Source: Anaerolineaceae bacterium (GTDB taxonomy: Bacteria > Chloroflexota > Anaerolineae > Aggregatilineales > Phototrophicaceae). From it: a stretch of 64,000 nt of DNA. The first letter of the stretch is position 1; each line of letters opens with the position of its first letter. Below the pieces are notes generated by a model. That model saw only the letters and a list, made by a program, of their open reading frames with translations, was not told the origin of the DNA and did not search any database. Below are positions 1 to 64,000 of the stretch, piece by piece. Where the stretch lies: positions 682,001 to 746,000 of the forward strand of contig PABP01000014.1 in NCBI GenBank assembly GCA_002699585.1, given 5' to 3'. The translations under genes were made by a program, and so were the position numbers.

Positions 1-1
1 C

Positions 2-679
2 GTGGGGGATCTGGTCGAGATCGAGGGCGTTATCGGCTATATCCAGCGCATGACGACCCGTACCACGATCATCATGACCCTGGCGGGCAATCATGTGCAG
101 ATCCCGAATGCGACCGTTTATCAGAGTGTGATTCATAACTTTACGAGCAACCCCAACCGCCAGATTGATTTCACCATTGGCGTTGGCTACGAAGATTCCA
201 TCTCGCTTGCCCAGGAAACCATCCAACGTGTTCTGCAAGATCATCCGGCTGTGTTGAACGATCCTGAAAATCTGGTGCTGGTGGATAGCCTCGGCAGTGC
301 GACGGTCAATTTGCAAATTTACTTCTGGATTGATGGCACGCAGCATAGCTGGCTTAAGGTGAAGTCATCTGTCATCCGTCTGGTGAAGCGTGCCATCCAG
401 GATGTGGGTATTTCCATGCCGGATGAAGCTCGTGAGATGATCTTCCCGCAGGGTGTGCCTGTCAAGATCATCCAGGGGGAGCAGTCAGCGGTGGACTATC
501 CCGTTCAGATGCCGCGCATCCCTACCCAGCCGCCGCTTGAAGATGATACGGTGTCCACCAGTGCCGAGGGTGGCCTGCGTAGTGAAGCGCGGGAAATCGA
601 GCAGCAGGCCAAAAAATCACGCTCACCTGAATCCGGCGAAAATCTACTCTCGCCGGAAACGAGTACCACAACCGAGTAA
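2..679 (+). CDS. MscS-family mechanosensitive ion channel, 3' part
   Basis: This is the C-terminal part of a small-conductance mechanosensitive channel; the gene begins before the window. The visible 225 residues open with the end of the pore-proximal beta domain (GDLVEIEGVIGYIQRMTTR, then IPNATVYQSVIHNFT), which is the MscS beta domain signature, followed by the alpha/beta C-terminal domain. Family members sit in the cytoplasmic membrane and release solutes on osmotic downshock. The last 50 or so residues are a hydrophilic Ser/Glu/Thr-rich tail (ending SPETSTTTE) outside the conserved fold. The transmembrane helices are not in the window. It converges on the isomerase gene that follows. Confidence 0.9.
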   Translation: MGDLVEIEGVIGYIQRMTTRTTIIMTLAGNHVQIPNATVYQSVIHNFTSNPNRQIDFTIGVGYEDSISLAQETIQRVLQDHPAVLNDPENLVLVDSLGSATVNLQIYFWIDGTQHSWLKVKSSVIRLVKRAIQDVGISMPDEAREMIFPQGVPVKIIQGEQSAVDYPVQMPRIPTQPPLEDDTVSTSAEGGLRSEAREIEQQAKKSRSPESGENLLSPETSTTTE

Positions 680-689
680 AAATGCGGTC

Positions 690-1640
690 TTATTTCTGGT
701 AGCTGCGCAGGATCGTGCCGGTGCCCACCAGCAAATAGGCTTCCAGGCTGGCCGGGATCAGCGCCGTTTCGCCATTAAGCAGCGTGATGGTCGTCTCGCC
801 ATGGGTGATAGTCAATGTGCCATCGATGCATGTGAGCGCCTGGAACACGCCCTCGGTTGTCAGTGACAGTGACATATCGACTAGCGTGTGGCGCATCGTC
901 TCGAAGTACGGGCAGCTCACCATCATGGCTGTACTGCCTTCCGGGTGTTGAAGTTCCGGCAGCGACTCCACATTGGAGACATGCACGCCTTTGTCGATGT
1001 GCTTCTCGCGCGGCTTGCCATCCAGCCCGACGCGCCCCCAATCGTACAGACGGTAGGTGATATCGCTGCTCTGCTGAATTTCATACAGCAAAATGCCGGG
1101 GCCAATTGCATGGATCGTATTGGCCGCCACGAAGAACACATCCCCCGCATGAACATCAACGTATTCGAGCATCGGCTCCAGCGCATTGTCGCGGATAGCT
1201 GCCGCCATCGCCTCGCGGCTTGTCCCTGGCTTGACGCCGATGCACAACTGAGCACCTTCGTCCGCTGCCAGGATAATCCAGGCTTCGGTTTTGCCCCGCG
1301 GGTCATTTTCCAGGGCGCGGGCCTGTTCATCATCGGGATGCACCTGGATTGACAGCCAGTCTTCGGCGTCGATGATCTTGGCCAACAGCGGGAAGCCCTC
1401 AGCCGGGTTGTTCCGTTCGCCGATGAGGTCCGTACCAAATTGGTCGACGGCATCGGCCAATGTCTGCCCTTCCAGCGGCCCGTTGGTAATGACCGCCGTA
1501 TCGTGCAGTTCCCAGGCCTCGCCATAGGGGTCATCGGTCGGTAGGGCTTTGTTCATGACCGTTTGCAGCTTGCGTCCGCCCCACACTTTAACGTGCAGCG
1601 ATGGCGCCAATTTAAATGGATAGAGATTGGGCACGTTCAA
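690..1640 (-). CDS. manA: Mannose-6-phosphate isomerase, class I
   Basis: This 316-residue enzyme should interconvert mannose-6-phosphate and fructose-6-phosphate in the cytoplasm, feeding GDP-mannose synthesis or mannose catabolism. The cupin zinc site is visible: Q99 and H101 in SIQVHPDD, E119 in GKTEAW, and H177 in NTIHAIG. The length fits the short bacterial class I enzymes. The start ATG is followed directly by the conserved N-terminal motif (NLYPFKLAP). The stop lies 11 bases from the stop of the convergent MscS gene. No operon partner is evident; about 400 bases separate its start from the next gene. Confidence 0.93.
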   Translation of the reverse strand: MNVPNLYPFKLAPSLHVKVWGGRKLQTVMNKALPTDDPYGEAWELHDTAVITNGPLEGQTLADAVDQFGTDLIGERNNPAEGFPLLAKIIDAEDWLSIQVHPDDEQARALENDPRGKTEAWIILAADEGAQLCIGVKPGTSREAMAAAIRDNALEPMLEYVDVHAGDVFFVAANTIHAIGPGILLYEIQQSSDITYRLYDWGRVGLDGKPREKHIDKGVHVSNVESLPELQHPEGSTAMMVSCPYFETMRHTLVDMSLSLTTEGVFQALTCIDGTLTITHGETTITLLNGETALIPASLEAYLLVGTGTILRSYQK

Positions 1641-2025
1641 TTTGCTTCTCCCAGTACGTGATTAGCGGGTGCGTATGGCCATTGAATAAAGATGAGCGAC
1701 TCGGAAAGACTCGGTGGATGGTTACAGTGTGTCCGGTCATTTCAGTGTAGCATGGCGTACCGATTATGACATATCACATGACAGATAGCAGGTCAAGAAT
1801 GGGGCCAACTGCCATCGAATGTGAAACCTTGTTGTCGGATCATCGTGCATTTATGGCACAATAGAGTATCATCTCTAACATTAAACGTAACGGAACCGTG
1901 ATGACTGACCAGCCTTTCGTTGTGGCTGATGCCTCAAAGACGTTTCCGTTTGACGAAAAAACGATCAAGTAAATAACTAGTGGGGGCTGCGACCTGCCGC
2001 CTTTTCTCGTCAGGGTAAGTTCGCT
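1641..2025. other. Intergenic region between manA and the coiled-coil gene
   Basis: This 385-base stretch should carry the divergent promoters of manA and the coiled-coil gene. It contains a possible 23-codon reading frame (1901-1972, ATG to TAA) without a convincing ribosome binding site, and a short hairpin GTGC-N7-GCAC near 1849-1863. I see no RNA gene or repeat-family copy here. Confidence 0.4.
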
Positions 2026-2039
2026 ATGAGTGTTTATCT

Positions 2040-2894
2040 ATGAGTGTCTACATCGGTAAATCGCCACAATCATTTTTAGATGCCATGCACGCGGCGGATA
2101 TTCCGCACTGTTTTGTGCCCAATATGACGCGCCGCCAACGTCAGATTCAGATCCGCTATGCCAAAGAGAGCCTGACGCAGATCGAGTCTGACCTCAAGCA
2201 CCAGATTGAGCAGGTCAAAAAACATCGCGATGCTGAACTCAACGTCGTGCCCTATGAACGGCTGCTCAAGCTGATGCAGAATGCCTCCGGCGCGATTGCC
2301 AACCTGGAAAGTCGCCTGGAAGCGGGTAAGATGCTGCCGCGCGGCGTCAAAGTGCCAGAGTACATCTTCGGTAGTATCGAACTTAACGTCTGGTATTTTG
2401 GTTCTGAAGCAGACCGCAAGCGCTTTGAACTCATGGAGCAGCTTAAGGTGCGCCTGGAGGGGTTGCTTGCCGAGCGCGGCCCCCTGCGGGAAGAAATGCA
2501 GGCTGTCCGTACGGAACTGGATGTTGTCAAAAAAGACCTTCAGCGCCAGCAAAAAGCCTACCAGCGCCGCCGCCGTTGGCAATACGCCCTGACAGTCATG
2601 CTCATCTACGTTATGGTCATTGCGGCTATGTTCGTCGTCGCCGCAATGACAAGTGGCCTGCTGCAAATGGCGGCCATTGGCCTGGGCGTAGGGCTACTCC
2701 TGCTGCTGATTCCGCTCCTGTTCGTGTGGCGTAAAGACATCCGTAAACGCGAGGCCAAGCTCAAAGACACCCAGCAGCAAGCCAAAGAAGTCGCCCGTAA
2801 GGGTCGCATATTGCAATCGCGCTATACGCCCCTCAACGAAATGTGCGAAGAAGTCCACTATCAGTACACCGACCTGCGTAAATCGTTTAAGTAG
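2040..2894 (+). CDS. Coiled-coil protein with two membrane helices, unknown function
   Basis: This 284-residue protein is not one I recognise. Residues about 30-180 are heptad-rich and charged, predicted as coiled coil (for example ESLTQIESDLKHQIEQVKK). A basic stretch (RRRRWQ) leads into two adjacent hydrophobic segments at about 183-206 and 209-230, then another charged coiled segment to the C-terminus. This suggests a membrane-anchored coiled-coil protein with both ends in the cytoplasm. The start is odd: ATGAGTGTC at 2040 is preceded by a near-copy ATGAGTGTT at 2026 that opens a five-codon frame (MSVYL) whose TGA overlaps this ATG. The 3' end overlaps the convergent hydrolase by 8 bases. 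Confidence 0.75.
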   Translation: MSVYIGKSPQSFLDAMHAADIPHCFVPNMTRRQRQIQIRYAKESLTQIESDLKHQIEQVKKHRDAELNVVPYERLLKLMQNASGAIANLESRLEAGKMLPRGVKVPEYIFGSIELNVWYFGSEADRKRFELMEQLKVRLEGLLAERGPLREEMQAVRTELDVVKKDLQRQQKAYQRRRRWQYALTVMLIYVMVIAAMFVVAAMTSGLLQMAAIGLGVGLLLLLIPLLFVWRKDIRKREAKLKDTQQQAKEVARKGRILQSRYTPLNEMCEEVHYQYTDLRKSFK

Positions 2895-4458
2895 GCGTCT
2901 GATCCGGTCGTACATAGCATGTGCCCATATGGACCTGAAGTCGATCATCGCTCAGGAAAACATAAAGGCCATCGGATGATACAAATCGGTTGTTAGAAAG
3001 TGCTTCTTGTGGCACATTGTTTATCCAAATTTGGTTATCCTCAAAATGAACCGGGATAGCCGTTTCTTCAGGGTAGGGCGTAAATGGATCAACAAACACG
3101 CCTGTATACGATTGCCAGCGCTCATAATCTGGATCAAAATGCTCACGATGTAGGCGACGATATGGGATACCCCGAACGACCAGCATGTCATCGAACGAAA
3201 ACGCGACCGCAAACCGCAACGCATCGGAGCGATAAAAATACTGCGTTTTGCCAATACGGATGAGGGGATACTTGTCGTCCAGCAGCAGCCCGTTACTGTT
3301 GATGGAAATCGTACGGATACCATCCCTTGGATTGAGATACTCCCCAGCTAGCTTTTCTTGTGCCTTATAAGGTAACGTTTTTGGTACAGGCGGTCGCAGT
3401 GGAACAGTGGGCTGCAAAAGCTCGTCAAACAACGCAAATAGAGCGTTCACGCCCCGTTCATCGCTCATGTAATTGGTCTGTAAGACCACCGCCATCTGTT
3501 GATCTGGGAACAATTCCAAGAAGCAGTTAAAACTCAGGTTCCGACCTCCGTGATGCACAAGCCGCTGCCCTCGGTATTCGCCAATCTGCAATCCGAGTCC
3601 ATAGGCACTGGTCATCAACGCGCCAGGGTAATTGGCTCCTGATGAATGCAGGCTGATAACCGGCGTTTGCATGTCACGCAGGGTTGCTTCGTCAAACAAT
3701 GTGCCGGGTGCTAATAAGGCTGCCGCAAATGTTGCTAAATCTCGCGTCGAGCAAAAACAAAAACTCGACGCATGGCCCATATCATTATCAGAATGGCGAT
3801 GCATGACACGCAGCGTGCCATCTGCCGTGAGAAGGTGAGGTAACGCGGTTGGATACGTCATCGCTTCCGCGTGGCTAAACGTACTGCGTTTCATATCGAG
3901 TGGGTCAAAGATGAGCTGCTTGACCAGGGTGTCAAATGGTGTTCCCGTCACGGCCTCGGCGACATAGGCAACACAACTGATGGCTGTATTGGCGTAAATA
4001 TGGACTTTACCGGGCGGCGCAACAAAGCGATGGTTGCGTACATCCTCCCATATGAACTTGCGTAGTGCATCACGTCCGCGTAATCCCCAATTACGACCCG
4101 CTGCCGGCAGCCCGCTGGAATGACTGAGCAAATGCCGGAGCGTAACCTGTTGTCCATTGGCCTTGTCCTCAAATTCAAAGCCATCGAGGTACGCGACAAT
4201 CGGACGATCCAGATCAAGAATCTGCTGTTCGACGAGTCGCATGATCGTTGCTGCGGCAACGGACTTGGTGATGGATCCAATAGGGAAGAGCGTATCGGGC
4301 GTCACTGGCAGACTGTAGTCTTCAACGCCTGTAAGTCCCATGCCAGTGCTGTAAACGATGTCACCAGCTTGAATGATAGCGAATGCCAACCCGACTAGGG
4401 CGCCTTCTTCAATCAGCGACTGAAATTCTCTTTCCACAGTGCCCATTCGGCTTTTCAT
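2887..4458 (-). CDS. Serine hydrolase of the beta-lactamase/penicillin-binding family
   Basis: This 523-residue protein belongs to the class C beta-lactamase-like serine hydrolases, which include D-aminopeptidases, esterases and true beta-lactamases. The catalytic motifs are visible: SxxK at S62-K65 (GSITKS), YxN at Y155-N157 (IYANT) and an HxG-type motif at 302-305 (HHGG). The catalytic domain covers about residues 1-340. A C-terminal beta-rich region of about 170 residues resembles the accessory domain found in many of these enzymes. I see no signal peptide, so a cytoplasmic location is likely. The substrate cannot be told from sequence. It is a single gene flanked by convergent or unrelated neighbours. 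Confidence 0.85.
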   Translation of the reverse strand: MKSRMGTVEREFQSLIEEGALVGLAFAIIQAGDIVYSTGMGLTGVEDYSLPVTPDTLFPIGSITKSVAAATIMRLVEQQILDLDRPIVAYLDGFEFEDKANGQQVTLRHLLSHSSGLPAAGRNWGLRGRDALRKFIWEDVRNHRFVAPPGKVHIYANTAISCVAYVAEAVTGTPFDTLVKQLIFDPLDMKRSTFSHAEAMTYPTALPHLLTADGTLRVMHRHSDNDMGHASSFCFCSTRDLATFAAALLAPGTLFDEATLRDMQTPVISLHSSGANYPGALMTSAYGLGLQIGEYRGQRLVHHGGRNLSFNCFLELFPDQQMAVVLQTNYMSDERGVNALFALFDELLQPTVPLRPPVPKTLPYKAQEKLAGEYLNPRDGIRTISINSNGLLLDDKYPLIRIGKTQYFYRSDALRFAVAFSFDDMLVVRGIPYRRLHREHFDPDYERWQSYTGVFVDPFTPYPEETAIPVHFEDNQIWINNVPQEALSNNRFVSSDGLYVFLSDDRLQVHMGTCYVRPDQTPT

Positions 4459-4595
4459 GCCTGGTCCCCATTACTTTCTAAGCAGGCCATTCACAACCAC
4501 AAGTTGTGATCTTCTGTGACCTATTATGACCCATATCCTATACATACTCAAGCAACAACCTCTGAATCTCCAAGTGAGTGCTGACTGGATAAATC

Positions 4596-4623
4596 AAAAA
4601 GGACACCACCGGGTGCCCTTTTG
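4596..4623 (-). terminator. Rho-independent terminator of the amino-acid ABC operon
   Basis: On the minus strand AAAAGGGCACC pairs with GGTGTCCTTTT around a short loop and runs into a T tract. It lies about 25 bases beyond the stop of the ABC ATPase gene, the last gene of the operon. Confidence 0.7.
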
Positions 4624-4648
4624 CGTATCTCGTAGTATGCGCTGATGC

Positions 4649-5431
4649 TTACAGAATCTGATCCAGAAATTCCTGGGTACGTGGATGATGCTCCACGTTC
4701 GGGTCGAAGAAGTGCTCCGGTGGGCCTTGTTCCACAATGCGCCCGTGATCCATGAAGATGATGCGGTCGGCCACTTCGCGGGCGAAGCCCATCTCATGCG
4801 TGACGACGATCATCGTCATACCGGACAGTGCCAGTTCCTTCATAACGTCCAGCACTTCTTTAATCATTTCCGGGTCCAGCGCGGAAGTCGGCTCATCGAA
4901 GAGCATGATGTTGGGTTCCATCGCCAGCGCGCGCGCAATCGCTACACGCTGCTGCTGACCACCCGATAGCTGACCAGGGTATTTCTTGGCCTGTTCCGGG
5001 ATGCCCACACGGTTGAGCAATTCCATCGCCTTTTTCTCAGCCTGATCTTTAGACCAATGACGGACCTTCATCGGGGCCAGCGTGACATTATCCTGTACCG
5101 TCATATGCGGGAACAGGTTAAACTGCTGGAAGACCATGCCCGTCTCACGCCGGATTTCCGCGACGTTGCGTACATCATGGCTCAGTTCGATGCCATCAAC
5201 CTGAATGAGGCCTTCCTGGTGTTCCTCCAGTCGGTTGATGCAGCGTATAAAGGTCGATTTGCCGCTGCCCGATGGCCCGATGATGACGACCACTTCCTGC
5301 GGCGCAATCGACAACGATACATCGCGCAGCACATGGAAATCACCAAACCACTTGTTGATTTTCTCTACCACGATAATCGGCTCATCGAAACGGTCTGCTT
5401 TTTTCTTGGTATCTACTGCTTCTACGGCCAT
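4649..5431 (-). CDS. Polar amino-acid ABC importer, ATP-binding subunit
   Basis: This 260-residue ATPase energises import of polar amino acids (GlnQ/HisP/AapP family). Walker [10 protein letters not shown] is at 52-60, the signature LSGGQQQR at 155-162, and Walker B IMLFDEP at 175-181 followed by TSALD. The switch histidine is in VTHEMGF. It is the last gene of a four-gene minus-strand operon and lies 135 bases after the second permease, separated from it by an inverted repeat. The N-terminal 18 residues are extra and charged compared with typical family members. The amino-acid specificity is unknown, but the architecture matches general (Aap) amino-acid permeases. Confidence 0.95.
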
Positions 5432-5504
5432 AAGGCTTTCTCCACAACTCGCTGTCCACCAGACAGACTATCTAATCTTGAAGTTCTTGATTGCTTGTTC
5501 CCAA

Positions 5505-5558
5505 TATCAGCCGTCAGCGAAGCCGAAATAGCTGGAGCCTAAATGCTGATGGCTGATA
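5505..5558. promoter_or_regulatory. Inverted repeat between permease and ATPase genes
   Basis: TATCAGCCGTCAGC at 5505-5518 is mirrored by GCTGATGGCTGATA at 5545-5558, 13 of 14 positions pairing across a 26-base spacer. In the transcript it would form a stable stem between the second permease and the ATPase cistron, and could influence mRNA decay or readthrough. There is no T tract, so it is not a classic terminator. Confidence 0.5.
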
Positions 5559-5566
5559 GCTTTTTA

Positions 5567-8554
5567 CTAGATGCGGCGGGCGCTGCCGGAACCACTTTCT
5601 TCGATGCGGCGACTGACCCACGACATAATATAGCTGATGACGAAATACAGGATCGTGATGAACAGCAGGTTTTCTTTACGGGTGCCGATGAACTCCTGCG
5701 CGACCACCACCTGGTTGGTAACGCCAGTCAGGTCGATCAGACCGACAATCGCCAGCAGCGATGTATCTTTAAACAGCGAGATGAACTGACCCACCAACGC
5801 TGGGATTACCGCGCGTAGGGCTTGCGGCAGCGTGATGAACATCGTGATCTGCCAGCCGGATAGGCCCAGTGCACGGGCGGCTTCGTCTTGGCCAGGTGGG
5901 ATGGATTGTAAACCACCGCGCACATTTTCTGCCAGGTAAGCCGCAATAAAGACGATAGTCGCTGCCAGGGCACTGTAAATATCCGGGATTTCTGCAAAGG
6001 CCGGGTTGGCAAACGGAATCAGCAGCACGCCAGCAAACAGCACCACGATGAAGGGCGTCCCACGGACCAGTTCGATGATCAGCGTGGAAATCAGCTTGAT
6101 GGCTGGTAGCTCACTACGGCGGCCCAGCGCCAGGGCGATCCCCAGCGGGAACGCCAGAATGATACCGTACACGGTGATGAACGCAGCCAGTAGCAAGCCA
6201 CCCCAACGACGTGGATCGGTATGAACGAAGATATTGATGAAAGCATCTGGGTTATCACGGTTGACATCGACGGCAGCGTTGTACAACACCGGAATCACGA
6301 ACAGCGCGATAGCCACGCCGGCAGCGATCATGATACGCTGCATTAGGGCGGATCGTGTCAGGCTCGATTGCTGCGCTGACCCGTACCAAACAGCGATCAG
6401 ACCGGGCAAGGCCAATATCACTGCGAACGTGATCGGCAGGCGGCTGCCCGCCGCGGAACCAAACATTGTCGCCACAATCGTCGGAATGCTGCTATCCGCG
6501 CCATAGATCAGTTCTGGGGCGAAGTACATCGCCACCGCACCGATCACCAGCATCACCAGCGAGACAGCCAGTAACTGGATGCCACTGATGACATTGCCCA
6601 CCCTCAGGCCGATGAAGTAGCTCAAAATGACGTAAGCGACCCAGGCCCCTAACAGGCTCAACGCCAGCAAGTCGGCACCGATCACCGCCAGGAACATGAA
6701 GAACGGAATCGAAAGCAGCAGTTGAGTGCTGATGCGCCTTGAATTGCGCTGTGGAACCTGCTGTGGAGAATTGCGGTCCAGCATACGTGCCAGGAAGTAC
6801 CCGGCAGCCCCCGCGATGAACAGCGCCACCAACCCGGTTTGCAGGCTGATACCTCCGCTGCTGCCCACACGGAACATGGTCTTGGTGAAGAATGGCGACA
6901 GATACACGCGCAGGTAATCGCCCAGGGGGCGTTCACCGCGATACTTGTTCTCAGTTAGCTTGTAGAACGGATAGTCTTCATTGTTTGCATCGCGCGGGAT
7001 AGGCGCGCTGATCTCAAAGCCATCCGTCATCCGCTGGAAGCCCGTCGTGCGCTCAAACAGCGGGTACAGGCCCTGGACAGACAACAGTGCCACGCCTTCA
7101 TCTTCGCTGGCGATCTCTTTTTGCAGCAAGTACCAACCATCTTCAGGGATTTCAAAGCTGACAGCTTCACCGCCCGGTTCCAGCGTCTGTGTGCCTTCTG
7201 GCAGTGGATTGCCGTCGCGGTCGGTGATGGTGATGGCAACAGGGACGTTGTTCAAATCGTAGATGCCGATGACCGCTTCCGGTTGCAGCAGCACGCCGCG
7301 TTCAGTGACCAGTGCCGCGCGCTCTTCTTCCGACAAGGGTGTCAGGATGGCGGAGGGGTCGCTGAAACTCAGATCCATGCGCGCTCGTGGCACATCGTCG
7401 ATAGTGGCATAGACGTAATAATAACCCGGTCCGGGGATGTCCTCTGCTTCGAAGGTGACATCGACCGTACCGCTCTCATCGATGTCGAGGCGCTGCGTAG
7501 CGACTTCCTGATAGTTGTTATACAGTGCGACGCGCAGCGTACCTTCTTGGCTGTAGTCACTGATGCGTACCGTCACAGGCCTGCCAAAACCATCCGTTTC
7601 ACTGACCTGTTCCAGCGCAAAAGGAACAGATGGCGGTAGGGCAGCTTGCATTTCTTCCTCAGCGGCGATGGCTTCTCTCAGATCCGCTTCGTCTGCCAGG
7701 ATCTGTTCAATTTCAGCGATGCGCGCTAACTGGTCCTCATCCGGCGTATATTGCAGGCTTTCGTACTCGCGTAGGATCGTGTCGCGCTGCGGTGGGATGA
7801 ATAAGCCAGCTTCACCTTCGTCTAACGCCGCTGCATCAATTTGTACATCTTCGTCGAGTTCAATGAAGCGCGCGATATTGGCAAGACGGTTGATGGCTGC
7901 CGTACGCAGTGCGTTGGAGGCATCATCGACAAACCCGGCAATATTTGCCAAATCCGTATCGCTGTTGTCGGCTTCATCCGCATAGTGTAAGGCGACCGTT
8001 TCGCCACCCTGGGCCGTAAACGCCACAATCTCAATCGGGTCTTCCGTGACGGTACCGGAAACCACGTTCATATTGCCTGCGACGACGTACGACTCCGGCA
8101 GGGCAATGGTCGCATTGACGATGGCGGGCAGCAGCAGCACCGGGATATAGATGATGGCCAGCATCAGCATGAAAACGGGCGAAATGCGTCGGAAGTAAGC
8201 GGCAATGGCCGTCCCGGCGGTGAAAGCCACCAGTAAGGCGAATAACCCCAGTCGCCATACTTCTGTCGTATTGAAGCGACCGTACATGTATTGTTCAAAG
8301 TTGAACGTGATAGCGAACCAGTCACCCTGGCTGATGACCCAATTCAGCAGGCCAACGATCGCGAACACGATGAAAGCCGCGCCAAAGATCGTCAGCGCCG
8401 CATCAAACGGGCTGCTGAACAAATTCTCACGTATCCAGGCCAGGACACCCGTCGACAGCAACGGTGGTGGTTTGGTCGGCGGATCTTCGTAATTGATGCT
8501 CACCTTGGCTTCTGGCATGGTGTCGGGTGTGTTGTCAGGTTGTGAAGTTGTCAT
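5567..8554 (-). CDS. Polar amino-acid ABC importer, oversized permease (AapM/HisM-like)
   Basis: At 995 residues this permease is two to four times the usual length. The C-terminal part, from about residue 775, is a normal HisM/AapM-type membrane domain with the EAA-loop motif (QDEAARALGLSG) and conserved SLFKDTSLLAIVG. The N-terminal part holds two to three membrane helices at about 45-165, then a hydrophilic region of roughly 380 residues (about 170-550) rich in beta strand and acidic residues that should lie outside the membrane. Further helices between about 590 and 760 precede the permease core. It is transcribed after the first permease (8-base gap) and before the ATPase. The extra domain may dock the binding protein; that is inference. 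Confidence 0.9.
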   Translation of the reverse strand: MTTSQPDNTPDTMPEAKVSINYEDPPTKPPPLLSTGVLAWIRENLFSSPFDAALTIFGAAFIVFAIVGLLNWVISQGDWFAITFNFEQYMYGRFNTTEVWRLGLFALLVAFTAGTAIAAYFRRISPVFMLMLAIIYIPVLLLPAIVNATIALPESYVVAGNMNVVSGTVTEDPIEIVAFTAQGGETVALHYADEADNSDTDLANIAGFVDDASNALRTAAINRLANIARFIELDEDVQIDAAALDEGEAGLFIPPQRDTILREYESLQYTPDEDQLARIAEIEQILADEADLREAIAAEEEMQAALPPSVPFALEQVSETDGFGRPVTVRISDYSQEGTLRVALYNNYQEVATQRLDIDESGTVDVTFEAEDIPGPGYYYVYATIDDVPRARMDLSFSDPSAILTPLSEEERAALVTERGVLLQPEAVIGIYDLNNVPVAITITDRDGNPLPEGTQTLEPGGEAVSFEIPEDGWYLLQKEIASEDEGVALLSVQGLYPLFERTTGFQRMTDGFEISAPIPRDANNEDYPFYKLTENKYRGERPLGDYLRVYLSPFFTKTMFRVGSSGGISLQTGLVALFIAGAAGYFLARMLDRNSPQQVPQRNSRRISTQLLLSIPFFMFLAVIGADLLALSLLGAWVAYVILSYFIGLRVGNVISGIQLLAVSLVMLVIGAVAMYFAPELIYGADSSIPTIVATMFGSAAGSRLPITFAVILALPGLIAVWYGSAQQSSLTRSALMQRIMIAAGVAIALFVIPVLYNAAVDVNRDNPDAFINIFVHTDPRRWGGLLLAAFITVYGIILAFPLGIALALGRRSELPAIKLISTLIIELVRGTPFIVVLFAGVLLIPFANPAFAEIPDIYSALAATIVFIAAYLAENVRGGLQSIPPGQDEAARALGLSGWQITMFITLPQALRAVIPALVGQFISLFKDTSLLAIVGLIDLTGVTNQVVVAQEFIGTRKENLLFITILYFVISYIMSWVSRRIEESGSGSARRI

Positions 8555-8561
8555 GCGGCAC

Positions 8562-10262
8562 CTACCTCGTCACGATCTGGAAACGGCCGTTGACGATATT
8601 CATCACGACGCTGATAAGCAGACTGAGCGTGAGGTAGACAATCAACAACATGGTAAAACCCGTGATGGATTGTCCCGATTGGTTCATCATCGTTGTGCCC
8701 ACTTGGTACGTATCAGCGAACGCAACGGCTGCCGCCAGACTGCTGTTCTTACTTAAATTCAAATACTGGTTGCCCAATGGCGGGATAATGACGCGCAGTG
8801 CCTGCGGCAAAATCACCCGCAACAGGGTGTCTGATGTACTCAGGCCCAGGGCGCGCGCTGCTTCGATCTGGCCATAAGGCACCGCCTGGATACCCGCACG
8901 CACGATTTCCGCAATAAAGGCCGAGGTATAGACAATCAGGCCAAGCACCAGCGCGCTGTACTGCGGTTGCAGCACGAAGCCGATTTCCAGGTTATTAAAG
9001 CGGTTGAGCTCCGGCGTGGCGATAATTACCGGTTCCGTGCGGTATAGTGGCCAATCCTCAAACAGAATGTCGCCGCTTTCTAGCGCCTCGTCATAAGGCA
9101 CCAACTCGACTGTGCCTTCATCACCTTCTATAGGGATGGTTGTCGGGCGCGCTTGTGCCCCCGCAATGCCCCAACCGATGACGCTGAAAATGACAATCGA
9201 CAGAATGGCATAGGTACCGCGTGGGACCGGTTTACCTGTTGTTTCCGTCACATGGCCCGCCAGCATCCATAGGACAATCGCCAGCGCGACGCCAATCGCC
9301 ACAAAGACAGCCCAGGTGCCAAACACGGCTGTTGGGATGATCTCCGGCGCGAAGATGCCTTTCACACTGTAGTAAAAGACCGGGTACACGCTCAAGTTGA
9401 GTGCCTGTCCATCGGCGACGACACCGAAGTACTCAAACAACTGGAATAACCCTGCCCCTAATATCGTACCCACCGTCATGGCCAAAAAGCCCGTCGCCAG
9501 GCCGCGCCAATCTTTCGGTGCGAAGAAAGAAATCAGCAGGAAAATGCCGATCAACAGCAGCATGCCAATCGTCACGATGCCTTCGGTGGTCGGGTTATCC
9601 AGCAAAGCCGGACGCACGGCTGCCATCACAATCAAGCCCAACAAACCGCCGACCGTCATACGGGTCGGGAAGTTCGTTCGTCGTGCCAGTAACGTAATCG
9701 CGACGATCAATAAAAACATGATCGGTACAGACCAGGAAATGCTGGTCACGCCGGGTGCGGGTAACCCGGTTGGGTCTTTGGGCAAGGCTTCCAAAAACAC
9801 CACAAAATACCAGAAGTAAAGCTGCACCAGCAGCGGCGTATTTCTCAGAATTTCCACATAGATGCGGCTGATATTGCGGATGAGCCAATTATTGCTCAAT
9901 AGCAAAATACCCACCAGAATGCCGATGACCGTTGCCCCGACCAGGCCCACTGACACAGCGCGAATCGTATTGATGACGCCGACAAAGAAGGCCTCACCAT
10001 AAGATTCGTCCGGGGTGTACCATGCTGGCGAATCGCTGATGGGGATGCCACCGCGCGTGGTCAAAAAGCGGAAGGTTGGTACCAGATTGCGGTCTGCCAG
10101 GCTGTTGTAGACGTTGATGAACACGAACGACAGAATCGACACCAGCAAAATGATGAAGACGATCTGTAAGACAACCTGAATGACGCGAATATCACGAAAA
10201 TAGCTAAATATCGAGGGCCGCGCCCCCCTGAGGGTGGAATCTTGATGTGTCTGCGCTGCCAT
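8562..10262 (-). CDS. Polar amino-acid ABC importer, first permease (AapQ-like)
   Basis: This 566-residue membrane protein is the partner permease. N-terminal helix about 30-52 and the motif ILRNTPLLVQLYFWYF at about 138-153 are typical of the His/Glu/Gln permease family, as is the C-terminal QIEAARALGLSTSD EAA loop and NSSLAAAVAFADTYQVGT. Between the two halves of the fold lie several additional helices and a hydrophilic loop (about 370-425), so it is longer than the usual 220-400 residues. The gene follows the binding-protein gene after 263 bases containing a strong hairpin and is tightly followed by the second permease. Confidence 0.92.
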   Translation of the reverse strand: MAAQTHQDSTLRGARPSIFSYFRDIRVIQVVLQIVFIILLVSILSFVFINVYNSLADRNLVPTFRFLTTRGGIPISDSPAWYTPDESYGEAFFVGVINTIRAVSVGLVGATVIGILVGILLLSNNWLIRNISRIYVEILRNTPLLVQLYFWYFVVFLEALPKDPTGLPAPGVTSISWSVPIMFLLIVAITLLARRTNFPTRMTVGGLLGLIVMAAVRPALLDNPTTEGIVTIGMLLLIGIFLLISFFAPKDWRGLATGFLAMTVGTILGAGLFQLFEYFGVVADGQALNLSVYPVFYYSVKGIFAPEIIPTAVFGTWAVFVAIGVALAIVLWMLAGHVTETTGKPVPRGTYAILSIVIFSVIGWGIAGAQARPTTIPIEGDEGTVELVPYDEALESGDILFEDWPLYRTEPVIIATPELNRFNNLEIGFVLQPQYSALVLGLIVYTSAFIAEIVRAGIQAVPYGQIEAARALGLSTSDTLLRVILPQALRVIIPPLGNQYLNLSKNSSLAAAVAFADTYQVGTTMMNQSGQSITGFTMLLIVYLTLSLLISVVMNIVNGRFQIVTR

Positions 10263-10418
10263 ATCGTTTTTCCTGATTGCTAAGACGGTATGGGCCTCGG
10301 TAACTGGTGACTGGGCATCAACCCTGGCAGGGTCCTTTTGTGGAGCATAGGTTGCTTATCCAGTATCCAACCACCGAAATGCGATCAATACGAGTCGTGT
10401 CTGAACGGTCAAATGGAT

Positions 10419-10458
10419 AACGGGATGCCGATTGGCCAAATGGCCAGGGCATCCCGTT
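10419..10458 (-). promoter_or_regulatory. Intercistronic hairpin between binding protein and permease
   Basis: AACGGGATGCC at 10419-10429 pairs perfectly with GGCATCCCGTT at 10448-10458, with an inner TGGCC/GGCCA stem. It lies 68 bases beyond the binding-protein stop on the transcribed strand. Such structures commonly stabilise or partly terminate the message so that the binding protein is made in excess over the permease. No T tract follows. Confidence 0.65.
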
Positions 10459-10525
10459 AGGGTCACTGCGTGGTAGTTAAGCGACCGAGATGCAGTCGTT
10501 GGCTACCCTTGCAGTGCACTGCTCT

Positions 10526-11578
10526 TTAACGGAAGGGCGGTGCGTAGATCAGGCCGCCATTGTTCCACAGGGCGTTGACGCTACCGTCACGTGACAGGCC
10601 CAGCGGGGCAAGGTTACGTTCGTAGATTTCGCCATAGTTACCGACCTGGCGGATAACCTCGACCATGAAGTCATTTTCCAGCCCCAGGTATTCACCACTG
10701 ATGTTGTCGCCGATACCCAGCAGACGACCAATGCTCGGGTCTTCGCTGTCCAGGAATTCGTCGATGTTTTCGCTGGTGATACCTTCTTCTTCAGCCGTAA
10801 TCAGGCCAAAGACGGTCCAGGCGATGATTTCAGCAAACTGCTCGTCGCCAGCCGGTGACAGCGGGCCGAGAGGTTCTTTCGACAGGGTGTCCGGCAGGAT
10901 GACCAGCGCGCCAGGATCTTCTGACGTGGCATGGAAGGCGGCAATACCGCTCTTGTCAGTGGTCCATGCTTCGCAAGAGCCGCTGACGAATGCTTCCCAG
11001 GTGCTGTTGGCATCCGGGTAAACCTGAATACCGATGTCCAGGCCATTTGCAGAGACCCAGTCAGCAATGTTCAGTTCGGTGGTGGTACCTGTCTGGACGC
11101 AGATGCTAGCGCCGTCCAGTTCCATACCAGTGGTAACGCCCAGGTCAGCACGGGTGCCGATACCCTGGCCATCATAGAAGGTCGTCGGGCCGAAGATCGA
11201 ACCCCAGACAACATCACGACTGAGTGTCCAGGTCGTGTTACGGCTCATCATGTCGATTTCACCACCCTGGATAGCTGCCTGACGTTCGGCGCCAGTCAAC
11301 GGGCGGAAGCTCACTGCTGTGGCATCGCCCAGAATGGCGGCAGCAACAGCGCGGCAGGTGTCCACATCGAAGCCTTCGAATTCACCAGCATCGTTCACGA
11401 AGCCAAAACCAACAAGGTTCTGATTGGCACCACAGATGAGTTCACCCCGATCAATGATGCGTTGTGTAATTTCGCCAAGTTCAACCTCAACGGCATCCTG
11501 AGCGCTGACGGTGAATACACCAGTCAGGGCAACCAGAATAGCGATAACGACGAGAAGATGACCTTTCTTGCTCATCAA
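10526..11578 (-). CDS. Polar amino-acid ABC importer, periplasmic-type binding protein
   Basis: This 350-residue exported protein is the solute receptor of the importer (SBP family 3, AapJ/general L-amino-acid type). Residues 1-26 form a signal peptide (KKGHLLVVIAILVALTG then SAQD). Family features include the N-terminal GELICGANQNLVGFGF and FEGFDVDTCRAVAAAILGD, and the PLTGAERQAAIQGGEIDMM segment typical of this subfamily. No lipobox cysteine is seen near the cleavage site. It is the first gene of the operon and sits behind a good promoter. A GAGG-containing site precedes the ATG. Confidence 0.95.
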   Translation of the reverse strand: MMSKKGHLLVVIAILVALTGVFTVSAQDAVEVELGEITQRIIDRGELICGANQNLVGFGFVNDAGEFEGFDVDTCRAVAAAILGDATAVSFRPLTGAERQAAIQGGEIDMMSRNTTWTLSRDVVWGSIFGPTTFYDGQGIGTRADLGVTTGMELDGASICVQTGTTTELNIADWVSANGLDIGIQVYPDANSTWEAFVSGSCEAWTTDKSGIAAFHATSEDPGALVILPDTLSKEPLGPLSPAGDEQFAEIIAWTVFGLITAEEEGITSENIDEFLDSEDPSIGRLLGIGDNISGEYLGLENDFMVEVIRQVGNYGEIYERNLAPLGLSRDGSVNALWNNGGLIYAPPFR

Positions 11579-11692
11579 ATTACTCCTCTAACTTGTTTAC
11601 AAAGATAGATACATGACGCGCAGGTGTCAGTCCTTGTTTTGGACTTGTTTGGTGCTTTACAACAAAGAACTTTAACCCTTATGCGTGGGCAG

Positions 11693-11721
11693 AGTGTATC
11701 TTAGGCCGCTTTTTATGTCAA
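11693..11721 (-). promoter_or_regulatory. Sigma-70-type promoter of the amino-acid importer operon
   Basis: On the minus strand TTGACA (11716-11721) is separated by exactly 17 bases from TACACT (11693-11698). The predicted transcript would have a leader of about 110 bases before the binding-protein ATG at 11578. Confidence 0.65.
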
Positions 11722-11733
11722 AAATATGACATA
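11714..11733. promoter_or_regulatory. Operator-like inverted repeat over the -35 element
   Basis: TATGTCA and TGACATA form perfect 7-base arms around a 6-base A/T spacer. The repeat covers the -35 hexamer of the importer promoter, a position where a bound regulator would block or modulate transcription. The cognate regulator is not identifiable in the window. Confidence 0.5.
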
Positions 11734-12106
11734 TTTGGTTAAGGTTACTCTAACCCTTGTGAAAGTTGCTTGCTTTTTGCAATTTGTTTGTGCAATTCAT
11801 CACAACTAAAGGAATTGTAAACGCTTTGTAACAGCTTGAAATCGTAAAAGACGCACAAAGTTTATTGGGAGTGCTTCATAAATTTGTTGTAGTGAACGCT
11901 CATGGGAACTTGGAATTGGATTCAATCAAGTTGAAGCACGATGCGATTGTGCAAAACCTACAAATTGCGATTGTATCTATAGGTGACTTCGCGCATTTAT
12001 AGACATTTGACAAGTACTTTTACGACAGGGGTTTGCCATTCAAACGCGATGGTTAAGGGAGGGGTAGTGTAAACTACCCCAGTGCGGATGTTGTGTGTCT
12101 ATTGCG
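11734..12106. other. AT-rich intergenic region without recognised genes
   Basis: About 370 bases of AT-rich sequence lie between the importer promoter and the 3' end of the SelW-like gene. I find no convincing coding frame, RNA gene or member of the repeat families seen elsewhere. Short TTGCAA/CAATTT motifs recur near 11775-11800 but give no clear structure. Confidence 0.35.
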
Positions 12107-12403
12107 CTAATCATCATCCGGTAGCTTAAAATCTGCCGGACGCAGCGTGTCCAGCACCTTCAGGATAGCTTCCCGGACTTCGCCCGGTTCCGCATGGCGG
12201 CCCAGTTCCTTTTTGCTGAAAACCAGCTCATCGTTAACTCTCACCTCAAAGCGACCGCCCTTAGATGGGATCAACGTCCATTCAGCAATAAAATATTCGA
12301 TTTCACGTTCGTTCAAGATTTGGTCCGTCAAACTGACGGCACGAGGGGTGTAGTGTCAAGCTGCACAGTATTCAACAGTGATGTGCATCAATGGCTGCTG
12401 CAT
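12107..12403 (-). CDS. SelW/Rdx-family selenoprotein with in-frame UGA (CxxU)
   Basis: Read from ATG at 12403, behind an ideal AAGGAG site, the gene runs 98 codons to the stop and contains one in-frame TGA at codon 16 (12356-12358). The product begins MQQPLMHITVEYCAAU and continues through HYTPRAVSLTDQIL to the conserved IPSKGGRFEVRV and the ELVFSKKELGRHAEPG block. This is the thioredoxin-like SelT/SelW/SelH (Rdx) fold. C13 and the UGA at 16 fall exactly on the family's CxxC/CxxU redox site. A hairpin of SECIS type starts 16 bases after the UGA. A standard gene call would start at the TTG at 12331 and lose the active site; that TTG has no ribosome binding site. The family is redox-related, its substrate unknown. 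Recoding needs SelA-D elsewhere in the genome. Confidence 0.85.
12325..12339 (-). promoter_or_regulatory. Candidate bacterial SECIS element
   Basis: On the minus strand CCGTCAGTTTGACGG forms a perfect six-base stem with a three-base loop, or a five-base stem with loop AGTTU-type sequence having G in its second position. The loop G lies about 22 bases after the UGA. Known bacterial SECIS elements lie immediately downstream of the UGA within the coding region, with a G near the top of the loop, which fits. Confidence 0.7.
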
Positions 12404-12679
12404 AAATTACTCCTTATAGTTTACGATAACCTTCTGTTTGGGACTGTTTCATTATAGCGCTTAAGTCACATATTTGCAGCAAACCGTGTAATGTTTATCT
12501 TACAAACAATATTTCTGCATTATGCTAGGAATATGAGTAGTAGATAGAAGTATGCTCTGGCAAAACGGTCATTTGCTCGGAATATCTGCAACTTGATAAT
12601 ATGCACTTCGACGAATTAATAAATCTTTATGTTTGGATGAGTCATTTTTTGCAACAATAGGGTATGTCTTACTGAAAAT

Positions 12680-13546
12680 GTGAGTGAGAAAGACAATATC
12701 GTGAGTGCCACACAAGAAATCTTCACCGAATACGTCCGCATGCGCGAGAACGGTCTGGATACCAAAGAAGCCTTGCGGGCCTTGCGCGTCTACATTGAAG
12801 GCTTGCCGTCGAATCTAAAAAACGAGTTGGCCCAACATCTGCGGGCTTGGGAGCGCGGCAGTGCCTCTCCTGAAAACAACCCGGAAGTGCCAGAACCCGA
12901 AGAAACCGAACAGTCAAGCCAGCCAGTCATTAAGCCGCTCAAGCCGCGTGGGACTGAGACGACAACGGCAGTGGCCGTCAACATTACAGAGGATACGAAA
13001 GTCAATCCGGCAGCCATTGGTTTTGTGGCTTGCCCGAATTGTGAGGCCAAAAATCAAGTTAGCGAGGTCTTCTGTTATGCCTGCGGGCACATGCTGGATA
13101 ACATCGCCGGGGCAAATGACACGCGCCATTTCGCTGCTGCTACCGATGCGCTCTACACACCCGACTACTTCAGCATGGATTCCGTCCTGCGCTTGAACGT
13201 CCGTGACCGGAGTTCCGTCTTTGAATTGCGGCCCCAACTGCGCAACCATGAACTTGTCCTGGGTCGCAGTACCGATAACAGTCCGATGGCCCCCGACATT
13301 GACCTATCGGCCCTGGGCGCTGCGGAAGCCGGTGTGTCGCGCCTGCATGTTGCCCTGCGTTATCATGTCGATGACAGTGCCCTGCAGCTCTATGACCTGG
13401 GTAGCTCCAATGGGACCTTCGTCAATGGACAACGGCTGCACCCTCGTGAAATCCGTATCCTGCGCAATGGCGACCAACTACGCCTGGGTAAGCTGGTGAT
13501 CCTCGTCAGCTACCATCACCCTGGCGAAGAATTGATGATGGGCTAA
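12680..13546 (+). CDS. Zinc-ribbon and FHA-domain protein
   Basis: This 288-residue cytoplasmic protein has a helical N-terminus (1-70), a Pro/Glu-rich linker, a zinc ribbon at about 113-135 (CPNC and CYAC pairs) and a C-terminal FHA domain (about 185-285). FHA hallmarks are LVLGRS, SRLH and DLGSSNGTFVNGQRL. FHA domains bind phosphothreonine peptides, so it probably reads Ser/Thr kinase signals, but no kinase is in the window. The start is uncertain: GTG at 12680 and GTG at 12701 are both in frame and neither has a strong ribosome binding site. A bidirectional terminator follows the stop. Confidence 0.85.
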   Translation: MSEKDNIVSATQEIFTEYVRMRENGLDTKEALRALRVYIEGLPSNLKNELAQHLRAWERGSASPENNPEVPEPEETEQSSQPVIKPLKPRGTETTTAVAVNITEDTKVNPAAIGFVACPNCEAKNQVSEVFCYACGHMLDNIAGANDTRHFAAATDALYTPDYFSMDSVLRLNVRDRSSVFELRPQLRNHELVLGRSTDNSPMAPDIDLSALGAAEAGVSRLHVALRYHVDDSALQLYDLGSSNGTFVNGQRLHPREIRILRNGDQLRLGKLVILVSYHHPGEELMMG

Positions 13547-13574
13547 TCCGTCCATTCATAAACCCGCCAAATCA

Positions 13575-13608
13575 AAAAAGCTCGGATGCTCAGGCATCCG
13601 GGCTTTTT
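13575..13608. terminator. Bidirectional Rho-independent terminator
   Basis: AAAAAGCTCGGATGC at 13575-13589 pairs with GCATCCGGGCTTTTT at 13594-13608 with one wobble, giving A and T tracts on the two sides. It lies between the convergent FHA and HEAT-repeat genes and can serve both. Confidence 0.85.
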
Positions 13609-13646
13609 GTTTTCATAGCCTATTGTGGAGCGAGTAGTTCTATTAA

Positions 13647-14135
13647 CTATAGTCGCGCAGCGCTCGCTGTTTCCGCCCGTTCTGCAAAGCGGACCGCAGC
13701 GCGCGTCCCAATTTGTTTGAGCGCCAGCAAGCAAGTTGTAAACAAGCCGCGACGGTATCCGCGCGTCATCGAAAGCCGATCAGTCTTGTTTTGTTCGATA
13801 TAGTTGGTGACGATACGCTTAAGCGCGGGGATAGCGGATGTCGCCTGCAATCGGCCCAGTGACGTCGCCGCCGCTGTCTGCACATGCACGTTGCTATGAT
13901 GATCCAATAGCTCAATCAAAGCAGAGATCGCGCTCTTATCGCCGATCTTGCCTAACGCTGTCGCGGATTCGACCGCCACGTTTGGCGTACGCCGTAAGGC
14001 TTTAATCAGATGGGGCACGGCCCTTGGATGACCGATCTCAGCTAATTTTCCGGCAGCAATCGTGGCCATTTCGTCATTGGGTTCGTTTAAAGTTTGGATC
14101 CAATTCTGCAAGCGCAGTTCTTCCCGGCTTGGCAT
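13647..14135 (-). CDS. HEAT-repeat protein
   Basis: This 162-residue protein consists of four or so HEAT/PBS-lyase-type helical repeats. Repeating units are visible: AAGKLAEIGHPRAVPHLIKAL, ESATALGKIGDKSAISALIELL and TAATSLGRLQATSAIPALK, each near 30 residues. Such proteins are protein-interaction scaffolds; the phycobilisome-lyase-like members have no fixed activity outside phototrophs. I infer a cytoplasmic adaptor role and no catalysis. It stands alone, converging on the FHA gene across a shared terminator. Confidence 0.8.
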   Translation of the reverse strand: MPSREELRLQNWIQTLNEPNDEMATIAAGKLAEIGHPRAVPHLIKALRRTPNVAVESATALGKIGDKSAISALIELLDHHSNVHVQTAAATSLGRLQATSAIPALKRIVTNYIEQNKTDRLSMTRGYRRGLFTTCLLALKQIGTRAAVRFAERAETASAARL

Positions 14136-14456
14136 GACGATTACCTCTATTTATCTAATGTCCTTCCCAAATTAATCGTAGCATAAATTTCATTCCATAT
14201 TACGAGCTTCTTATCAAAAAGCTGTTAACAACCTGTAGATTTAGTTAATGACATCTGAGTATGTTCTGTAATAATCGTGGAAATTTATGCAATCGCATGC
14301 TTTCGTTGAGCATAACTCCCTGAAAACTGAAACTCACAACACATACTTTAGCCTGCCGAACGATCCGATAATCGGTCTATCTTGCATCGCAAATGCCGAT
14401 AATATAAGGTTTTGCAGGCGGCGGATGGCCGACTACCAACCAACCGAACAGGGAAA

Positions 14457-15032
14457 ATGACCATGATGAAATGGTTTTACGGCAAGAAATGGCTTGGCAT
14501 GAAGAGCTTTGTTGTAATGGCAATACTTGTATTGCTGGCAGGTTGTAATTTATCCGTAGAAGTCGGCGGATCAGTCGATACGGGTAGCGGAAGCACAGGC
14601 AACAGTGGCAATGGCCCGGCTAATGGTGAACTGGCGCGTGTTGTTTCCGTTGTCGATGGCGATACCATCCGCGTGGAAATCAACGGCCAGGAAATCCCCG
14701 TGCGTTATATTGGCGTCAACACCCCGGAGCGCGACGAAGCCTGCTATACCGAAGCGACCAATTTCAATCGCAGTATGGTCGAAGGCCGCGTCGTCAGCCT
14801 CGTGCGCGATCAGTCCGATACTGACCGTTATGACCGTCTGCTGCGCTATGTCTACGTAGGCAATACCTTTGTTAATGAAGAGCTAGCTGCACAGGGTTAT
14901 GCAGAAGCGGTCCTCTATGAGCCAGACGATGAGTACTTCGACCACTTCCGCATATTGGAGCAGCAAGCCGCTGCCAGTAGCCTCGGCTGCCACCCAACCG
15001 GCATCTTCAACGACAGCAACGACCGCCGCTAA
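14457..15032 (+). CDS. Secreted lipoprotein nuclease, SNase (thermonuclease) family
   Basis: The product is a membrane-anchored, staphylococcal-nuclease-like enzyme of 191 residues. A signal peptide ends in the lipobox LLAGC, followed by a Gly/Ser-rich spacer and the SNase fold. Catalytic motifs are present: VDGDTIRV (calcium Asp), VRYIGVNTPE (Arg and Glu), and DRYDRLLRYVYV (second Arg). Family members cleave DNA and RNA with calcium outside the cell, for nutrition or defence. The ATG at 14457 was chosen because the basic MKWFYGKKW segment and hydrophobic core follow directly; an in-frame TTG at 14412 would place 15 polar residues before the signal peptide. A palindromic repeat acting as terminator follows. 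Confidence 0.88.
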   Translation: MTMMKWFYGKKWLGMKSFVVMAILVLLAGCNLSVEVGGSVDTGSGSTGNSGNGPANGELARVVSVVDGDTIRVEINGQEIPVRYIGVNTPERDEACYTEATNFNRSMVEGRVVSLVRDQSDTDRYDRLLRYVYVGNTFVNEELAAQGYAEAVLYEPDDEYFDHFRILEQQAAASSLGCHPTGIFNDSNDRR

Positions 15033-15059
15033 TCGAGTCAGATAAATATAATGAGTCTG

Positions 15060-15088
15060 TAGGGGCGTGACATGTCACGCCCTTTTTA
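15060..15088 (+). repeat. GTAGGGGC palindromic repeat, likely terminator
   Basis: TAGGGGC leads into the perfect 20-base palindrome GGGCGTGACATGTCACGCCC (15063-15082), followed by five T. It belongs to the dispersed GTAGGGRC family of this window and probably also terminates the nuclease gene transcript. Confidence 0.8.
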
Positions 15089-15270
15089 CTTTTTCTCCAC
15101 GCTTTCCTCTATTACGAATTAGCTTTCTCTTATGCAATTCAGACGGGGCTTTTACGTCATTTTTGCGTCTGAGGCGCATACTGGTTACGTGTTTCGAGAA
15201 CACCCATTTTGACCGTGTTCCGGGGCCGACAACCCGACTTTACATCGGGTGATGAATAGGGAGAAAACGA

Positions 15271-17868
15271 ATGAATTTGAACAGATATACCAACAAAGCC
15301 CAGCAGGCGCTGATGTCAGCGCAGTCGATTGCGACGGAGTACGGCCACAATCAGATCGAGCCGATCCATGTGATGCACGCCCTGCTGACCCAGGAAGATG
15401 GCGTCGTGCCACAGATTGTCGCCAAAATTGGCGTTCAGCCTGCGCAGCTTTTGCGCGAGACGGATACTGTGCTCGACGGCTTGCCGCGCGTTAGTGGCAG
15501 CAACGTACAGATCGGCCTCAGCCGCCAGACGACCGATGTGCTCAATGCCGCTGAAAAACACGCCAACCGTATGAAAGACGAGTACGTCAGCACCGAGCAT
15601 ATTTTGATGGCGCTGACGCAAAACGCAACCGGTGAGCGCATCCTCAAGGCGCAGGGCATTGACGAAAATGCCATTCTGCAAGCCTTGGCCGCGATTCGTG
15701 GTGGTCAGCGTGTCACCAGCCAGGACCCGGAAGGCACCTATAACAGCCTTGAGAAATACGGTCGTGATCTGACCGATTTGGCACGCCAGGGTAAGCTTGA
15801 CCCGGTCATTGGCCGTGATGAAGAAATCCGGCGCGTGGTCCACATCATTAGCCGCCGGACCAAGAACAACCCAGTGCTGATTGGTGAAGCGGGTGTCGGG
15901 AAGACCGCTGTCGTCGAAGGGCTGGCGCAGCGTATGGTCAACGGTGACGTGCCAGAGGGCCTCAAAGACAAGCGCATCGTCGCCCTGGATATGGGCAGCC
16001 TGGTTGCTGGGGCCAAGTTCCGTGGTGAGTTTGAGGAACGCCTCAAGGCGGTTCTGAAAGAGATTACCGACAGCGACGGCGAAATTGTGCTCTTCATTGA
16101 TGAGTTGCACACGATTGTCGGCGCAGGCGCTGCCGAAGGCGCGATGGACGCGGGCAACATGCTCAAGCCGATGCTGGCCCGTGGTGAACTGCGCATGATC
16201 GGCGCGACCACCCTCGATGAGTACCGCAAGCACATCGAGAAGGATGCCGCCCTTGAACGGCGCTTCCAGACTGTGTTCGTCGATGAACCGAGTGTGGAAG
16301 ATACGATTAGCATTTTGCGTGGCCTCAAAGAACGCTACGAAGTGCATCATGGCGTCCGCATTCAGGACAGCGCGGTGATCGCCGCGGCCACACTCAGCAA
16401 TCGTTACATCCCGGATCGGCAGCTACCCGATAAGGCCATCGACCTGATCGACGAAGCCGCCGCCAACCTGAAAATGGAGATCGACAGCCGCCCGCTGGAA
16501 CTCGACCGTGTCGAGCGTCACATCATGCAGCTAGAGATTGAGCGTGAGGCGCTAAAACAGGAGCGCGATAAGGCCTCCCGCCAGCGTTTGGACGACCTCG
16601 AAGGTGAGATCGCCAACTGGCAGGAAGAACTCGACGCCCTAACAGCCCGCTGGCAGCAGGAAAAAGCAGGCATCCAGGTGATGCGCGACATCAAAGCGCA
16701 GATGGATGATGCCCGCGTTCAGCTCGAACGGGCCGAGCGTCAGGGTGACCTGGAAGCAGCTGCGCGGCTGCGCTATGGCAGCTTGCCTGAGCTTGAGACA
16801 AAGCTGCACGAAGCCGAAGTTGCTATGGAAGCCAAGCGCGAATCCGGCACGATGATGCTAAAAGAAGAAGTCGATGCCGACGAAATCGCGGCAGTCATCA
16901 GCCGTTGGACGGGTATCCCGATTGCGCGGCTGCTGGAAGGCGAAGTCGAAAAGCTGCTGCACATGGAAGACCGCCTGCACGAGCGCGTTATCGGCCAGGA
17001 TGATGCCATCCGCGCCGTATCAGCCGCCGTACGCCGCAGTCGTGCCGGCCTGCAAGACCCGCATCGCCCGGTAGGGACGTTCCTGTTCCTGGGGCCGACG
17101 GGCGTCGGTAAGACGGAAATGGCGCGTTCATTGGCCAATTTCCTGTTCGATGACGAGAACGCGATGGTGCGCATCGACATGAGCGAGTACGGCGAACGCC
17201 ATAGTGTCGCCCGCTTGATTGGTGCGCCGCCAGGGTACGTCGGTTATGAAGAAGGTGGCCAACTGACGGAAGCCGTCCGCAGACGGCCTTACTCGGTGGT
17301 GCTCTTCGACGAAATCGAAAAAGCTCACCCGGAAGTGTTCAACGTCTTCTTGCAAGTGTTCGATGAAGGTCGCCTGACCGATGGCCAGGGTCGCACCGTC
17401 GATTTCAGCAGCACGGTCATCATCATGACCAGCAACGTCGGCAGCGACCTGATTAAGTCGATGGGCGGTGACTCGGCATCCGATGAGATGCGCAGCGCCA
17501 TCATGAAGGTGCTCGATGCCAACTTCCGGCCAGAGTTCTTAAATCGGTTGGATGAGATCATCATCTTCCATAACCTGACGCGCGAGCACATTAAGGAAAT
17601 CGTGGACGTACAGCTACAACGGTTGGATGCCTTGCTGGCGGAACGTCAAATCACGATTGAGCTGACGCCCGAAGCCAAAGAGCTATTGGCGGAAAAAGGC
17701 TATGACCCGGTGTTTGGTGCCCGCCCACTGAAGCGTGCTATCCAGCGTTACGTGCAAGACCCGCTGGCAATTGCCTTGCTGGAAGGCGACATTCACGATG
17801 GCGAACATGTCGTTGTCGATGAAGTCGATGGAGAACTGCAATTCAACCCAGTGCCCATGATGGCTTAA
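15271..17868 (+). CDS. clpB: ATP-dependent disaggregase ClpB
   Basis: This 865-residue AAA+ chaperone, with DnaK, extracts polypeptides from aggregates after heat stress. The order is standard: double Clp_N repeat (1-145), first ATPase with Walker A GEAGVGKT at 205-212 and Walker [10 protein letters not shown], the coiled-coil M domain at about 400-530 (which separates ClpB from ClpA/ClpC), second ATPase with Walker A GPTGVGKT at 608-615, and the C-terminal D2-small domain. The length is normal. A GGGAG site precedes the ATG. No CIRCE element is visible upstream; a small hairpin CCCGA-N7-TCGGG lies at about 15234-15250. A strong terminator follows. Confidence 0.98.
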
Positions 17869-17884
17869 GCAATCTTTCCCTGAT

Positions 17885-17923
17885 AAAAGCACCGCCCTCA
17901 GATATGCCGAGAGCGGTGCTTTT
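17885..17923 (+). terminator. Rho-independent terminator after clpB
   Basis: AAAAGCACCGCCCTC pairs with GAGAGCGGTGCTTTT (one wobble) around a 9-base loop, ending in T4, 17 bases after the clpB stop. Confidence 0.88.
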
Positions 17924-18027
17924 GATTCCTGATGTCACTTACCAATGAGGCTACTCCGAACGGGTAGAAGGCGTAAATAAAAAAGCAGCACGTCATCAAA
18001 CGCACTGCTTTCGTAGAACTTTTCAGG

Positions 18028-18100
18028 TGGACCTAATGAGACTCGAACTCATGACCTCTTCAATGCCATTGAAGCGCTCTCCCAGCTGAGCTATAGGCCC
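18028..18100 (-). tRNA. tRNA-Ala, anticodon GGC
   Basis: The minus strand folds into a complete cloverleaf. The 7-bp acceptor stem GGGCCTA/TAGGTCC includes the G3:U70 pair that marks alanine tRNAs. The D arm is GCTCAGCTGGGAGAGC, the anticodon stem CTTCA/TGAAG encloses loop ATGGCAT with anticodon GGC, and the T arm carries GTTCGAGTC. The discriminator is A73 and the genome continues CCT, so the 3' CCA is not fully encoded. Confidence 0.96.
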
Positions 18101-18137
18101 TGAATGCGCACCATTCTATAGATGCGCTCCCCACATG

Positions 18138-18410
18138 TCAATATAAAATCAGGCGATTACGCCGTTCCCTGGGAGGCTTTTTCAGGAGTGCCTGGGCGGT
18201 GGCTTGCATTTCCGTCAGGACATCCTGCGGCGGCTGCAAAAAACGCGGGCCTTTTTCTAAAAAGTCAGCGATGGTCTGTTCAGAATCGTTGCTGCCACAA
18301 GCACAACCCGGCTCATCAAACCAGCGAACTTTGCCTTCTTCGATGACCGCGCCTTCGACGCCTCCGGCACTGTTTGGCCACATCCATGACGTATTCATAT
18401 TGTGCCCCAT
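18138..18410 (-). CDS. Small conserved-looking protein with CxC motif, unknown
   Basis: This 90-residue protein is not recognised. It has a short N-terminal region with Trp residues, a GCACG motif near the middle (two cysteines one residue apart) and a basic C-terminus (KKPPRERRNR). The start is uncertain: the fifth codon is another ATG with a GGGG stretch about 8 bases upstream, so the protein may have 86 residues. It lies between the tRNA and a small gene on the other strand. Coding appears real from its even amino-acid composition, but the evidence is modest. Confidence 0.55.
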   Translation of the reverse strand: MGHNMNTSWMWPNSAGGVEGAVIEEGKVRWFDEPGCACGSNDSEQTIADFLEKGPRFLQPPQDVLTEMQATAQALLKKPPRERRNRLILY

Positions 18411-18509
18411 TCTCTATTTGGCATTACGGTTGGTTATCTAGTAGATGATGCTCTTTGTATTGAGCTTACCCGGTTTTTCTAAACCATCGATGAGATGCGC
18501 ATTTTATCG

Positions 18510-18558
18510 CCAAATGTAAACTCTGTTTTGCAGGCTTTTTACGGTCGTTTACATTTGG
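18510..18558. promoter_or_regulatory. Long inverted repeat upstream of small gene
   Basis: CCAAATGTAAAC (18510-18521) and GTTTACATTTGG (18547-18558) are perfect 12-base inverted arms separated by 25 bases, so their centres lie 37 bases apart. They sit 80 bases before the probable start at 18639. Either two binding half-sites or an RNA stem would explain them. Confidence 0.5.
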
Positions 18559-18638
18559 GCAACACCGTTTCAATATGGCGGTTCTATAGTAGTGGCATCG
18601 TCAGGTTAGACGAGTTGCAGACAGAAGGAGTGCACCCC

Positions 18639-18866
18639 ATGGACCATGCCATCATCAGAACGCAGACTTCCCACCCTGTAGATGAGCTAGATGCAACACT
18701 CGTGCGCAAAAACCTGTACCAGCCAATACCTCGTGCGCTCCCAATGTCCGCTCCTAATCAGCATTGTGTCACCTACACATCACAAACTGATGTGGCACAA
18801 CGCAACTTCATGAAACTTGGCGTTCACGTCAGCCAGAGCGAAAAACAGACGACGACTCCCGATTAA
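18639..18866 (+). CDS. Small protein, unknown function
   Basis: From ATG at 18639, with AAGGAG nine bases upstream, a 75-residue polar protein is encoded. The frame is open farther upstream (to 18495), but the ribosome binding site argues for this start. It contains scattered cysteine and histidine, no membrane segment and no motif I recognise. A 12-base inverted repeat precedes it and a hairpin terminator follows about 100 bases after the stop, which supports an independent transcript. Confidence 0.5.
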   Translation: MDHAIIRTQTSHPVDELDATLVRKNLYQPIPRALPMSAPNQHCVTYTSQTDVAQRNFMKLGVHVSQSEKQTTTPD

Positions 18867-18965
18867 AGGCTTATCTCACAACAACACGGGCATCCGCCTC
18901 ACCGCACATTAAGGATGCCAAGCACCTCACCCCCACCCATCTCCTTAACTGGCTGAACGACGAAC

Positions 18966-18995
18966 AAAAGGGGCACGACAAGTGCCCCCATTTTT
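18966..18995. terminator. Bidirectional hairpin terminator
   Basis: GGGGCAC and GTGCCCC pair around GACAA, flanked by AAAA on one side and ATTTTT on the other. It lies between the small gene and the convergent LCP-family gene and can end both transcripts. Confidence 0.75.
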
Positions 18996-19039
18996 GGTTA
19001 ATGCTGTGGGTTGTTTTGAATACGTTTGCCGCTGTTATG

Positions 19040-19984
19040 CTAGCCGCTGTAGTTCTCGCCGAACACCTCGATGAGCAGCTCCGGCAGCAGAGCGCGATCT
19101 GGTACGCGCGATGTCTCCCTGCCCTGGTTGACTTGCAGGCTGTAAGCCTGATTTAGCGCGCCGGTATGCACATCATCAAAGGTCAGGTTCGCTAGTTCGA
19201 TGCCCAGACGCACGCCGTCTTCGATAGCGATGTTGGTATAGAAGTTGTTCGATAGCTGGTCGAGCAAAGATGGAATATCGTCAATCACGCCGTTGAGGGT
19301 ATCCGGTTGCTGTAACTTGGCGTAGATGGCCTCTAAAACAGCCAGTTGACGCTGACCACGCAAATAGTCATTGTCCCCGTGACGGGTACGCGCATAGCGC
19401 AGGGCATCATAACCATCAAAATCCTGCACGCCGCGCTCAACTTCAAACGGATCGAAGCCGTAGTCCATATCCGGGAATTCCTGATCGTAGATGGCCAACG
19501 GTACGTCAATCGTGATGCCGCCGATGGCATCCACCACTGTAATGAAGGCTTCAAAGTCAAACAGCATGTAAGCATCAATGTAGAAGCCGAAATTGTATTG
19601 CAGCGTATCCATCGCGTAGATCGGGCCGTAGCCTTCTTGGATATTTTCCCCACGCAGCACCAGCGTATTGACGCGTGCCAGTTCGCCATTTTCCACCAGC
19701 GAGAAGTGCATGTCACGCGGAATGCTGAGGATACCAAGCTGCTGGGTCGCCGGGTCGTAGCTGGCGATCATGATGGCATCGGTGCGCACTTGCAGCGTAT
19801 TGTGTTCGCTGGGGCGGCGGTCCATGCCCATAATCAGGACCGTAAAGCGCGTTTGACCGTCCCAGTAGGCCGTATATTCGTCTTGCGCCTGGGAGGGCTG
19901 TGGGGTCAGGATCAGCAATAGGGCCAGCCCGAACAAGCTGAACAAACCCATAAATTGTCGTGTGATTGTGTGACTCTGTGGCAT
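19040..19984 (-). CDS. LytR-CpsA-Psr (LCP) family protein
   Basis: This protein of about 314 residues belongs to the LCP enzymes, which transfer lipid-linked glycopolymers to peptidoglycan or related acceptors outside the cytoplasmic membrane. A signal sequence or membrane anchor is at the N-terminus (GLFSLFGLALLLIL then SQAQ). The catalytic core shows FTVLIMGMDRR, RTDAIMIASYDPATQQLGILSIPRD, the IGGITIDVP segment and YARTRHGDNDYLRGQRQ, with the conserved Arg and Asp residues. ATG at 19984 is preferred over the ATG at 20038, because it places basic and polar residues just before the hydrophobic segment. In Chloroflexota, whose envelope is atypical, the acceptor is uncertain. Confidence 0.9.
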   Translation of the reverse strand: MPQSHTITRQFMGLFSLFGLALLLILTPQPSQAQDEYTAYWDGQTRFTVLIMGMDRRPSEHNTLQVRTDAIMIASYDPATQQLGILSIPRDMHFSLVENGELARVNTLVLRGENIQEGYGPIYAMDTLQYNFGFYIDAYMLFDFEAFITVVDAIGGITIDVPLAIYDQEFPDMDYGFDPFEVERGVQDFDGYDALRYARTRHGDNDYLRGQRQLAVLEAIYAKLQQPDTLNGVIDDIPSLLDQLSNNFYTNIAIEDGVRLGIELANLTFDDVHTGALNQAYSLQVNQGRETSRVPDRALLPELLIEVFGENYSG

Positions 19985-20146
19985 AGGGAACTCTTCAGGA
20001 TATTTCAGGTTGATCTTAGCGACGATCATAGCATACACATTGCCCTACGCACCTGACGCTGAGGGCACGCTTAGGCAATTTTTGCGAGATTTTTGTGACT
20101 GCGCCCCGCGTATCAGGAAACCTGTACAAAATACAGCGCGTTACGC

Positions 20147-21211
20147 TCAGGCATCAGCGCCTTGATTGCGGCGTTCCAGGTTGTAGATGGCATCCAATGG
20201 GCCGATGACAATCAGTGTATCTCCCAGTTCGATGCCTTCCTGCGGACTGGGCGTAATAATCAGTTGATTGTTGGCTTTACGAATGCCCAGGATATTGACT
20301 TGATGCTCACGACGCAGTTCGCAGTTGCCGATGGTCTGGCCGGAGAGTTGCGATTGCTCATTGACAAAAATCTGGCCGATGTCGATGTTACGATCCGCGC
20401 CGAAATGAAAAATGTGCTCCAGGAAGTCGTTAACAGCCGGACGCAGCAGCGTCAGCGCCATGCGGTGGCCGCCGATCTGATAAGGGTTGATGACGCGGTT
20501 GGCTCCAGCGGTACGTAACTTGCTCTCAGTCTCCAGGCGTGTCACCCTGGCGATGATAAAGACCTTCGGGTTAAGTTCCCGCGCGGAAAGCACCGTCAGC
20601 ACGTTGTCCGGGTCATCATTGAGTGCAGCCACCAGGCCGCGCGCCTGGGCAATACCGGCTTTAATCAGCACATCATCATGCGTCGCATTGCCGATCACAT
20701 GCGGTACCCCCATCTCGATCATACGCTCTTCGATATCTTCATTGGCATCCACAACCACGAACGGCTCGCTGCGGGCGGTCAGGTCAGCCGCGATCTGGCG
20801 ACCCATGCGACCATAGCCACATATAATGTAGTGATCCTTCATCTGCATCAGCGTTTGCTCCAATTGGCGCTTTTTGACGCGCACGCCCCAGCGTTCGCCC
20901 AGCACAATACTGACGGCGTTGCTGACAGCGGTCGTTGCTACGCCAATACCCAATACGATTAAAATGGAAGTGAAAACACGGCCCTCAGGGGTGAGTGACC
21001 CGCGGACTTCGCCGAAGCCCACCGTTGATAGGGTAATGATGGTCATGTACAGCGCATCGACCAGGGTGTAGCTCTCAATAAGCATAAAACCAATGACCGC
21101 CCCAATCGTCAAAACGGCTAAGATCGCCAGTGACAACTGCAAGCGGCGCAATGGATCACTGGGGAATGATCCAAACCAATTTCCAAGGGTTGATGCGATA
21201 CGTTCGATCAT
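20147..21211 (-). CDS. Potassium channel with RCK (TrkA-N) regulatory domains
   Basis: This 354-residue protein resembles Kch/MthK-type two-helix K+ channels. Helices are at about 25-45 and 75-105, with the pore loop and selectivity filter TVGFG at 63-67 between them. The cytoplasmic part has an RCK-N Rossmann domain starting GYGRMGRQIA at 132-141 with the nucleotide-binding acidic VVVD strand end, and an RCK-C domain near 240-345. It should conduct K+ under ligand control. TVGFG instead of TVGYG is a common variant. It is a single gene. Confidence 0.93.
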   Translation of the reverse strand: MIERIASTLGNWFGSFPSDPLRRLQLSLAILAVLTIGAVIGFMLIESYTLVDALYMTIITLSTVGFGEVRGSLTPEGRVFTSILIVLGIGVATTAVSNAVSIVLGERWGVRVKKRQLEQTLMQMKDHYIICGYGRMGRQIAADLTARSEPFVVVDANEDIEERMIEMGVPHVIGNATHDDVLIKAGIAQARGLVAALNDDPDNVLTVLSARELNPKVFIIARVTRLETESKLRTAGANRVINPYQIGGHRMALTLLRPAVNDFLEHIFHFGADRNIDIGQIFVNEQSQLSGQTIGNCELRREHQVNILGIRKANNQLIITPSPQEGIELGDTLIVIGPLDAIYNLERRNQGADA

Positions 21212-21347
21212 AGGCTAATCATAACGCACTTTGGGCGTTTTGCTGCCTGCGCGACGCGCTTAAAGGGGCCAATCTCGTTGGCAATAGCGATGTAAGAAGC
21301 CTATTCGATCAGGCGCATTTCAATACGTGATCAATGGAATGATAAAG

Positions 21348-21791
21348 CTACTCTAACGACTGGGTATTATCCGTTGTCGAAGAACTGCCGGGGATGGGTG
21401 ACGCCTGGGCTGATGATTTGGGCGTCTGCTGCGGGGTTTGTTTTGGGGTCGTTGGCGCATAGTCTTTGCTGTCATCATGCATGGTATGGCCGGGCCTACA
21501 ACCCTGTGACGTGACGATAGTCGTAGATAACTCTCGCGAGCAATCCAGGTTATCGTTACATAGCTTGTCAACAATGCGCCCTGCAATATCGTTTGCCAGC
21601 TCCGCTGAGATATTCATATACATGAAGTAAAAGACCCACTCTTCTTGAGGGGACTGTTTACAGCGGCCCACAGTTGTCACAAATTGCTGGACGCCAAACG
21701 CGACGTCTGAGCGAACCTCGCGCGTTTCATATTCATTTGTGTCAACTTCTCGGACGATGAAGTAACGCTTTTGCACTGCTAAAAGCTCCAA
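21348..21791 (-). CDS. Hypothetical protein with Thr/Pro/Ser-rich tail
   Basis: This 147-residue protein is unrecognised. Residues 1-100 look folded (VQKRYFIVREVDTNEYETRE, then EEWVFYFMYMNISAELANDIAG), and the last 45 residues are low complexity (KQTPQQTPKSSAQ). Three cysteines are spread through the middle. There is no signal peptide. The likely start is a TTG at 21791 with GAGG five to six bases upstream. Confidence 0.55.
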   Translation of the reverse strand: MELLAVQKRYFIVREVDTNEYETREVRSDVAFGVQQFVTTVGRCKQSPQEEWVFYFMYMNISAELANDIAGRIVDKLCNDNLDCSRELSTTIVTSQGCRPGHTMHDDSKDYAPTTPKQTPQQTPKSSAQASPIPGSSSTTDNTQSLE

Positions 21792-22050
21792 CTTAACCTC
21801 AGTTTTCGAGATCGCTTCGACATGTTTGATCGTTACTATAGCGCCTTCAACTTAGAAACAGATGATATATCACTAAAGAATTGCAAAATCTAACATCAAT
21901 TGTACGATTTGGTTAAAGCGTCCTCACCTTTCTGCAAACGAGTTTACAAACGAGGCTGCAAACTCCGTCAAACCTGCTTTAGATCATAAATTCTGTTACA
22001 ATGGGCGCTCAACCGCAGCAACCGCATCTATGGCCCACTACGAGGATAGT

Positions 22051-24378
22051 ATGACCCAAGGACCCACCGGAGACTTATTAACCGGATTGAATGAACGCCA
22101 ACGGGCAGCCGTGACCGCAGGCGGTGGCCCCGTGCTGGTATTGGCCGGGCCGGGGAGCGGTAAAACGCGGGTGCTGACGCGCCGCATTGCCTACCTCATT
22201 AACGAGATGCAGATCGCACCGCATACCATTATGGCAGTGACGTTCACCAACAAGGCCGCAACGGAAATGCGCCACCGGGTGCAGGCCGCGATTGGCATGC
22301 ATACGCGCGGCCTGCAAATCGGCACTTTCCATGCGACCTGCGCCCGCATCCTGCGCATTGAATACGACTTCACGCCCTATGACCAGGATTTCGTCATCTA
22401 CGACACCGATGACCAGCTTAATGCTGTCGGTCAGGCTATGAACGAACTCAATGTGGATCGCAAGAAATTCAGCCCGCGCGCGGTGCTCTCAGCCATTTCC
22501 TCAGCCAAGAATGAAATGATCCTGCCACATAACTTTGTCGGTCAGGATTACTTCGGTGAGATCGTCAGTCGTGTGTACCCCCGCTACCAGTCGATTTTGC
22601 TGGATAGCAACGCGCTCGACTTCGACGATTTGCTGGTGCAGATGGTGCTGGCCCTGCGCCATAACCCGGTGCTTCAGGAAAAATACCAGCGTAAATTTGC
22701 CTGGGTGCTGGTCGATGAGTTCCAGGATACGAACACGGTGCAGTACCAACTGGTCGAGTTGTTTGGCGCACCCCAGAACAACATTTTCGTCGTCGGTGAT
22801 GAAGACCAGTCGATTTATGCCTTCCGTGGTGCCGATTATCGCAACGTCGCCCGCTTCCGCCAGGATTACCCGGAAGCTAGCGTCATCATGCTGGAACAAA
22901 ATTACCGTTCAACCCAGGTGGTGCTGGACGTTGCCAATGCGGTCATCAGCCGCAACAAGCACCGCACGCCCAAGCACTTGTTCACCGACCAGTCCGGCGG
23001 TGATCTCATCACGCTGCACGAAGCCTATGATGATGGCTACGAAGCCCGTTATGTCATGGAAGAAATCGAGGGGTTGCGGCGGCACGGTTATGACTACAGC
23101 GATATGGCCGTGATGTACCGCACCAATCCCCAGTCGCGTGCGCTGGAACGTGCCTGTGTGGAAGAAGGGGTGCCCTATACATTGGTTGGGGGTGTCGGCT
23201 TCTATAAACGGCGCGAAATCCGGGACATACTCGCCTATTTGCGCGTGGTTCAAAACCCCAATGATCGTGTCAGTTTTGCCCGTATTATCAATACGCCCAA
23301 GCGTGGTATCGGCAAAAAATCGCTGGAGAGCTTCCAGTATTGGGCCGCCGACCAAAACATGAGCTATGGCGAAGCCCTGCTCAAATTGATGGATGGCGCT
23401 GACAATCCGTTGAACTCACGCGCGCAGAAGCTGTTCAAAGACTTTGGCGAGTTGCTGTTCCAATGGCGTGAACTGGCAGAAGAGGCCCCTTTAGTGATAC
23501 TCTACGATAGGGTTACCAGCGACATCGGCTACCATCTGTATATCCATGACATCAGCGATAACGACCTAGAAGCCGCCGACCGCACCGACAACCTCAATGA
23601 GCTGCGCGGCTTGCTGGTACAGGCTGAAGAAGACGAAATCAGCCTGGTGGACTTTTTGGGCGAGCAAGCCCTGATGACGGATGCCGATACCAAGCTCGAT
23701 GGTGAAGATCGCATCACGTTGATGACGCTGCACGCCGCTAAAGGTCTGGAATTCCCGATTGTGTTCATTACGGGCGTGGAAGATGGCTTGCTGCCGCATT
23801 TTCGGTCGATGGAAAGCCAGGACGACATTGAAGAAGAACGGCGGTTGCTGTATGTGGGCATCACACGGGCGATGGAACGCCTCTATTTGACGTATGCCTT
23901 CAAGCGCACGACCTGGGGCGGCAGCGAAGCCCGCGAGCGCTCCAACTTCCTCTATGACATTCCCGAAGAACTGACCGATGGGTTGCCCAATGGCCTCAAC
24001 AGTGACCGCAGCTACCAGAGCTTCCGCCAGATGACCACCTGGGAGCCGGGCATCAAGAACGATACCGACCGCCGTATCGCCCGCAGCGGCCTGGATCGCT
24101 TGCGCCAGGATTTGCAGCGCAATCAGCAGCAGGGTAAATCGAGTGGCAATGACGCTGTACGCAAGAAGATCATCCCGTTCCCTGGCAGCGAACCGGAGCC
24201 GCCTGCCGATCCTCAGTTCCATACAGGTATGAGCGTTTATCATCCCATGTTCGGTGACGGCATGGTCGTCGAGAGCCACGTCATTACCGATGACGAAGAA
24301 GTGACGGTCGTTTTCAAGGACAAGCGCTACGGCGTCAAGAAGCTGCTGGCCAGCCTAGCGAATCTGACTGTGCAGTAG
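22051..24378 (+). CDS. pcrA: UvrD/PcrA-type superfamily 1 DNA helicase
   Basis: This 775-residue 3'-5' helicase acts in nucleotide excision repair and in clearing replication conflicts. Motifs run in order: Q motif LNERQRAAV, Walker A AGPGSGKT at 32-39, motif Ia FTNKAATEM, motif II VLVDEFQDTN, motif III GDEDQSIYAFRGAD, motif IV EQNYRST, motif V TLHAAKGLEFP and motif VI YVGITRAMERL. The C-terminus (MSVYHPMFGDGMV) is the small RNA-polymerase-binding domain seen in PcrA. ATG at 22051 is preferred to ATG at 22030 because GAGGAT stands just before it. The glycosidase-like gene begins 28 bases after the stop and may be cotranscribed. Confidence 0.95.
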   Translation: MTQGPTGDLLTGLNERQRAAVTAGGGPVLVLAGPGSGKTRVLTRRIAYLINEMQIAPHTIMAVTFTNKAATEMRHRVQAAIGMHTRGLQIGTFHATCARILRIEYDFTPYDQDFVIYDTDDQLNAVGQAMNELNVDRKKFSPRAVLSAISSAKNEMILPHNFVGQDYFGEIVSRVYPRYQSILLDSNALDFDDLLVQMVLALRHNPVLQEKYQRKFAWVLVDEFQDTNTVQYQLVELFGAPQNNIFVVGDEDQSIYAFRGADYRNVARFRQDYPEASVIMLEQNYRSTQVVLDVANAVISRNKHRTPKHLFTDQSGGDLITLHEAYDDGYEARYVMEEIEGLRRHGYDYSDMAVMYRTNPQSRALERACVEEGVPYTLVGGVGFYKRREIRDILAYLRVVQNPNDRVSFARIINTPKRGIGKKSLESFQYWAADQNMSYGEALLKLMDGADNPLNSRAQKLFKDFGELLFQWRELAEEAPLVILYDRVTSDIGYHLYIHDISDNDLEAADRTDNLNELRGLLVQAEEDEISLVDFLGEQALMTDADTKLDGEDRITLMTLHAAKGLEFPIVFITGVEDGLLPHFRSMESQDDIEEERRLLYVGITRAMERLYLTYAFKRTTWGGSEARERSNFLYDIPEELTDGLPNGLNSDRSYQSFRQMTTWEPGIKNDTDRRIARSGLDRLRQDLQRNQQQGKSSGNDAVRKKIIPFPGSEPEPPADPQFHTGMSVYHPMFGDGMVVESHVITDDEEVTVVFKDKRYGVKKLLASLANLTVQ

Positions 24379-24406
24379 CGTATTCTGCTGCTGAGGATCA
24401 ACCAAC

Positions 24407-25450
24407 ATGCTGATTGGTGCGATGGATTTACCCCATGTCTGGCAAGATTGGGATCGAACCCAGTTGCAGCAGCACATGGATACATTGGCCCAGGCAGGCA
24501 TCAACACCTTCCTTGTCGAATCCGACGCCGATGTTTACGATGGGCCGATCATCGACAGCGCCCATCAAGCCGGGTTGCGCTTCTTTGGTGGCCTGAATTG
24601 CTACTATAATCCGGCGGCTATCCAGCAGCGGCCCGACCTGTACCCGATTGACCAGACTGGGGTGCATTATCCGGTGCGCGGCTGGTATGACGCGGGTGTC
24701 ATCCCCACCGACGATGCCTACAATGCCGGACTGGTGAAGTTAGCTAGCTCCCTGGTCAGTACCTATCCGATGGATGGCTTTTTGCTCAATTTCATCCGCT
24801 GGCCCTTGTTCTGGGAATACGAACTTCGCCCCGATACGCCTGCTCCTGGCCAAACCTCGTTTGATGCTCATTCTCTGAACCGTTTTCAGTCACAGACAGG
24901 CATCACACTGCCGACAGATACCACACTGCGCCAACAGATCGACTGGCTTTTGACGCACCATGCTCAGTCATGGACCCATTTTAAGTGTGATGTGATTACG
25001 TCCACCGTTCGCCAAATCGTAGACGCGATTCGGGCTGTTCGCGGGGCTGAATTCCCGATTGGACTGGCCAATGTTCCCGCTCTGCCCGATGTGCTTGAAC
25101 CCATCCTTGGGCAGCGCCTTGCCGATTTGTCTCCGCTGGTCGATTTCTTCCTGCCGATGACCTACCATGCCATCCTGCATCGGCCCTATACCTGGATTGA
25201 GAGCATCCTCGATAGCATGCGCCATTCAACTCCACACAAACTGGTTCCTTTTGTGCTCTCGGCCACCCAGGCAGGGGATGGGTCTGCCCCTCTGCCGGAT
25301 GACGAATGGCAGGCCATGTTGCGGCTGATCTTGTCCGATGCGGATACACAGGGTTTGGTGTTCTTTACGGCTAGTGACTTGCTATCAAGCGGGCGTAGTC
25401 GGCAGCTTAAGCAAATTCTGGCTCCCTATTTGACAGCAGACGACCGATAG
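24407..25450 (+). CDS. Glycoside-hydrolase-like TIM-barrel protein, unknown substrate
   Basis: The 347-residue product has the strand-helix rhythm of a TIM barrel and resembles putative glycoside hydrolases of the GH10-like/DUF4015 kind. Visible parts are the N-terminal strand plus helix with AGINTFLVESDADV, then AHQAGLRFFGGLNCYYNP, YPMDGFLLNFIRWPLFWEYE and VDFFLPMTYHAIL. Acidic residues at strand ends (E and D in VESDAD, E in WEYE) could be catalytic, but I cannot assign them. There is no signal peptide, so it is cytoplasmic. GAGGATC precedes the ATG. Confidence 0.6.
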   Translation: MLIGAMDLPHVWQDWDRTQLQQHMDTLAQAGINTFLVESDADVYDGPIIDSAHQAGLRFFGGLNCYYNPAAIQQRPDLYPIDQTGVHYPVRGWYDAGVIPTDDAYNAGLVKLASSLVSTYPMDGFLLNFIRWPLFWEYELRPDTPAPGQTSFDAHSLNRFQSQTGITLPTDTTLRQQIDWLLTHHAQSWTHFKCDVITSTVRQIVDAIRAVRGAEFPIGLANVPALPDVLEPILGQRLADLSPLVDFFLPMTYHAILHRPYTWIESILDSMRHSTPHKLVPFVLSATQAGDGSAPLPDDEWQAMLRLILSDADTQGLVFFTASDLLSSGRSRQLKQILAPYLTADDR

Positions 25451-25522
25451 GTGAAGCAGATAGGGACGCTTGTCTAGGCCGCCCCTTATTTATTATTCAA
25501 TGGACTCTAAGTGTCGGGTTGT

Positions 25523-25678
25523 TTAGCGCTCCTTTTCCGCCATGATGCCCACCAACCGGGCTGTGGTCGCCAGCAGCGCCGCCGCTGCTAACAGGGTTGG
25601 ATCTTCCACAAAACCCATGATGGCCAACACAAACGAAAACAGTAGTAAGAGCGCTTGCAATAGACGTGCAAGCGTCAT
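25523..25678 (-). CDS. Small two-helix membrane protein
   Basis: The ATG at 25678 is preceded by AAGGAGAGACTC, an excellent ribosome binding site, giving 51 residues. Two hydrophobic stretches at about 5-22 and 28-42 flank GFVEDP, a hairpin membrane topology, and the tail is charged (MAEKER). An upstream in-frame start would add 19 polar residues without a better site. The function is unknown. Confidence 0.7.
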   Translation of the reverse strand: MTLARLLQALLLLFSFVLAIMGFVEDPTLLAAAALLATTARLVGIMAEKER

Positions 25679-25914
25679 GAGTCTCTCCTTATGACTATTG
25701 GGTAAATGTGTCCCCGCGAGATGAATCAAGCTCATTATATAGAAAATTTGTTCTAAACTTAGTAGAAAAGCGAACGAGTTTCGTTAGGAAATCGTTTGTT
25801 ATAAATTATTTTCCTGTAACATGGAGTAATAGGGATACTAGGAGTCTTATTTCAGGTACCCAGGGTAAGGCACAGTCAAGTCCATAGGAATCGTCTTAGA
25901 ACCTAAACTCACCA

Positions 25915-25943
25915 CTGACGATTCAGCACTCTGCCGCTATAAT
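25915..25943 (+). promoter_or_regulatory. Promoter of the slyD-like gene
   Basis: A perfect TATAAT (25938-25943) lies 17 bases after CTGACG (25915-25920), a four-of-six match to the -35 consensus. A small stem GCCCC-N6-GGGGC at 25958-25973 lies in the resulting short leader. Confidence 0.6.
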
Positions 25944-26000
25944 GCGCGCACTCAATCGCCCCATATTCGGGGCATTTTATGTGTTAGGAGACATCAACAC

Positions 26001-26519
26001 ATGGCACAAGTGAAAGACGGCATGGTCGGTACGATTGCTTATAAGCTGTACGTGGACGGCACAGAAATCGAAGAAGTCACGGCAGATGAACAGATGGAAT
26101 ACCTGCACGGCGCGGAAAACATCGTCCCAGGCCTGGAAGCAGCCCTGGAAGGCAAGCAGGTTGGCGATAGCTTTACGGTAGAAGTGCAGCCTGCCGATGG
26201 GTATGGTGACTACGACGATGAACTGATCGACGAATACCCGGCGGAAGACTTTGACACCGACGATCAACTCGAAGCCGGTATGGAAATCGAGATCATGGAC
26301 GAAGAAAATGAAGTCTATGAAGGCACCATCATTGAAATTACCAACGACTATATCCGTGTTGACTTCAATGACCCGCTGGCAGGCAAAGTCCTGACCTACG
26401 ATGTACAGGTCGTTGATGTGCGTCCGGCAACCGAGGAAGAACTCAAGATGGGCTTCCCGGCCAGCTTGCTCGATGAGTTCGACGAGCATGGCCACGATGG
26501 GCACAATCACGCTCACTAA
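26001..26519 (+). CDS. slyD: SlyD-type FKBP peptidyl-prolyl isomerase
   Basis: This 172-residue cytoplasmic folding helper catalyses cis-trans isomerisation of prolyl bonds. The FKBP fold is split by the insert-in-flap chaperone domain as in SlyD. Visible are the FKBP start (DGMVGTIAYKLYVDG), EYLHGAENIVPGLEAALEGK, the insert with ADGYGDYDDELIDEYPAEDF, and the return strand GKVLTYDVQVVDVR. The C-terminus HGHDGHNHAH is a short metal-binding histidine tail. AGGAG lies ten bases before the ATG. It has its own promoter and a terminator. Confidence 0.95.
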   Translation: MAQVKDGMVGTIAYKLYVDGTEIEEVTADEQMEYLHGAENIVPGLEAALEGKQVGDSFTVEVQPADGYGDYDDELIDEYPAEDFDTDDQLEAGMEIEIMDEENEVYEGTIIEITNDYIRVDFNDPLAGKVLTYDVQVVDVRPATEEELKMGFPASLLDEFDEHGHDGHNHAH

Positions 26520-26544
26520 AGAGCAGGCTGAAACAATAGCAACA

Positions 26545-26574
26545 AAAAGAGCGCGGGATAGCCTGCGCTCTTTT
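26545..26574. terminator. Bidirectional terminator after slyD
   Basis: AAAAGAGCGCGGG (26545-26557) pairs with CCTGCGCTCTTTT (26562-26574) with one wobble around a 4-base loop. It serves slyD and the convergent secreted-protein gene, whose stop is six bases away. Confidence 0.85.
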
Positions 26575-26579
26575 CATAT

Positions 26580-27761
26580 CTATGGGGCGCCGTTGAGGTC
26601 AAGTTCGGTCCGCATCATATCGACGCCGATGGCACGGGTTCCCATATCGGGTACTCGTAATGGAACGCCACCATCGTAAGGGGCGATTTCTGTCACCACG
26701 ATTCGCTCATCAGGCATCGTAATGTGATATAGACCACTTGGTAGCAATCTGTCCGTCCCTGTCTCTCTCGTCCCAATAATCCAACCATCAGGCGTTCCAG
26801 CAATGAAGCGCGCGTTATTCCCTACCCGCGGAATATCGATAATCCTGCCATCGCGCATAATCAATTTATAGTCGTTGCCAGCCGGCATTAGCAGATAGCC
26901 TGTGCCATCCAGCACCCAATGGGGTGTAATTGCGGGGCCGTCATCTGGATAGCGTAGAATCTCCCGCACGTTGACGACATCATTGCTTGTGATCAGTTCG
27001 ATGCTGTTATAGGGTGATACATTGCCGGAGGTCGCAAAACGTGGCCGATTGTTGTAGCGCAGATATTCACCCGTCGCTGACAGATACTCGCCTTCCAGGC
27101 CGCCATAGTAGGTTTCATCACGTCTGACCTCATCTGTATCAATGTCCCAGATATAGGCAAAGGTGTCCTCGCGCCAACCCAGGCCAGAATCGCCGATGGG
27201 CACCAGGCGCACACCCTCAGCATCCCAGGAAATAAAAATGACTTCGCGCGCGCCATTAAAGAGACGTTTCGGATCAAGCTGGCGTAAAATCATGCCCGTC
27301 TGTACATCGATAACCAACATCAGATCGACACGATCTTCTTCCGTTTCGCCTGACGTTGTAACGGCAGCAGTGAACTGTGTGATCTCTGGATTGAATACGC
27401 CCAGTGTCAAAAACGTGAAACCGTCACCGATAGGGCTTTCAACCTCAATGCAGCAGGTGCCTGCCTCGAGATCTGTAATATAGATTTTGGATTCGGAATG
27501 TGCGGAGTCGTAGTCAGGATTGCCACCTTTGACAAGATAGCGATAGTCAGGGGACAAGAGGCTTGATTTGTAACCACTTGTCCCAAAAATGTATTTCGGT
27601 TGGGCTTCTGGTAATGGAATTATATATTCGATGCCCTCAGCAGTAACGACTTGAATCCCTTCGGTTGTATACAACGGCACTTCCCAATCGGCCTCGGTCT
27701 GGGCTTGTATCACGACGACAAGTAGCAAGCTCATTATCAGCAGCAAACCATATCTACGCAT
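26580..27761 (-). CDS. Secreted beta-propeller-like protein, unknown function
   Basis: The 393-residue product has a signal peptide (MRRYGLLLIMSLLLVVVIQAQ) and then a beta-rich body with recurring propeller-like blades, such as SPDYRYLVKGG, FNPEITQFTAAV, ISWDAEGVRLVPI and ATGEYLRYNNRP. These resemble WD40/TolB-type repeats but are diverged. ATG at 27761 is chosen because AGAGG precedes it and the signal peptide starts there; the ATG at 27821 would add 20 residues. A CC pair in the middle (GTCCIEV) could form a disulfide. No enzyme motif is visible. Confidence 0.7.
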   Translation of the reverse strand: MRRYGLLLIMSLLLVVVIQAQTEADWEVPLYTTEGIQVVTAEGIEYIIPLPEAQPKYIFGTSGYKSSLLSPDYRYLVKGGNPDYDSAHSESKIYITDLEAGTCCIEVESPIGDGFTFLTLGVFNPEITQFTAAVTTSGETEEDRVDLMLVIDVQTGMILRQLDPKRLFNGAREVIFISWDAEGVRLVPIGDSGLGWREDTFAYIWDIDTDEVRRDETYYGGLEGEYLSATGEYLRYNNRPRFATSGNVSPYNSIELITSNDVVNVREILRYPDDGPAITPHWVLDGTGYLLMPAGNDYKLIMRDGRIIDIPRVGNNARFIAGTPDGWIIGTRETGTDRLLPSGLYHITMPDERIVVTEIAPYDGGVPLRVPDMGTRAIGVDMMRTELDLNGAP

Positions 27762-27913
27762 GGGGTCCTCTATTTTCACACACGTGGCACCTAAGTGTTT
27801 GAGTATACGCATCAAGATCAAGACGATATTAACAGCCTATAAGTTCCCGATGGCATTCCATCTGTTGCCAATTGCGCTAGAATGGAACAAAACCACTCGC
27901 CAGGAAGCAGCCC

Positions 27914-28540
27914 ATGACCCAGCCGCCCCTCATCCTTGCATCGAGTTCACCCCGCCGCCGAGAGCTGCTTGCTTTACTCGGCATTGAATACACCATCATC
28001 AAGCCGGAGATCGACGAAACACAGCACGAAGGCGAACCACCGCTGGCTTACGTTCGGCGGCTGTCTCAGGAGAAAGCCCAGGCGGTCGCAGGGCAGGTGC
28101 AATCGCAGGTGACGATTGTCGCCGCCGATACAGTGGTCATCCTGGCCGCTGATACGATTGGCATCGATGGCGAGGGCGAAATTCTGGGTAAACCCGCTGA
28201 TGCCGCCGAAGCGCGTACCATGCTCAAGCGCCTGCGCGGGCGCGATCATCTGGTGGTGACGGCCTTCACGCTGTGGCGAACAGGTCCGCAATCCATGAGC
28301 TATACCCAGGATGTGCAGACGCGCGTCACCATGCGCGACTACAGCGACGACGAAATCGAAGCGTACATTGCCACTGGCGACCCCTACGACAAAGCCGGCA
28401 GCTATGCCATTCAGCATCCGGGATTCCGGCCCGTTGCCGACCTCAGCGGCAGTCGAACCAACGTCATTGGCTTGCCCCTAGATGAAGTACGCGTAGCCCT
28501 GATCGATTTTGGCTATGCCGTGCAGTCAAACCAGGCGTAG
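27914..28540 (+). CDS. maf: Maf-family nucleotide pyrophosphatase
   Basis: This 208-residue cytoplasmic house-cleaning enzyme hydrolyses non-canonical nucleoside triphosphates such as dTTP/UTP or m7GTP analogues. Family motifs are the N-terminal SSSPRRRELL, the E-I-D-E-T segment, SQEKAQAV, VAADTVV with the catalytic Asp, and YDKAGSYAIQ. An insertion after AADTVV (ILAADTIGIDGEG) is slightly longer than usual. The TAG stop is shared with the GTAGGGGC of the palindromic repeat that follows. Confidence 0.93.
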   Translation: MTQPPLILASSSPRRRELLALLGIEYTIIKPEIDETQHEGEPPLAYVRRLSQEKAQAVAGQVQSQVTIVAADTVVILAADTIGIDGEGEILGKPADAAEARTMLKRLRGRDHLVVTAFTLWRTGPQSMSYTQDVQTRVTMRDYSDDEIEAYIATGDPYDKAGSYAIQHPGFRPVADLSGSRTNVIGLPLDEVRVALIDFGYAVQSNQA

Positions 28541-28742
28541 GGGCACAATGTATTAGTACGTATACTAAATAACGTGGAAAGTTGTTTTTCTTTGGCCCTC
28601 ATCCCCCAGCCCCCTTCTCCCCCAGGCGAAGGGGGTTCAAGAGATTTTACTAAAGTCCCTCTCCTGGGGGAGAGGGATACAGGGTGAGGGCTGAAACGCC
28701 GTCCACGCTATTGTGCATAGCTACTAATGTATTGTGCTCGTT
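28538..28742. repeat. GTAGGGGCAC palindrome split by a MITE
   Basis: The left half TAGGGGCAC-AATGTATT (28538-28554) and right half AATGTATT-GTGCTC (28726-28739) rejoin into a GTAGGGGCAC-type palindrome when the inserted element and one copy of AATGTATT are removed. An uninterrupted relative (GGGGCACAATACATTGTG) lies at 36515-36532. Confidence 0.75.
28555..28725. mobile_element. 171-bp MITE, copy 1, with 8-bp target duplication
   Basis: The element begins AGTACGTATACTAAATAACG and ends CATAGCTACT, giving imperfect terminal inverted repeats (AGTACGTAT against AGTAGCTAT). It is flanked on both sides by AATGTATT (28547-28554 and 28726-28733). The interior holds C-rich and G-rich arms (CCCTCATCCCCC against GGGTGAGGG) that can fold into a long stem. 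It has no coding capacity. A near-identical copy of exactly the same length lies at 51960-52130 with a different flanking duplication. Confidence 0.8.
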
Positions 28743-28755
28743 GCGGCCTTCATAG

Positions 28756-28782
28756 CCAGACACAGCGTGCTGTGTCTCTACG
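28756..28782 (-). repeat. GTAGGGAC-family palindrome, reverse orientation
   Basis: On the minus strand CGTAGAGACACAGCACGCTG continues to TGTC. GACACAGC and GCTGTGTC are the palindrome arms. It is the only copy I see on this strand. Confidence 0.6.
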
Positions 28783-28952
28783 CCAAATACTAGAATTGAA
28801 ACATCAGCACACCCCATGACCCTTCCGACACCCATATGACACTTGACTGATAGCTATGTGATAGGTTTCAGGTGCGGCGAAGTACCATTTTGTCGTATGC
28901 TATATAAAGGCACTATGCCTATAAAATTATTTTTGGGAAAAGGAGATTTATC

Positions 28953-29129
28953 ATGGCATCGCGGGATCGCCCCAGGTCAGAGCGTAAAAAACGTAATGAC
29001 ACCGAACTTCAGGAAAAGCGCAACGAAAAGCGCGAACAACGTCGTGAAGCCAAAAAAGCGCTGAAGAAGTTGCAAAAGAATGAGCGCCGCCGCAATAAAT
29101 CCGCTGGTACCCCTAGCGGGGATACATAG
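28953..29129 (+). CDS. Small, strongly basic protein of 58 residues
   Basis: AAAGGAG stands ten bases before ATG at 28953, and the frame runs 58 codons to TAG. The product is extremely rich in Arg, Lys and Glu (RSERKKRNDTELQEKR, EQRREAKKALKK) and should form one long charged helix, followed by a short flexible tail (AGTPSGDT). Such proteins may bind nucleic acid or ribosomes, but that is inference. It is below usual length cut-offs; the overlapping longer frame at 28843 has a less natural composition. It ends one base before the convergent glycosyltransferase stop. Confidence 0.7.
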   Translation: MASRDRPRSERKKRNDTELQEKRNEKREQRREAKKALKKLQKNERRRNKSAGTPSGDT

Positions 29130-30287
29130 TTAGTCCAACACGCCCAGATACACCTGTTCCATCTGTTCTGCAACTACATCCCAGGTATAACGCGCCGCCA
29201 CAAATTGGCGTGCGGCTGCTCCCATCGCCTGCAAGCGATCCGGGTCGGCCAGCATTTGCGTTAATGGCTGGGCCAGCTCAGATGGATCAGGCTCGACAAT
29301 CCAACCGGCCCCCGCTGGCTGGACCTGCGGCAGGTTACACCCCGGAGAAAGCAGTACCGGCACGCTCGCCGCCATCGCTTCAAGTACAGCCATAGATAAG
29401 CCTTCGCCCGTCGCTGGCAGCACGAACAAGTCAGCGGCGGCCAGGGCTTTTAAGCGTTCTTCACTATCTAAATAACCCACCATGACCATGCGCTCATCAA
29501 GGCGTGGTGTGATTTGACTGCGCATCCCCTCATCCGGCCCCGCGATGACCAGCCGCGCCTCAGCATCATCCAGCAAACGGAAGGCCTCTACCAGTTGGGC
29601 GATGCCTTTACGTGCATGCAGGCGCCCCATGAACAGCACCACAGGCCCGCGTCCCAAATCATGCTCCTGCCGGAAGTCAGCGCCACCAGATAGCTGGTCA
29701 TAGTCGGCCAGATTGATGCCGTTAGGGACGACTTCCATGTGCGGCATATGGCCAAACGTCTGCCAGAGAGCACGCGCTTCGTCAGCTTCATTTTCCGTTA
29801 GCGCAACAATCGTGCGGATTTGCTTGCGTAACTGCCGATTCAGCAGCGTATCCCAGGTGGATTTGAGGCGTCCGCGCCCGGTGGCATAGCCAAGCGTGCC
29901 ATGCGGAGACATCACCACTGGAACGCCCAACTTGGCGGCAACAGGCATCACCCGCAGATTTTCCACCGTGCGCCATTCATGGACGTGCAGCACATCGGCA
30001 TCGGGCAAGACGTTCTGCGCCAGCCAGCGCATATCCAGCGGCGTCGATAGGTTGAAGCGGCCCCGCAGCCAGGGCATGGCATTGGTCGCCCGGATGACCT
30101 CGACGCCCTCAAGCGTTTCTTGGACAGGGCCATCATAAGATTGCTGTTGATCGAAGGCATCGGTGGTCAGCACCGTCAGCGAGTGGCCCCGGCGATGCAA
30201 CGCCTGAACCAGGCCTTCGACAGCGCGGACAACGCCGCCATAGGCATAAGCGGGTGCGTAATAGGGGGTCAGATGAACGATTTTCAT
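29130..30287 (-). CDS. Glycosyltransferase family 4 protein
   Basis: This protein of about 385 residues is a GT-B fold retaining glycosyltransferase that adds a sugar from a nucleotide donor to an envelope or exopolysaccharide precursor. The N-terminal MKIVHLTPYYAPAYAYGGVVR with the Gly-rich loop, the central VPNGINLADY and VVLFMGRLHARKGI, and the C-terminal LPATGEGLSMAVLEAMA with the E-x7-E nucleotide-sugar motif are typical. The ATG at 30287 is preferred because the conserved strand starts there; an ATG three codons upstream is possible. Donor and acceptor are unknown. Confidence 0.9.
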   Translation of the reverse strand: MKIVHLTPYYAPAYAYGGVVRAVEGLVQALHRRGHSLTVLTTDAFDQQQSYDGPVQETLEGVEVIRATNAMPWLRGRFNLSTPLDMRWLAQNVLPDADVLHVHEWRTVENLRVMPVAAKLGVPVVMSPHGTLGYATGRGRLKSTWDTLLNRQLRKQIRTIVALTENEADEARALWQTFGHMPHMEVVPNGINLADYDQLSGGADFRQEHDLGRGPVVLFMGRLHARKGIAQLVEAFRLLDDAEARLVIAGPDEGMRSQITPRLDERMVMVGYLDSEERLKALAAADLFVLPATGEGLSMAVLEAMAASVPVLLSPGCNLPQVQPAGAGWIVEPDPSELAQPLTQMLADPDRLQAMGAAARQFVAARYTWDVVAEQMEQVYLGVLD

Positions 30288-30438
30288 GGGCGGCATTGTA
30301 CCAGACGAAAGGCCGCCAGAGAGAGGTGGCAGTCAGCGTAAGAGCACTCCTAGCCGATGATCTTCTGCGCTACACAGGTTACCCGAAGGCGCATAGGCTA
30401 AAGAACAGGGAGAAAAGTGACAAATTGGGGGAGGTGAC

Positions 30439-31113
30439 ATGCCTTTGAATATCCTGCAAATTACTGTGCCATTTATGCCAGGGACCAGCGTCAATTGCTA
30501 TCTGGTCGCTGTGGTTGAGGGTTTCGTCCTGGTCGATAGTGGCACCGCGCGGCAGCGAAACCGTATCGAAGACGCCTTGCACAAAGCGGGTTGCCATCCT
30601 GGCAATCTCAACCTGATTGTGCTGACACATGGCGACTTCGACCACTGCGCCAATGCGGCTTATTTCGCCAAAACCTACAGGGCGCCCATCGTCATGCACG
30701 CCGCTGACCGGGGCATGGTGCAAGATGGCGATATGCTTTTCGGTCGCAAGCAGCCGAACATCGTCATGAAAACTCTGATCGGGCTGCTGATGCGCCTGCA
30801 CCCGGACAATCGCTTCACACCGGATGCGTTCATCAAAGAAGGCGATTCACTGACAGAATACGGTTTTGATGCCCAGGTGATCGAAATTCCGGGGCACTCC
30901 AGCGGATCGGTGGGGTTGCTGGCGGCAACAGGTGACTTCTTCTGTGGCGATTTACTGGCCAACACCAAGCAGCCAGATGTGTGGTCGATCATCGACGACG
31001 AAGCCGCCGCCCAGGCCAGCGTGAAAAAACTGGCCGCTTATCCCATCACGACCGTGTATCCAGGGCATGGTAATCCCTTCGATATGCAAGTGTTCTGGGA
31101 GTTGCATCCTTAA
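30439..31113 (+). CDS. Metallo-beta-lactamase-fold hydrolase
   Basis: The 224-residue protein has the MBL fold. Motif 1 is THGDFDH, in which Asp replaces the usual second His of HxHxDH, a variant seen in other MBL proteins. Further metal ligands are the His in EIPGHSSGS, the Asp of FFCGDLL and the His in VYPGHGNPF. The family hydrolyses thioesters, lactones or phosphoesters (glyoxalase II-like); the substrate here is unknown. GGGAGGTGAC just before the ATG is a strong ribosome binding site. The exporter gene follows closely. Confidence 0.88.
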   Translation: MPLNILQITVPFMPGTSVNCYLVAVVEGFVLVDSGTARQRNRIEDALHKAGCHPGNLNLIVLTHGDFDHCANAAYFAKTYRAPIVMHAADRGMVQDGDMLFGRKQPNIVMKTLIGLLMRLHPDNRFTPDAFIKEGDSLTEYGFDAQVIEIPGHSSGSVGLLAATGDFFCGDLLANTKQPDVWSIIDDEAAAQASVKKLAAYPITTVYPGHGNPFDMQVFWELHP

Positions 31114-31206
31114 CCTGGCCTAGCAGACCAATTCCAGCGATGCACTTGTGTGGCCTGCCATGACGACTTACTATCTAGCGGCATCGACCACACGCTGGGG
31201 CCACTC

Positions 31207-31926
31207 ATGCCTGATATATCGCCTATCGCACTCGCTGCCATCATCATGTTTTTTGCGACGTTGATACAAGCCATCGTCGGCTTCGGCTCCGGTCTGATTG
31301 CCGTCCCACTGATTATCCCGCTGTTGGGCATGGGGTCGACCCAGGCGATTATCGCCGTTACTGGGCTGGTGACAGGCATGAGTATGATCTGGCGCTACCG
31401 CAGCTACATGGAATTCAAGCACGTCTGGCGTATTATAATCGCCTCTATCGTCACCATTCCATTCGGTGTCCGCATCCCCGATGTGGTTCCGCGTGATGCG
31501 GCCCTGTTTGTACTCGGGATCATCATTCTGGCCTATGTGCTCTATGTCGCCAGCGGCCTGCATATGCCCCATTTGCACAACCGCTGGGGCTTCCTCATTG
31601 GCTCGATTGGCGGCCTGCTGCAAGGCGCATTCAATACGGCTGGCCCGCCTTATGTCATGTTTGCCACCAGCCAGCGCTGGCCCCCGTTTGAGTTCAAAGG
31701 CAACATACAGACGATCTTCTTCGTGTCCGGCCTGTTTGTGGTGGTCGCCCATTGGCAGCGCGGCGTTTACACAGGTGAGGCTATACAGAGCATTGCCATT
31801 CTTATTCCGGCGCGCCTGCTTGGGCTGTGGATAGGCGGGAAAATGGACCGCTATATCAAGCCGGAGCCATTCCGTAAAGTGGTGTTGGTCATGCTGACCC
31901 TAATTGGCCTCAACCTGATTTTCTAG
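31207..31926 (+). CDS. TauE/SafE-family membrane exporter
   Basis: The 239-residue integral membrane protein belongs to the TauE/SafE (DUF81) family, which exports sulfite, sulfoacetate and other organic anions. About seven to eight hydrophobic segments are present, with the repeated half-motifs QAIVGFGSGLIAVPLI near the N-terminus and LLQGAFNTAGPPYVMF in the second half. ATG at 31207 with GGGG upstream is preferred; a GTG at 31150 in frame would add 19 polar residues. Its neighbours (metallo-hydrolase, small helical protein) give no clue to the substrate. Confidence 0.85.
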   Translation: MPDISPIALAAIIMFFATLIQAIVGFGSGLIAVPLIIPLLGMGSTQAIIAVTGLVTGMSMIWRYRSYMEFKHVWRIIIASIVTIPFGVRIPDVVPRDAALFVLGIIILAYVLYVASGLHMPHLHNRWGFLIGSIGGLLQGAFNTAGPPYVMFATSQRWPPFEFKGNIQTIFFVSGLFVVVAHWQRGVYTGEAIQSIAILIPARLLGLWIGGKMDRYIKPEPFRKVVLVMLTLIGLNLIF

Positions 31927-31971
31927 TGAGCATATTGACATTTGCTAGTCAGCAAATGGTATGCTAGGCAC

Positions 31972-32301
31972 ATGGAAACCCAACCTTTCACTGAAAAAGA
32001 GCTGCTCACCCATCTGAAAATGGCGCTAGCCATCAATGCCGATGCCGAAGTCATGCATCTGCTGACGGAACTGGCCTGCATGTATATCAGCCAGGGCTTG
32101 ACGCAGGAGGGTGCTGATGTACTGGCCTTCGTTCTGCGGCAGCCAGAATTAGCGGCGGATACCCATCAGCAAGCGACCGATGTCTACGATGACCTCGCCA
32201 GCTATATCTGCCCGCGCGTGCTGCTGGATGCCCAGGAGTTCGCCAGCAAGGCGCACCTGACGGACATCGTGGATTACGTGTTCGCAGGCGTGGAAGTGTA
32301 A
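31972..32301 (+). CDS. Small helical (TPR-like) protein
   Basis: The 109-residue product starting METQPFTEKELLTHLKMAL is all helical with TPR-like spacing (ALAINADAEVMHLLTELACMYISQG, then EGADVLAFVLRQPEL). It resembles single tetratricopeptide segments found in Chloroflexota kinases and regulators, but is too short for a firm call. The ATG at 31972 is favoured; an upstream in-frame start at 31942 has no site. It may be cotranscribed with the exporter gene. Confidence 0.55.
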   Translation: METQPFTEKELLTHLKMALAINADAEVMHLLTELACMYISQGLTQEGADVLAFVLRQPELAADTHQQATDVYDDLASYICPRVLLDAQEFASKAHLTDIVDYVFAGVEV

Positions 32302-32348
32302 TTGGAATTATTTTTAAAATAGGGCGCAGAAACCCACGCCCCATAATG

Positions 32349-33050
32349 TTATCCCTGCCGACTTTTCAGCATATGTCGCTTTTCAGTGGGTACAAATTCA
32401 AACATATCGTCAAAAAACGTCAACTGCGGCTGGCCCGTCTGGAACACGCCGAACGTGTCGCGCATTTTCTCGTTGATGTCTGCCAGCAAGGCCGCAAACT
32501 GGGCCGCTTCGGCCTCTGTCTGCCGCTGAATATGGTACGCCAGCGAAATATGGAAGACATAGCTGTCATGGTCGAGGAAGCGCATCCCGGTCGCTTTGGC
32601 TAGCGCATCTCGATACTGCTTGAGCTGTTGGGCACTTTCGTCGTTGACCGGTGCTAGCTTAATGCTGATGCCGACCGCGCCACTCCGAACCTCGTTGAAA
32701 ACCATCTTGAAGCCATCCGGCGGCGGCACCTGCGCAAACGTCTTGATGAAATAAGCGTCTGTCTCTTCTAAGCTGGCATCCAGCGCCAGATGCGACGACC
32801 ATTTTTCCGGCATACGTGTAGCATCTGTGATGAACTCGAACACCGTCATATGCATACTGGGCATCGGCAGCAGCGTGAACTTGTGCGCAAAGGGCAGGCT
32901 GCGCAATTGTTCCTGCATCCAATCACAGTGCCCATACACCGCCGACTGCGGATCGACGAAGCAAATCACGGTGTTCCCTGGGAACTGCCGTACTGTCCCA
33001 TCTTCATAAAACTTGTTGCCAACCGCTGGCGCATACGCAATGTCTGTCAT
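32349..33050 (-). CDS. DUF1868 protein, 2H-phosphoesterase-like
   Basis: This 233-residue protein resembles the DUF1868 family, a branch of the 2H phosphoesterase/2'-5' RNA ligase fold. The N-terminus GNKFYEDGTVRQFPGNTVIC matches the family, and two H-x-[ST] motifs are present (SMHMTVF and VFHISLAY), the expected catalytic pair. It is the last gene of the uxuA-aguA-oxidoreductase group, starting six bases after the oxidoreductase stop with ATG at 33050, so it may process a cyclic or phosphorylated metabolite of that pathway. That role is inference. Confidence 0.78.
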   Translation of the reverse strand: MTDIAYAPAVGNKFYEDGTVRQFPGNTVICFVDPQSAVYGHCDWMQEQLRSLPFAHKFTLLPMPSMHMTVFEFITDATRMPEKWSSHLALDASLEETDAYFIKTFAQVPPPDGFKMVFNEVRSGAVGISIKLAPVNDESAQQLKQYRDALAKATGMRFLDHDSYVFHISLAYHIQRQTEAEAAQFAALLADINEKMRDTFGVFQTGQPQLTFFDDMFEFVPTEKRHMLKSRQG

Positions 33051-33055
33051 AGTGT

Positions 33056-34123
33056 CTAATCCTGTGCCCATGCCTGCCGACTTGTACGTACAGGCCCCCC
33101 TGTTTCCAGCGATTCCGCGATCTTGATGTCCAGATAGCGATCCTGGCAGGCTTCCGCCAGCGGGTAGAAAGCATCATAACCATCGACATATTCGGCCATC
33201 TTGACCATACACTGGCCAATTGCGATGTCCTCGTCGTCAATAGCCACCGGGGCAAACGGATTCTTATAAACCCATTCGTCGCCCAGTTGGATGCCCTTGA
33301 AGTGATAGCCTTCGAGGTTGCCATTTTCGCCTGCGTTCAGCCGCAAAAAGTCCAACTGAATCGGCGTGCGGAAATCTTTCAGATAGCGCACGGTATCGTT
33401 AATCAGTTCGCCACGCTCGCCGCGCACCAGGATGCGCTGCTTACGAATATACGACCGATACTGGTCCCCGGTGAAGTCGAATATGCCCAACTTGTCGCCA
33501 AAGTTCAGTGTGGCAATAGTCTGCTCGGAGGATTTGATCGTCTCTTCTTCAGGTAGGCCATCGCGTTCCAACCCGGCCACCAGCGGTGACGTGAATGACA
33601 GGGCACTAATCGTCGCATCTTCATAGCCGATGCCCAGCAAGCGCCGTATCAGGCTGATGCCATGATAGCCGTGTGCGACCGATACCTGTGCCTGCGACAC
33701 GGTGCCCAGCTTGTCGCTGTTCGCCAGACCGATGCGGGCAGCGTGGTGCGGCTGCAAATGATACTGCTCCGCGACTGCGATTTTCGCCCCGTTCTGCACC
33801 AGCTTGTATAGCGCTTCCATCTCCGGGACGGTCCGAGCGGGTGGGGTTTCGCTCAGCACTGGCATGTTTTTTTCAGCCAGTTCCGTAATCAGCGCCGGAT
33901 TCACATCCCAGGGGGCACTGGTGATGACGAACATCGGCTTCTGTGCCAGCATCTCATCCACAGAGCCGAATAGCTTCACACCATAGGGTGCTGCCCAATC
34001 TTTCGATTTCTCCACATCGCGCGTGACGACGCCCACGCACTCGAACATATCCGGTCGGGCATTTGTCACCCGTAAGAAAAAAGTCGTCCGCCAGCCGGTT
34101 CCAATAACGCCAAATCGAATCAT
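33056..34123 (-). CDS. Gfo/Idh/MocA-family oxidoreductase
   Basis: The 355-residue NAD(P)-dependent sugar dehydrogenase has an N-terminal Rossmann fold (VIGTGWRTTFF) and a C-terminal alpha/beta domain. The usual EKP motif reads SETPPA here and the following catalytic segment is AEQYHLQPHH, so the active site differs from the standard one. It is translationally coupled to aguA (ATGA overlap at 34120-34123), implying a role in handling glucuronic acid, its methyl ether or derived sugars released by that enzyme. Confidence 0.9.
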   Translation of the reverse strand: MIRFGVIGTGWRTTFFLRVTNARPDMFECVGVVTRDVEKSKDWAAPYGVKLFGSVDEMLAQKPMFVITSAPWDVNPALITELAEKNMPVLSETPPARTVPEMEALYKLVQNGAKIAVAEQYHLQPHHAARIGLANSDKLGTVSQAQVSVAHGYHGISLIRRLLGIGYEDATISALSFTSPLVAGLERDGLPEEETIKSSEQTIATLNFGDKLGIFDFTGDQYRSYIRKQRILVRGERGELINDTVRYLKDFRTPIQLDFLRLNAGENGNLEGYHFKGIQLGDEWVYKNPFAPVAIDDEDIAIGQCMVKMAEYVDGYDAFYPLAEACQDRYLDIKIAESLETGGPVRTSRQAWAQD

Positions 34124-36258
34124 GAGTGAGTTCCAATCTTGTCAAAGCGCCGTTCAGGGATACCCGGCACATAATAGTGAACAATGTTTTCATAATAGTC
34201 GAGGTCGTGCTCTGCGGGTTCGACGCCTTCCGGCAGCGGCTTGCCATGGAACGCCTGGAAGTAGGTCAGGCAGGCATCGCGCCACCAACGCGCTTCGCGT
34301 TCCTGCACCACCAGCAACTTCTTGACGTGCATATACCGTGCCGCGTCGATCTTGCCCTCAAGTGTCTCCCAGGTTTGCTGCATCTGCCGCACCTCGTTGA
34401 CGCCTTCCTGATACATCAGACACATTTCGTCCCACAGCGTCCTGCCGGATTTCAACACATGGTCCCAGCTCACATGATGGAACCACAACAGCAGATTTTC
34501 CGGGCAGGTGTCGACATTAGCTAGCTGGTCACGGTAGGGCGGGTTATACAGGCTGACTGCATCCGTGCCGCTGGCTGTCCGGTCGAAGCCGACGCCCTCA
34601 GCATCCGCCTGATGGTAATAGACCGCTGTCCAATCGGGCCGGATGCCATCCACCCAGGGACCGGGTCCATAATGATGCCCCTCGGCGAAGATATGGTGCA
34701 GTCCCAGTGGCATCATGTATTTGACCACTGACTCGCGCGAGTCGATCATCATCTGAATGATCGTGTCAACGAAATCCTCATCGTTGCTGAAGGTCATCCG
34801 CAGCCATTCATCCGCGATCTGCTCCGATGACAGCGTATAGTCCCACGTCAACCGACCGTAAGCGTACCAGTTGGCCGCTGCGAACGGATGCCCGCACCAG
34901 TTGCGATCATCACCGATGTTGGTGACTGCTGCCATGCCGCTGATATCGTGCCCATCTAAACTACCATCGACCACTTTCGCCACTGTCGAGCCAGGGCCTT
35001 TGACATAGGTATCGGCGTCCAGCGTTTCTTTGAACATGGGCGCGAGATATACCAGATGCGTGGCGTTGCCCAGGTACTCCTGTGTGATCTGGACTTCTAG
35101 CATCAGTGGCGTCTTGGGCATGGCCCCGAATAGCGGGTGATACGGCTCCCTCGGCTGGAAGTCAATCGGTCCGTTTTTGACTTGCAGCAGGGCATTTGCT
35201 TTGAATGTGCCATCCTGCGGGACCAACTGCGAGTTGGCTTGTTTAGCTCGGTCTTCCTGAACGTCGGCGTCATAGACAAACGCTCGCCAGATGCAGATGC
35301 CGCCGTGTGGTTCCAGCGCATCAGCCAGCATATTGGCCCCATCGGCATGGATGCGACCATAATCGTGCGGTCCTGGCTGCCCCTCGGAATTGGCCTTGAC
35401 GACGAAGCCGCCAAAGTCCGGCAGAATGCTGTAAATCTGGTCGACCTTAGCCTTCCACCAGGCGGCGACATCGGCATCCAGTGGATCGGCTGTGCTCAAC
35501 CCGCCGATTTCCATCGGCGCACTGAACCGTGCAGTCAGGTACACCTGTAAGCCATAAGGCCGCAGGACGTCAGCCAGCGCCGCGACTTTATGCAGATAGG
35601 GCTCGGTCAAAATCAGCGCATTGGCGTTGACGTTGGTCAGCACGGTTGCATTCAGGCCGATGGACGCGCAGGCCCGCGCATAATCCGTATAGCGTGGGTC
35701 GATGTAATGCGGCAGCTTGTGCCAATCCCATAGCGAGTGCCCCGCAAAGCCGCGCTCAATCGTCCCATCCAGGTTATCCCAGTGGTTGAGCATGCGCAGC
35801 TTGACCTTAGGTGCACTGACGATATGCAGCCCATCTAGCGATTGCTGGGTTTGCAGCAGCCGCAAAAACGCGAATACGCCGTACAACACGCCTTTATCGC
35901 TGTTGGCCGCGATGATAATCGTCTGATGCCAATCGACCACCTGTTGGCTGATGACATAGCCCTCGTCGCCGACTGTATCCAGATCAACCAGCTTTTGCTC
36001 AAGGATTTTTGCCGAGCTTTCTGGCGTTCCGCAGACAATCGCGCCATCTTCTGTTACCGACTCGCTCAGCATGACCTCATGACCGAGCAAGCCTTCTAGC
36101 CCGCACTGTAATTCACCCCGCGCCACCCTCAGCGTCGGCGAATCCCCCGGAAACACGATCTCCCTAATTTGCTGCCGATAAACAGCTAGCAATTCCGCAT
36201 CATCAACCAGATGATAACGCAGCCATAACTCATAACCATCTTCGTTCTTCAAAACCAT
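34120..36258 (-). CDS. aguA: Alpha-glucuronidase, GH67
   Basis: This 712-residue enzyme removes alpha-1,2-linked (4-O-methyl)glucuronic acid from xylo-oligosaccharides. Catalytic residues line up with characterised GH67 enzymes: the acid E292 in KANSEGQPGPHDYG, and the D366/E394 pair in GPIDFQPRE and QITQEYLG, with the same 28-residue spacing as in the Geobacillus enzyme. The N-terminal beta domain, central TIM barrel and C-terminal helical domain are all present. There is no signal peptide, so it acts on imported aldouronic acids. Transcription is from uxuA towards the oxidoreductase, with an array of palindromic repeats between uxuA and this gene. Confidence 0.95.
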   Translation of the reverse strand: MVLKNEDGYELWLRYHLVDDAELLAVYRQQIREIVFPGDSPTLRVARGELQCGLEGLLGHEVMLSESVTEDGAIVCGTPESSAKILEQKLVDLDTVGDEGYVISQQVVDWHQTIIIAANSDKGVLYGVFAFLRLLQTQQSLDGLHIVSAPKVKLRMLNHWDNLDGTIERGFAGHSLWDWHKLPHYIDPRYTDYARACASIGLNATVLTNVNANALILTEPYLHKVAALADVLRPYGLQVYLTARFSAPMEIGGLSTADPLDADVAAWWKAKVDQIYSILPDFGGFVVKANSEGQPGPHDYGRIHADGANMLADALEPHGGICIWRAFVYDADVQEDRAKQANSQLVPQDGTFKANALLQVKNGPIDFQPREPYHPLFGAMPKTPLMLEVQITQEYLGNATHLVYLAPMFKETLDADTYVKGPGSTVAKVVDGSLDGHDISGMAAVTNIGDDRNWCGHPFAAANWYAYGRLTWDYTLSSEQIADEWLRMTFSNDEDFVDTIIQMMIDSRESVVKYMMPLGLHHIFAEGHHYGPGPWVDGIRPDWTAVYYHQADAEGVGFDRTASGTDAVSLYNPPYRDQLANVDTCPENLLLWFHHVSWDHVLKSGRTLWDEMCLMYQEGVNEVRQMQQTWETLEGKIDAARYMHVKKLLVVQEREARWWRDACLTYFQAFHGKPLPEGVEPAEHDLDYYENIVHYYVPGIPERRFDKIGTHS

Positions 36259-36294
36259 TTTTTACGCTTTCTGATGAAATTCATTGCATCTTTA

Positions 36295-36535
36295 CCATCG
36301 TAGGGACAAGACTTGCCTTGCCCGCTTGATCTAACCAAAACATATTTCCATCGTAGGGACACACCATGCTGCATCCGGCCCAGGCTCGCAAAGCTCTCTG
36401 TCATGCTCAAATTTACCATCGTAGGGACGCGGTCCGTCTCATCTGGCCCAACCTCGCACTACTTCCGTAGGGACGCAGAATGCTGCGTCCGGCCCACGTC
36501 CGCAAAATCATCGTAGGGGCACAATACATTGTGAC
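36295..36535 (+). repeat. Array of five GTAGGGRC palindromic repeats
   Basis: Five copies begin at about 36299, 36352, 36421, 36467 and 36513, each opening with (C)GTAGGGAC or GTAGGGGC. Copy 4 has the perfect stem GGACGCAG-AATG-CTGCGTCC (36471-36490). Copy 5 is GGGGCACAATACATTGTGACC. Copy 1 pairs ACAAG with CTTGC-type sequence, and copies 2 and 3 are degenerate. Three copies share the upstream word TTTACCATC or TTTCCATC. The array fills the uxuA-aguA gap and may shape the message between these cistrons. Confidence 0.8.
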
Positions 36536-36547
36536 CAGATGAGGGCC

Positions 36548-37576
36548 TTACCGCTTCAACCCCTGCCACAACCCATACAGATACATCGCCGCCAGCGCCC
36601 GATCATACAACCCGTACCCGACGCGCCCCGTCTCGCCCCAGATCATACGTCCATGATCCGGTCGCAGTGGCCCCTCAAAGCCAATATCGATCAACGCTTG
36701 CATGATCGCTGGCATATCAATGTGGGTGGAATCGGTGTGCGCGACCTCATAAAAGCTCTGGAAGCCTGTCAGCGCCACATTACGCAAATGCACAAAATGA
36801 ATGCGATCCGCGAACTGGTGGACCATCGCAGGCAGATCGTTATCCGGCGATGTCCCCAGCGAACCCGTGCAGAAAGTCAGGCCGTTGTGCCGGGAAGGGA
36901 CCGCATCAAATATGCGCTGGATCGACTTGGCATCCCGAACAATGCGCGGCAGCCCCATGATCGACCAGGGCGGGTCATCGGGATGCACTGCCAAAAAGAC
37001 CCCCGCTTCTTCCGCTACCGGGATCACGCGCTCTAAGAAATAGACAAAATTCTTGAATAGGGCATCTTCGTCGATCTGGCTGTATTCGGCTAGCACCGCC
37101 TGGACCTGTTCGCCAGTGAAACCATGCGCCCACGCGACCCGCGCCTCAAAGCCTTGGGACAGGTCATAGTCCAGCATAGCCTGATGATCGTACAGCGTCA
37201 CCATCGATTTATCCGCTAGCTGGTAGACCAAATTGGTACGCATCCAGTCGAACACGGGCATGAAGTTGTAGCACAGCACGGGAATCCCGACTTTGCCCAT
37301 ATTACGAATGCTCTCGCAGAAGGCATCAATCAGGGCATCGCGCTCCGGTAAGCCTTTCTTGATCGCCTCATGAACAGCAATGCTCTCGATGACATCCAGG
37401 CTCAGGCCCTGCGCTTCGACCGTCTGTTTGATGCCCACGAAGTCGGCCACGCTCCAGACTTCACCCGCAGGCTTGCCTTCCAGCGTCCCAACAATGCCCT
37501 CAATCACCGGAATTTGCTTGATTTGTTCCAGGCTGACCGTATCGCCCTCACCAAACCAGCGCCACGTTAATTTCAT
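36548..37576 (-). CDS. uxuA: Mannonate dehydratase
   Basis: This 342-residue enzyme dehydrates D-mannonate to 2-keto-3-deoxygluconate, the glucuronate branch of hexuronate catabolism. The UxuA TIM barrel is recognisable from MKLTWRWFGEGD at the N-terminus, VLCYNFMPVFDW, and the metal-ligand segments AVHPDDPP, TFCTGSLG, HFVHLRN and PDHGRMIWGE. The ATG at 37576 was chosen because GGAG stands eight bases upstream and the conserved start follows. It begins the minus-strand group and diverges from the PL22 genes across an operator-rich 240-base region. Confidence 0.96.
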   Translation of the reverse strand: MKLTWRWFGEGDTVSLEQIKQIPVIEGIVGTLEGKPAGEVWSVADFVGIKQTVEAQGLSLDVIESIAVHEAIKKGLPERDALIDAFCESIRNMGKVGIPVLCYNFMPVFDWMRTNLVYQLADKSMVTLYDHQAMLDYDLSQGFEARVAWAHGFTGEQVQAVLAEYSQIDEDALFKNFVYFLERVIPVAEEAGVFLAVHPDDPPWSIMGLPRIVRDAKSIQRIFDAVPSRHNGLTFCTGSLGTSPDNDLPAMVHQFADRIHFVHLRNVALTGFQSFYEVAHTDSTHIDMPAIMQALIDIGFEGPLRPDHGRMIWGETGRVGYGLYDRALAAMYLYGLWQGLKR

Positions 37577-37590
37577 ATTTTTGCTCCGCC

Positions 37591-37613
37591 GTAGGGACGC
37601 AGTACGTTGCATC
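37591..37613 (+). repeat. GTAGGGAC-family palindrome in uxuA leader
   Basis: GTAGGGACGCAGTACGTTGC continues ATCC, with GGACGCA and TGCATCC as near-complementary arms. It overlaps the untranslated leader of uxuA a few bases before its ribosome binding site, so the stem could affect translation. Confidence 0.6.
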
Positions 37614-37721
37614 CGCTTATTTCTACCTAAACAATTTATCTCTCGTACTATACGTCTCGACACAATCTCATTTCTGTAACCTAGTTTTTCACTTATACCA
37701 CCATGTCGCAAGCCGGTAAGC

Positions 37722-37731
37722 ACCAATTGGT
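37722..37731. promoter_or_regulatory. ACCAATTGGT palindrome
   Basis: A perfect 10-base palindrome in the uxuA/PL22 divergent region. ACCA/TGGT half-sites resemble those bound by GntR-family hexuronate regulators; the assignment is inference. Confidence 0.4.
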
Positions 37732-37738
37732 CTGCTGT

Positions 37739-37760
37739 TGGTTATACACCAATATAACCA
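37739..37760. promoter_or_regulatory. TGGTTATA-N6-TATAACCA operator candidate
   Basis: Perfect 8-base inverted arms surround CACCAA. The left part is also a second, nested repeat (TTGGT-N5-ACCAA). It lies in the divergent uxuA/PL22 region and looks like a regulator binding site. Confidence 0.55.
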
Positions 37761-37772
37761 CGCGTCTCCAAA

Positions 37773-37789
37773 TCCTATACAATATAGGA
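37773..37789. promoter_or_regulatory. TCCTATA-CAA-TATAGGA operator candidate
   Basis: Perfect 7-base inverted arms around a 3-base spacer, 28 bases before the first PL22 start. The half-site AATCCTATA recurs in the palindrome at 41648-41661 next to the gntR gene, suggesting a common regulator. Confidence 0.6.
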
Positions 37790-37816
37790 ACTTGCCAACA
37801 CCCTGGAGGTGTATAG

Positions 37817-39013
37817 ATGTCCAAAGGTCGTGTTTACGACGATCCGCAGTTCCGTTATGTCGACGCTTATAGTGGCCGAGAAGTCATCCAATTGACCAAT
37901 TATCTCGGACACTCCAACCATTTTTACTTCACCGATCCCTGCTGGTTCAATGACAATAAATCCTTCTTTTTTATGTCAGATCGTGAAAATCAAAGCAATT
38001 TATTCCGTTATGATCTTGAAGATAGCAAAATTACCCAGGTAACGGACTTCAAGACGCCTGGGCACTCACGCGGTTGCTGGAGCGATGCCAATCAGCGCCT
38101 TTATTACGGGCGTGACCGGAAAATCATCGAACTTAACCCGGAGACTTATGAAGAGCGCGTGATTTATGAAGCACCCGCTGGTATGGAGCCGGACGCGCGT
38201 GCTAACCCGACCGCCGATGGCAAGTACGTCATTACCCGCTTGCAAGAGATTATCCCTGAAAATAAGCCCTCTATTTCTTTTGCCTATTCACGCTTCCGCG
38301 AGATGTTCCATCGCAAACCATTGACCCAAATCATTCGTATTGAGGTCGCTACAGGCAAGATGGAGGTCATTTTAGAAGACAAGCGCTATATGACCCATAT
38401 CAATACATCCCATAAGCTGCCCAACATCATGACCTATTGCAATGAAGGCCCCTGGGACCTCGTCGAGCAGCGCATCTGGGGATTGAACATCGAAACAGGC
38501 GAAACCTGGAAAATCCGCCCCCAGGATGATGGTCTTGATTATGCGGTTGGTCATGAGTACTGGTTCGCAGATGGTGAAACCATCGGCTATCATGGCTTCC
38601 CACGCAAAGACCGTGAACGCGAGCATGTTTTTGGCCATATCAAATGGGATAACAGCGACCCGGTCGAGGTTAGTTTCCCATTCCGCTCGACCCATTTCCA
38701 AAGCCTGGATGAGTCCATCATCGTCGGTGATGGCTCCCCGGCGGCCGTATTCAGCCACCAGGGCGTGGCCCGTCCCTTCATCCAGCTCTTCAAGTGGGAT
38801 GGCGAAGACTACGTTGGCCCGCGCATCTTGTCTTATCATCGCAGCACTTTCAACGACCAGCACGCGCACCCGCACCCGCGCTTCACGCCCGATGGCAAGT
38901 ACGTCCTCTACTCATCCGACCTGACCGGATACAGCAACATGTACTTGGTAGAAGTTGGCGACTTTGAAGACCTGCCGCTGCTGACGGATGACGTCCAGCC
39001 GCAGCATACGTAA
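37817..39013 (+). CDS. Oligogalacturonate lyase-like protein, PL22, copy 1
   Basis: This 398-residue seven-bladed beta-propeller is related to oligogalacturonide lyases (Ogl, PL22), which cleave unsaturated digalacturonate in the cytoplasm by beta-elimination with a manganese-type metal. The metal motif QxxHxH is at Q348, H351 and H353 (DQHAHPHPRF), and another conserved His is H293 (STHFQS). Propeller repeats are visible in YFTDPCWFNDNKSFFFMSDR and RFTPDGKYVLYSSDLTG. No signal peptide. GGAGGTG precedes the ATG. The tandem paralogue starts 16 bases after the stop. Substrate by homology only; uronate-linked oligomers fit the neighbours. Confidence 0.88.
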   Translation: MSKGRVYDDPQFRYVDAYSGREVIQLTNYLGHSNHFYFTDPCWFNDNKSFFFMSDRENQSNLFRYDLEDSKITQVTDFKTPGHSRGCWSDANQRLYYGRDRKIIELNPETYEERVIYEAPAGMEPDARANPTADGKYVITRLQEIIPENKPSISFAYSRFREMFHRKPLTQIIRIEVATGKMEVILEDKRYMTHINTSHKLPNIMTYCNEGPWDLVEQRIWGLNIETGETWKIRPQDDGLDYAVGHEYWFADGETIGYHGFPRKDREREHVFGHIKWDNSDPVEVSFPFRSTHFQSLDESIIVGDGSPAAVFSHQGVARPFIQLFKWDGEDYVGPRILSYHRSTFNDQHAHPHPRFTPDGKYVLYSSDLTGYSNMYLVEVGDFEDLPLLTDDVQPQHT

Positions 39014-39029
39014 GCCGGGTAGGGCAGCC

Positions 39030-40217
39030 ATGCACAAAGGTGATGTCTACACCGACGAGATTCTCGTCTATGCTGATCCGCATAGTGGCCGCCAGGTAGT
39101 CCGTCTCACGGACTACCCCGGCCATTCCAACCATCTCTACTTCACCGACCCCTGCTGGTTTAATGAGGGGCGCTCTTTCGTATTCACATCCGACCGTGGC
39201 GGTCATAGCAACCTGTTCCGTTACGATCTGGATACCTACAAGGCGACTCAGCTCACCGAGCTACAGGGAAAAAGCATCGAAAATGAGCGCGTTTTCGACC
39301 ATCGGCCCGCCGGAGCTTACAGCGCGGTCAACCACAAACACTACTACTGGTGGCAAAACGGCCTCTATGAACTCGATGTTGATACCTGCGCGGAACGGCT
39401 CGTTTATCAGGCCCCGCCGGATAAGATCCTGGGCATTCATGGCATCACTTCAGCCGATGGACGTTACGTCTGCAACATGATGCGCGATCCCGTCGCCGAG
39501 GAAGATGCGCTGGCCATTAGCTATCCTTATTCGCACTTCCCACTGTTGTATCCGGGCAAGCCGCTGACGCAGCTCATTCGGGTAGATGTTCAAACAGGGG
39601 CGATGGAGGTCATCCACGAAGATCGGCGCTTCATGACCCATGTCAATCTGTCGCCGACTATGCCGGACATCCTGACCTTCTGCCACGAAGGTCCCTGGCA
39701 ATCCGTCGAGCAGCGCATCTGGGGTCTGAATATCCAGACAGGCGAAACCTGGAAAATCCGCCCGCAGGATGAAGATAACTTCGCCATTGGCCATGAATAC
39801 TGGTTCACGGATGGTGAGCATATTGGCTATCATGGTCGCCCGCGCGATGGCCAGGGCGAACACGTCTTTGGTTACATCAAATGGGATAACAGCGAACACG
39901 TTGAAGTCCGCTTTCCGTTTCACTCGTTCCACTTTGCCAGCAATGGCTATGAAATGATCGTCGGCGACGGCACGCGTGTCTTCAGCAACCCTGATGAACC
40001 CTTCATCCAGCTATTCAAATGGGACGGACAGCGCTATATGGGGCCGCGCATCCTGGCGATGCACCGCAGCACCTGCAATGGTCAACATGCCCACTGCCAT
40101 CCGCGTTTCACTCCGGATGGGCGTTATGTGCTCTATACATCTGACCTGACGGGTTATGCCAACATGTACCTGGTAGAAGTCGGTGATTTTGAAGATTTGC
40201 CACAATTAGAGAAATGA
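39030..40217 (+). CDS. Oligogalacturonate lyase-like protein, PL22, copy 2
   Basis: The 395-residue product is a clear paralogue of the preceding gene, sharing long stretches such as HSNHLYFTDPCWFN, EQRIWGLNIQTGETWKIRPQ and SDLTGYANMYLVEVGDFEDLP. The metal-binding QxxHxH is at Q352, H355 and H357 (GQHAHCHPRF), with Cys where copy 1 has Pro. Differences cluster in the middle third (VFDHRPAGAYSAVNHKHYYW), which in propellers lines the substrate cleft, so the two may prefer different oligomers. ATG at 39030 was chosen; an in-frame start at 38988 lies inside copy 1. Confidence 0.87.
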   Translation: MHKGDVYTDEILVYADPHSGRQVVRLTDYPGHSNHLYFTDPCWFNEGRSFVFTSDRGGHSNLFRYDLDTYKATQLTELQGKSIENERVFDHRPAGAYSAVNHKHYYWWQNGLYELDVDTCAERLVYQAPPDKILGIHGITSADGRYVCNMMRDPVAEEDALAISYPYSHFPLLYPGKPLTQLIRVDVQTGAMEVIHEDRRFMTHVNLSPTMPDILTFCHEGPWQSVEQRIWGLNIQTGETWKIRPQDEDNFAIGHEYWFTDGEHIGYHGRPRDGQGEHVFGYIKWDNSEHVEVRFPFHSFHFASNGYEMIVGDGTRVFSNPDEPFIQLFKWDGQRYMGPRILAMHRSTCNGQHAHCHPRFTPDGRYVLYTSDLTGYANMYLVEVGDFEDLPQLEK

Positions 40218-40322
40218 CCGAAGATCATAACCAAACATAACAGGCGACATAAAGCTCAATATTCATAAACTCTGAGTCGCTGTATGATGATACAGAGAGC
40301 GCACGTAAATAGGGAAGAGATC

Positions 40323-40835
40323 ATGAGCAATCAATCCAAACCTGCAAGCCCATCTTTTAAGGGCCTGACCTGGCATCGTGACCAGTACTATTCCTTCTTT
40401 GCCCCGATGGACTGGCAACGAATCATGTGGCCGGATGGACGCCAAGGCATTATCTTGTTGCCTGATAACGATGACTTACACACACTCTTCGCCGTCGAAG
40501 TCGTCGACCTGGGTACGGATGTCACCAGCGATGATGTACCTTATTTGGCACAAGGTCTGCGCGATGGCATCAAAGCCCTACCAGAACGTAACATCGAAAT
40601 GACCGATGAGAAAGTTACGGGCCGCCTGATTGAACTGAAAGCCAAATATGCATTCGCAGAAGGCGAACAACGGCGTAAGCGCTGGGTTCGTGTGTTCTAC
40701 TTCAAAGGTCATCAAGTAACATTAACCGCCCAGGGCGCGACCGAAGAATCCTATGACTACTGGTTACCCATGTTTAATGAGGCCATGATGACCGCCAAAA
40801 TTCATGACACCATGCCGGAAAATCCGCCCGCTTAA
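40323..40835 (+). CDS. Hypothetical protein, possible PsbP/Mog1-like fold
   Basis: The 170-residue cytoplasmic protein has alternating strands (GIILLPDNDDLHTLFAVEVV, RRKRWVRVFYFKGHQVTLTAQG) ending in an amphipathic helix (YWLPMFNEAMMTAKI), an order that resembles the DcrB/PsbP/Mog1 fold. No catalytic motif is seen. GGGAAGAG precedes ATG at 40323; an in-frame ATG at 40284 lacks a site. It lies after the PL22 pair, possibly on the same transcript. Confidence 0.6.
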   Translation: MSNQSKPASPSFKGLTWHRDQYYSFFAPMDWQRIMWPDGRQGIILLPDNDDLHTLFAVEVVDLGTDVTSDDVPYLAQGLRDGIKALPERNIEMTDEKVTGRLIELKAKYAFAEGEQRRKRWVRVFYFKGHQVTLTAQGATEESYDYWLPMFNEAMMTAKIHDTMPENPPA

Positions 40836-40905
40836 AGTTGTCTATATAGGGTCTATTTATGAGGGTAGGGTGACGCACCAGCAGGCTCATGCCTTGCAGC
40901 ACGTC

Positions 40906-41574
40906 CTATAAATCAACCTCTTGTGTCTTACGAATATGTACCAGATAGTCATTCAACGCCGCTTCATTGTGCTGTTGGATGACTATTTTGATACGCGCAT
41001 CATCCCCGGAGCGCATCGCCTTCAACATCTGCCGATGCTCCAATTGCGCTCGTGGCACCCGCTGGGCAGATACCTGCTCAAGATAATAGCGCCTTAGCCG
41101 ATCCCAGTGCAGCAGGGCACGCGCCATCATATCCCTGGAAATCGTCATATTCGCCAGATCACTGATCATCATATGCAGTTCGAGGTTCTTCGCTGACCAC
41201 ACATCAGACTTGCTGACGTATTGCTCCATCTCGTCAATCATCTTCTCAAGAAGGTCAAACTCCGCTTCTGTCGCGCGATGGCTGGCGCGGCAACTACTGA
41301 TAATCTCCAACGACTCCAGTAGTGCGAACACCTCCATAATCAGCTCAGGCTGTAAGTCCGTCACCGTCACCCCAGCATAGGGACGAATCGTCACCAGGCC
41401 ATCGGCTTCCAATAAGCGCAAACATTCGCGGATCGGGCTATGACTAACGTGATATTGCTCGGCCAGATCATCAATCACAATTCGGCTGCCCGGCTCAAAT
41501 TCGCCGTTGATGATGGCATCCCGGATAATTTCGTACACCACTTGGTTCTTGCTTTTGAGTTCTTGCGTGCTCAT
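40906..41574 (-). CDS. GntR-family transcriptional regulator, FadR/FCD subfamily
   Basis: This 222-residue repressor or activator has an N-terminal winged helix (about 8-72, with GEFEPGSRIVIDDLAEQYHVSHSPIRECLRLLEADGL split around the recognition helix) and an all-helical FCD effector domain (about 80-215). The FCD metal/ligand site residues include D and H in ELHMMISDLA and the C-terminal EHRQMLKAMRSGD and QHNEAALNDY. FadR-type regulators of this kind often sense uronates or their acids. It diverges from the oligosaccharide importer, with a palindrome next to its own -10 element, so it probably regulates itself and the importer. Confidence 0.92.
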   Translation of the reverse strand: MSTQELKSKNQVVYEIIRDAIINGEFEPGSRIVIDDLAEQYHVSHSPIRECLRLLEADGLVTIRPYAGVTVTDLQPELIMEVFALLESLEIISSCRASHRATEAEFDLLEKMIDEMEQYVSKSDVWSAKNLELHMMISDLANMTISRDMMARALLHWDRLRRYYLEQVSAQRVPRAQLEHRQMLKAMRSGDDARIKIVIQQHNEAALNDYLVHIRKTQEVDL

Positions 41575-41637
41575 CTTGCGCTTCTTGTGCGTTTAGTAAT
41601 TGTTAATCTATTTGCGAAGTTCTCAAAATCAGTTTAT

Positions 41638-41661
41638 ATTATACAACAATCCTATAGGATT
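41638..41661 (-). promoter_or_regulatory. gntR promoter -10 with adjacent AATCCTATAGGATT palindrome
   Basis: The minus strand has a perfect TATAAT at 41638-41643. Immediately upstream, 41648-41661 is the perfect 14-base palindrome AATCCTATAGGATT, placed in the spacer/-35 zone of that promoter. It shares AATCCTATA with the operator candidate at 37773-37789 ahead of the PL22 genes. Confidence 0.6.
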
Positions 41662-41748
41662 TTATTTTGGATGCCAGCCAGGTTCAAAATAGTATTACAT
41701 TCCTGAACTTGGATGATGCATTATTGATTAATTAAAGTGGAGGTTCTT

Positions 41749-43710
41749 ATGGATAGAAAGGGTTTTTCGCGTCGTCAATTTCTACAGATGATGGCCAGCA
41801 GTACCGCAGCCGCAATTGCTGCTTCTGCCGCGCCATTGACGACACTCGCCCAGGATAGCATGAGCTATAGTGAAGCGCCCATGCTAGCCGACTTAGTCGC
41901 AAGTGGTGATCTTCCTCCAGTAGGAGAAAGAATACCCGTAAATCCTCGCGTTGTCACACCACCAGAGGAAATTGGTCAGTATGGTGGCACGCTACGGCGC
42001 GCCTTCAAGGGTATTTCTGATCGCTGGGGTCCCACCAAGCTCAACGAAGAAATGGCGATTGAATGGGATATCCCTGATCCGGATACCGTCAATCTGGTCG
42101 CCAACTACATCTCAGAATGGGTCCAGAACGACGACGCTTCCGAGTTTACCTTCACTTTACGCGAAGGCCTCAAGTGGTCTGATGGCCATCCATTCACAAC
42201 CGCCGATGTTCAGTTCTGGTATGACTGGTACTATCTAGGTGAACTCCAGAGCAAACCGCCGACGATTACCCTCGGTGGCGAAGACATGGAGTTGGAAGTT
42301 GTAGATGAACTGACCTGGACAGTTCGCTTCCCTGTACCAAACCCATTGCTTCCGTTGGTCATTGCCAAGATTACACTCGGCTCATGGGCTGGCCCCACAA
42401 TGGCCGCACCGGCTCATTACCTCAGCCAGTACATCCCTGACCTGACCGAAGATCAGAGTCTCATCGACGATGCCATGGCAGAAAACGGTGTTGAAACCTG
42501 GCAGCAGCTCTTTGGTGATACCAATGGTCAAGGTCCGATTGCAGGTTGGTGGTTCAATCCAGAAGTGCCGATCATCAACGCTTGGCGCTCACTCAACCAT
42601 CCGTCAAACGATCCGTGGCTGGCAGAACGTAACCCGTACTACCATGCTGTTGATCCCGAAGGCAACCAACTGCCGTACATTGATGGTATGACCCATGCCT
42701 GGTTCGACGATCAAGCTGTCTTCGATCTCTGGGTTGCCCAGGGTGAGATTGACGCCCATATCCGTCACGTTGCCTCAAGCAACTTCACCTTCTATAAAGA
42801 AAACGAAGAAGCAGGCGACTACACCGTGCTCCTGTGGCGTGCCGCCAGTACCAATGCCTTCTTCCCCAACGTTTCACATAAAGACCCGGTCCTGCGTGAA
42901 ATCTTCAACGATGCGCGCTTCCGCGAAGCACTCTCGATTTCCATCGACCGCGAAGAAATGAATGCCCTGATCTATGAAGGCTTGTTCGAGCCGCGTCAGG
43001 CATCACCGGTTAGTGGCTCCCCCAACTACGATCCTGAGTTCGAAACCCGCTGGGTGGAATACGATGTGGATCGTGCCAACGCTCTGTTGGACGAAATGGG
43101 CCTGACCGAACGCAATGCCGATGGCATTCGCCTACGTCCCGATGGTGAGCCTCTCAGCTTCACCATTCTGTTCCAGAGCGGCTTCGCTGAACGCGGTGAC
43201 GAAGTGACCCTGGTCGAGCAATACTGGGAAGCCCTGGGCCTCCAGGTCAACCAGGAACTCGTCGAGCGTACCCTGTATCAAGAACGTTGCAATAACGGGG
43301 ACGTCGACGTTGGTGTTTGGACTGCTGACCGTAACTCGGTCGTCATGGCTGACGTCTCGCGTTACACCGGTGAGCAGGCTGATGGTCCTTGGGCGCCGCT
43401 GTATGGTGCCTGGTGGGCAGATTCACCGCGCGCTCAAGAAGAGCCGCCGGAGGGTCACCCGATCCGCGAAGTCTGGAGCCTGTGGGAACAAGCTCAGTCC
43501 GAGCCGGATGAGGCCACACGTAATGCACTGTTCAAGCAGATGCTCGACATCCACAAAGAGCATCCGTATATGATCGGTACCGTCGGTGAAAATCCGGTTC
43601 CGTTCATCAAGAAGAACAATGTCGGCAACATCCAGGGTGGCCATATCTGGGATGATACCCTTCGGTCACCAGGTGGTGTCGCTTCCGTGACCTGGTTCTT
43701 CCGCTCCTAA
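41749..43710 (+). CDS. Opp/Dpp-type ABC importer, Tat-exported binding protein
   Basis: This 653-residue solute-binding protein (SBP family 5) starts with a twin-arginine signal (SRRQFLQMMASSTAAAIAASAAP), so it is exported folded. The mature part shows the family segments LREGLKWSDGHPFTTADVQFWYD, ALSISIDREEMNALIYEGL and FRSTWFF-like C-terminal strand. Though named for peptides, many members in polysaccharide loci bind oligosaccharides. GGAGG stands just before ATG at 41749. It is the first gene of a five-gene importer operon next to the gntR regulator and uronate genes, so oligo-uronides or aldouronic acids are likely ligands (inference). Confidence 0.92.
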   Translation: MDRKGFSRRQFLQMMASSTAAAIAASAAPLTTLAQDSMSYSEAPMLADLVASGDLPPVGERIPVNPRVVTPPEEIGQYGGTLRRAFKGISDRWGPTKLNEEMAIEWDIPDPDTVNLVANYISEWVQNDDASEFTFTLREGLKWSDGHPFTTADVQFWYDWYYLGELQSKPPTITLGGEDMELEVVDELTWTVRFPVPNPLLPLVIAKITLGSWAGPTMAAPAHYLSQYIPDLTEDQSLIDDAMAENGVETWQQLFGDTNGQGPIAGWWFNPEVPIINAWRSLNHPSNDPWLAERNPYYHAVDPEGNQLPYIDGMTHAWFDDQAVFDLWVAQGEIDAHIRHVASSNFTFYKENEEAGDYTVLLWRAASTNAFFPNVSHKDPVLREIFNDARFREALSISIDREEMNALIYEGLFEPRQASPVSGSPNYDPEFETRWVEYDVDRANALLDEMGLTERNADGIRLRPDGEPLSFTILFQSGFAERGDEVTLVEQYWEALGLQVNQELVERTLYQERCNNGDVDVGVWTADRNSVVMADVSRYTGEQADGPWAPLYGAWWADSPRAQEEPPEGHPIREVWSLWEQAQSEPDEATRNALFKQMLDIHKEHPYMIGTVGENPVPFIKKNNVGNIQGGHIWDDTLRSPGGVASVTWFFRS

Positions 43711-43737
43711 GGTTATCGCAAAGCTACATAGAGTTTC

Positions 43738-43762
43738 AGGTGGGGTCCATCGGGCCCCACCT
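43738..43762 (+). promoter_or_regulatory. Intercistronic hairpin between binding protein and permease
   Basis: AGGTGGGGTCC pairs with GGGCCCCACCT around ATC, an 11-bp stem with one wobble, 28 bases after the binding-protein stop. No T tract follows directly. It is the counterpart of hairpins at the same place in the two other importer operons of this window. Confidence 0.65.
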
Positions 43763-43795
43763 CGGTTGATGCTACTATTTTTTGAGGTCTGAAAA

Positions 43796-44779
43796 GTGTT
43801 TCAGTTCATCGTTAGACGTATCTTAATCGCCTTAGTCACCATCTTTGCGATCTCTATCATGAGCTTCGTCATCATTCAGTTGCCTCCTGGCGACTTCTTG
43901 ACGTCTTACATGGCGCGCTTGGCAGAGCAAGGTGACGATGCCAGTGAAGAACAAATACAGATAATGCGCGAGTCCTACGGCCTTGACCAACCCATCTACG
44001 TTCAGTATCTAAAATGGATGAGCGGTGTGGTACGAGGGGATTTCGGTCGCTCGCTTGAATGGGGTGTGCCCGTTGCGGATCTCATCTGGGATCGCTTGGC
44101 AATGAGCCTCCTGGTGGGTTTGTCCTCGGTACTGTTTGTCTGGTCGCTAGCCATACCAATAGGTGTTTATTCTGCGACCAACCAGTACTCGCTCTTGGAC
44201 TATGTTTCTACCTTTCTTGGCTTCTTAGGCCTGGCCATACCCAACTTCATGTTGGCCCTCGTCCTGATGTGGATTGCATTTTCCGTATTTGGCCAGGATG
44301 TCGGCGGTCTGTTCTCTGCGGAGTATCAGGACGCGCCCTGGAGCCTTGCCAAGTTCATTGACTTGCTCAGCCACATATGGATACCCATGATCGTTGTGGG
44401 TACTGCTGGTACCGCCGGTCTTATCCGTACCATGCGCGCCAACATGCTCGATGAGATTAATCAACCCTATGTTGAGACAGCCCGCGCCAAAGGCCTCAGT
44501 GAGCGCCAGAATATCTGGAAATATCCGGTACGTGTCGCGCTGAACCCCTTTATTAGTACGGTCGGCTATGCGTTGCCCTCCCTCATCGGTGGTGAAATTA
44601 TTGTCGCAGTGGTATTGAACTTGCCCACAATTGGCCCACTTCTCTTACGTGGACTGCTGTCTCAGGACATGTTCTTGGCAGGGGCGATTGTCTTATTGTT
44701 AAGCATCTTGACGGTTATCGGCACACTGCTATCAGATATTCTGCTAGCACTGCTCGACCCGCGCATTCGTATGGAGTAA
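43796..44779 (+). CDS. Opp/Dpp-type ABC importer permease (DppB-like)
   Basis: The 327-residue membrane protein has six helices, the first at 9-29. The family-specific periplasmic segment with IQIMRESYGLDQPIYVQYLKWM follows, and the EAA loop (YVETARAKGLSERQNIWKYPV) lies near residues 228-248, where the ATPases dock. It starts with GTG; GAGG eight bases upstream supports it. The second permease follows after six bases. Confidence 0.94.
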   Translation: MFQFIVRRILIALVTIFAISIMSFVIIQLPPGDFLTSYMARLAEQGDDASEEQIQIMRESYGLDQPIYVQYLKWMSGVVRGDFGRSLEWGVPVADLIWDRLAMSLLVGLSSVLFVWSLAIPIGVYSATNQYSLLDYVSTFLGFLGLAIPNFMLALVLMWIAFSVFGQDVGGLFSAEYQDAPWSLAKFIDLLSHIWIPMIVVGTAGTAGLIRTMRANMLDEINQPYVETARAKGLSERQNIWKYPVRVALNPFISTVGYALPSLIGGEIIVAVVLNLPTIGPLLLRGLLSQDMFLAGAIVLLLSILTVIGTLLSDILLALLDPRIRME

Positions 44780-44785
44780 ACCGAT

Positions 44786-45946
44786 ATGACAACAGCAACC
44801 ACTCCAAACAATGCCCATAACCTCCCCGATCCGCTCGAAGAGATTGATGAGGGTGCAATTTCTATTGCAAGTCCACGCCAGTTGATGTGGTGGAAATTCA
44901 AGAAGCATAAAATCGCCGTTTTCAGTGTCATTGTGCTGGTTTTCATGTACTTGATGGCAATCTTTGCCGGATTCATCAGTCCTTATGACCCTAATACTTA
45001 CAACGCTAGTTACAAATATGTGCCGCCCATGACAGTTACCTTTCTGGATGGTGAAGGCAACTTCACCGGGCGTCCAGGCGTCCATGGCCTGATCCAAAGC
45101 CGTGATCCAGAGACATTACGTATTACCTACGAAACTGACTACGAAACTTGGTACCCGCTTCACTTCTTCGTAGAGGGTGAACCGTACAAGTTGTTTGGCT
45201 TCATTGATACGAACGTCCATCTCTTCGGATTGGGCGAAGAAGCGGACGGTATGCCGTTTTTCTGGCTCGGCTCTGATCGCCTGGGGCGTGATATGTTCTC
45301 CCGTGTCACTTACGGGTCACAAGTATCACTGTCAATCGGTCTGGTGGCCGTGTTCCTAAGCTTGGCCCTGGGCATCGTCCTCGGTGGTATCTCCGGTTAC
45401 TATGGTGGTTGGGTTGATAATGTCATCCAACGTATCATTGAATTCATCCGGTCTGTGCCATCACTGCCTTTGTGGATGGCCCTCAGTGCTGCCTTGCCAC
45501 CGGAGCTATCCCAAGAAGCACGCTACTTTGGTATCACTATTATCTTGTCCGTTATCGGCTGGACCTCGTTAGGTCGGCAAGTACGTGGTCGCTTCCTCGC
45601 CCTACGTACGGAAGACTTCGTGCTATCCGCGCGCCTATCGGGTGCTAGTGATGCCCGCATCATCGTCCGCCATATGGTGCCATCGTTCACCAGCCATATC
45701 ATCGCTTCGCTGACGCTCTCCATCCCTGGCATCATCCTTGCAGAAACGTCGCTTAGTTTCCTCGGCCTGGGCCTGCGTCAACCTGCCATTAGTTGGGGCG
45801 TCTTGCTCCAAGAAGCCCAGAATATTCGTACCGTTGCCCTGGCTCCCTGGCTATTACTGCCCGGTCTAGCCGTGGTCTTTGCCGTGCTTGCATTCAACTT
45901 TTTGGGCGATGGTTTGCGCGATGCCGCCGACCCCTTCAGCCGCTAG
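44786..45946 (+). CDS. Opp/Dpp-type ABC importer permease (DppC-like)
   Basis: The 386-residue partner permease has the usual first helix (about 45-67), then a long hydrophilic loop of about 90 residues (ending PFFWLGSDRLGRDMFSRV) and five more helices with the EAA loop VLSARLSGASDARIIVRHMVPS. The loop is longer than in the second importer's DppC at 58841 (about 40 residues) and lies outside the membrane. It forms a heterodimer with the preceding permease. Translation is likely coupled with the neighbouring cistrons. Confidence 0.94.
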   Translation: MTTATTPNNAHNLPDPLEEIDEGAISIASPRQLMWWKFKKHKIAVFSVIVLVFMYLMAIFAGFISPYDPNTYNASYKYVPPMTVTFLDGEGNFTGRPGVHGLIQSRDPETLRITYETDYETWYPLHFFVEGEPYKLFGFIDTNVHLFGLGEEADGMPFFWLGSDRLGRDMFSRVTYGSQVSLSIGLVAVFLSLALGIVLGGISGYYGGWVDNVIQRIIEFIRSVPSLPLWMALSAALPPELSQEARYFGITIILSVIGWTSLGRQVRGRFLALRTEDFVLSARLSGASDARIIVRHMVPSFTSHIIASLTLSIPGIILAETSLSFLGLGLRQPAISWGVLLQEAQNIRTVALAPWLLLPGLAVVFAVLAFNFLGDGLRDAADPFSR

Positions 45947-45957
45947 GATACAAACCA

Positions 45958-46983
45958 ATGACCCAGAATAACGTCTTACTAGAAGTCAAAGATCTCAAAG
46001 TATCGTTCTACCTGACCGAAGCCACGGTGCGAGCCGTCGATGGCGTCAACTTCTCCATCGAAGCTGGCAAGACGCTCGGCATCGTTGGCGAAAGTGGCTG
46101 TGGCAAGAGCGTCACCGCCCGCGCCATCCTGGGGATGGTCCGTCGACCCGGCAAAATCATCGGTGGTGAAGTGCTGTATCATCGGGCTGGCCAGACGATT
46201 GACATGGCCCAACTGGACCCGGAAGGCCCGGAAATCCGCAGCATCCGCTGGGGCGAAATCGCCATGATCTTCCAGGAGCCGATGACGTCGCTCAGCCCGG
46301 TGCATACCATCGGCAACCAGATGATCGAAGCCGTGCAGTTGCACAAGAGCGTCAGCAAAAGCGCGGCTGAAGCCGTCAGTGTAGACCTCATGCGGCGCGT
46401 TGGCCTGCCATACCCGGAGCGCTTGCTGAAGTCCTATCGCCATGAACTCAGTGGGGGTATGCGCCAGCGCGTGATGATCGCTATGGCCCTGACGTGTAGT
46501 CCGCGCCTCTTGATCGCCGATGAGCCGACCACCGCCCTCGACGTCACCACCCAGGCCCAGATCCTGGACCTGATGCGTGACCTGCAAGAGGAATACAACA
46601 TGGCCATCATGTTCATCACCCATAACCTGGGCGTGATCGCGGAAATGGCCGATGATGTCATCGTCATGTACCTGGGTAAAGAGGTGGAAGTTGCAGATGT
46701 TGATACCATCTTCCACAGCCCTTCACATCCTTATACGCAAGCTCTATTGCGCTCGATCCCACGACATGATGTGGATGTCCAACGTCTGGAAACGATCACT
46801 GGCACAGTACCCGACCCAACTGCGGTCCCCAAAGGCTGTGCGTTTCATCCACGTTGCCGTCACTTTGTCCCAGAAGCTTGTCTGACGCCACCGTCTTTGT
46901 TACAGGTGGCTGACGATCATCAAGTTCGCTGTACACGGGCCTATGAAATTAACGAGCATCTCGCAGCCGCACAAACGGAATAA
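45958..46983 (+). CDS. Opp/Dpp-type ABC importer ATPase (OppD-like)
   Basis: The 341-residue ATPase has Walker A GESGCGKS, signature LSGGMRQR, Walker B LLIADEP followed by TTALD, and the C-terminal oligopeptide/dipeptide extension with four cysteines ([13 protein letters not shown]) that holds an iron-sulfur cluster in some homologues. ATG at 45958 starts the conserved region 11 bases after the permease stop. An open frame continues upstream over the permease but is not used. The stop overlaps the next start by one base. Confidence 0.95.
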
Positions 46984-48002
46984 TGATTATGACAAGTCCA
47001 AACGAACAAGCGCTACTCCGTGTCAACGATCTGAAAATGCATTTTCCGATCTACAAACACGGCATCTTTAGCAAAAAAATCGTCAACTACGTTCGTGCGG
47101 TGGATGGTGTTTCCTTCTCTATCGAACGTGGCGAAGTACTCGGCCTGGTCGGTGAAAGTGGCTGTGGCAAAACCACCACTGGCCGCGTGATCCTGCGTGC
47201 GCTCGACCCGACATCAGGTGAAATCCTCTTTAAAGATGATGACTTGGGTGAAGTCGATATTGCCAAGTTATCTCGTGAGCAACTTAAGACCGTCTGGCGC
47301 AACATCCAGATGATCTTCCAGGACCCATACTCATCACTTAATCCACGCATGACGCTCGAACAAATCGTAGCGGAGCCATTGCACAACTATAAAGTGGTGG
47401 ATAGCAATAAGCAGCGTGACCGCGTTGCTGAACTGCTGGAAATCGTGGGGCTGCGCCCGGAATACATGAGTCGCTATCCCCATGCTTTTAGTGGTGGCCA
47501 GCGTCAGCGTATTGGTGTTGCGCGTGCGTTGGCACTCAATCCGCAGATGATCGTCTGTGACGAACCCGTTTCCGCGCTGGACGTCTCCGTCCAGGCCCAG
47601 GTACTCAACCTCTTACAGGAACTGCGCGACCGTCTCGATTTGACATATCTATTCATCTCGCACGATTTGAGCGTGGTCCGCCATCTGTGTGATCGTGTTA
47701 TGGTCATGTACGTGGGGAAAATCGTCGAAGTGGGCAGTACGGAAGATCTGTTCGATGATCCACTGCACCCTTATTCTGAAGCTTTGTTGTCCTCAGCACC
47801 GACGCCGGACCCGCGTGCTAAGCTCAATCACAAGCCGTTAATGGGCGAAGTGCCCGACCCGTCCAACCCGCCGAGTGGCTGTTACTTCCACCCGCGCTGC
47901 CGTTTTGCTAAAGATCGCTGCAAAGTAGAAGAACCGCAACTGCGCGAAGTCAAGCCCAATCACTGGGCAAGCTGCCACTTTGCAGAAGAAATTGAGTTCT
48001 AA
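46983..48002 (+). CDS. Opp/Dpp-type ABC importer ATPase (OppF-like)
   Basis: The 339-residue second ATPase has Walker [23 protein letters not shown], signature FSGGQRQR, Walker [13 protein letters not shown] and the C-terminal oligo-binding extension with cysteines ([13 protein letters not shown]). OppF-type features such as the N-terminal [15 protein letters not shown] insertion are present. It heterodimerises with the OppD-like subunit. The ATG at 46983 overlaps the previous stop (TAATG); a second ATG two codons later is possible. Confidence 0.95.
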
Positions 48003-48015
48003 TTGATGCAATTGA

Positions 48016-48041
48016 ATCCCCTTTCCATAAGGTGAGGGGAT
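48016..48041 (+). terminator. Possible hairpin after the importer operon
   Basis: ATCCCC (48016-48021) pairs with GGGGAT (48036-48041), with additional pairing inside. The following TAGTTATTATC is only moderately T-rich, so termination is uncertain. Confidence 0.35.
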
Positions 48042-48181
48042 AGTTATTATCTTCTAGGTAAATTAGAAAAGAATTCTTCCACCTCATGGGGGAAGGATTG
48101 AGGATAGGGGTGTCGTTGTGCCCACACTAACAACTAACGACGAAAAACTTTCTTTTTCCATAGTTTGATATTGGACATCCT

Positions 48182-49960
48182 ATGAAAGTAATGTTGCTCT
48201 TCCCGCCGAATTGGACGCCCAGTATGCCGCACCTGGCACTGCCCACCTTGACCGCCTTCCTGCGTGAGCATGGCGTCGAGGTTATCCAGCGTGACCTGAA
48301 CGCGACCACCTTTGATGACATCCTGACGCGCGACCACATGCTGGAATCCCTGGCGCGCCTGCGTGATATGTATGGCCCCAATGCCAGTCACTACCCTGAA
48401 AGTCGACCCAATTTGCCCAAACGAGAGCAGGTCCTCTGGGCGCTGCAACATGGGCCGAGCATTGCCAATCAGGTCGAGCATGCTAAACGCACCATGAAGA
48501 GCGAAGCCTTCTTCGATGGTGACAAGGGCCTGGGGGCTTTCGAGACGATCATCCGCGCCTTAGAAATCGCCTCGCTGCCGTTTTATCCGGCATCGCTCAA
48601 TCTGCAAACCTACATCTCGGCGCACCCGACTGACAGCAGCCAATCGCTGCTCAAAGCTGTGCGTGATGAGGATCATAACATCTTCCTCGATATTTTCCGC
48701 AAGGGCATTCTGGAAGAGATCAAGCACGAGCAGCCCGATGTCGTCGGCATCTCGATTCCATCTATGCCGCAGATGTTGGCAGGCATGACGCTTGGCTACC
48801 TGATTAAGCAGGAGGCCGGGCTGGATTGCCACGTCACGGTTGGTGGGCCGCATATCAGCATGCTGCGCGATGAACTGGCCAAAGCGCCAGCCATCTTCAG
48901 CCTGTTCGATAGCGCCGTCGTCTTCGATGGCGAAGTATCACTGCTACAACTGACCGAAGCCATCACTGAGGGCCGCGATCTGTCGCATGTGCCCAATCTG
49001 GTCTACCGCGATGGTGACGACATTCGCACTACCGACCGCAAAGTTCCAGAGAAAATTGCTGACCTGCCTCTGCCGGATTTCGACGGCATGCCGCTAGATA
49101 AATACCTCGCGCCCCAACTGGCTTTACCCCTGTTGACTGCGCGTGGTTGCTACTTCGGCAAGTGTGCCTTCTGCAACGTGGGCTATGGCGAAGCCGAGTC
49201 CTTCAGCCAGCTCCGTGCGGAGCAGCTCGCCGACCAGATGATCGCCCTGCGCGACAAATATGGCGTGCGCCACATCTTCTTCTCTGATGAAGCCATCACA
49301 CCCAAGAATCTGCGCCACCTGCCACCAGTCCTCAAAGAGCGTGATGCCTCCTTCCATTGGGGTGGCTGCGTTCGCTTTGAGAAGGTCGTCAGCAAAGAAA
49401 TGCTCGAAGGCATCGCTGATGCTGGCTGCCGCATGATCCTGTTTGGCCTGGAAAGTGCTGCTGAGGCGGTCGTCAAGAAGATGATCAAAGGCACCTTCGC
49501 CGATGATATGAGCCGCATCTTGATTGATAGTGAAGCAGCAGGTATCTGGAACCATACTTTCTTCTTCTTTGGCTTCCCAGGCGAAACGCTCTCGGATGCC
49601 CAGGAGACAGTCAATTTCTTGTTCCAGCACAAGCCCTATATTCACTCAGCGGCGATGGGCACCTTCCTGATGGAACGCTATTCACCAGCCCACCGCTTCC
49701 CTGAGCGCTTCGGCGTGTCGCGCATCGTCGAAGAGGCCGACAAAGACCTCGCCATCTACTTTGATTATGAGGTCGAAGAAGGCATGGATGCTGACTTCGC
49801 TGACCATGTTGCTGATCGCTTCATGGATACGCTGCCGACCAAGTCCTATCCGCAGTTCTACGCCAACGATGTCTACCGCTTCCTGTATGCTAGCTATCTC
49901 GCGGAAACGGAACAGCGCATGGTCCCCTGGCTCATTCCCGAAGAGGGTATGGCCCAGTAA
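48182..49960 (+). CDS. Radical SAM protein with B12-binding-type N-terminal domain
   Basis: The 592-residue protein has an N-terminal Rossmann-like domain of the cobalamin-binding radical SAM class (MKVMLLFPPNWTPS, LPTLTAFLREHGVEV, PDVVGISIPS, VTVGGPHISML) but lacks the DxHxxG cobalamin motif, as do many of this class. The radical SAM core starts with ARGCYFGKCAFCNVGYG: C323, C328 and C331 form CX4CX2C, one residue longer than the canonical CX3CX2C. Later radical SAM segments (FGLESAAEAVVKKMIKG, FFFFGFPGET) are present. The reaction is unknown; this class does methylations, rearrangements and RiPP chemistry. It stands as a single gene after the importer operon. Confidence 0.85.
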   Translation: MKVMLLFPPNWTPSMPHLALPTLTAFLREHGVEVIQRDLNATTFDDILTRDHMLESLARLRDMYGPNASHYPESRPNLPKREQVLWALQHGPSIANQVEHAKRTMKSEAFFDGDKGLGAFETIIRALEIASLPFYPASLNLQTYISAHPTDSSQSLLKAVRDEDHNIFLDIFRKGILEEIKHEQPDVVGISIPSMPQMLAGMTLGYLIKQEAGLDCHVTVGGPHISMLRDELAKAPAIFSLFDSAVVFDGEVSLLQLTEAITEGRDLSHVPNLVYRDGDDIRTTDRKVPEKIADLPLPDFDGMPLDKYLAPQLALPLLTARGCYFGKCAFCNVGYGEAESFSQLRAEQLADQMIALRDKYGVRHIFFSDEAITPKNLRHLPPVLKERDASFHWGGCVRFEKVVSKEMLEGIADAGCRMILFGLESAAEAVVKKMIKGTFADDMSRILIDSEAAGIWNHTFFFFGFPGETLSDAQETVNFLFQHKPYIHSAAMGTFLMERYSPAHRFPERFGVSRIVEEADKDLAIYFDYEVEEGMDADFADHVADRFMDTLPTKSYPQFYANDVYRFLYASYLAETEQRMVPWLIPEEGMAQ

Positions 49961-49980
49961 AATACCCGCGTTACCTACCG

Positions 49981-50006
49981 TAGGGGCACGACATGTCGTG
50001 CCCTTT
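49981..50006 (+). repeat. GTAGGGGC palindromic repeat
   Basis: After TAGG lies the perfect 20-base palindrome GGGCACGACATGTCGTGCCC (49984-50003), followed by TTT. It has the same frame as the copy at 15060 with coordinated base changes in both arms, and follows the radical SAM gene as a likely terminator. Confidence 0.8.
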
Positions 50007-50032
50007 GCTATTCCAGCTTAAAAGCCCATCTC

Positions 50033-50060
50033 GTAGGGACGCAGGATGCTGCGTCTACAG
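50033..50060 (+). repeat. GTAGGGAC palindromic repeat
   Basis: GTAGG precedes GACGCAG-GATG-CTGCGTC (50038-50055), a perfect 7-base stem. It is a second family copy within 60 bases of the previous one. Confidence 0.75.
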
Positions 50061-50122
50061 CTAACAAGCCCCTTCAGAAAGGGCCGAGGATAGGGTTTTC
50101 TTATCTATTACGCACCCTAAGA

Positions 50123-51832
50123 ATGGAATTCTCTATGTACCAATCGTTATCAATTCCCAGCGTCGTTGCTTGTCTGGTGCAGGATGTCCTGCGCGATGCC
50201 AAATGGCAAATTCTGGATGAAAGCCACCCGCACTATGGCGCTTACTTCAGCGCTCGTAGCGGCTTAGAAGAAGCCGGACACGGTGGCACAGCTCGCTTTG
50301 TGATGAGCTGCGGCCTCGTCTTGCTGGTGATGGAGCGTTACCCTGATGCCCTCCCGCCGGAAACACCCTCCCAGGCTGATTTGTTGCACCGCATGGACAT
50401 CGCCCTGGATTACATGCATCGTGCCCAGCGTCCCAGCGGCCTAATCGACCTGCGCAGCACCAACTATGATTCTAGCCCGGATACGGGCTTCGTTGTCGAG
50501 CAATGCTGTGCCCTGACCAGCGTCGGTCGTGGCTCCGATGTATTGGTTGCGCCCCTTGCCAAAATCGAGTCGTTTATCCGCCGCGCCGTACCCGGCCTCA
50601 AAATCGGTGGCTTCCACACGCCCAACCATCGCTGGGTCATCACGGCAGCTTTGTCGCAAGCACGTAACTTGTTTGACGGCCTCGACGTGGATGACGTCAT
50701 TGAAAGCTACATCGCTGAGGGCTTCGACGCCGACGAAGAAGGCGCTTATATCGAGCGCAGCGTCGGCATTTACGATACGGTCAGCAATCGTGGCTTGCTA
50801 TTTTTTGCAGAAAATTGGGATGATCCTGAGAAGGTCCAGGCCGCGCTGGATGCCGTTGACCGCAACCTCGATTTTGACCTGCACCTGCTGCATGCCGATG
50901 GCACCGCGGAAACAGGCCTCTCTCGGCGCCAGGATTACGGTACGCGCACGGTCCCGGTCGGCCTGATTACGCCGCTGCTGCAATACAACGCCATGCGGCC
51001 CTCACCCCGTTATGTCCGTGCGGCCCAATGGTTCTGGGAACAGGCTTCATCGGAGCAAGTGTATGATTCTTCCTGGCTGATCTACTGCTTGCTCAAATAC
51101 GGCACGCCGCAACCCTCCTCGGCTGATTTGCCGCTGGATTTCGTGCGTTACTATCCCAAAAACCAGATTTGGCGCGTTCGTAAAGGCGACCTCAGCGCCA
51201 GTGTATTCGGTGGCGTCACCCGCCTGATGACCCTGACCTATGGCGAGGTCGAACTGACCAGCATCAAAATCTCGCAGACCTATTTTGGCGTGGGCCACTT
51301 CATCGCGGAAACCATGTCCTCTGATGGCGACTCTGTGACGCTGCACTCATCCGGCGTGCAAAAGCTGCACAAGCCCGGTTATGAGCTGCCCCTCGGTCGT
51401 CCAGTGGACCCCGATACATGGGATGACACCTTCAAAGAGCGCGATATCTACGAAATTCCGCCTGCGGAAAGCACCCTGACTGTGACGGCTGTCGAAGGCG
51501 GCTTCGATTTCCACTTCCGTACGCTGGCTGGCCTTGACCAGGTTCCGGTGCAGATCGCCTTCGATTTCCCATTAGGCGGCTACTGGGAAACAGCCGATAC
51601 TGCTCTAAAGGCCCAGCCAGGGCAGGTCATTTTCCTCAAGCAGGGCGAGGGCGAATTGCGCTTCGGTGATGATCTTGTGCGTATCGGTCCCGGCGCGGAG
51701 GGTCATCGTTACTATGACATGCGCCATGCCGAACCCGTGCCCGCTGATAACGTCCGCATCCTGATTACCTTCATCACGCCGGTAGACCATCACTTCAGCC
51801 TGCGCCTGTCCAGTGGCCTGGGTAGCAACTAG
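50123..51832 (+). CDS. Large hypothetical protein, probable alpha/alpha-toroid (heparinase II/III-like)
   Basis: This 569-residue protein is not assigned with certainty. Residues 1-330 are helical with paired-helix spacing and aromatic-rich motifs (YMHRAQRPSGLIDLRSTNYDSSPDTGFVVEQ split at several turns, then GGFHTPNHRW), followed by a beta-rich C-terminal half (ASVFGGVTRLMTLTYGEVE, DFHFRTLAGLDQVPVQ). Helical toroid plus beta-sandwich is the plan of heparinase II/III and related uronate-polysaccharide lyases. Candidate catalytic His and Tyr residues exist (HTPNHRW, RQDYGTR) but are not proven. There is no signal peptide. Two in-frame ATGs (50123, 50135) are possible starts. Confidence 0.65.
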   Translation: MEFSMYQSLSIPSVVACLVQDVLRDAKWQILDESHPHYGAYFSARSGLEEAGHGGTARFVMSCGLVLLVMERYPDALPPETPSQADLLHRMDIALDYMHRAQRPSGLIDLRSTNYDSSPDTGFVVEQCCALTSVGRGSDVLVAPLAKIESFIRRAVPGLKIGGFHTPNHRWVITAALSQARNLFDGLDVDDVIESYIAEGFDADEEGAYIERSVGIYDTVSNRGLLFFAENWDDPEKVQAALDAVDRNLDFDLHLLHADGTAETGLSRRQDYGTRTVPVGLITPLLQYNAMRPSPRYVRAAQWFWEQASSEQVYDSSWLIYCLLKYGTPQPSSADLPLDFVRYYPKNQIWRVRKGDLSASVFGGVTRLMTLTYGEVELTSIKISQTYFGVGHFIAETMSSDGDSVTLHSSGVQKLHKPGYELPLGRPVDPDTWDDTFKERDIYEIPPAESTLTVTAVEGGFDFHFRTLAGLDQVPVQIAFDFPLGGYWETADTALKAQPGQVIFLKQGEGELRFGDDLVRIGPGAEGHRYYDMRHAEPVPADNVRILITFITPVDHHFSLRLSSGLGSN

Positions 51833-51884
51833 CAAGCACATCCTATGGGGCGCTAAAAAATCGTAGAGCCTGATAAGGGCACAC

Positions 51885-51912
51885 CGTAGGGGCAAGGCAT
51901 TGCCTTGCCCTG
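51885..51912 (+). repeat. GTAGGGGC palindromic repeat
   Basis: GTAGG precedes GGGCAAGGCA-T-TGCCTTGCCC, arms of 10 bases (51890-51910). A half-related word (TCGTAGAGCC) lies about 25 bases upstream. Confidence 0.75.
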
Positions 51913-51959
51913 ATTCAGTTCATATTGCATATCCCGAGTAGCTTAGGGGCAAATATATT

Positions 51960-52130
51960 GGTACGTATACTAAATAACGTGGCAAGTCGATTTTCTTTGG
52001 CCCTCATCCCCCAGCCCCCTTCTCCCCCAGGCGAAGGGGGTTCGAAAGAGGTTACTAAAGTCCCTCTCCTGGGGGAGAGGGATACAGGGTGAGGGCTGAA
52101 ACGCCGTCCACGCTATTGTGCATGGCTACT
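51960..52130. mobile_element. 171-bp MITE, copy 2, with 8-bp target duplication
   Basis: This copy has the same length and nearly the same sequence as 28555-28725, from GGTACGTATACTAAATAACG to CATGGCTACT. It is flanked by AATATATT on both sides (51952-51959 and 52131-52138), unlike the AATGTATT of copy 1, as expected for independent insertions. The interrupted target is again a GGGGC...GTGCC palindrome (TTAGGGGCA on the left, GTGCC on the right). There is no coding capacity; a transposase acting in trans is not in the window. Confidence 0.8.
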
Positions 52131-52160
52131 AATATATTGTGCCTTTTATTGCTCAAGTAT

Positions 52161-52188
52161 CGTAGGGACGCAGCATGCTGTGTCCGTC
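52161..52188 (+). repeat. GTAGGGAC palindromic repeat
   Basis: CGTAG precedes GGACGCAGCATGCTGTGTCC (52166-52185), two 10-base arms with one mismatch pair of the G/T kind. It lies just beyond the stop of the convergent toroid gene. Confidence 0.75.
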
Positions 52189-52206
52189 ATGAGGTTGCTG
52201 ATTGGC

Positions 52207-53673
52207 TCATTCCAACGCAAACCGCATCGTCACCGGCCCATCCGACCCGAACTTGATGCGCAGCTTGTCATCATCCTGATTCACAGTAACCGGCGTATCC
52301 GGTCGATCCAGCTCAATCGTCAGCCCGGGTAATGCCCACCGATTGTCTCCGATCATATCCTTGCTGGCTCCCGTAACGCGCACCTGGAAGATATACTGCA
52401 CGTCGTCCGCTTCCTTGCTGGAAAGTTGCAGTTGATTGGGTTCACAGGTCGCTTGCACCAGCGAGTAGGACCGCAGCCGCAGCCAGCCGATTTTGCCATC
52501 GGGCATCACCCAATGGGCCGTCGCCGGGTGGAACTGGTTGGTCCGTTCTTCATTCAAGTTATCCGCTTCAGCACCTAGCATGAGCTTTTCCGAGAGCCAT
52601 GCCGTAACTGTGCGATTGGGTTCGATGGTACGCTCAACCATCTGCTCCCCTGGGAACGCCACAAATTTGGGGAGGACGTCTTCTGGCGGCAGGGCTTCCA
52701 CTAAGGCGACGACTGGCATCAGGTAAAAGTCAGCCGCATGGTCAAAGGGCTGGCTGACGTCCGGCAGCGGCGCCAGTTCCGATGATTGTACCGCGCCAAT
52801 CCACAGGCCACTAGCCGCTAGATAGTCCGTCATGTCCATGCCATAACTGCGATCATACGGGCCGCATAAGTTGCGCATGCCCGCATGATAAAAATCGGCC
52901 ATATCGCGCCATAGACCCGTTTCCATCTCCGCGCCCAACTGACGATATGCATCGGTTGTGCCATACTTGCGCCATAGCGCCAGCGCATAAAAATCGATGC
53001 CGTAATACGTTGGCGAATTGTACTCATTGAAGGTGTCGTTGCGTTTGAACAAGCTGTAAATCAGTTCGGCTTGCTCAAAAGCATATGTTTGCCATTCGGC
53101 ATGGTCGAAGCGACGTCCGGCATCATCCAGCAGGAAGGCACTCATCAAAGAGATATTCGTATATTCAGCGTCCACCTTGCGCCAGAACGCGCCTTCTGCC
53201 GCCAGTTTGATTGACTGCACCATCTTGGCTTGTAGCGCTTCTGGGATGTCTGCCTCGAACTCCCGCAGCAGGATGATGAACACCGTGCAGATGAACTCGC
53301 GCCAATTGGGGTCGTAGTCTTTCCAGATGATCGGATCGTTGCCGGGGTGGTCTTCTCCTGGATACCGATAAAATGTGCCATGATAGGGTGTACCCGGTTC
53401 ATCGAATTGATAGGTCAGGATGGACTCGATAGCCTGGTAGGCGCGTGCGAGGTCCCCATCTTGACGCCGCATGAACAAGCCTGCCGCGTACCATACGGAA
53501 TCACGTACAGTGAAGGCCCGGTCTATCATTTCTTTCGGTATATCTGTAGCTGGCCCATCATCGAGTGGGTGCCGTAAGAGGCCCATCTCATCGCCCCAGC
53601 GGGCATCGGACCATTGCATGGCAACATCAAACCAATAACGTGTTGTTTCTGGTAAATCTGCTTGTGTTTTCAT
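52207..53673 (-). CDS. Large hypothetical protein, probable alpha/alpha-toroid
   Basis: The 488-residue product is unrecognised at family level. About residues 1-330 are helical with Trp/Tyr-rich motifs (RYWFDVAMQWSDARWGDEMG, FTVRDSVWYAAGLFMRRQDG, NEYNSPTYYGIDFYALALWRKYG), the style of (alpha/alpha)6 barrels that process carbohydrates. A smaller beta-rich domain ends the protein (TIELDRPDTPVTVNQDDDKL). NSPTYYG resembles the N-x-P-x-Y words in heparinase-like and unsaturated-glucuronyl hydrolase-like folds. No signal peptide. It converges on the other toroid gene, with palindromes and a MITE between the two stops, and is likely linked to the uronate locus (inference). Confidence 0.65.
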   Translation of the reverse strand: MKTQADLPETTRYWFDVAMQWSDARWGDEMGLLRHPLDDGPATDIPKEMIDRAFTVRDSVWYAAGLFMRRQDGDLARAYQAIESILTYQFDEPGTPYHGTFYRYPGEDHPGNDPIIWKDYDPNWREFICTVFIILLREFEADIPEALQAKMVQSIKLAAEGAFWRKVDAEYTNISLMSAFLLDDAGRRFDHAEWQTYAFEQAELIYSLFKRNDTFNEYNSPTYYGIDFYALALWRKYGTTDAYRQLGAEMETGLWRDMADFYHAGMRNLCGPYDRSYGMDMTDYLAASGLWIGAVQSSELAPLPDVSQPFDHAADFYLMPVVALVEALPPEDVLPKFVAFPGEQMVERTIEPNRTVTAWLSEKLMLGAEADNLNEERTNQFHPATAHWVMPDGKIGWLRLRSYSLVQATCEPNQLQLSSKEADDVQYIFQVRVTGASKDMIGDNRWALPGLTIELDRPDTPVTVNQDDDKLRIKFGSDGPVTMRFALE

Positions 53674-53891
53674 AAAGCTGCCTCAAAGAAAAGTCATCAT
53701 CGATAAGTCAAAAATAGTCACATCAGATGCCAAGCCTACCATGCCCTGTGCTGGCCTGCGATGTCCAATTTATGAACGCCCCATGCCCGACAAAAGCCAC
53801 TCTACTATCCGAACTTTCAGCCATTCTTGTTTAATTCTTACACAAGGATCATGCTCACGTTACCCGTACGTGTCATGATAGGGGCATAGGT

Positions 53892-53906
53892 TCGATATAC
53901 TATCGA
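53892..53906. promoter_or_regulatory. Promoter -10 with overlapping inverted repeat ahead of ytxH-like gene
   Basis: TCGATA-TAC-TATCGA is a perfect inverted repeat that contains TATACT (53896-53901), a good -10 hexamer. It lies just before the ribosome binding site (GAGGAGG) of the YtxH gene, so a regulator bound here would block the promoter. Confidence 0.5.
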
Positions 53907-53922
53907 CAGAGGAGGCATCACA

Positions 53923-54168
53923 ATGAGTGAGCGCATTTATTATAGTCAGGACGCGAAAGCACAGGCCCAACGCCAAACCACATTGGCCATCATACTTATG
54001 CTATCCGTAGGTGTGAGCATCGGCGCGGTTCTCGGTATCCTCTTCGCACCGGATTCCGGTGAGAAAACCCGTGAAGAACTGGGTAGCGCGGTAGAAGGCC
54101 GCGTCAAGGATGTTGAGTCCCAGGTGAAGGACCTTCGTAAGCAGGTTGATGAGCGCCTGAGCGCCTAA
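53923..54168 (+). CDS. YtxH-domain protein
   Basis: This 81-residue membrane-anchored protein has one hydrophobic helix (about 21-43, with GVSIGAVLGILFAPDSGEKTRE as the YtxH hallmark: glycine-rich end followed by APxSGxxTR) and then a charged coiled coil (VEGRVKDVESQVKDLRKQV). YtxH proteins are small envelope-stress-associated proteins of unknown mechanism. GAGGAGG stands ten bases before the ATG. A terminator follows directly. Confidence 0.88.
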   Translation: MSERIYYSQDAKAQAQRQTTLAIILMLSVGVSIGAVLGILFAPDSGEKTREELGSAVEGRVKDVESQVKDLRKQVDERLSA

Positions 54169-54200
54169 GCCCGCCCTGACAACCAAGTACCAAACAGAAG

Positions 54201-54228
54201 TCTCCCAGGCACCCCCTGGGGGATTTTT
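54201..54228 (+). terminator. Rho-independent terminator after ytxH-like gene
   Basis: TCTCCCAGG (54201-54209) pairs with CCTGGGGGA (54215-54223) with one G/T wobble and is followed by six T. Confidence 0.85.
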
Positions 54229-54436
54229 TATTTCCACCCATGCGCCGGATCGGGCAGGATCGAGCGTGGTGCCTGCTAATTTGCCGTCCGATGCCGCATC
54301 CGCCGTGCCTGGATATACTGTAGTTCGAAGATTGGTTCTTTTTAGATACTTTTCTGGTGTCGAAAATTGGGTATCCAAAATTGTTATATAGCCGTCATAA
54401 TTGAGTCATACATGCATACGAACAGGGATTAGGGAC

Positions 54437-55225
54437 ATGGCTGTGGATACGAGTGCGATCATTTGGGAATATGTGATACCCATTATTGGGGCGTACCTGA
54501 TGGCCTGGGCCATTCATCGGCTGGCAGGCAGATTTTCAGATCGCATCATTGGCCTGAGTGGGTATGCACCCCAGGGCATGCGCGTGCCACAGGAACGAAA
54601 AAATACCCTGCGCGAGTTGTTCAGGAGTGCCATTAGCTTTATGGCATTCTTGATTGCCACCATCGTGACCCTGGGGCTTTTTATTGACACGACCACCCTG
54701 GTATGGACGATGGGTCTGTTCAGTGCGGCCTTTGGCCTGGGCGCTCGCCCGATCATCAGTGACTATCTGACGGGCATCAGCTTTATTTTTGGCAACATGT
54801 TCGATATTGGCGACAAGGTCGAAATTTTGGGTGTGGAAGGCCATATCGAGCGCATTTCGTTGAATATGGTGTCGGTACGCTCAACCCAGGGCGAATTGTT
54901 CGTCGTCCCCAATGGCGAAGTGCGCGTGGTCAGGAACTTCAGTCGCGGGAGTTTTTCTTCTGCCGATGTGACCATCAAGGTTGACAGTGCGGATCTGGCG
55001 AAAACGATGGACATCCTCAACAGGTTCACGGAAGAAGCCAGCGAGATATTCCCGGAAATCGTGCGACCGCTGCAGGTGATTAGCCCACACGGGATGATGG
55101 GCAAACAAATCGAGTTGATGATATTGGCCAAAGTGCAGTTCGGCAAAGCCACTGGCATGCGGCTGAAATTGCTCGATGCCATCTACAAGCGGCTGGCTGA
55201 CGCTGAAATTGAACTGGCCTCCTGA
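54437..55225 (+). CDS. MscS-family mechanosensitive channel, short form
   Basis: The 262-residue protein has three membrane helices at about 10-27, 63-84 and 88-110. The pore helix/beta-domain core includes AAFGLGARPIISDYLTGISF, GDKVEILGVEGHIERISLN and VPNGEVRVVRNFSRG, and a C-terminal alpha/beta domain follows. It should open under membrane tension. The ATG at 54437 with AGGGA upstream is preferred; an upstream in-frame TTG has no site. Its relation to the MscS fragment at the window start is one of family only. Confidence 0.9.
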   Translation: MAVDTSAIIWEYVIPIIGAYLMAWAIHRLAGRFSDRIIGLSGYAPQGMRVPQERKNTLRELFRSAISFMAFLIATIVTLGLFIDTTTLVWTMGLFSAAFGLGARPIISDYLTGISFIFGNMFDIGDKVEILGVEGHIERISLNMVSVRSTQGELFVVPNGEVRVVRNFSRGSFSSADVTIKVDSADLAKTMDILNRFTEEASEIFPEIVRPLQVISPHGMMGKQIELMILAKVQFGKATGMRLKLLDAIYKRLADAEIELAS

Positions 55226-55554
55226 CCCTGATTTGCTGCCATATCACGCAGAAAACGGGCGGCTTTTTGGGTCGTCCGAGGGCCGATTTTGGCCGATTTG
55301 CGGGGGAAATGGCCGTTTGTTGCCTTATTTAGCAGCTAGGGAATAGAAAAGTTTTGAGCGAGTGCTGAGTGCTGAGTTTTGAGTGCTGAGTCTTGTTCTC
55401 TGCTGGCTGACCTGGGTGCTGAAAACGGCTTTTGCATGGTGACAGACGCCTCTCGCTGGTGACAGGGTAGCACAGTTTTAGCATGAAAAGCGTTCCATAT
55501 GGTACGATTTTTGGCGATTGTGATAGATAACTTTCTCCGTGTCGCGTGGCTAAG
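55226..55554. other. Intergenic region with short direct repeats
   Basis: This 330-base stretch precedes the AT-rich nuclease-NACHT gene. It holds a cluster of GAGTGCTGAGT-type direct repeats (55359-55392), two copies of GGCCGATTT (55281-55300), and two copies of TGGTGACAG (about 55437 and 55459). No open frame, tRNA or terminator is convincing. The simple repeats may mark a recombination or insertion boundary. Confidence 0.4.
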
Positions 55555-55583
55555 TTGCTACATGGTACAACGATATATATACT
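55555..55583 (+). promoter_or_regulatory. Promoter of the nuclease-NACHT gene
   Basis: TTGCTA (55555-55560) and TATACT (55578-55583) are 17 bases apart. Transcription should begin near 55590, leaving almost no leader before ATG 55595 but about 32 bases before TTG 55622. Confidence 0.6.
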
Positions 55584-55594
55584 AAAATTATTAC

Positions 55595-58500
55595 ATGTCG
55601 TCCTGCCAGGAGTTAAGTTGTTTGAGTCTCAAAGATATTCCTCAGACTTTTGATCCAGCTTCTGAAGAAGATGTTCGGTATGCCGTTGCGTGTTACTTTA
55701 GAGAATTAGGGTTCGACGAGGACCAGCTTCGATTTGAGACAAACTTCAGCATTACATTAGGACACAATGCCATTATTGTGAACAGAGGAAGGAGTGCAAC
55801 GACTTCTATTGGTAGAAGTGACTTGCTCCTTACGTATGGTGATACCAACATCGCAATTGTGGAAACCAAGGCCCCTGACCACACGCTTGTTTCAAAGGAT
55901 GCTGAACAAGCGATATCGTACGCTCGTTTGCTACGCCAAATTGCCCCATTTGCAATTGTTACGAATGGCACAGACATCGAAGTATATGATGTGTTCGCAG
56001 ATCAGTTAAAGCAATTGAAAGATCCTGAAGACTCAAAGTGGAATCAAAACGGGCGCTCGATTTTGGCGATCGGTGATGACGTTAAGTACGATGCGGCGAG
56101 AAAACTTATTGGGATTAGTAGTTCGACAGTGCAGAAGTTCTGTGAAAGCCAAGTGGAAACAAACTTACTAGATCTAAAAGGTGATCATAAAGACAGTAGG
56201 TTATATGTTCCTCAGCTATACATTTCACGTGCAGAACTTGTACACCACTTCAATCGCTGGCTTGATAATAATATAACGACTTGCTTTGCGATTTCTGGTG
56301 AGTCCGGCACCGGAAAGACTAATTTCATGTGTGCCGTAGCGGAATCGCTAATAGATACACACTTCGTCCTCTTTTATTCCGCAAGTAGGATTTTCCCTAA
56401 TCTATCGGAAAAAATACGAAATGACTTCATTTGGGAGTTTCATCGTGACCAGCATTTGTCGTACATTGTCGACAGACTAGATGACATTGCTCAAACTCAC
56501 AATCGTAAGTTGATAATATTCGTTGATGGACTTGATGAAATTCCTATGGAACAGCGGCAGTTCAAAGCTGAACTGATTGATATTGTAGGCAAATTGAAGG
56601 AACGTAATATCAAACTTTGTCTGTCATGCAAATCGTTTGATTGGCAAGAATTTGTCATTGATAATGGACAATTCGTGAACTATCTAGGAGAGAATATTTA
56701 TTCTCCAACACGCACCATAGGATCAGGAAATAGCGAGAATCAAAGAATTGGTATTAATTTGTCAAACTTTGATTCAGATGAAATTCAATTGGCATTTGAC
56801 AAATATAAGTCAGCTTTTGCATTAACTGGTGAACTGGAAGGCGAAACTCGCGAAGAGTGTAGGATGCCAATTATGCTCAGACTATTATCTGAGGCATATG
56901 ACCATACCAATATAGATATTCCAAAAACACTTAAGAATCGTGAACTGTTCGATCTCTACTGGGAAAGACGATTGTCTAGCATCGATAGTAGACATAGAGC
57001 TCTTGCCGAGATCATACTTTTTAGACTGGCTGGAGCGTGTGTAGCAGGTAATTTGCACCAAGTAGCTGCCGACGATTTACGCACGTCAGAATGGACTCGA
57101 GGGCATGAAGATGCGCTCCAGGATCTTCTACGTACTGGATTGATTCGTCTCATCGTAGAAAATAACGAGAAGAAACTTTTGTTCGGTTTCGAGAAATTGA
57201 GAAGTTACGTTTATACAGTAAGAGCAAATAAGTGGCCAACTACTGATGCAATCGAACTAGTTGATCAAGTAGAAATCGCTTGCGAATCGGCTATAGGGAT
57301 TGAGGCAGTTGAATTCTATCTGACCACAGTTGATCACGGCCAAAGTGAACTTCTTGCTCGTGTTGCAGAGCTGAATCTGCCGTTATTTTTGAATATTATT
57401 TCTGAGCTAGATCTGAGTGACTCCATTTCCCAAAATAATAGAGAGGAAGACCAATCACAAGCAGTAGTAGATCGTCTGCTGCAATTTGCGTTTACAGCTG
57501 ACGTGCTTTTCCGAAAATATTTTTTTGCTATTTTCGCCCGATTATTCTTTAACGGTCAAATTGGGGTCGGTGTGCTTGTTTCTGAAGATTTGTCTTTCCT
57601 AACCATGCGTGCTCGCACGAGCCAGCGCCCTGAACCCTTAGTTATCGGTAAACCAGAAATTATTGGTGAAATAATACGTGGCCCAATGTCAGCGAACACA
57701 TACAATGAGTTTTGGCCGGTAGGGACCAACTATTTGGGTAGCAATAAGATATATACTCACGTACCTCAGATATTTGCCTATGACAATTTGGCCAATGAAT
57801 TGCGCAAAACTTTTAAAGAGAGACTGCTATATGAAGACACATCGCCACATATCCTTGTTGACCGCATCTGGTCCGTACTGCGCTTCAAACCCATCCTTTG
57901 GTATGAAGAAGATGGTGAAGCAGTAAGAAAAAAATACGTCCAGATGTTGGGGTATGAGATAGATGACATTGTAGACGGTCTACCAGTTTCTATTCTCAAG
58001 CGCAAGGTGTATGACCTACTTCTTGATTACAAGTCTAAATTTCCAAATAATCATCATGTAAGTCAAATGAGCGATCACGAAAGAACCTCGTTTTTCAGAT
58101 ATCGAGATATTAGATGTGTGTATTTTGCACTTGATCTCTATGAACGACATGGTGATGTCGTTCCTCTGCCAATCAAGAAATTCGAGTGGAGAAATGTACC
58201 CGATTCCCAACTGGAAACGAATGTGCTTGCTTATATCGATGCTGTTTTCCGCCAGGTAATTAAGTCGTATAGGTCGCTACTAGAAAACAATTTTCCCAAT
58301 TTAGTTGATGAAATGATGTTGTCTAGGCACAGGGATTCTCAGATCATTGTGCATGTATCGTATCATCGGGGAGGACTGCCAAGCTTTGCATTGGCAGTGT
58401 TGCCAGACATTGAAAGCAATGATCCAATTATCATGGACTACAATCCAAGCTCTGAGGATTCTCTGTTTAACCAGAAAGCTACCCGCAAAATGCTAAAGGG

Positions 58501-58768
58501 TTGGCGAAACACCACAAGTGATGGATTCGGACAAACTGAAATCACATGGAAAGGTACAAAACAAAGGGCTTTTATATATTTGGTGAAATCATTTGACCAC
58601 AGGTCGCCAGTCATCAGTCTCACGTACCGTATGCTTGGGAGCGAGATTCGCCACCTAATGAATTTATCTTTCCCCAGCTGGAGTTACGATTCTCCCGAAG
58701 AGGAAGCATACTATCTGTTGGTTGACAGATATTTTTTCTTGAAAAATATGCGTTCCCAAAACAATTAG
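55595..58768 (+). CDS. PD-(D/E)XK nuclease fused to NACHT/STAND-like ATPase, candidate defence protein
   Basis: The 1057-residue protein has three parts. Residues about 20-190 look like the HsdR-type N-terminal nuclease: D76 (GRSDLLL), E90 and K92 (IVETKAP) form the PD-(D/E)XK core, followed by EQAISYARLL and IVTNGTDIEVYD. Residues about 225-480 are a NACHT-like ATPase: Walker A GESGTGKT at 235-242 and Walker B LIIFVDGLDEIP around 307-317. The rest (about 500-1057) is unrecognised and may be the sensor. This plan fits STAND anti-phage proteins that cut DNA on sensing phage. Helicase motifs of type I R subunits are absent. The gene is clearly AT-rich relative to neighbours, suggesting transfer. 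TTG at 55622 with AGGAG at 55608-55612 may be the true start, since ATG 55595 has no site. Confidence 0.8.
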   Translation: MSSCQELSCLSLKDIPQTFDPASEEDVRYAVACYFRELGFDEDQLRFETNFSITLGHNAIIVNRGRSATTSIGRSDLLLTYGDTNIAIVETKAPDHTLVSKDAEQAISYARLLRQIAPFAIVTNGTDIEVYDVFADQLKQLKDPEDSKWNQNGRSILAIGDDVKYDAARKLIGISSSTVQKFCESQVETNLLDLKGDHKDSRLYVPQLYISRAELVHHFNRWLDNNITTCFAISGESGTGKTNFMCAVAESLIDTHFVLFYSASRIFPNLSEKIRNDFIWEFHRDQHLSYIVDRLDDIAQTHNRKLIIFVDGLDEIPMEQRQFKAELIDIVGKLKERNIKLCLSCKSFDWQEFVIDNGQFVNYLGENIYSPTRTIGSGNSENQRIGINLSNFDSDEIQLAFDKYKSAFALTGELEGETREECRMPIMLRLLSEAYDHTNIDIPKTLKNRELFDLYWERRLSSIDSRHRALAEIILFRLAGACVAGNLHQVAADDLRTSEWTRGHEDALQDLLRTGLIRLIVENNEKKLLFGFEKLRSYVYTVRANKWPTTDAIELVDQVEIACESAIGIEAVEFYLTTVDHGQSELLARVAELNLPLFLNIISELDLSDSISQNNREEDQSQAVVDRLLQFAFTADVLFRKYFFAIFARLFFNGQIGVGVLVSEDLSFLTMRARTSQRPEPLVIGKPEIIGEIIRGPMSANTYNEFWPVGTNYLGSNKIYTHVPQIFAYDNLANELRKTFKERLLYEDTSPHILVDRIWSVLRFKPILWYEEDGEAVRKKYVQMLGYEIDDIVDGLPVSILKRKVYDLLLDYKSKFPNNHHVSQMSDHERTSFFRYRDIRCVYFALDLYERHGDVVPLPIKKFEWRNVPDSQLETNVLAYIDAVFRQVIKSYRSLLENNFPNLVDEMMLSRHRDSQIIVHVSYHRGGLPSFALAVLPDIESNDPIIMDYNPSSEDSLFNQKATRKMLKGWRNTTSDGFGQTEITWKGTKQRAFIYLVKSFDHRSPVISLTYRMLGSEIRHLMNLSFPSWSYDSPEEEAYYLLVDRYFFLKNMRSQNN

Positions 58769-58840
58769 ACATGTGTTTCCCTCGATCATATGGCACAGTG
58801 ATAACGTACCTTCTGTCAAAGGTCCATGTTCTCGAAATCT

Positions 58841-59791
58841 TTACTTCAGCAGCCTCGGATCGAGGGCATCGCGCAGGCCATCGCCCACAAAGTTAAAACC
58901 GAGCACGGTAATCATGATAGTCGCGCCGGGGAAAATGGCGTACCACCAGGCATTGGTGAAGAAGTTGCGCCCCTGGTCAACCATCGTGCCCCAACTGGCA
59001 TTCGGAATTTCCACGCCCAGCCCCAAAAAGCTCAGGGTCGATTCCGACAGAATGGCCCCGGCCACGCCCAATGACGCCAGCACAATCGAAGGCGCAATCG
59101 CGTTCGGCAGCAGGTGCCGGACCATAATCTGAATATTGGTGGCCCCGGTCGCTTTGGCCGCGATAACGTACTCGCGCTCCTTGATGGTCAGGACCTGGCT
59201 GCGCATCATACGGGCATCACTCGCCCAGCCGATCAGCCCCAGCGCGAAGAAAATACTCACATGGCGCGTCGAGAGACCGATGCCTTCCAGGGCACTGAAC
59301 AGGCCAATCTGCGCCTGGTCGATGATGGCCACCCACACAATCAGGAACATCAGGCCGGGGATGGCAAAGACGGCATCCGTAATGCGCATGATGATGTCGT
59401 CCACGATGCCGCCAAACCAGCCGGAAATCAGGCCCAGGCTGATGCCGATGGTGATGGCCACGCTCTGGGCGATGAAGGCGATCAGCATGGAAATGCGCGC
59501 GCCGTGTATCAGGCGGCTGAGGATATCGCGCCCGAATTCGTCCGTCCCCAGCAGGTATTCGCTATTGGGGGCCACGAGGCGGTTCATCGCGCTGATTTTG
59601 TTGGGGTCATGCGGCGCAATGACTTCAGCGAAGGCCGCTGCGAATATAATGATGGTCACGATAATGAGGCCGAAAACCGCTACCCGGTTGGAGGCAAACG
59701 CGCGGATGAATCGGCGGCGCATGGTGATGGGTTCAGTCAGGCCATCATCGGCACTGAGTACGGCGACCTGGTTAGAAGTGGGTGACGTCAT
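58841..59791 (-). CDS. Opp/Dpp-type ABC importer permease (DppC-like), second system
   Basis: The 316-residue permease has a first helix (about 37-58), a loop with GTDEFGRDILSRLIHGAR, and the EAA loop EYVIAAKATGATNIQIMVRHLLP, ending GFNFVGDGLRDALDPRL as is usual for DppC. It is the last gene visible in its operon. The usual ATPase genes do not follow; the convergent nuclease-NACHT gene ends 72 bases away. ATPases must be encoded elsewhere or be shared with the first importer. Confidence 0.94.
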   Translation of the reverse strand: MTSPTSNQVAVLSADDGLTEPITMRRRFIRAFASNRVAVFGLIIVTIIIFAAAFAEVIAPHDPNKISAMNRLVAPNSEYLLGTDEFGRDILSRLIHGARISMLIAFIAQSVAITIGISLGLISGWFGGIVDDIIMRITDAVFAIPGLMFLIVWVAIIDQAQIGLFSALEGIGLSTRHVSIFFALGLIGWASDARMMRSQVLTIKEREYVIAAKATGATNIQIMVRHLLPNAIAPSIVLASLGVAGAILSESTLSFLGLGVEIPNASWGTMVDQGRNFFTNAWWYAIFPGATIMITVLGFNFVGDGLRDALDPRLLK

Positions 59792-59849
59792 ATCGAACGC
59801 TCTTTACGCAGCAAACTAAATAGTGGCATGGTGCCATAGTCGGCAGTCA

Positions 59850-59878
59850 GCCATTGGTGGTTAGCCATCGGTGGTTAG
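59850..59878. repeat. Short tandem duplication between permease genes
   Basis: GCCATTGGTGGTTA and GCCATCGGTGGTTA follow one another directly in the 83-base gap between the two permeases and run into the stop of the DppB-like gene. It looks like a small local duplication without obvious function. Confidence 0.5.
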
Positions 59879-60819
59879 CCATAACGGATACGCGGATCAA
59901 GCACCGCGTACATAATATCGGTGATGAGATTGACGATCAGGTATACGAACGCGCCCAGCAGCAGGATGCCCATAATAACCGGGGTATCGCGCTGCAAAAT
60001 CGCCGGGACAATCGCACGTCCCAGGCCGGGCCAGTTGAAGATCGTCTCGGTCACCAGTGCGCCAGTCATCAAGCCCGCGACCTGCAAACCGACCACGGTC
60101 AGCACCGGAATGATGGCATTGCGCAGGTGGTGGCGGATCAGTACCGTGCGGCCCTTTAAGCCCTTGGCACGCGCCGTATTGATGTAATCCTGCCCAGCGA
60201 CTTCCAGCATGGCGGAGCGCGCCACACGGGCGATGATCGCCGACAGGTTGGTGCCCAGCACCAGCGAGGGCAAAATCATGTAATAGGGGTTGCCATCGCC
60301 ATAGCCCGCCACCGGGAATATGGCAATGCCGGTCGTATTTGATGACAGCAATAATTGCGCCACCAACCCCTGCCAGAATACGGGCATCGATAGGCCAACC
60401 AACGCAAAGACCATCAGCGCATGGTCGATCCAGGTGTACTGTTTGATGGCGGAAATCACACCTGCGGGGATGCCAATAATCAAGGCGACGGTCATGCCGC
60501 CGAGCATCAATTGCAGCGTGCGCGGCAATCGGTAGCCAATAATATCAATCACGTCTTCGCGTTGAATGAAAGAACGCCCCAGGTCAAAGCGCATCATATC
60601 CCCCAAAAAATCGAGGTACTGCTCATGGAACGGGCGATCAATGCCCAGGTTCTCGCGCATAGCCTGTAACTGCTCTTGCGACAGTCGGTTGACCTCTTCG
60701 CCCAGGACGACCTTGATGGGGTCACCGGGCATGGCATAGGCCAGCATAAAGACAATCGTATAGATGATGAAGACGGTGGGGATGACCTGTATCAGGCGCC
60801 GCGTAATGTATCTAATCAA
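59875..60819 (-). CDS. Opp/Dpp-type ABC importer permease (DppB-like), second system
   Basis: The 314-residue membrane protein has six helices. It begins MIRYITRRLIQVIPTVFIIY and shows the family loop LQAMRENLGIDRPFHEQYLDFLG, the EAA loop YINTARAKGLKGRTVLIRHHL and the end ITDIMYAVLDPRIRYG. It lies between the binding-protein gene, from which a hairpin separates it, and the DppC-like gene. Confidence 0.95.
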   Translation of the reverse strand: MIRYITRRLIQVIPTVFIIYTIVFMLAYAMPGDPIKVVLGEEVNRLSQEQLQAMRENLGIDRPFHEQYLDFLGDMMRFDLGRSFIQREDVIDIIGYRLPRTLQLMLGGMTVALIIGIPAGVISAIKQYTWIDHALMVFALVGLSMPVFWQGLVAQLLLSSNTTGIAIFPVAGYGDGNPYYMILPSLVLGTNLSAIIARVARSAMLEVAGQDYINTARAKGLKGRTVLIRHHLRNAIIPVLTVVGLQVAGLMTGALVTETIFNWPGLGRAIVPAILQRDTPVIMGILLLGAFVYLIVNLITDIMYAVLDPRIRYG

Positions 60820-60884
60820 GTCTGCTTCCTGACAAAAGCATGTTGCCCCAGCAAGCGGGGCGTCAAATAGAGGGTATGCCCACC

Positions 60885-60912
60885 AGGGAGTGCCGTTAAG
60901 GCGGCACTCCCT
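60885..60912 (-). promoter_or_regulatory. Intercistronic hairpin between binding protein and permease, second system
   Basis: AGGGAGTGCCG (60885-60895) and CGGCACTCCCT (60902-60912) form a perfect 11-bp stem with a six-base loop, 18 bases beyond the binding-protein stop on the minus strand. No T tract follows. Confidence 0.7.
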
Positions 60913-60930
60913 GTGTAGGTCACAACGTGC

Positions 60931-62577
60931 TTATTGCGTATTGGAGACAAGGGCCAGGTTGGCGTGGTGGATGCCCATGCCGCCCGGTTCAAAGCCTTCG
61001 ATATTCGGTTTTTGCAGCCAAGCGATCTTGCTGTAGGCTGACGGGATCACGATCATTTCTTCCATGATGATGTCGTGAACCTGTTGGTACAGGCCTTCAC
61101 GAACTTCTGGGTCAGTTTCCAGGCGAGCCTGCGTCAGCAGATCATTGACTTCTTCGGTTTCCCAGCGCATGGAGCCTTCACCGTTGAGGACCAGGTAGTC
61201 AAAGACTTCTGCCGGTTCCGGGATGCCTGCATTCCAACCGTTCTGGAAGATGTCGGCAGCATCGGTGCGGATGTTATCCCAGTAGGTGCTGCCATCTTCG
61301 ATGACGAAGTTGATGCTGATGCCCAGGCTTTCTAGGGCTTCTTGCCAGACAACGACTTGTGCTTCATCAGCGATGGATTCCAGCAGGTAGATGTTGATCG
61401 TCGGCAGGCCTTCACCATTCGGGTATCCAGCTTCAGCCAACAGTTCAGCAGCCTTGTCCAGATCATACTGGTAGGTCATGGATGGCGTGCTGGCCGGGGC
61501 GCTCGGCGGTAGGAAGCCGAGGTTCGCCGGGATACGAGCGCCTTCTGCGAAGACGTTCCAGGCGGTTTCGCGGTCGAGGGCATAAGCAAATGCCTGACGC
61601 ACGAGGTGCTCATTGGCCAGTTGGCCGTCAACCATGTTGAAGCCCCAGTAGCGGATGTGCGTACCGGCGTTCTCGCGGAAATCATCCGGGAATTCGTTGA
61701 TGATAGCGGTACGTTGGCCACCGGGGAAGCTGAACAGGAAGTCCAGGTTGCCTTCGCGGTAGTCGAGCAGCGCCGTGTTTTCATCGCCGTAGTTGACGAA
61801 GGTGATGCCATCCACCATCGGCAGGCCTTCGATGTAGTAGTCAGGGTTGGCTTCCAGGACAACGCGGTCCTGACGCAGCCATTCCACAAACTGGAAGGGG
61901 CCAGTGCCAATCGGCGTATTGTTGAAGTCTTCACCCAGCAGTTCGTAAGCTTCTGGGGAAGCGATGCTCGGCAGGCCGTTGACGAGGAACAAGCGGTCCG
62001 GCGTGGTCAGGGTGACTTCAAAGGTATAGTCGTCGATGACCTGTAGGCCAGGGACTTCCATATCATCCAGGACCAGCGGCAGTTCGTCGCCAGCATCCAG
62101 CATTTCTTGCATGGCGGCGGTGTATTCTTCTGCACCAACCACAAAACGCATGTTGGAAGCCAGTGTTGGCTCGGAAACATCCGGGTCGGCGTTCAGCGCG
62201 ACCATGAAGTTCCAGAGAACGTCATCAGCCGTTAGTTCGCGGTCTGTCAGTTCCACACCTTCGATGTCGTGGAACAACACGCCCTGACGTAGATTGAAGG
62301 TAAACACCTGCTGACCTTCGTCATTGGTGCTGATGTCGTAGCTTTCTGCCAACTGCGGGACCAGATCGCCGGTAGCCGGGTCCAGGTCGAGCAGCCCTTC
62401 GTAGATTTGATTGAGGACGGTGGAATTCGCGATTTCGTCATTGGTGAAGACATTTAAGTGTGACGGATCGGTGGTGATCGGATAGCGGAGGATGTTTTCA
62501 TCCTGCGCGGTGATCGTGATTGCACCCATCATCAAGAGGGCAGCTAGCACGACGCCAATGGTCAGTTTTCTTAACAT
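60931..62577 (-). CDS. Opp/Dpp-type ABC importer binding protein, second system
   Basis: The 548-residue exported receptor (SBP family 5) has a Sec signal peptide (MLRKLTIGVVLAALLMMGA, cleavage after ITAQ), in contrast to the Tat signal of the first system. Family segments are LRYPITTDPSHLNVF, IYEGLLDLDPATGDLVPQLAESY, NTPIGTGPFQFVEW, VRQAFAYALDRETAW and the C-terminal VHDIIMEEMIVIPSAYSK. Peptides are the classic ligands, but the nearby sulfatase and uronate genes leave carbohydrate possible. It is the first gene of its operon. Confidence 0.94.
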   Translation of the reverse strand: MLRKLTIGVVLAALLMMGAITITAQDENILRYPITTDPSHLNVFTNDEIANSTVLNQIYEGLLDLDPATGDLVPQLAESYDISTNDEGQQVFTFNLRQGVLFHDIEGVELTDRELTADDVLWNFMVALNADPDVSEPTLASNMRFVVGAEEYTAAMQEMLDAGDELPLVLDDMEVPGLQVIDDYTFEVTLTTPDRLFLVNGLPSIASPEAYELLGEDFNNTPIGTGPFQFVEWLRQDRVVLEANPDYYIEGLPMVDGITFVNYGDENTALLDYREGNLDFLFSFPGGQRTAIINEFPDDFRENAGTHIRYWGFNMVDGQLANEHLVRQAFAYALDRETAWNVFAEGARIPANLGFLPPSAPASTPSMTYQYDLDKAAELLAEAGYPNGEGLPTINIYLLESIADEAQVVVWQEALESLGISINFVIEDGSTYWDNIRTDAADIFQNGWNAGIPEPAEVFDYLVLNGEGSMRWETEEVNDLLTQARLETDPEVREGLYQQVHDIIMEEMIVIPSAYSKIAWLQKPNIEGFEPGGMGIHHANLALVSNTQ

Positions 62578-62679
62578 AGTATATTCCCTTTACTATGAAT
62601 GGTGTCGCAACGGAGTATAGCTTATCTGCTGCGGAATTTACAAAACCATAAAATATGCCAATTGTCTAATACCTGATCA

Positions 62680-64000
62680 TTAGGCCGAAGGTATCGGTAA
62701 GCCAAGACGTTCATATTGGTCGATTGGGCTGTCATTGGCTTGCATCAAAGCAACCATCTTTTCGGTCATCATGGCTTCGATGGCCTCGTCCTGTAACGGA
62801 TTGAGCTGCTTGGGGTCCGCCTGGACATCGAACAGCAGGTTGCCGAAAGGATGGGCCTCAGCCCAAGCACGCCCCGGAACGCGCAGCACCGGGCAGCCTT
62901 TGGTAAAGCTGAACGGTGGGGCCAGCTCGGCATCTTTTAATTCCTCCGGCGAAAAATGCCCGCGCATGTGGGTCGGCATCAGCGTGTAGTTATAGAGTGG
63001 CTTGTTATCCGGGTTGGCTGGTGCACGCATATAGACATAGCGGCCATCGGTGCAGTTGACGTGTGCCCCATGTGCGCCGAACAGGGCAGCATCACGGACA
63101 GGTGTATCCTTGGCGACCGTATCGCGCAGGGGTTGGCCCTGCATATCCGCCGGGCGATCCACGCCGAAGTATTCCAGCAGCGTGGCGGGTAAGTCGATCA
63201 TCTGCACCAGACTTTGCCGCCGCTCGTTCTGAATGCGGCTACGCGGGTCCCAGATGAACAGGGGCGTGTTGGCCAGTTCGTTGTACCAGGGTTGAACGTT
63301 CTTGGCCCACCAGTCATGCTCACCCAGCAAAAAGCCATGATCAGTACACACGATCAGCATCGTATCGTCCCATAGGGCCAGTTCGTCCATCAGGTCGAGC
63401 ACACGGCCCATATAACGGTCACACATACTGAGCAGGGCCGCATAGCGATAGCGCATATGCTGCACATACTCGTCGGACTCTGTGACCGGGGCGTAATTGG
63501 GCCAATCGTCGGTCCACTCTGGCGGCGGTGTATAACCATCCGGGTACAGGTTTTTGAACTCCTGCTGGGTGAAGAATGGCTCATGTGGGTCAAACGTTTC
63601 CAGTTGCAGGAACCAGTTATCGGTCTCCTGATTATCACGGATGAATTCCATGCCCAGGTCGAAGGTCCGCGCCTGCGGCTGCGACTCCGGCGTGTGCATG
63701 AACTGGCGATTAATCGCATCCTGGCGGCGCATTTTATCCCGCATTTCGTCAGCGGGCGCTGTGAAGTTGATATCTGGCTCAACGACCGCTTTCCAGGGGT
63801 CGCCCTCTTGCCCGCGCACGAACTCGAAGGTGTTATAGCGAATATGATAGGTCGCGCCGCCATCTTCCCAATAATGCTGATGGTCGGTCACGAGGCGCGT
63901 GTAGACGCCGTTGTCTTTGAGAATTTCCGGCATGGAGTCGTCGAACGGCTCCAGCGGCGACCAACTGCGGTGCAAAAAATTATAGCGCCCGGTGTGTAGT
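62680..64000 (-). CDS. Sulfatase (arylsulfatase/choline-sulfatase-like), 5' end missing
   Basis: The visible C-terminal 440 residues belong to the type I sulfatase family, which hydrolyses sulfate esters using a formylglycine made from Cys or Ser. The window edge cuts the gene: upstream of residue LHTGRYNFLHRSW the catalytic CxPxR motif would lie only a few residues further. Visible motifs include FLQLETFDPHEPFF, the metal-binding VCTDHGFLLGEHDWWAKN, and YELANTPLF-like NELANTPLFIWDP. Many members desulfate polysaccharides or mucins, which would fit the glycan genes nearby. The stop lies about 100 bases before the second importer's binding-protein gene. Confidence 0.9.
   Translation of the reverse strand, partial: LHTGRYNFLHRSWSPLEPFDDSMPEILKDNGVYTRLVTDHQHYWEDGGATYHIRYNTFEFVRGQEGDPWKAVVEPDINFTAPADEMRDKMRRQDAINRQFMHTPESQPQARTFDLGMEFIRDNQETDNWFLQLETFDPHEPFFTQQEFKNLYPDGYTPPPEWTDDWPNYAPVTESDEYVQHMRYRYAALLSMCDRYMGRVLDLMDELALWDDTMLIVCTDHGFLLGEHDWWAKNVQPWYNELANTPLFIWDPRSRIQNERRQSLVQMIDLPATLLEYFGVDRPADMQGQPLRDTVAKDTPVRDAALFGAHGAHVNCTDGRYVYMRAPANPDNKPLYNYTLMPTHMRGHFSPEELKDAELAPPFSFTKGCPVLRVPGRAWAEAHPFGNLLFDVQADPKQLNPLQDEAIEAMMTEKMVALMQANDSPIDQYERLGLPIPSA

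Follow-up and report, generated by a model that had tools for sequence, protein, structure and literature searches.

A SelW-like gene with an in-frame UGA and a conserved SECIS-like hairpin in an Anaerolineaceae genome

The locus and its reading frame

The window analysed here, a 64-kb stretch of an Anaerolineaceae genome, carries on its minus strand a short gene of the Rdx family that runs from an ATG at 12403-12401 to a TAG stop at 12109-12107 and contains one in-frame TGA. The features of this locus are as follows.

12107..12403, minus strand: predicted gene for a SelW-like selenoprotein of the Rdx family, 98 residues counting Sec16 (from the frame and the Pfam and NCBIfam matches)
12410..12415, minus strand: AAGGAG ribosome-binding site, with a 6-base spacer to the ATG (from the sequence letters)
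12356..12358, minus strand: in-frame TGA at codon 16, the predicted Sec of the CxxU motif (from the frame and conservation in 30/30 loci)
12325..12339, minus strand: putative bacterial SECIS hairpin, 6 bp, loop GUU (from folding, a shuffle test and compensatory pairs)

The read-through protein starts MQQPLMHITVEYCAAUHYTPRAV and carries the motif C13-A-A-U16; TGA16 is the sole codon of the frame that is read otherwise than by translation table 11. Two family models match this protein across the TGA: Pfam PF10262 (Rdx) at residues 7-80 (E 2.2e-17; 63.5 bits, cut-off 22.6) and NCBIfam TIGR02174 at residues 8-80 (53.8 bits, cut-off 34.2). The original prediction had placed an ideal AAGGAG site ahead of the ATG at 12403 and had described the TGA at codon 16 as the only interruption of an Rdx frame, and both statements are borne out by the sequence letters, the translation, and the family matches. 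If the UGA is taken as a stop, the catalytic residue is lost, and ordinary gene finding easily truncates a gene of this kind.

Alternatively, translation could initiate downstream of the UGA, at a site such as the in-frame TTG that forms codon 30, to give a shorter protein that lacks the upstream part. One relative (G078) matches residues 17-86 only and is free of stops, as this reading would allow; however, relatives conserve the residues that precede the TGA (ITVEYC in the window), a good ribosome-binding site lies ahead of the full-length frame, and the shorter product would lack both CxxU and the conserved stretch that comes first. We therefore consider a start after the UGA very unlikely.

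A perfect inverted repeat (GGGGTAGT-TTAC-ACTACCCC, 12080-12061, minus strand) starts 26 bases past the stop of the SelW-like gene and is probably a terminator, in which case the gene would be a single-gene transcript. Its divergent neighbour is an ORF at 12680-13546 on the plus strand that resembles an FHA-domain protein, as judged from sequence alone; a homologue of this ORF (44% identity) adjoins SelW in L022, the sole genome of the same family with a match. An Rfam scan of the 64-kb window at gathering scores returned one tRNA only.

Conservation of the UGA and the selenocysteine machinery

We searched a phylum sample of 400 genomes for the SelW-like protein (E <= 0.001) and obtained matches in 181 of them. 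In 30/30 fetched loci (L021-L050), the gene of the window included, codon 16 itself is TGA and the residue three places before it is Cys, which agrees with the earlier placement of C13-A-A-UGA on the Rdx redox motif. The fetched relatives with this TGA share 44-77% protein identity with the SelW-like gene, the nearest (77%) coming from a genome of the same family. Among eight loci from named genomes, six have TGA at this codon, four of which belong to genomes named as Anaerolineae or Chloroflexi, one to an Actinomycetota MAG, and one to a Gemmatimonadetes MAG; in the remaining two (Nonomuraea) the match is confined to residues 46-85 and does not reach the motif, and a relationship to the SelW-like gene is improbable. 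A second Rdx protein in the same genome as the window (L019) has Cys, encoded by TGT, at the position of the UGA, the residue that an alignment with homologues had been expected to reveal there.

This paralogue indicates that family members with Cys are viable, and to that extent it favours the possibility that the gene is a pseudogene or that a sequencing error turned a Cys codon (TGC or TGT) into TGA. Nevertheless, the same TGA recurs in every fetched locus with the frame kept on both sides of it, and independent errors or decay at one codon in many genomes are not credible. Since the Rdx match spans the TGA and the same TGA is kept in relatives, sequencing error or a chance frame is excluded; decay or error is thus refuted by conservation, and we assign it a very small probability.

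The wider distribution of the gene can be followed among the matches listed, which cover 145 of the 181 matching genomes. TGA-bearing matches, defined as those that contain one or more TGA codons (the codon-16 position being established for the fetched loci only), occur in 120 of these genomes, while 23 are stop-free and two (G025 and G374) have TAA or TAG only and were kept out of both classes. A selA match (E <= 0.001) is present in 120/120 TGA-bearing genomes, 18/23 stop-free genomes, and 211/280 of the sample genomes outside the TGA group; these selA matches need not all exceed the family cut-off, that of G329 reaching only E 1.2e-10. The co-occurrence of selA with a TGA-bearing SelW has a Fisher p of 1.5e-12 with kinship ignored, the relatives compared being non-independent samples, and it is only moderately informative because most genomes of the phylum sample (331/400) have a selA match.

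The genome itself (6,701,443 bases searched in 42 contigs, 96% complete) encodes all four components of a bacterial Sec-decoding system. selA (565.5 bits), selB (344 bits), and selD (380.3 bits) all score over their curated cut-offs, tRNA-Sec scores 72.8 bits against a cut-off of 47, and ARAGORN reports a tRNA-SeC with anticodon TCA (UCA in RNA). The original prediction had named a search for these genes as its check and the absence of selA, selB, or tRNA-Sec as its refutation; all four were found together in one genome. The selD gene of this genome (L017) also carries an in-frame TGA, in the motif SCAGU.

AhpC-TSA matches in this genome are stop-free in 16/19 cases and contain one internal TGA in 3/19: a peroxiredoxin-like gene with FMUPFC on contig C25 (L080), and a thioredoxin-like gene with VGUPPC that is found on contigs C3 and C12 (L081 and L082) with identical protein sequence, perhaps as a duplication. 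The FMUPFC and VGUPPC genes are further candidate selenoprotein genes, the catalytic position of their TGA being read from the motif alone; a Prx-like thiol:disulfide oxidoreductase family (PF00578, UxxC) is included in the list given in PMC13188914. Sec has been described in formate dehydrogenases of Chloroflexi, according to a passage in PMC5736913. In the present genome, where a Sec-containing formate dehydrogenase might be expected as a user of the machinery, a search for one gave no match that passed the family cut-off; an internal stop was present in 0/10 formate dehydrogenase matches, and 0/5 matches to CMD (AhpD-like) proteins carry a TGA.

As the residue at the UGA is predicted from sequence, we also weighed the possibility that this codon is read by near-cognate suppression, or that it has been reassigned to Trp or Cys. 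Against this stand the presence of tRNA-Sec, selA, selB, and selD, and the observation that other families are mostly stop-free (the 16 AhpC-TSA matches noted above and 5/5 CMD matches), with the three AhpC-TSA exceptions placing their TGA in a redox-like motif. Suppression or reassignment is thus extremely improbable compared with decoding as Sec.

The downstream hairpin and its registers

Downstream of the UGA, the transcript of the SelW-like gene can form the hairpin CCGUCA-GUU-UGACGG (12339-12325), whose stem has 6 perfect pairs and whose 3-base loop begins 22 bases after the UGA. The folding energy is -8.6 kcal/mol for the minimum, which includes a second small helix; the centroid, which consists of the hairpin by itself, has -7.8 kcal/mol. 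In the bacterial SECIS model set out in PMC13188914, the apical loop measures 3-9 nt and the upper stem 4-16 bp, the energy is at most -7.5 kcal/mol, a G occurs among the first two loop nucleotides, and the distance from UGA to loop is 16-37 nt; the hairpin of the window, with 6 bp, loop GUU, a distance of 22 nt, and an energy below the limit, has all of these properties. The perfect hairpin with SECIS spacing that had been proposed from the sequence is therefore present and fits the published model, but when taken alone it is within chance: synonymous recoding of the same residues gave an equal or stronger hairpin in 138/2000 trials, and its folding z-scores are -0.65 and -1.21. The reading of this element as a SECIS is supported by conservation and covariation, and not by the single hairpin of this gene.

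We examined conservation in the 25 distinct sequences from the 30 fetched loci, and every one (25/25) contains a hairpin with 5 or more pairs and a loop that includes GU. By the same criterion, 500 synonymous shuffles averaged 5.2 of 25 (maximum 13) when codons were pooled, and 4.3 of 25 (maximum 10) when codons followed the window's own usage. With a stricter stem score the count is 21/25, against shuffle maxima of 8 (pooled codons) and 7 (window codon use). The shuffle controls on the hairpin leave the kinship of the relatives in place.

For covariation, we used an alignment of 18 rows (A4), misfits included, that comprises 12 distinct 40-base sequences from the 17 fetched loci outside one family of the same class (f2, treated below) together with the 6 named TGA loci. 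In an earlier alignment (A2) 96.2% of cells are paired, a count that favours structure because its 13 best-fitting rows were picked by hairpin register, and in A4 the value is 89.8%. Changes on both sides are seen in 3/6 pairs of A4, a number that 15/500 shuffles reach; the covariation score is reached by 0/500 shuffles, and sliding the partner drops pairing to 51.9% or less. Individual loci vary in their fit to the common register: L041 fits, L032, L053, and L054 fit poorly, and L029 has a different best-scoring hairpin with the common one also present.

In the common register, found in the gene of the window and most fetched relatives outside f2, the loop starts 22 bases after the UGA; in sequences such as L025, whose last pair does not close, the distance is 23 bases. 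In f2, all 13 fetched loci form a different hairpin from overlapping codons, with the loop 17-18 bases after the UGA and thus inside the published range of 16-37. A hairpin 4-5 bases nearer to the UGA was observed in L031, L033, L036-L038, L040, L042, L044-L049, and L053. In an alignment of the 13 f2 loci and L053 (A3), the common register pairs 69.0% of cells and leaves one pair unformed in every row, and the second register (columns 15-20 with 26-31) pairs 96.4%. The loop of this second register is CGUGA, which shortens to GUG when an additional pair closes. Covariation of the second register in A3 is weak, with one pair changed on both sides, a result reached by 349/500 shuffles. Outside f2 (A4) the second register still pairs 72.2% of cells, without covariation, and the two registers therefore differ by degree. 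We regard it as an evenly balanced question whether the SECIS hairpin occurs in two alternative registers within one homologous gene, the hairpin having shifted with the protein and the UGA fixed; if so, this would permit a direct test of the positional freedom that SelB tolerates.

Proposed decoding and relation to known SelW-like proteins

We propose with very high confidence that the gene encodes a SelW-like selenoprotein in which UGA16 would be read as Sec by means of SelA, SelB, SelD, and the downstream hairpin. The prediction that this genome decodes UGA as Sec at codon 16 thus finds support in the machinery genes, the conserved TGA, and the conserved hairpin. In the proposed mechanism, SelA and SelD would make Sec-tRNA-Sec, and SelB would bind both this tRNA and the hairpin just after the UGA, delivering Sec at codon 16. 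The product would be a small Rdx protein with a Cys13-x-x-Sec16 redox pair that probably forms and reduces a selenenylsulphide in thiol redox chemistry. We infer Sec insertion, the binding of the hairpin by SelB, and the redox role, the last of these in bacteria from the CxxU motif. Proteins of the Rdx family have a thioredoxin-like fold. Solved proteins that are sequence relatives of the window's protein (E 6.3e-10 to 2.9e-5) are 3dex (SAV_2001), 2fa8 (Atu0228), and 2p0g (Selenoprotein W-related). The best-scoring NCBIfam model is NF041051 (SelTWH_Campy), at 81.2 bits against a curated cut-off of 88, and the protein is therefore not a member of that equivalog.

Bacterial SelW-like selenoproteins have been recorded in several surveys. 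The account of the Sargasso Sea data in PMC1088965 gives 48 SelW-like genes with CxxU, the most abundant selenoprotein family there, and calls the function of the bacterial proteins unclear; the tallies of a 2006 survey (PMC1794560) put bacterial SelW-like selenoproteins at 10 and assign to Chloroflexi three selenoproteins, each of a different family. In a 2026 review (PMC13188914), the SelW-like family (PF10262, CxxU) appears among those 'predicted with high confidence'. As these sources describe it (PMC1088965, PMC13188914), the known bacterial family resembles the gene of the window in its CxxU motif, its membership of PF10262, and a SECIS directly downstream of the UGA in the coding region; nothing essential differs, the host being a Chloroflexota-type genome and the exact sequence its own. 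Among the papers listed for Sec or selenoproteins with Chloroflexi, Chloroflexota, or Anaerolineae, none has SelW of this phylum as a subject in its title or abstract opening, and a prior report may well exist; words beginning 'chloroflex' are absent from PMC13188914 and PMC9312934.

Because bacterial SelW-like selenoproteins with CxxU have long been known, the gene of the window adds one to a known family; it extends the selenoprotein inventory of these bacteria and changes no concept. Within the phylum sample, the TGA-bearing matches in 120/145 genomes, among the matches listed, indicate that UGA-coded SelW is widespread.
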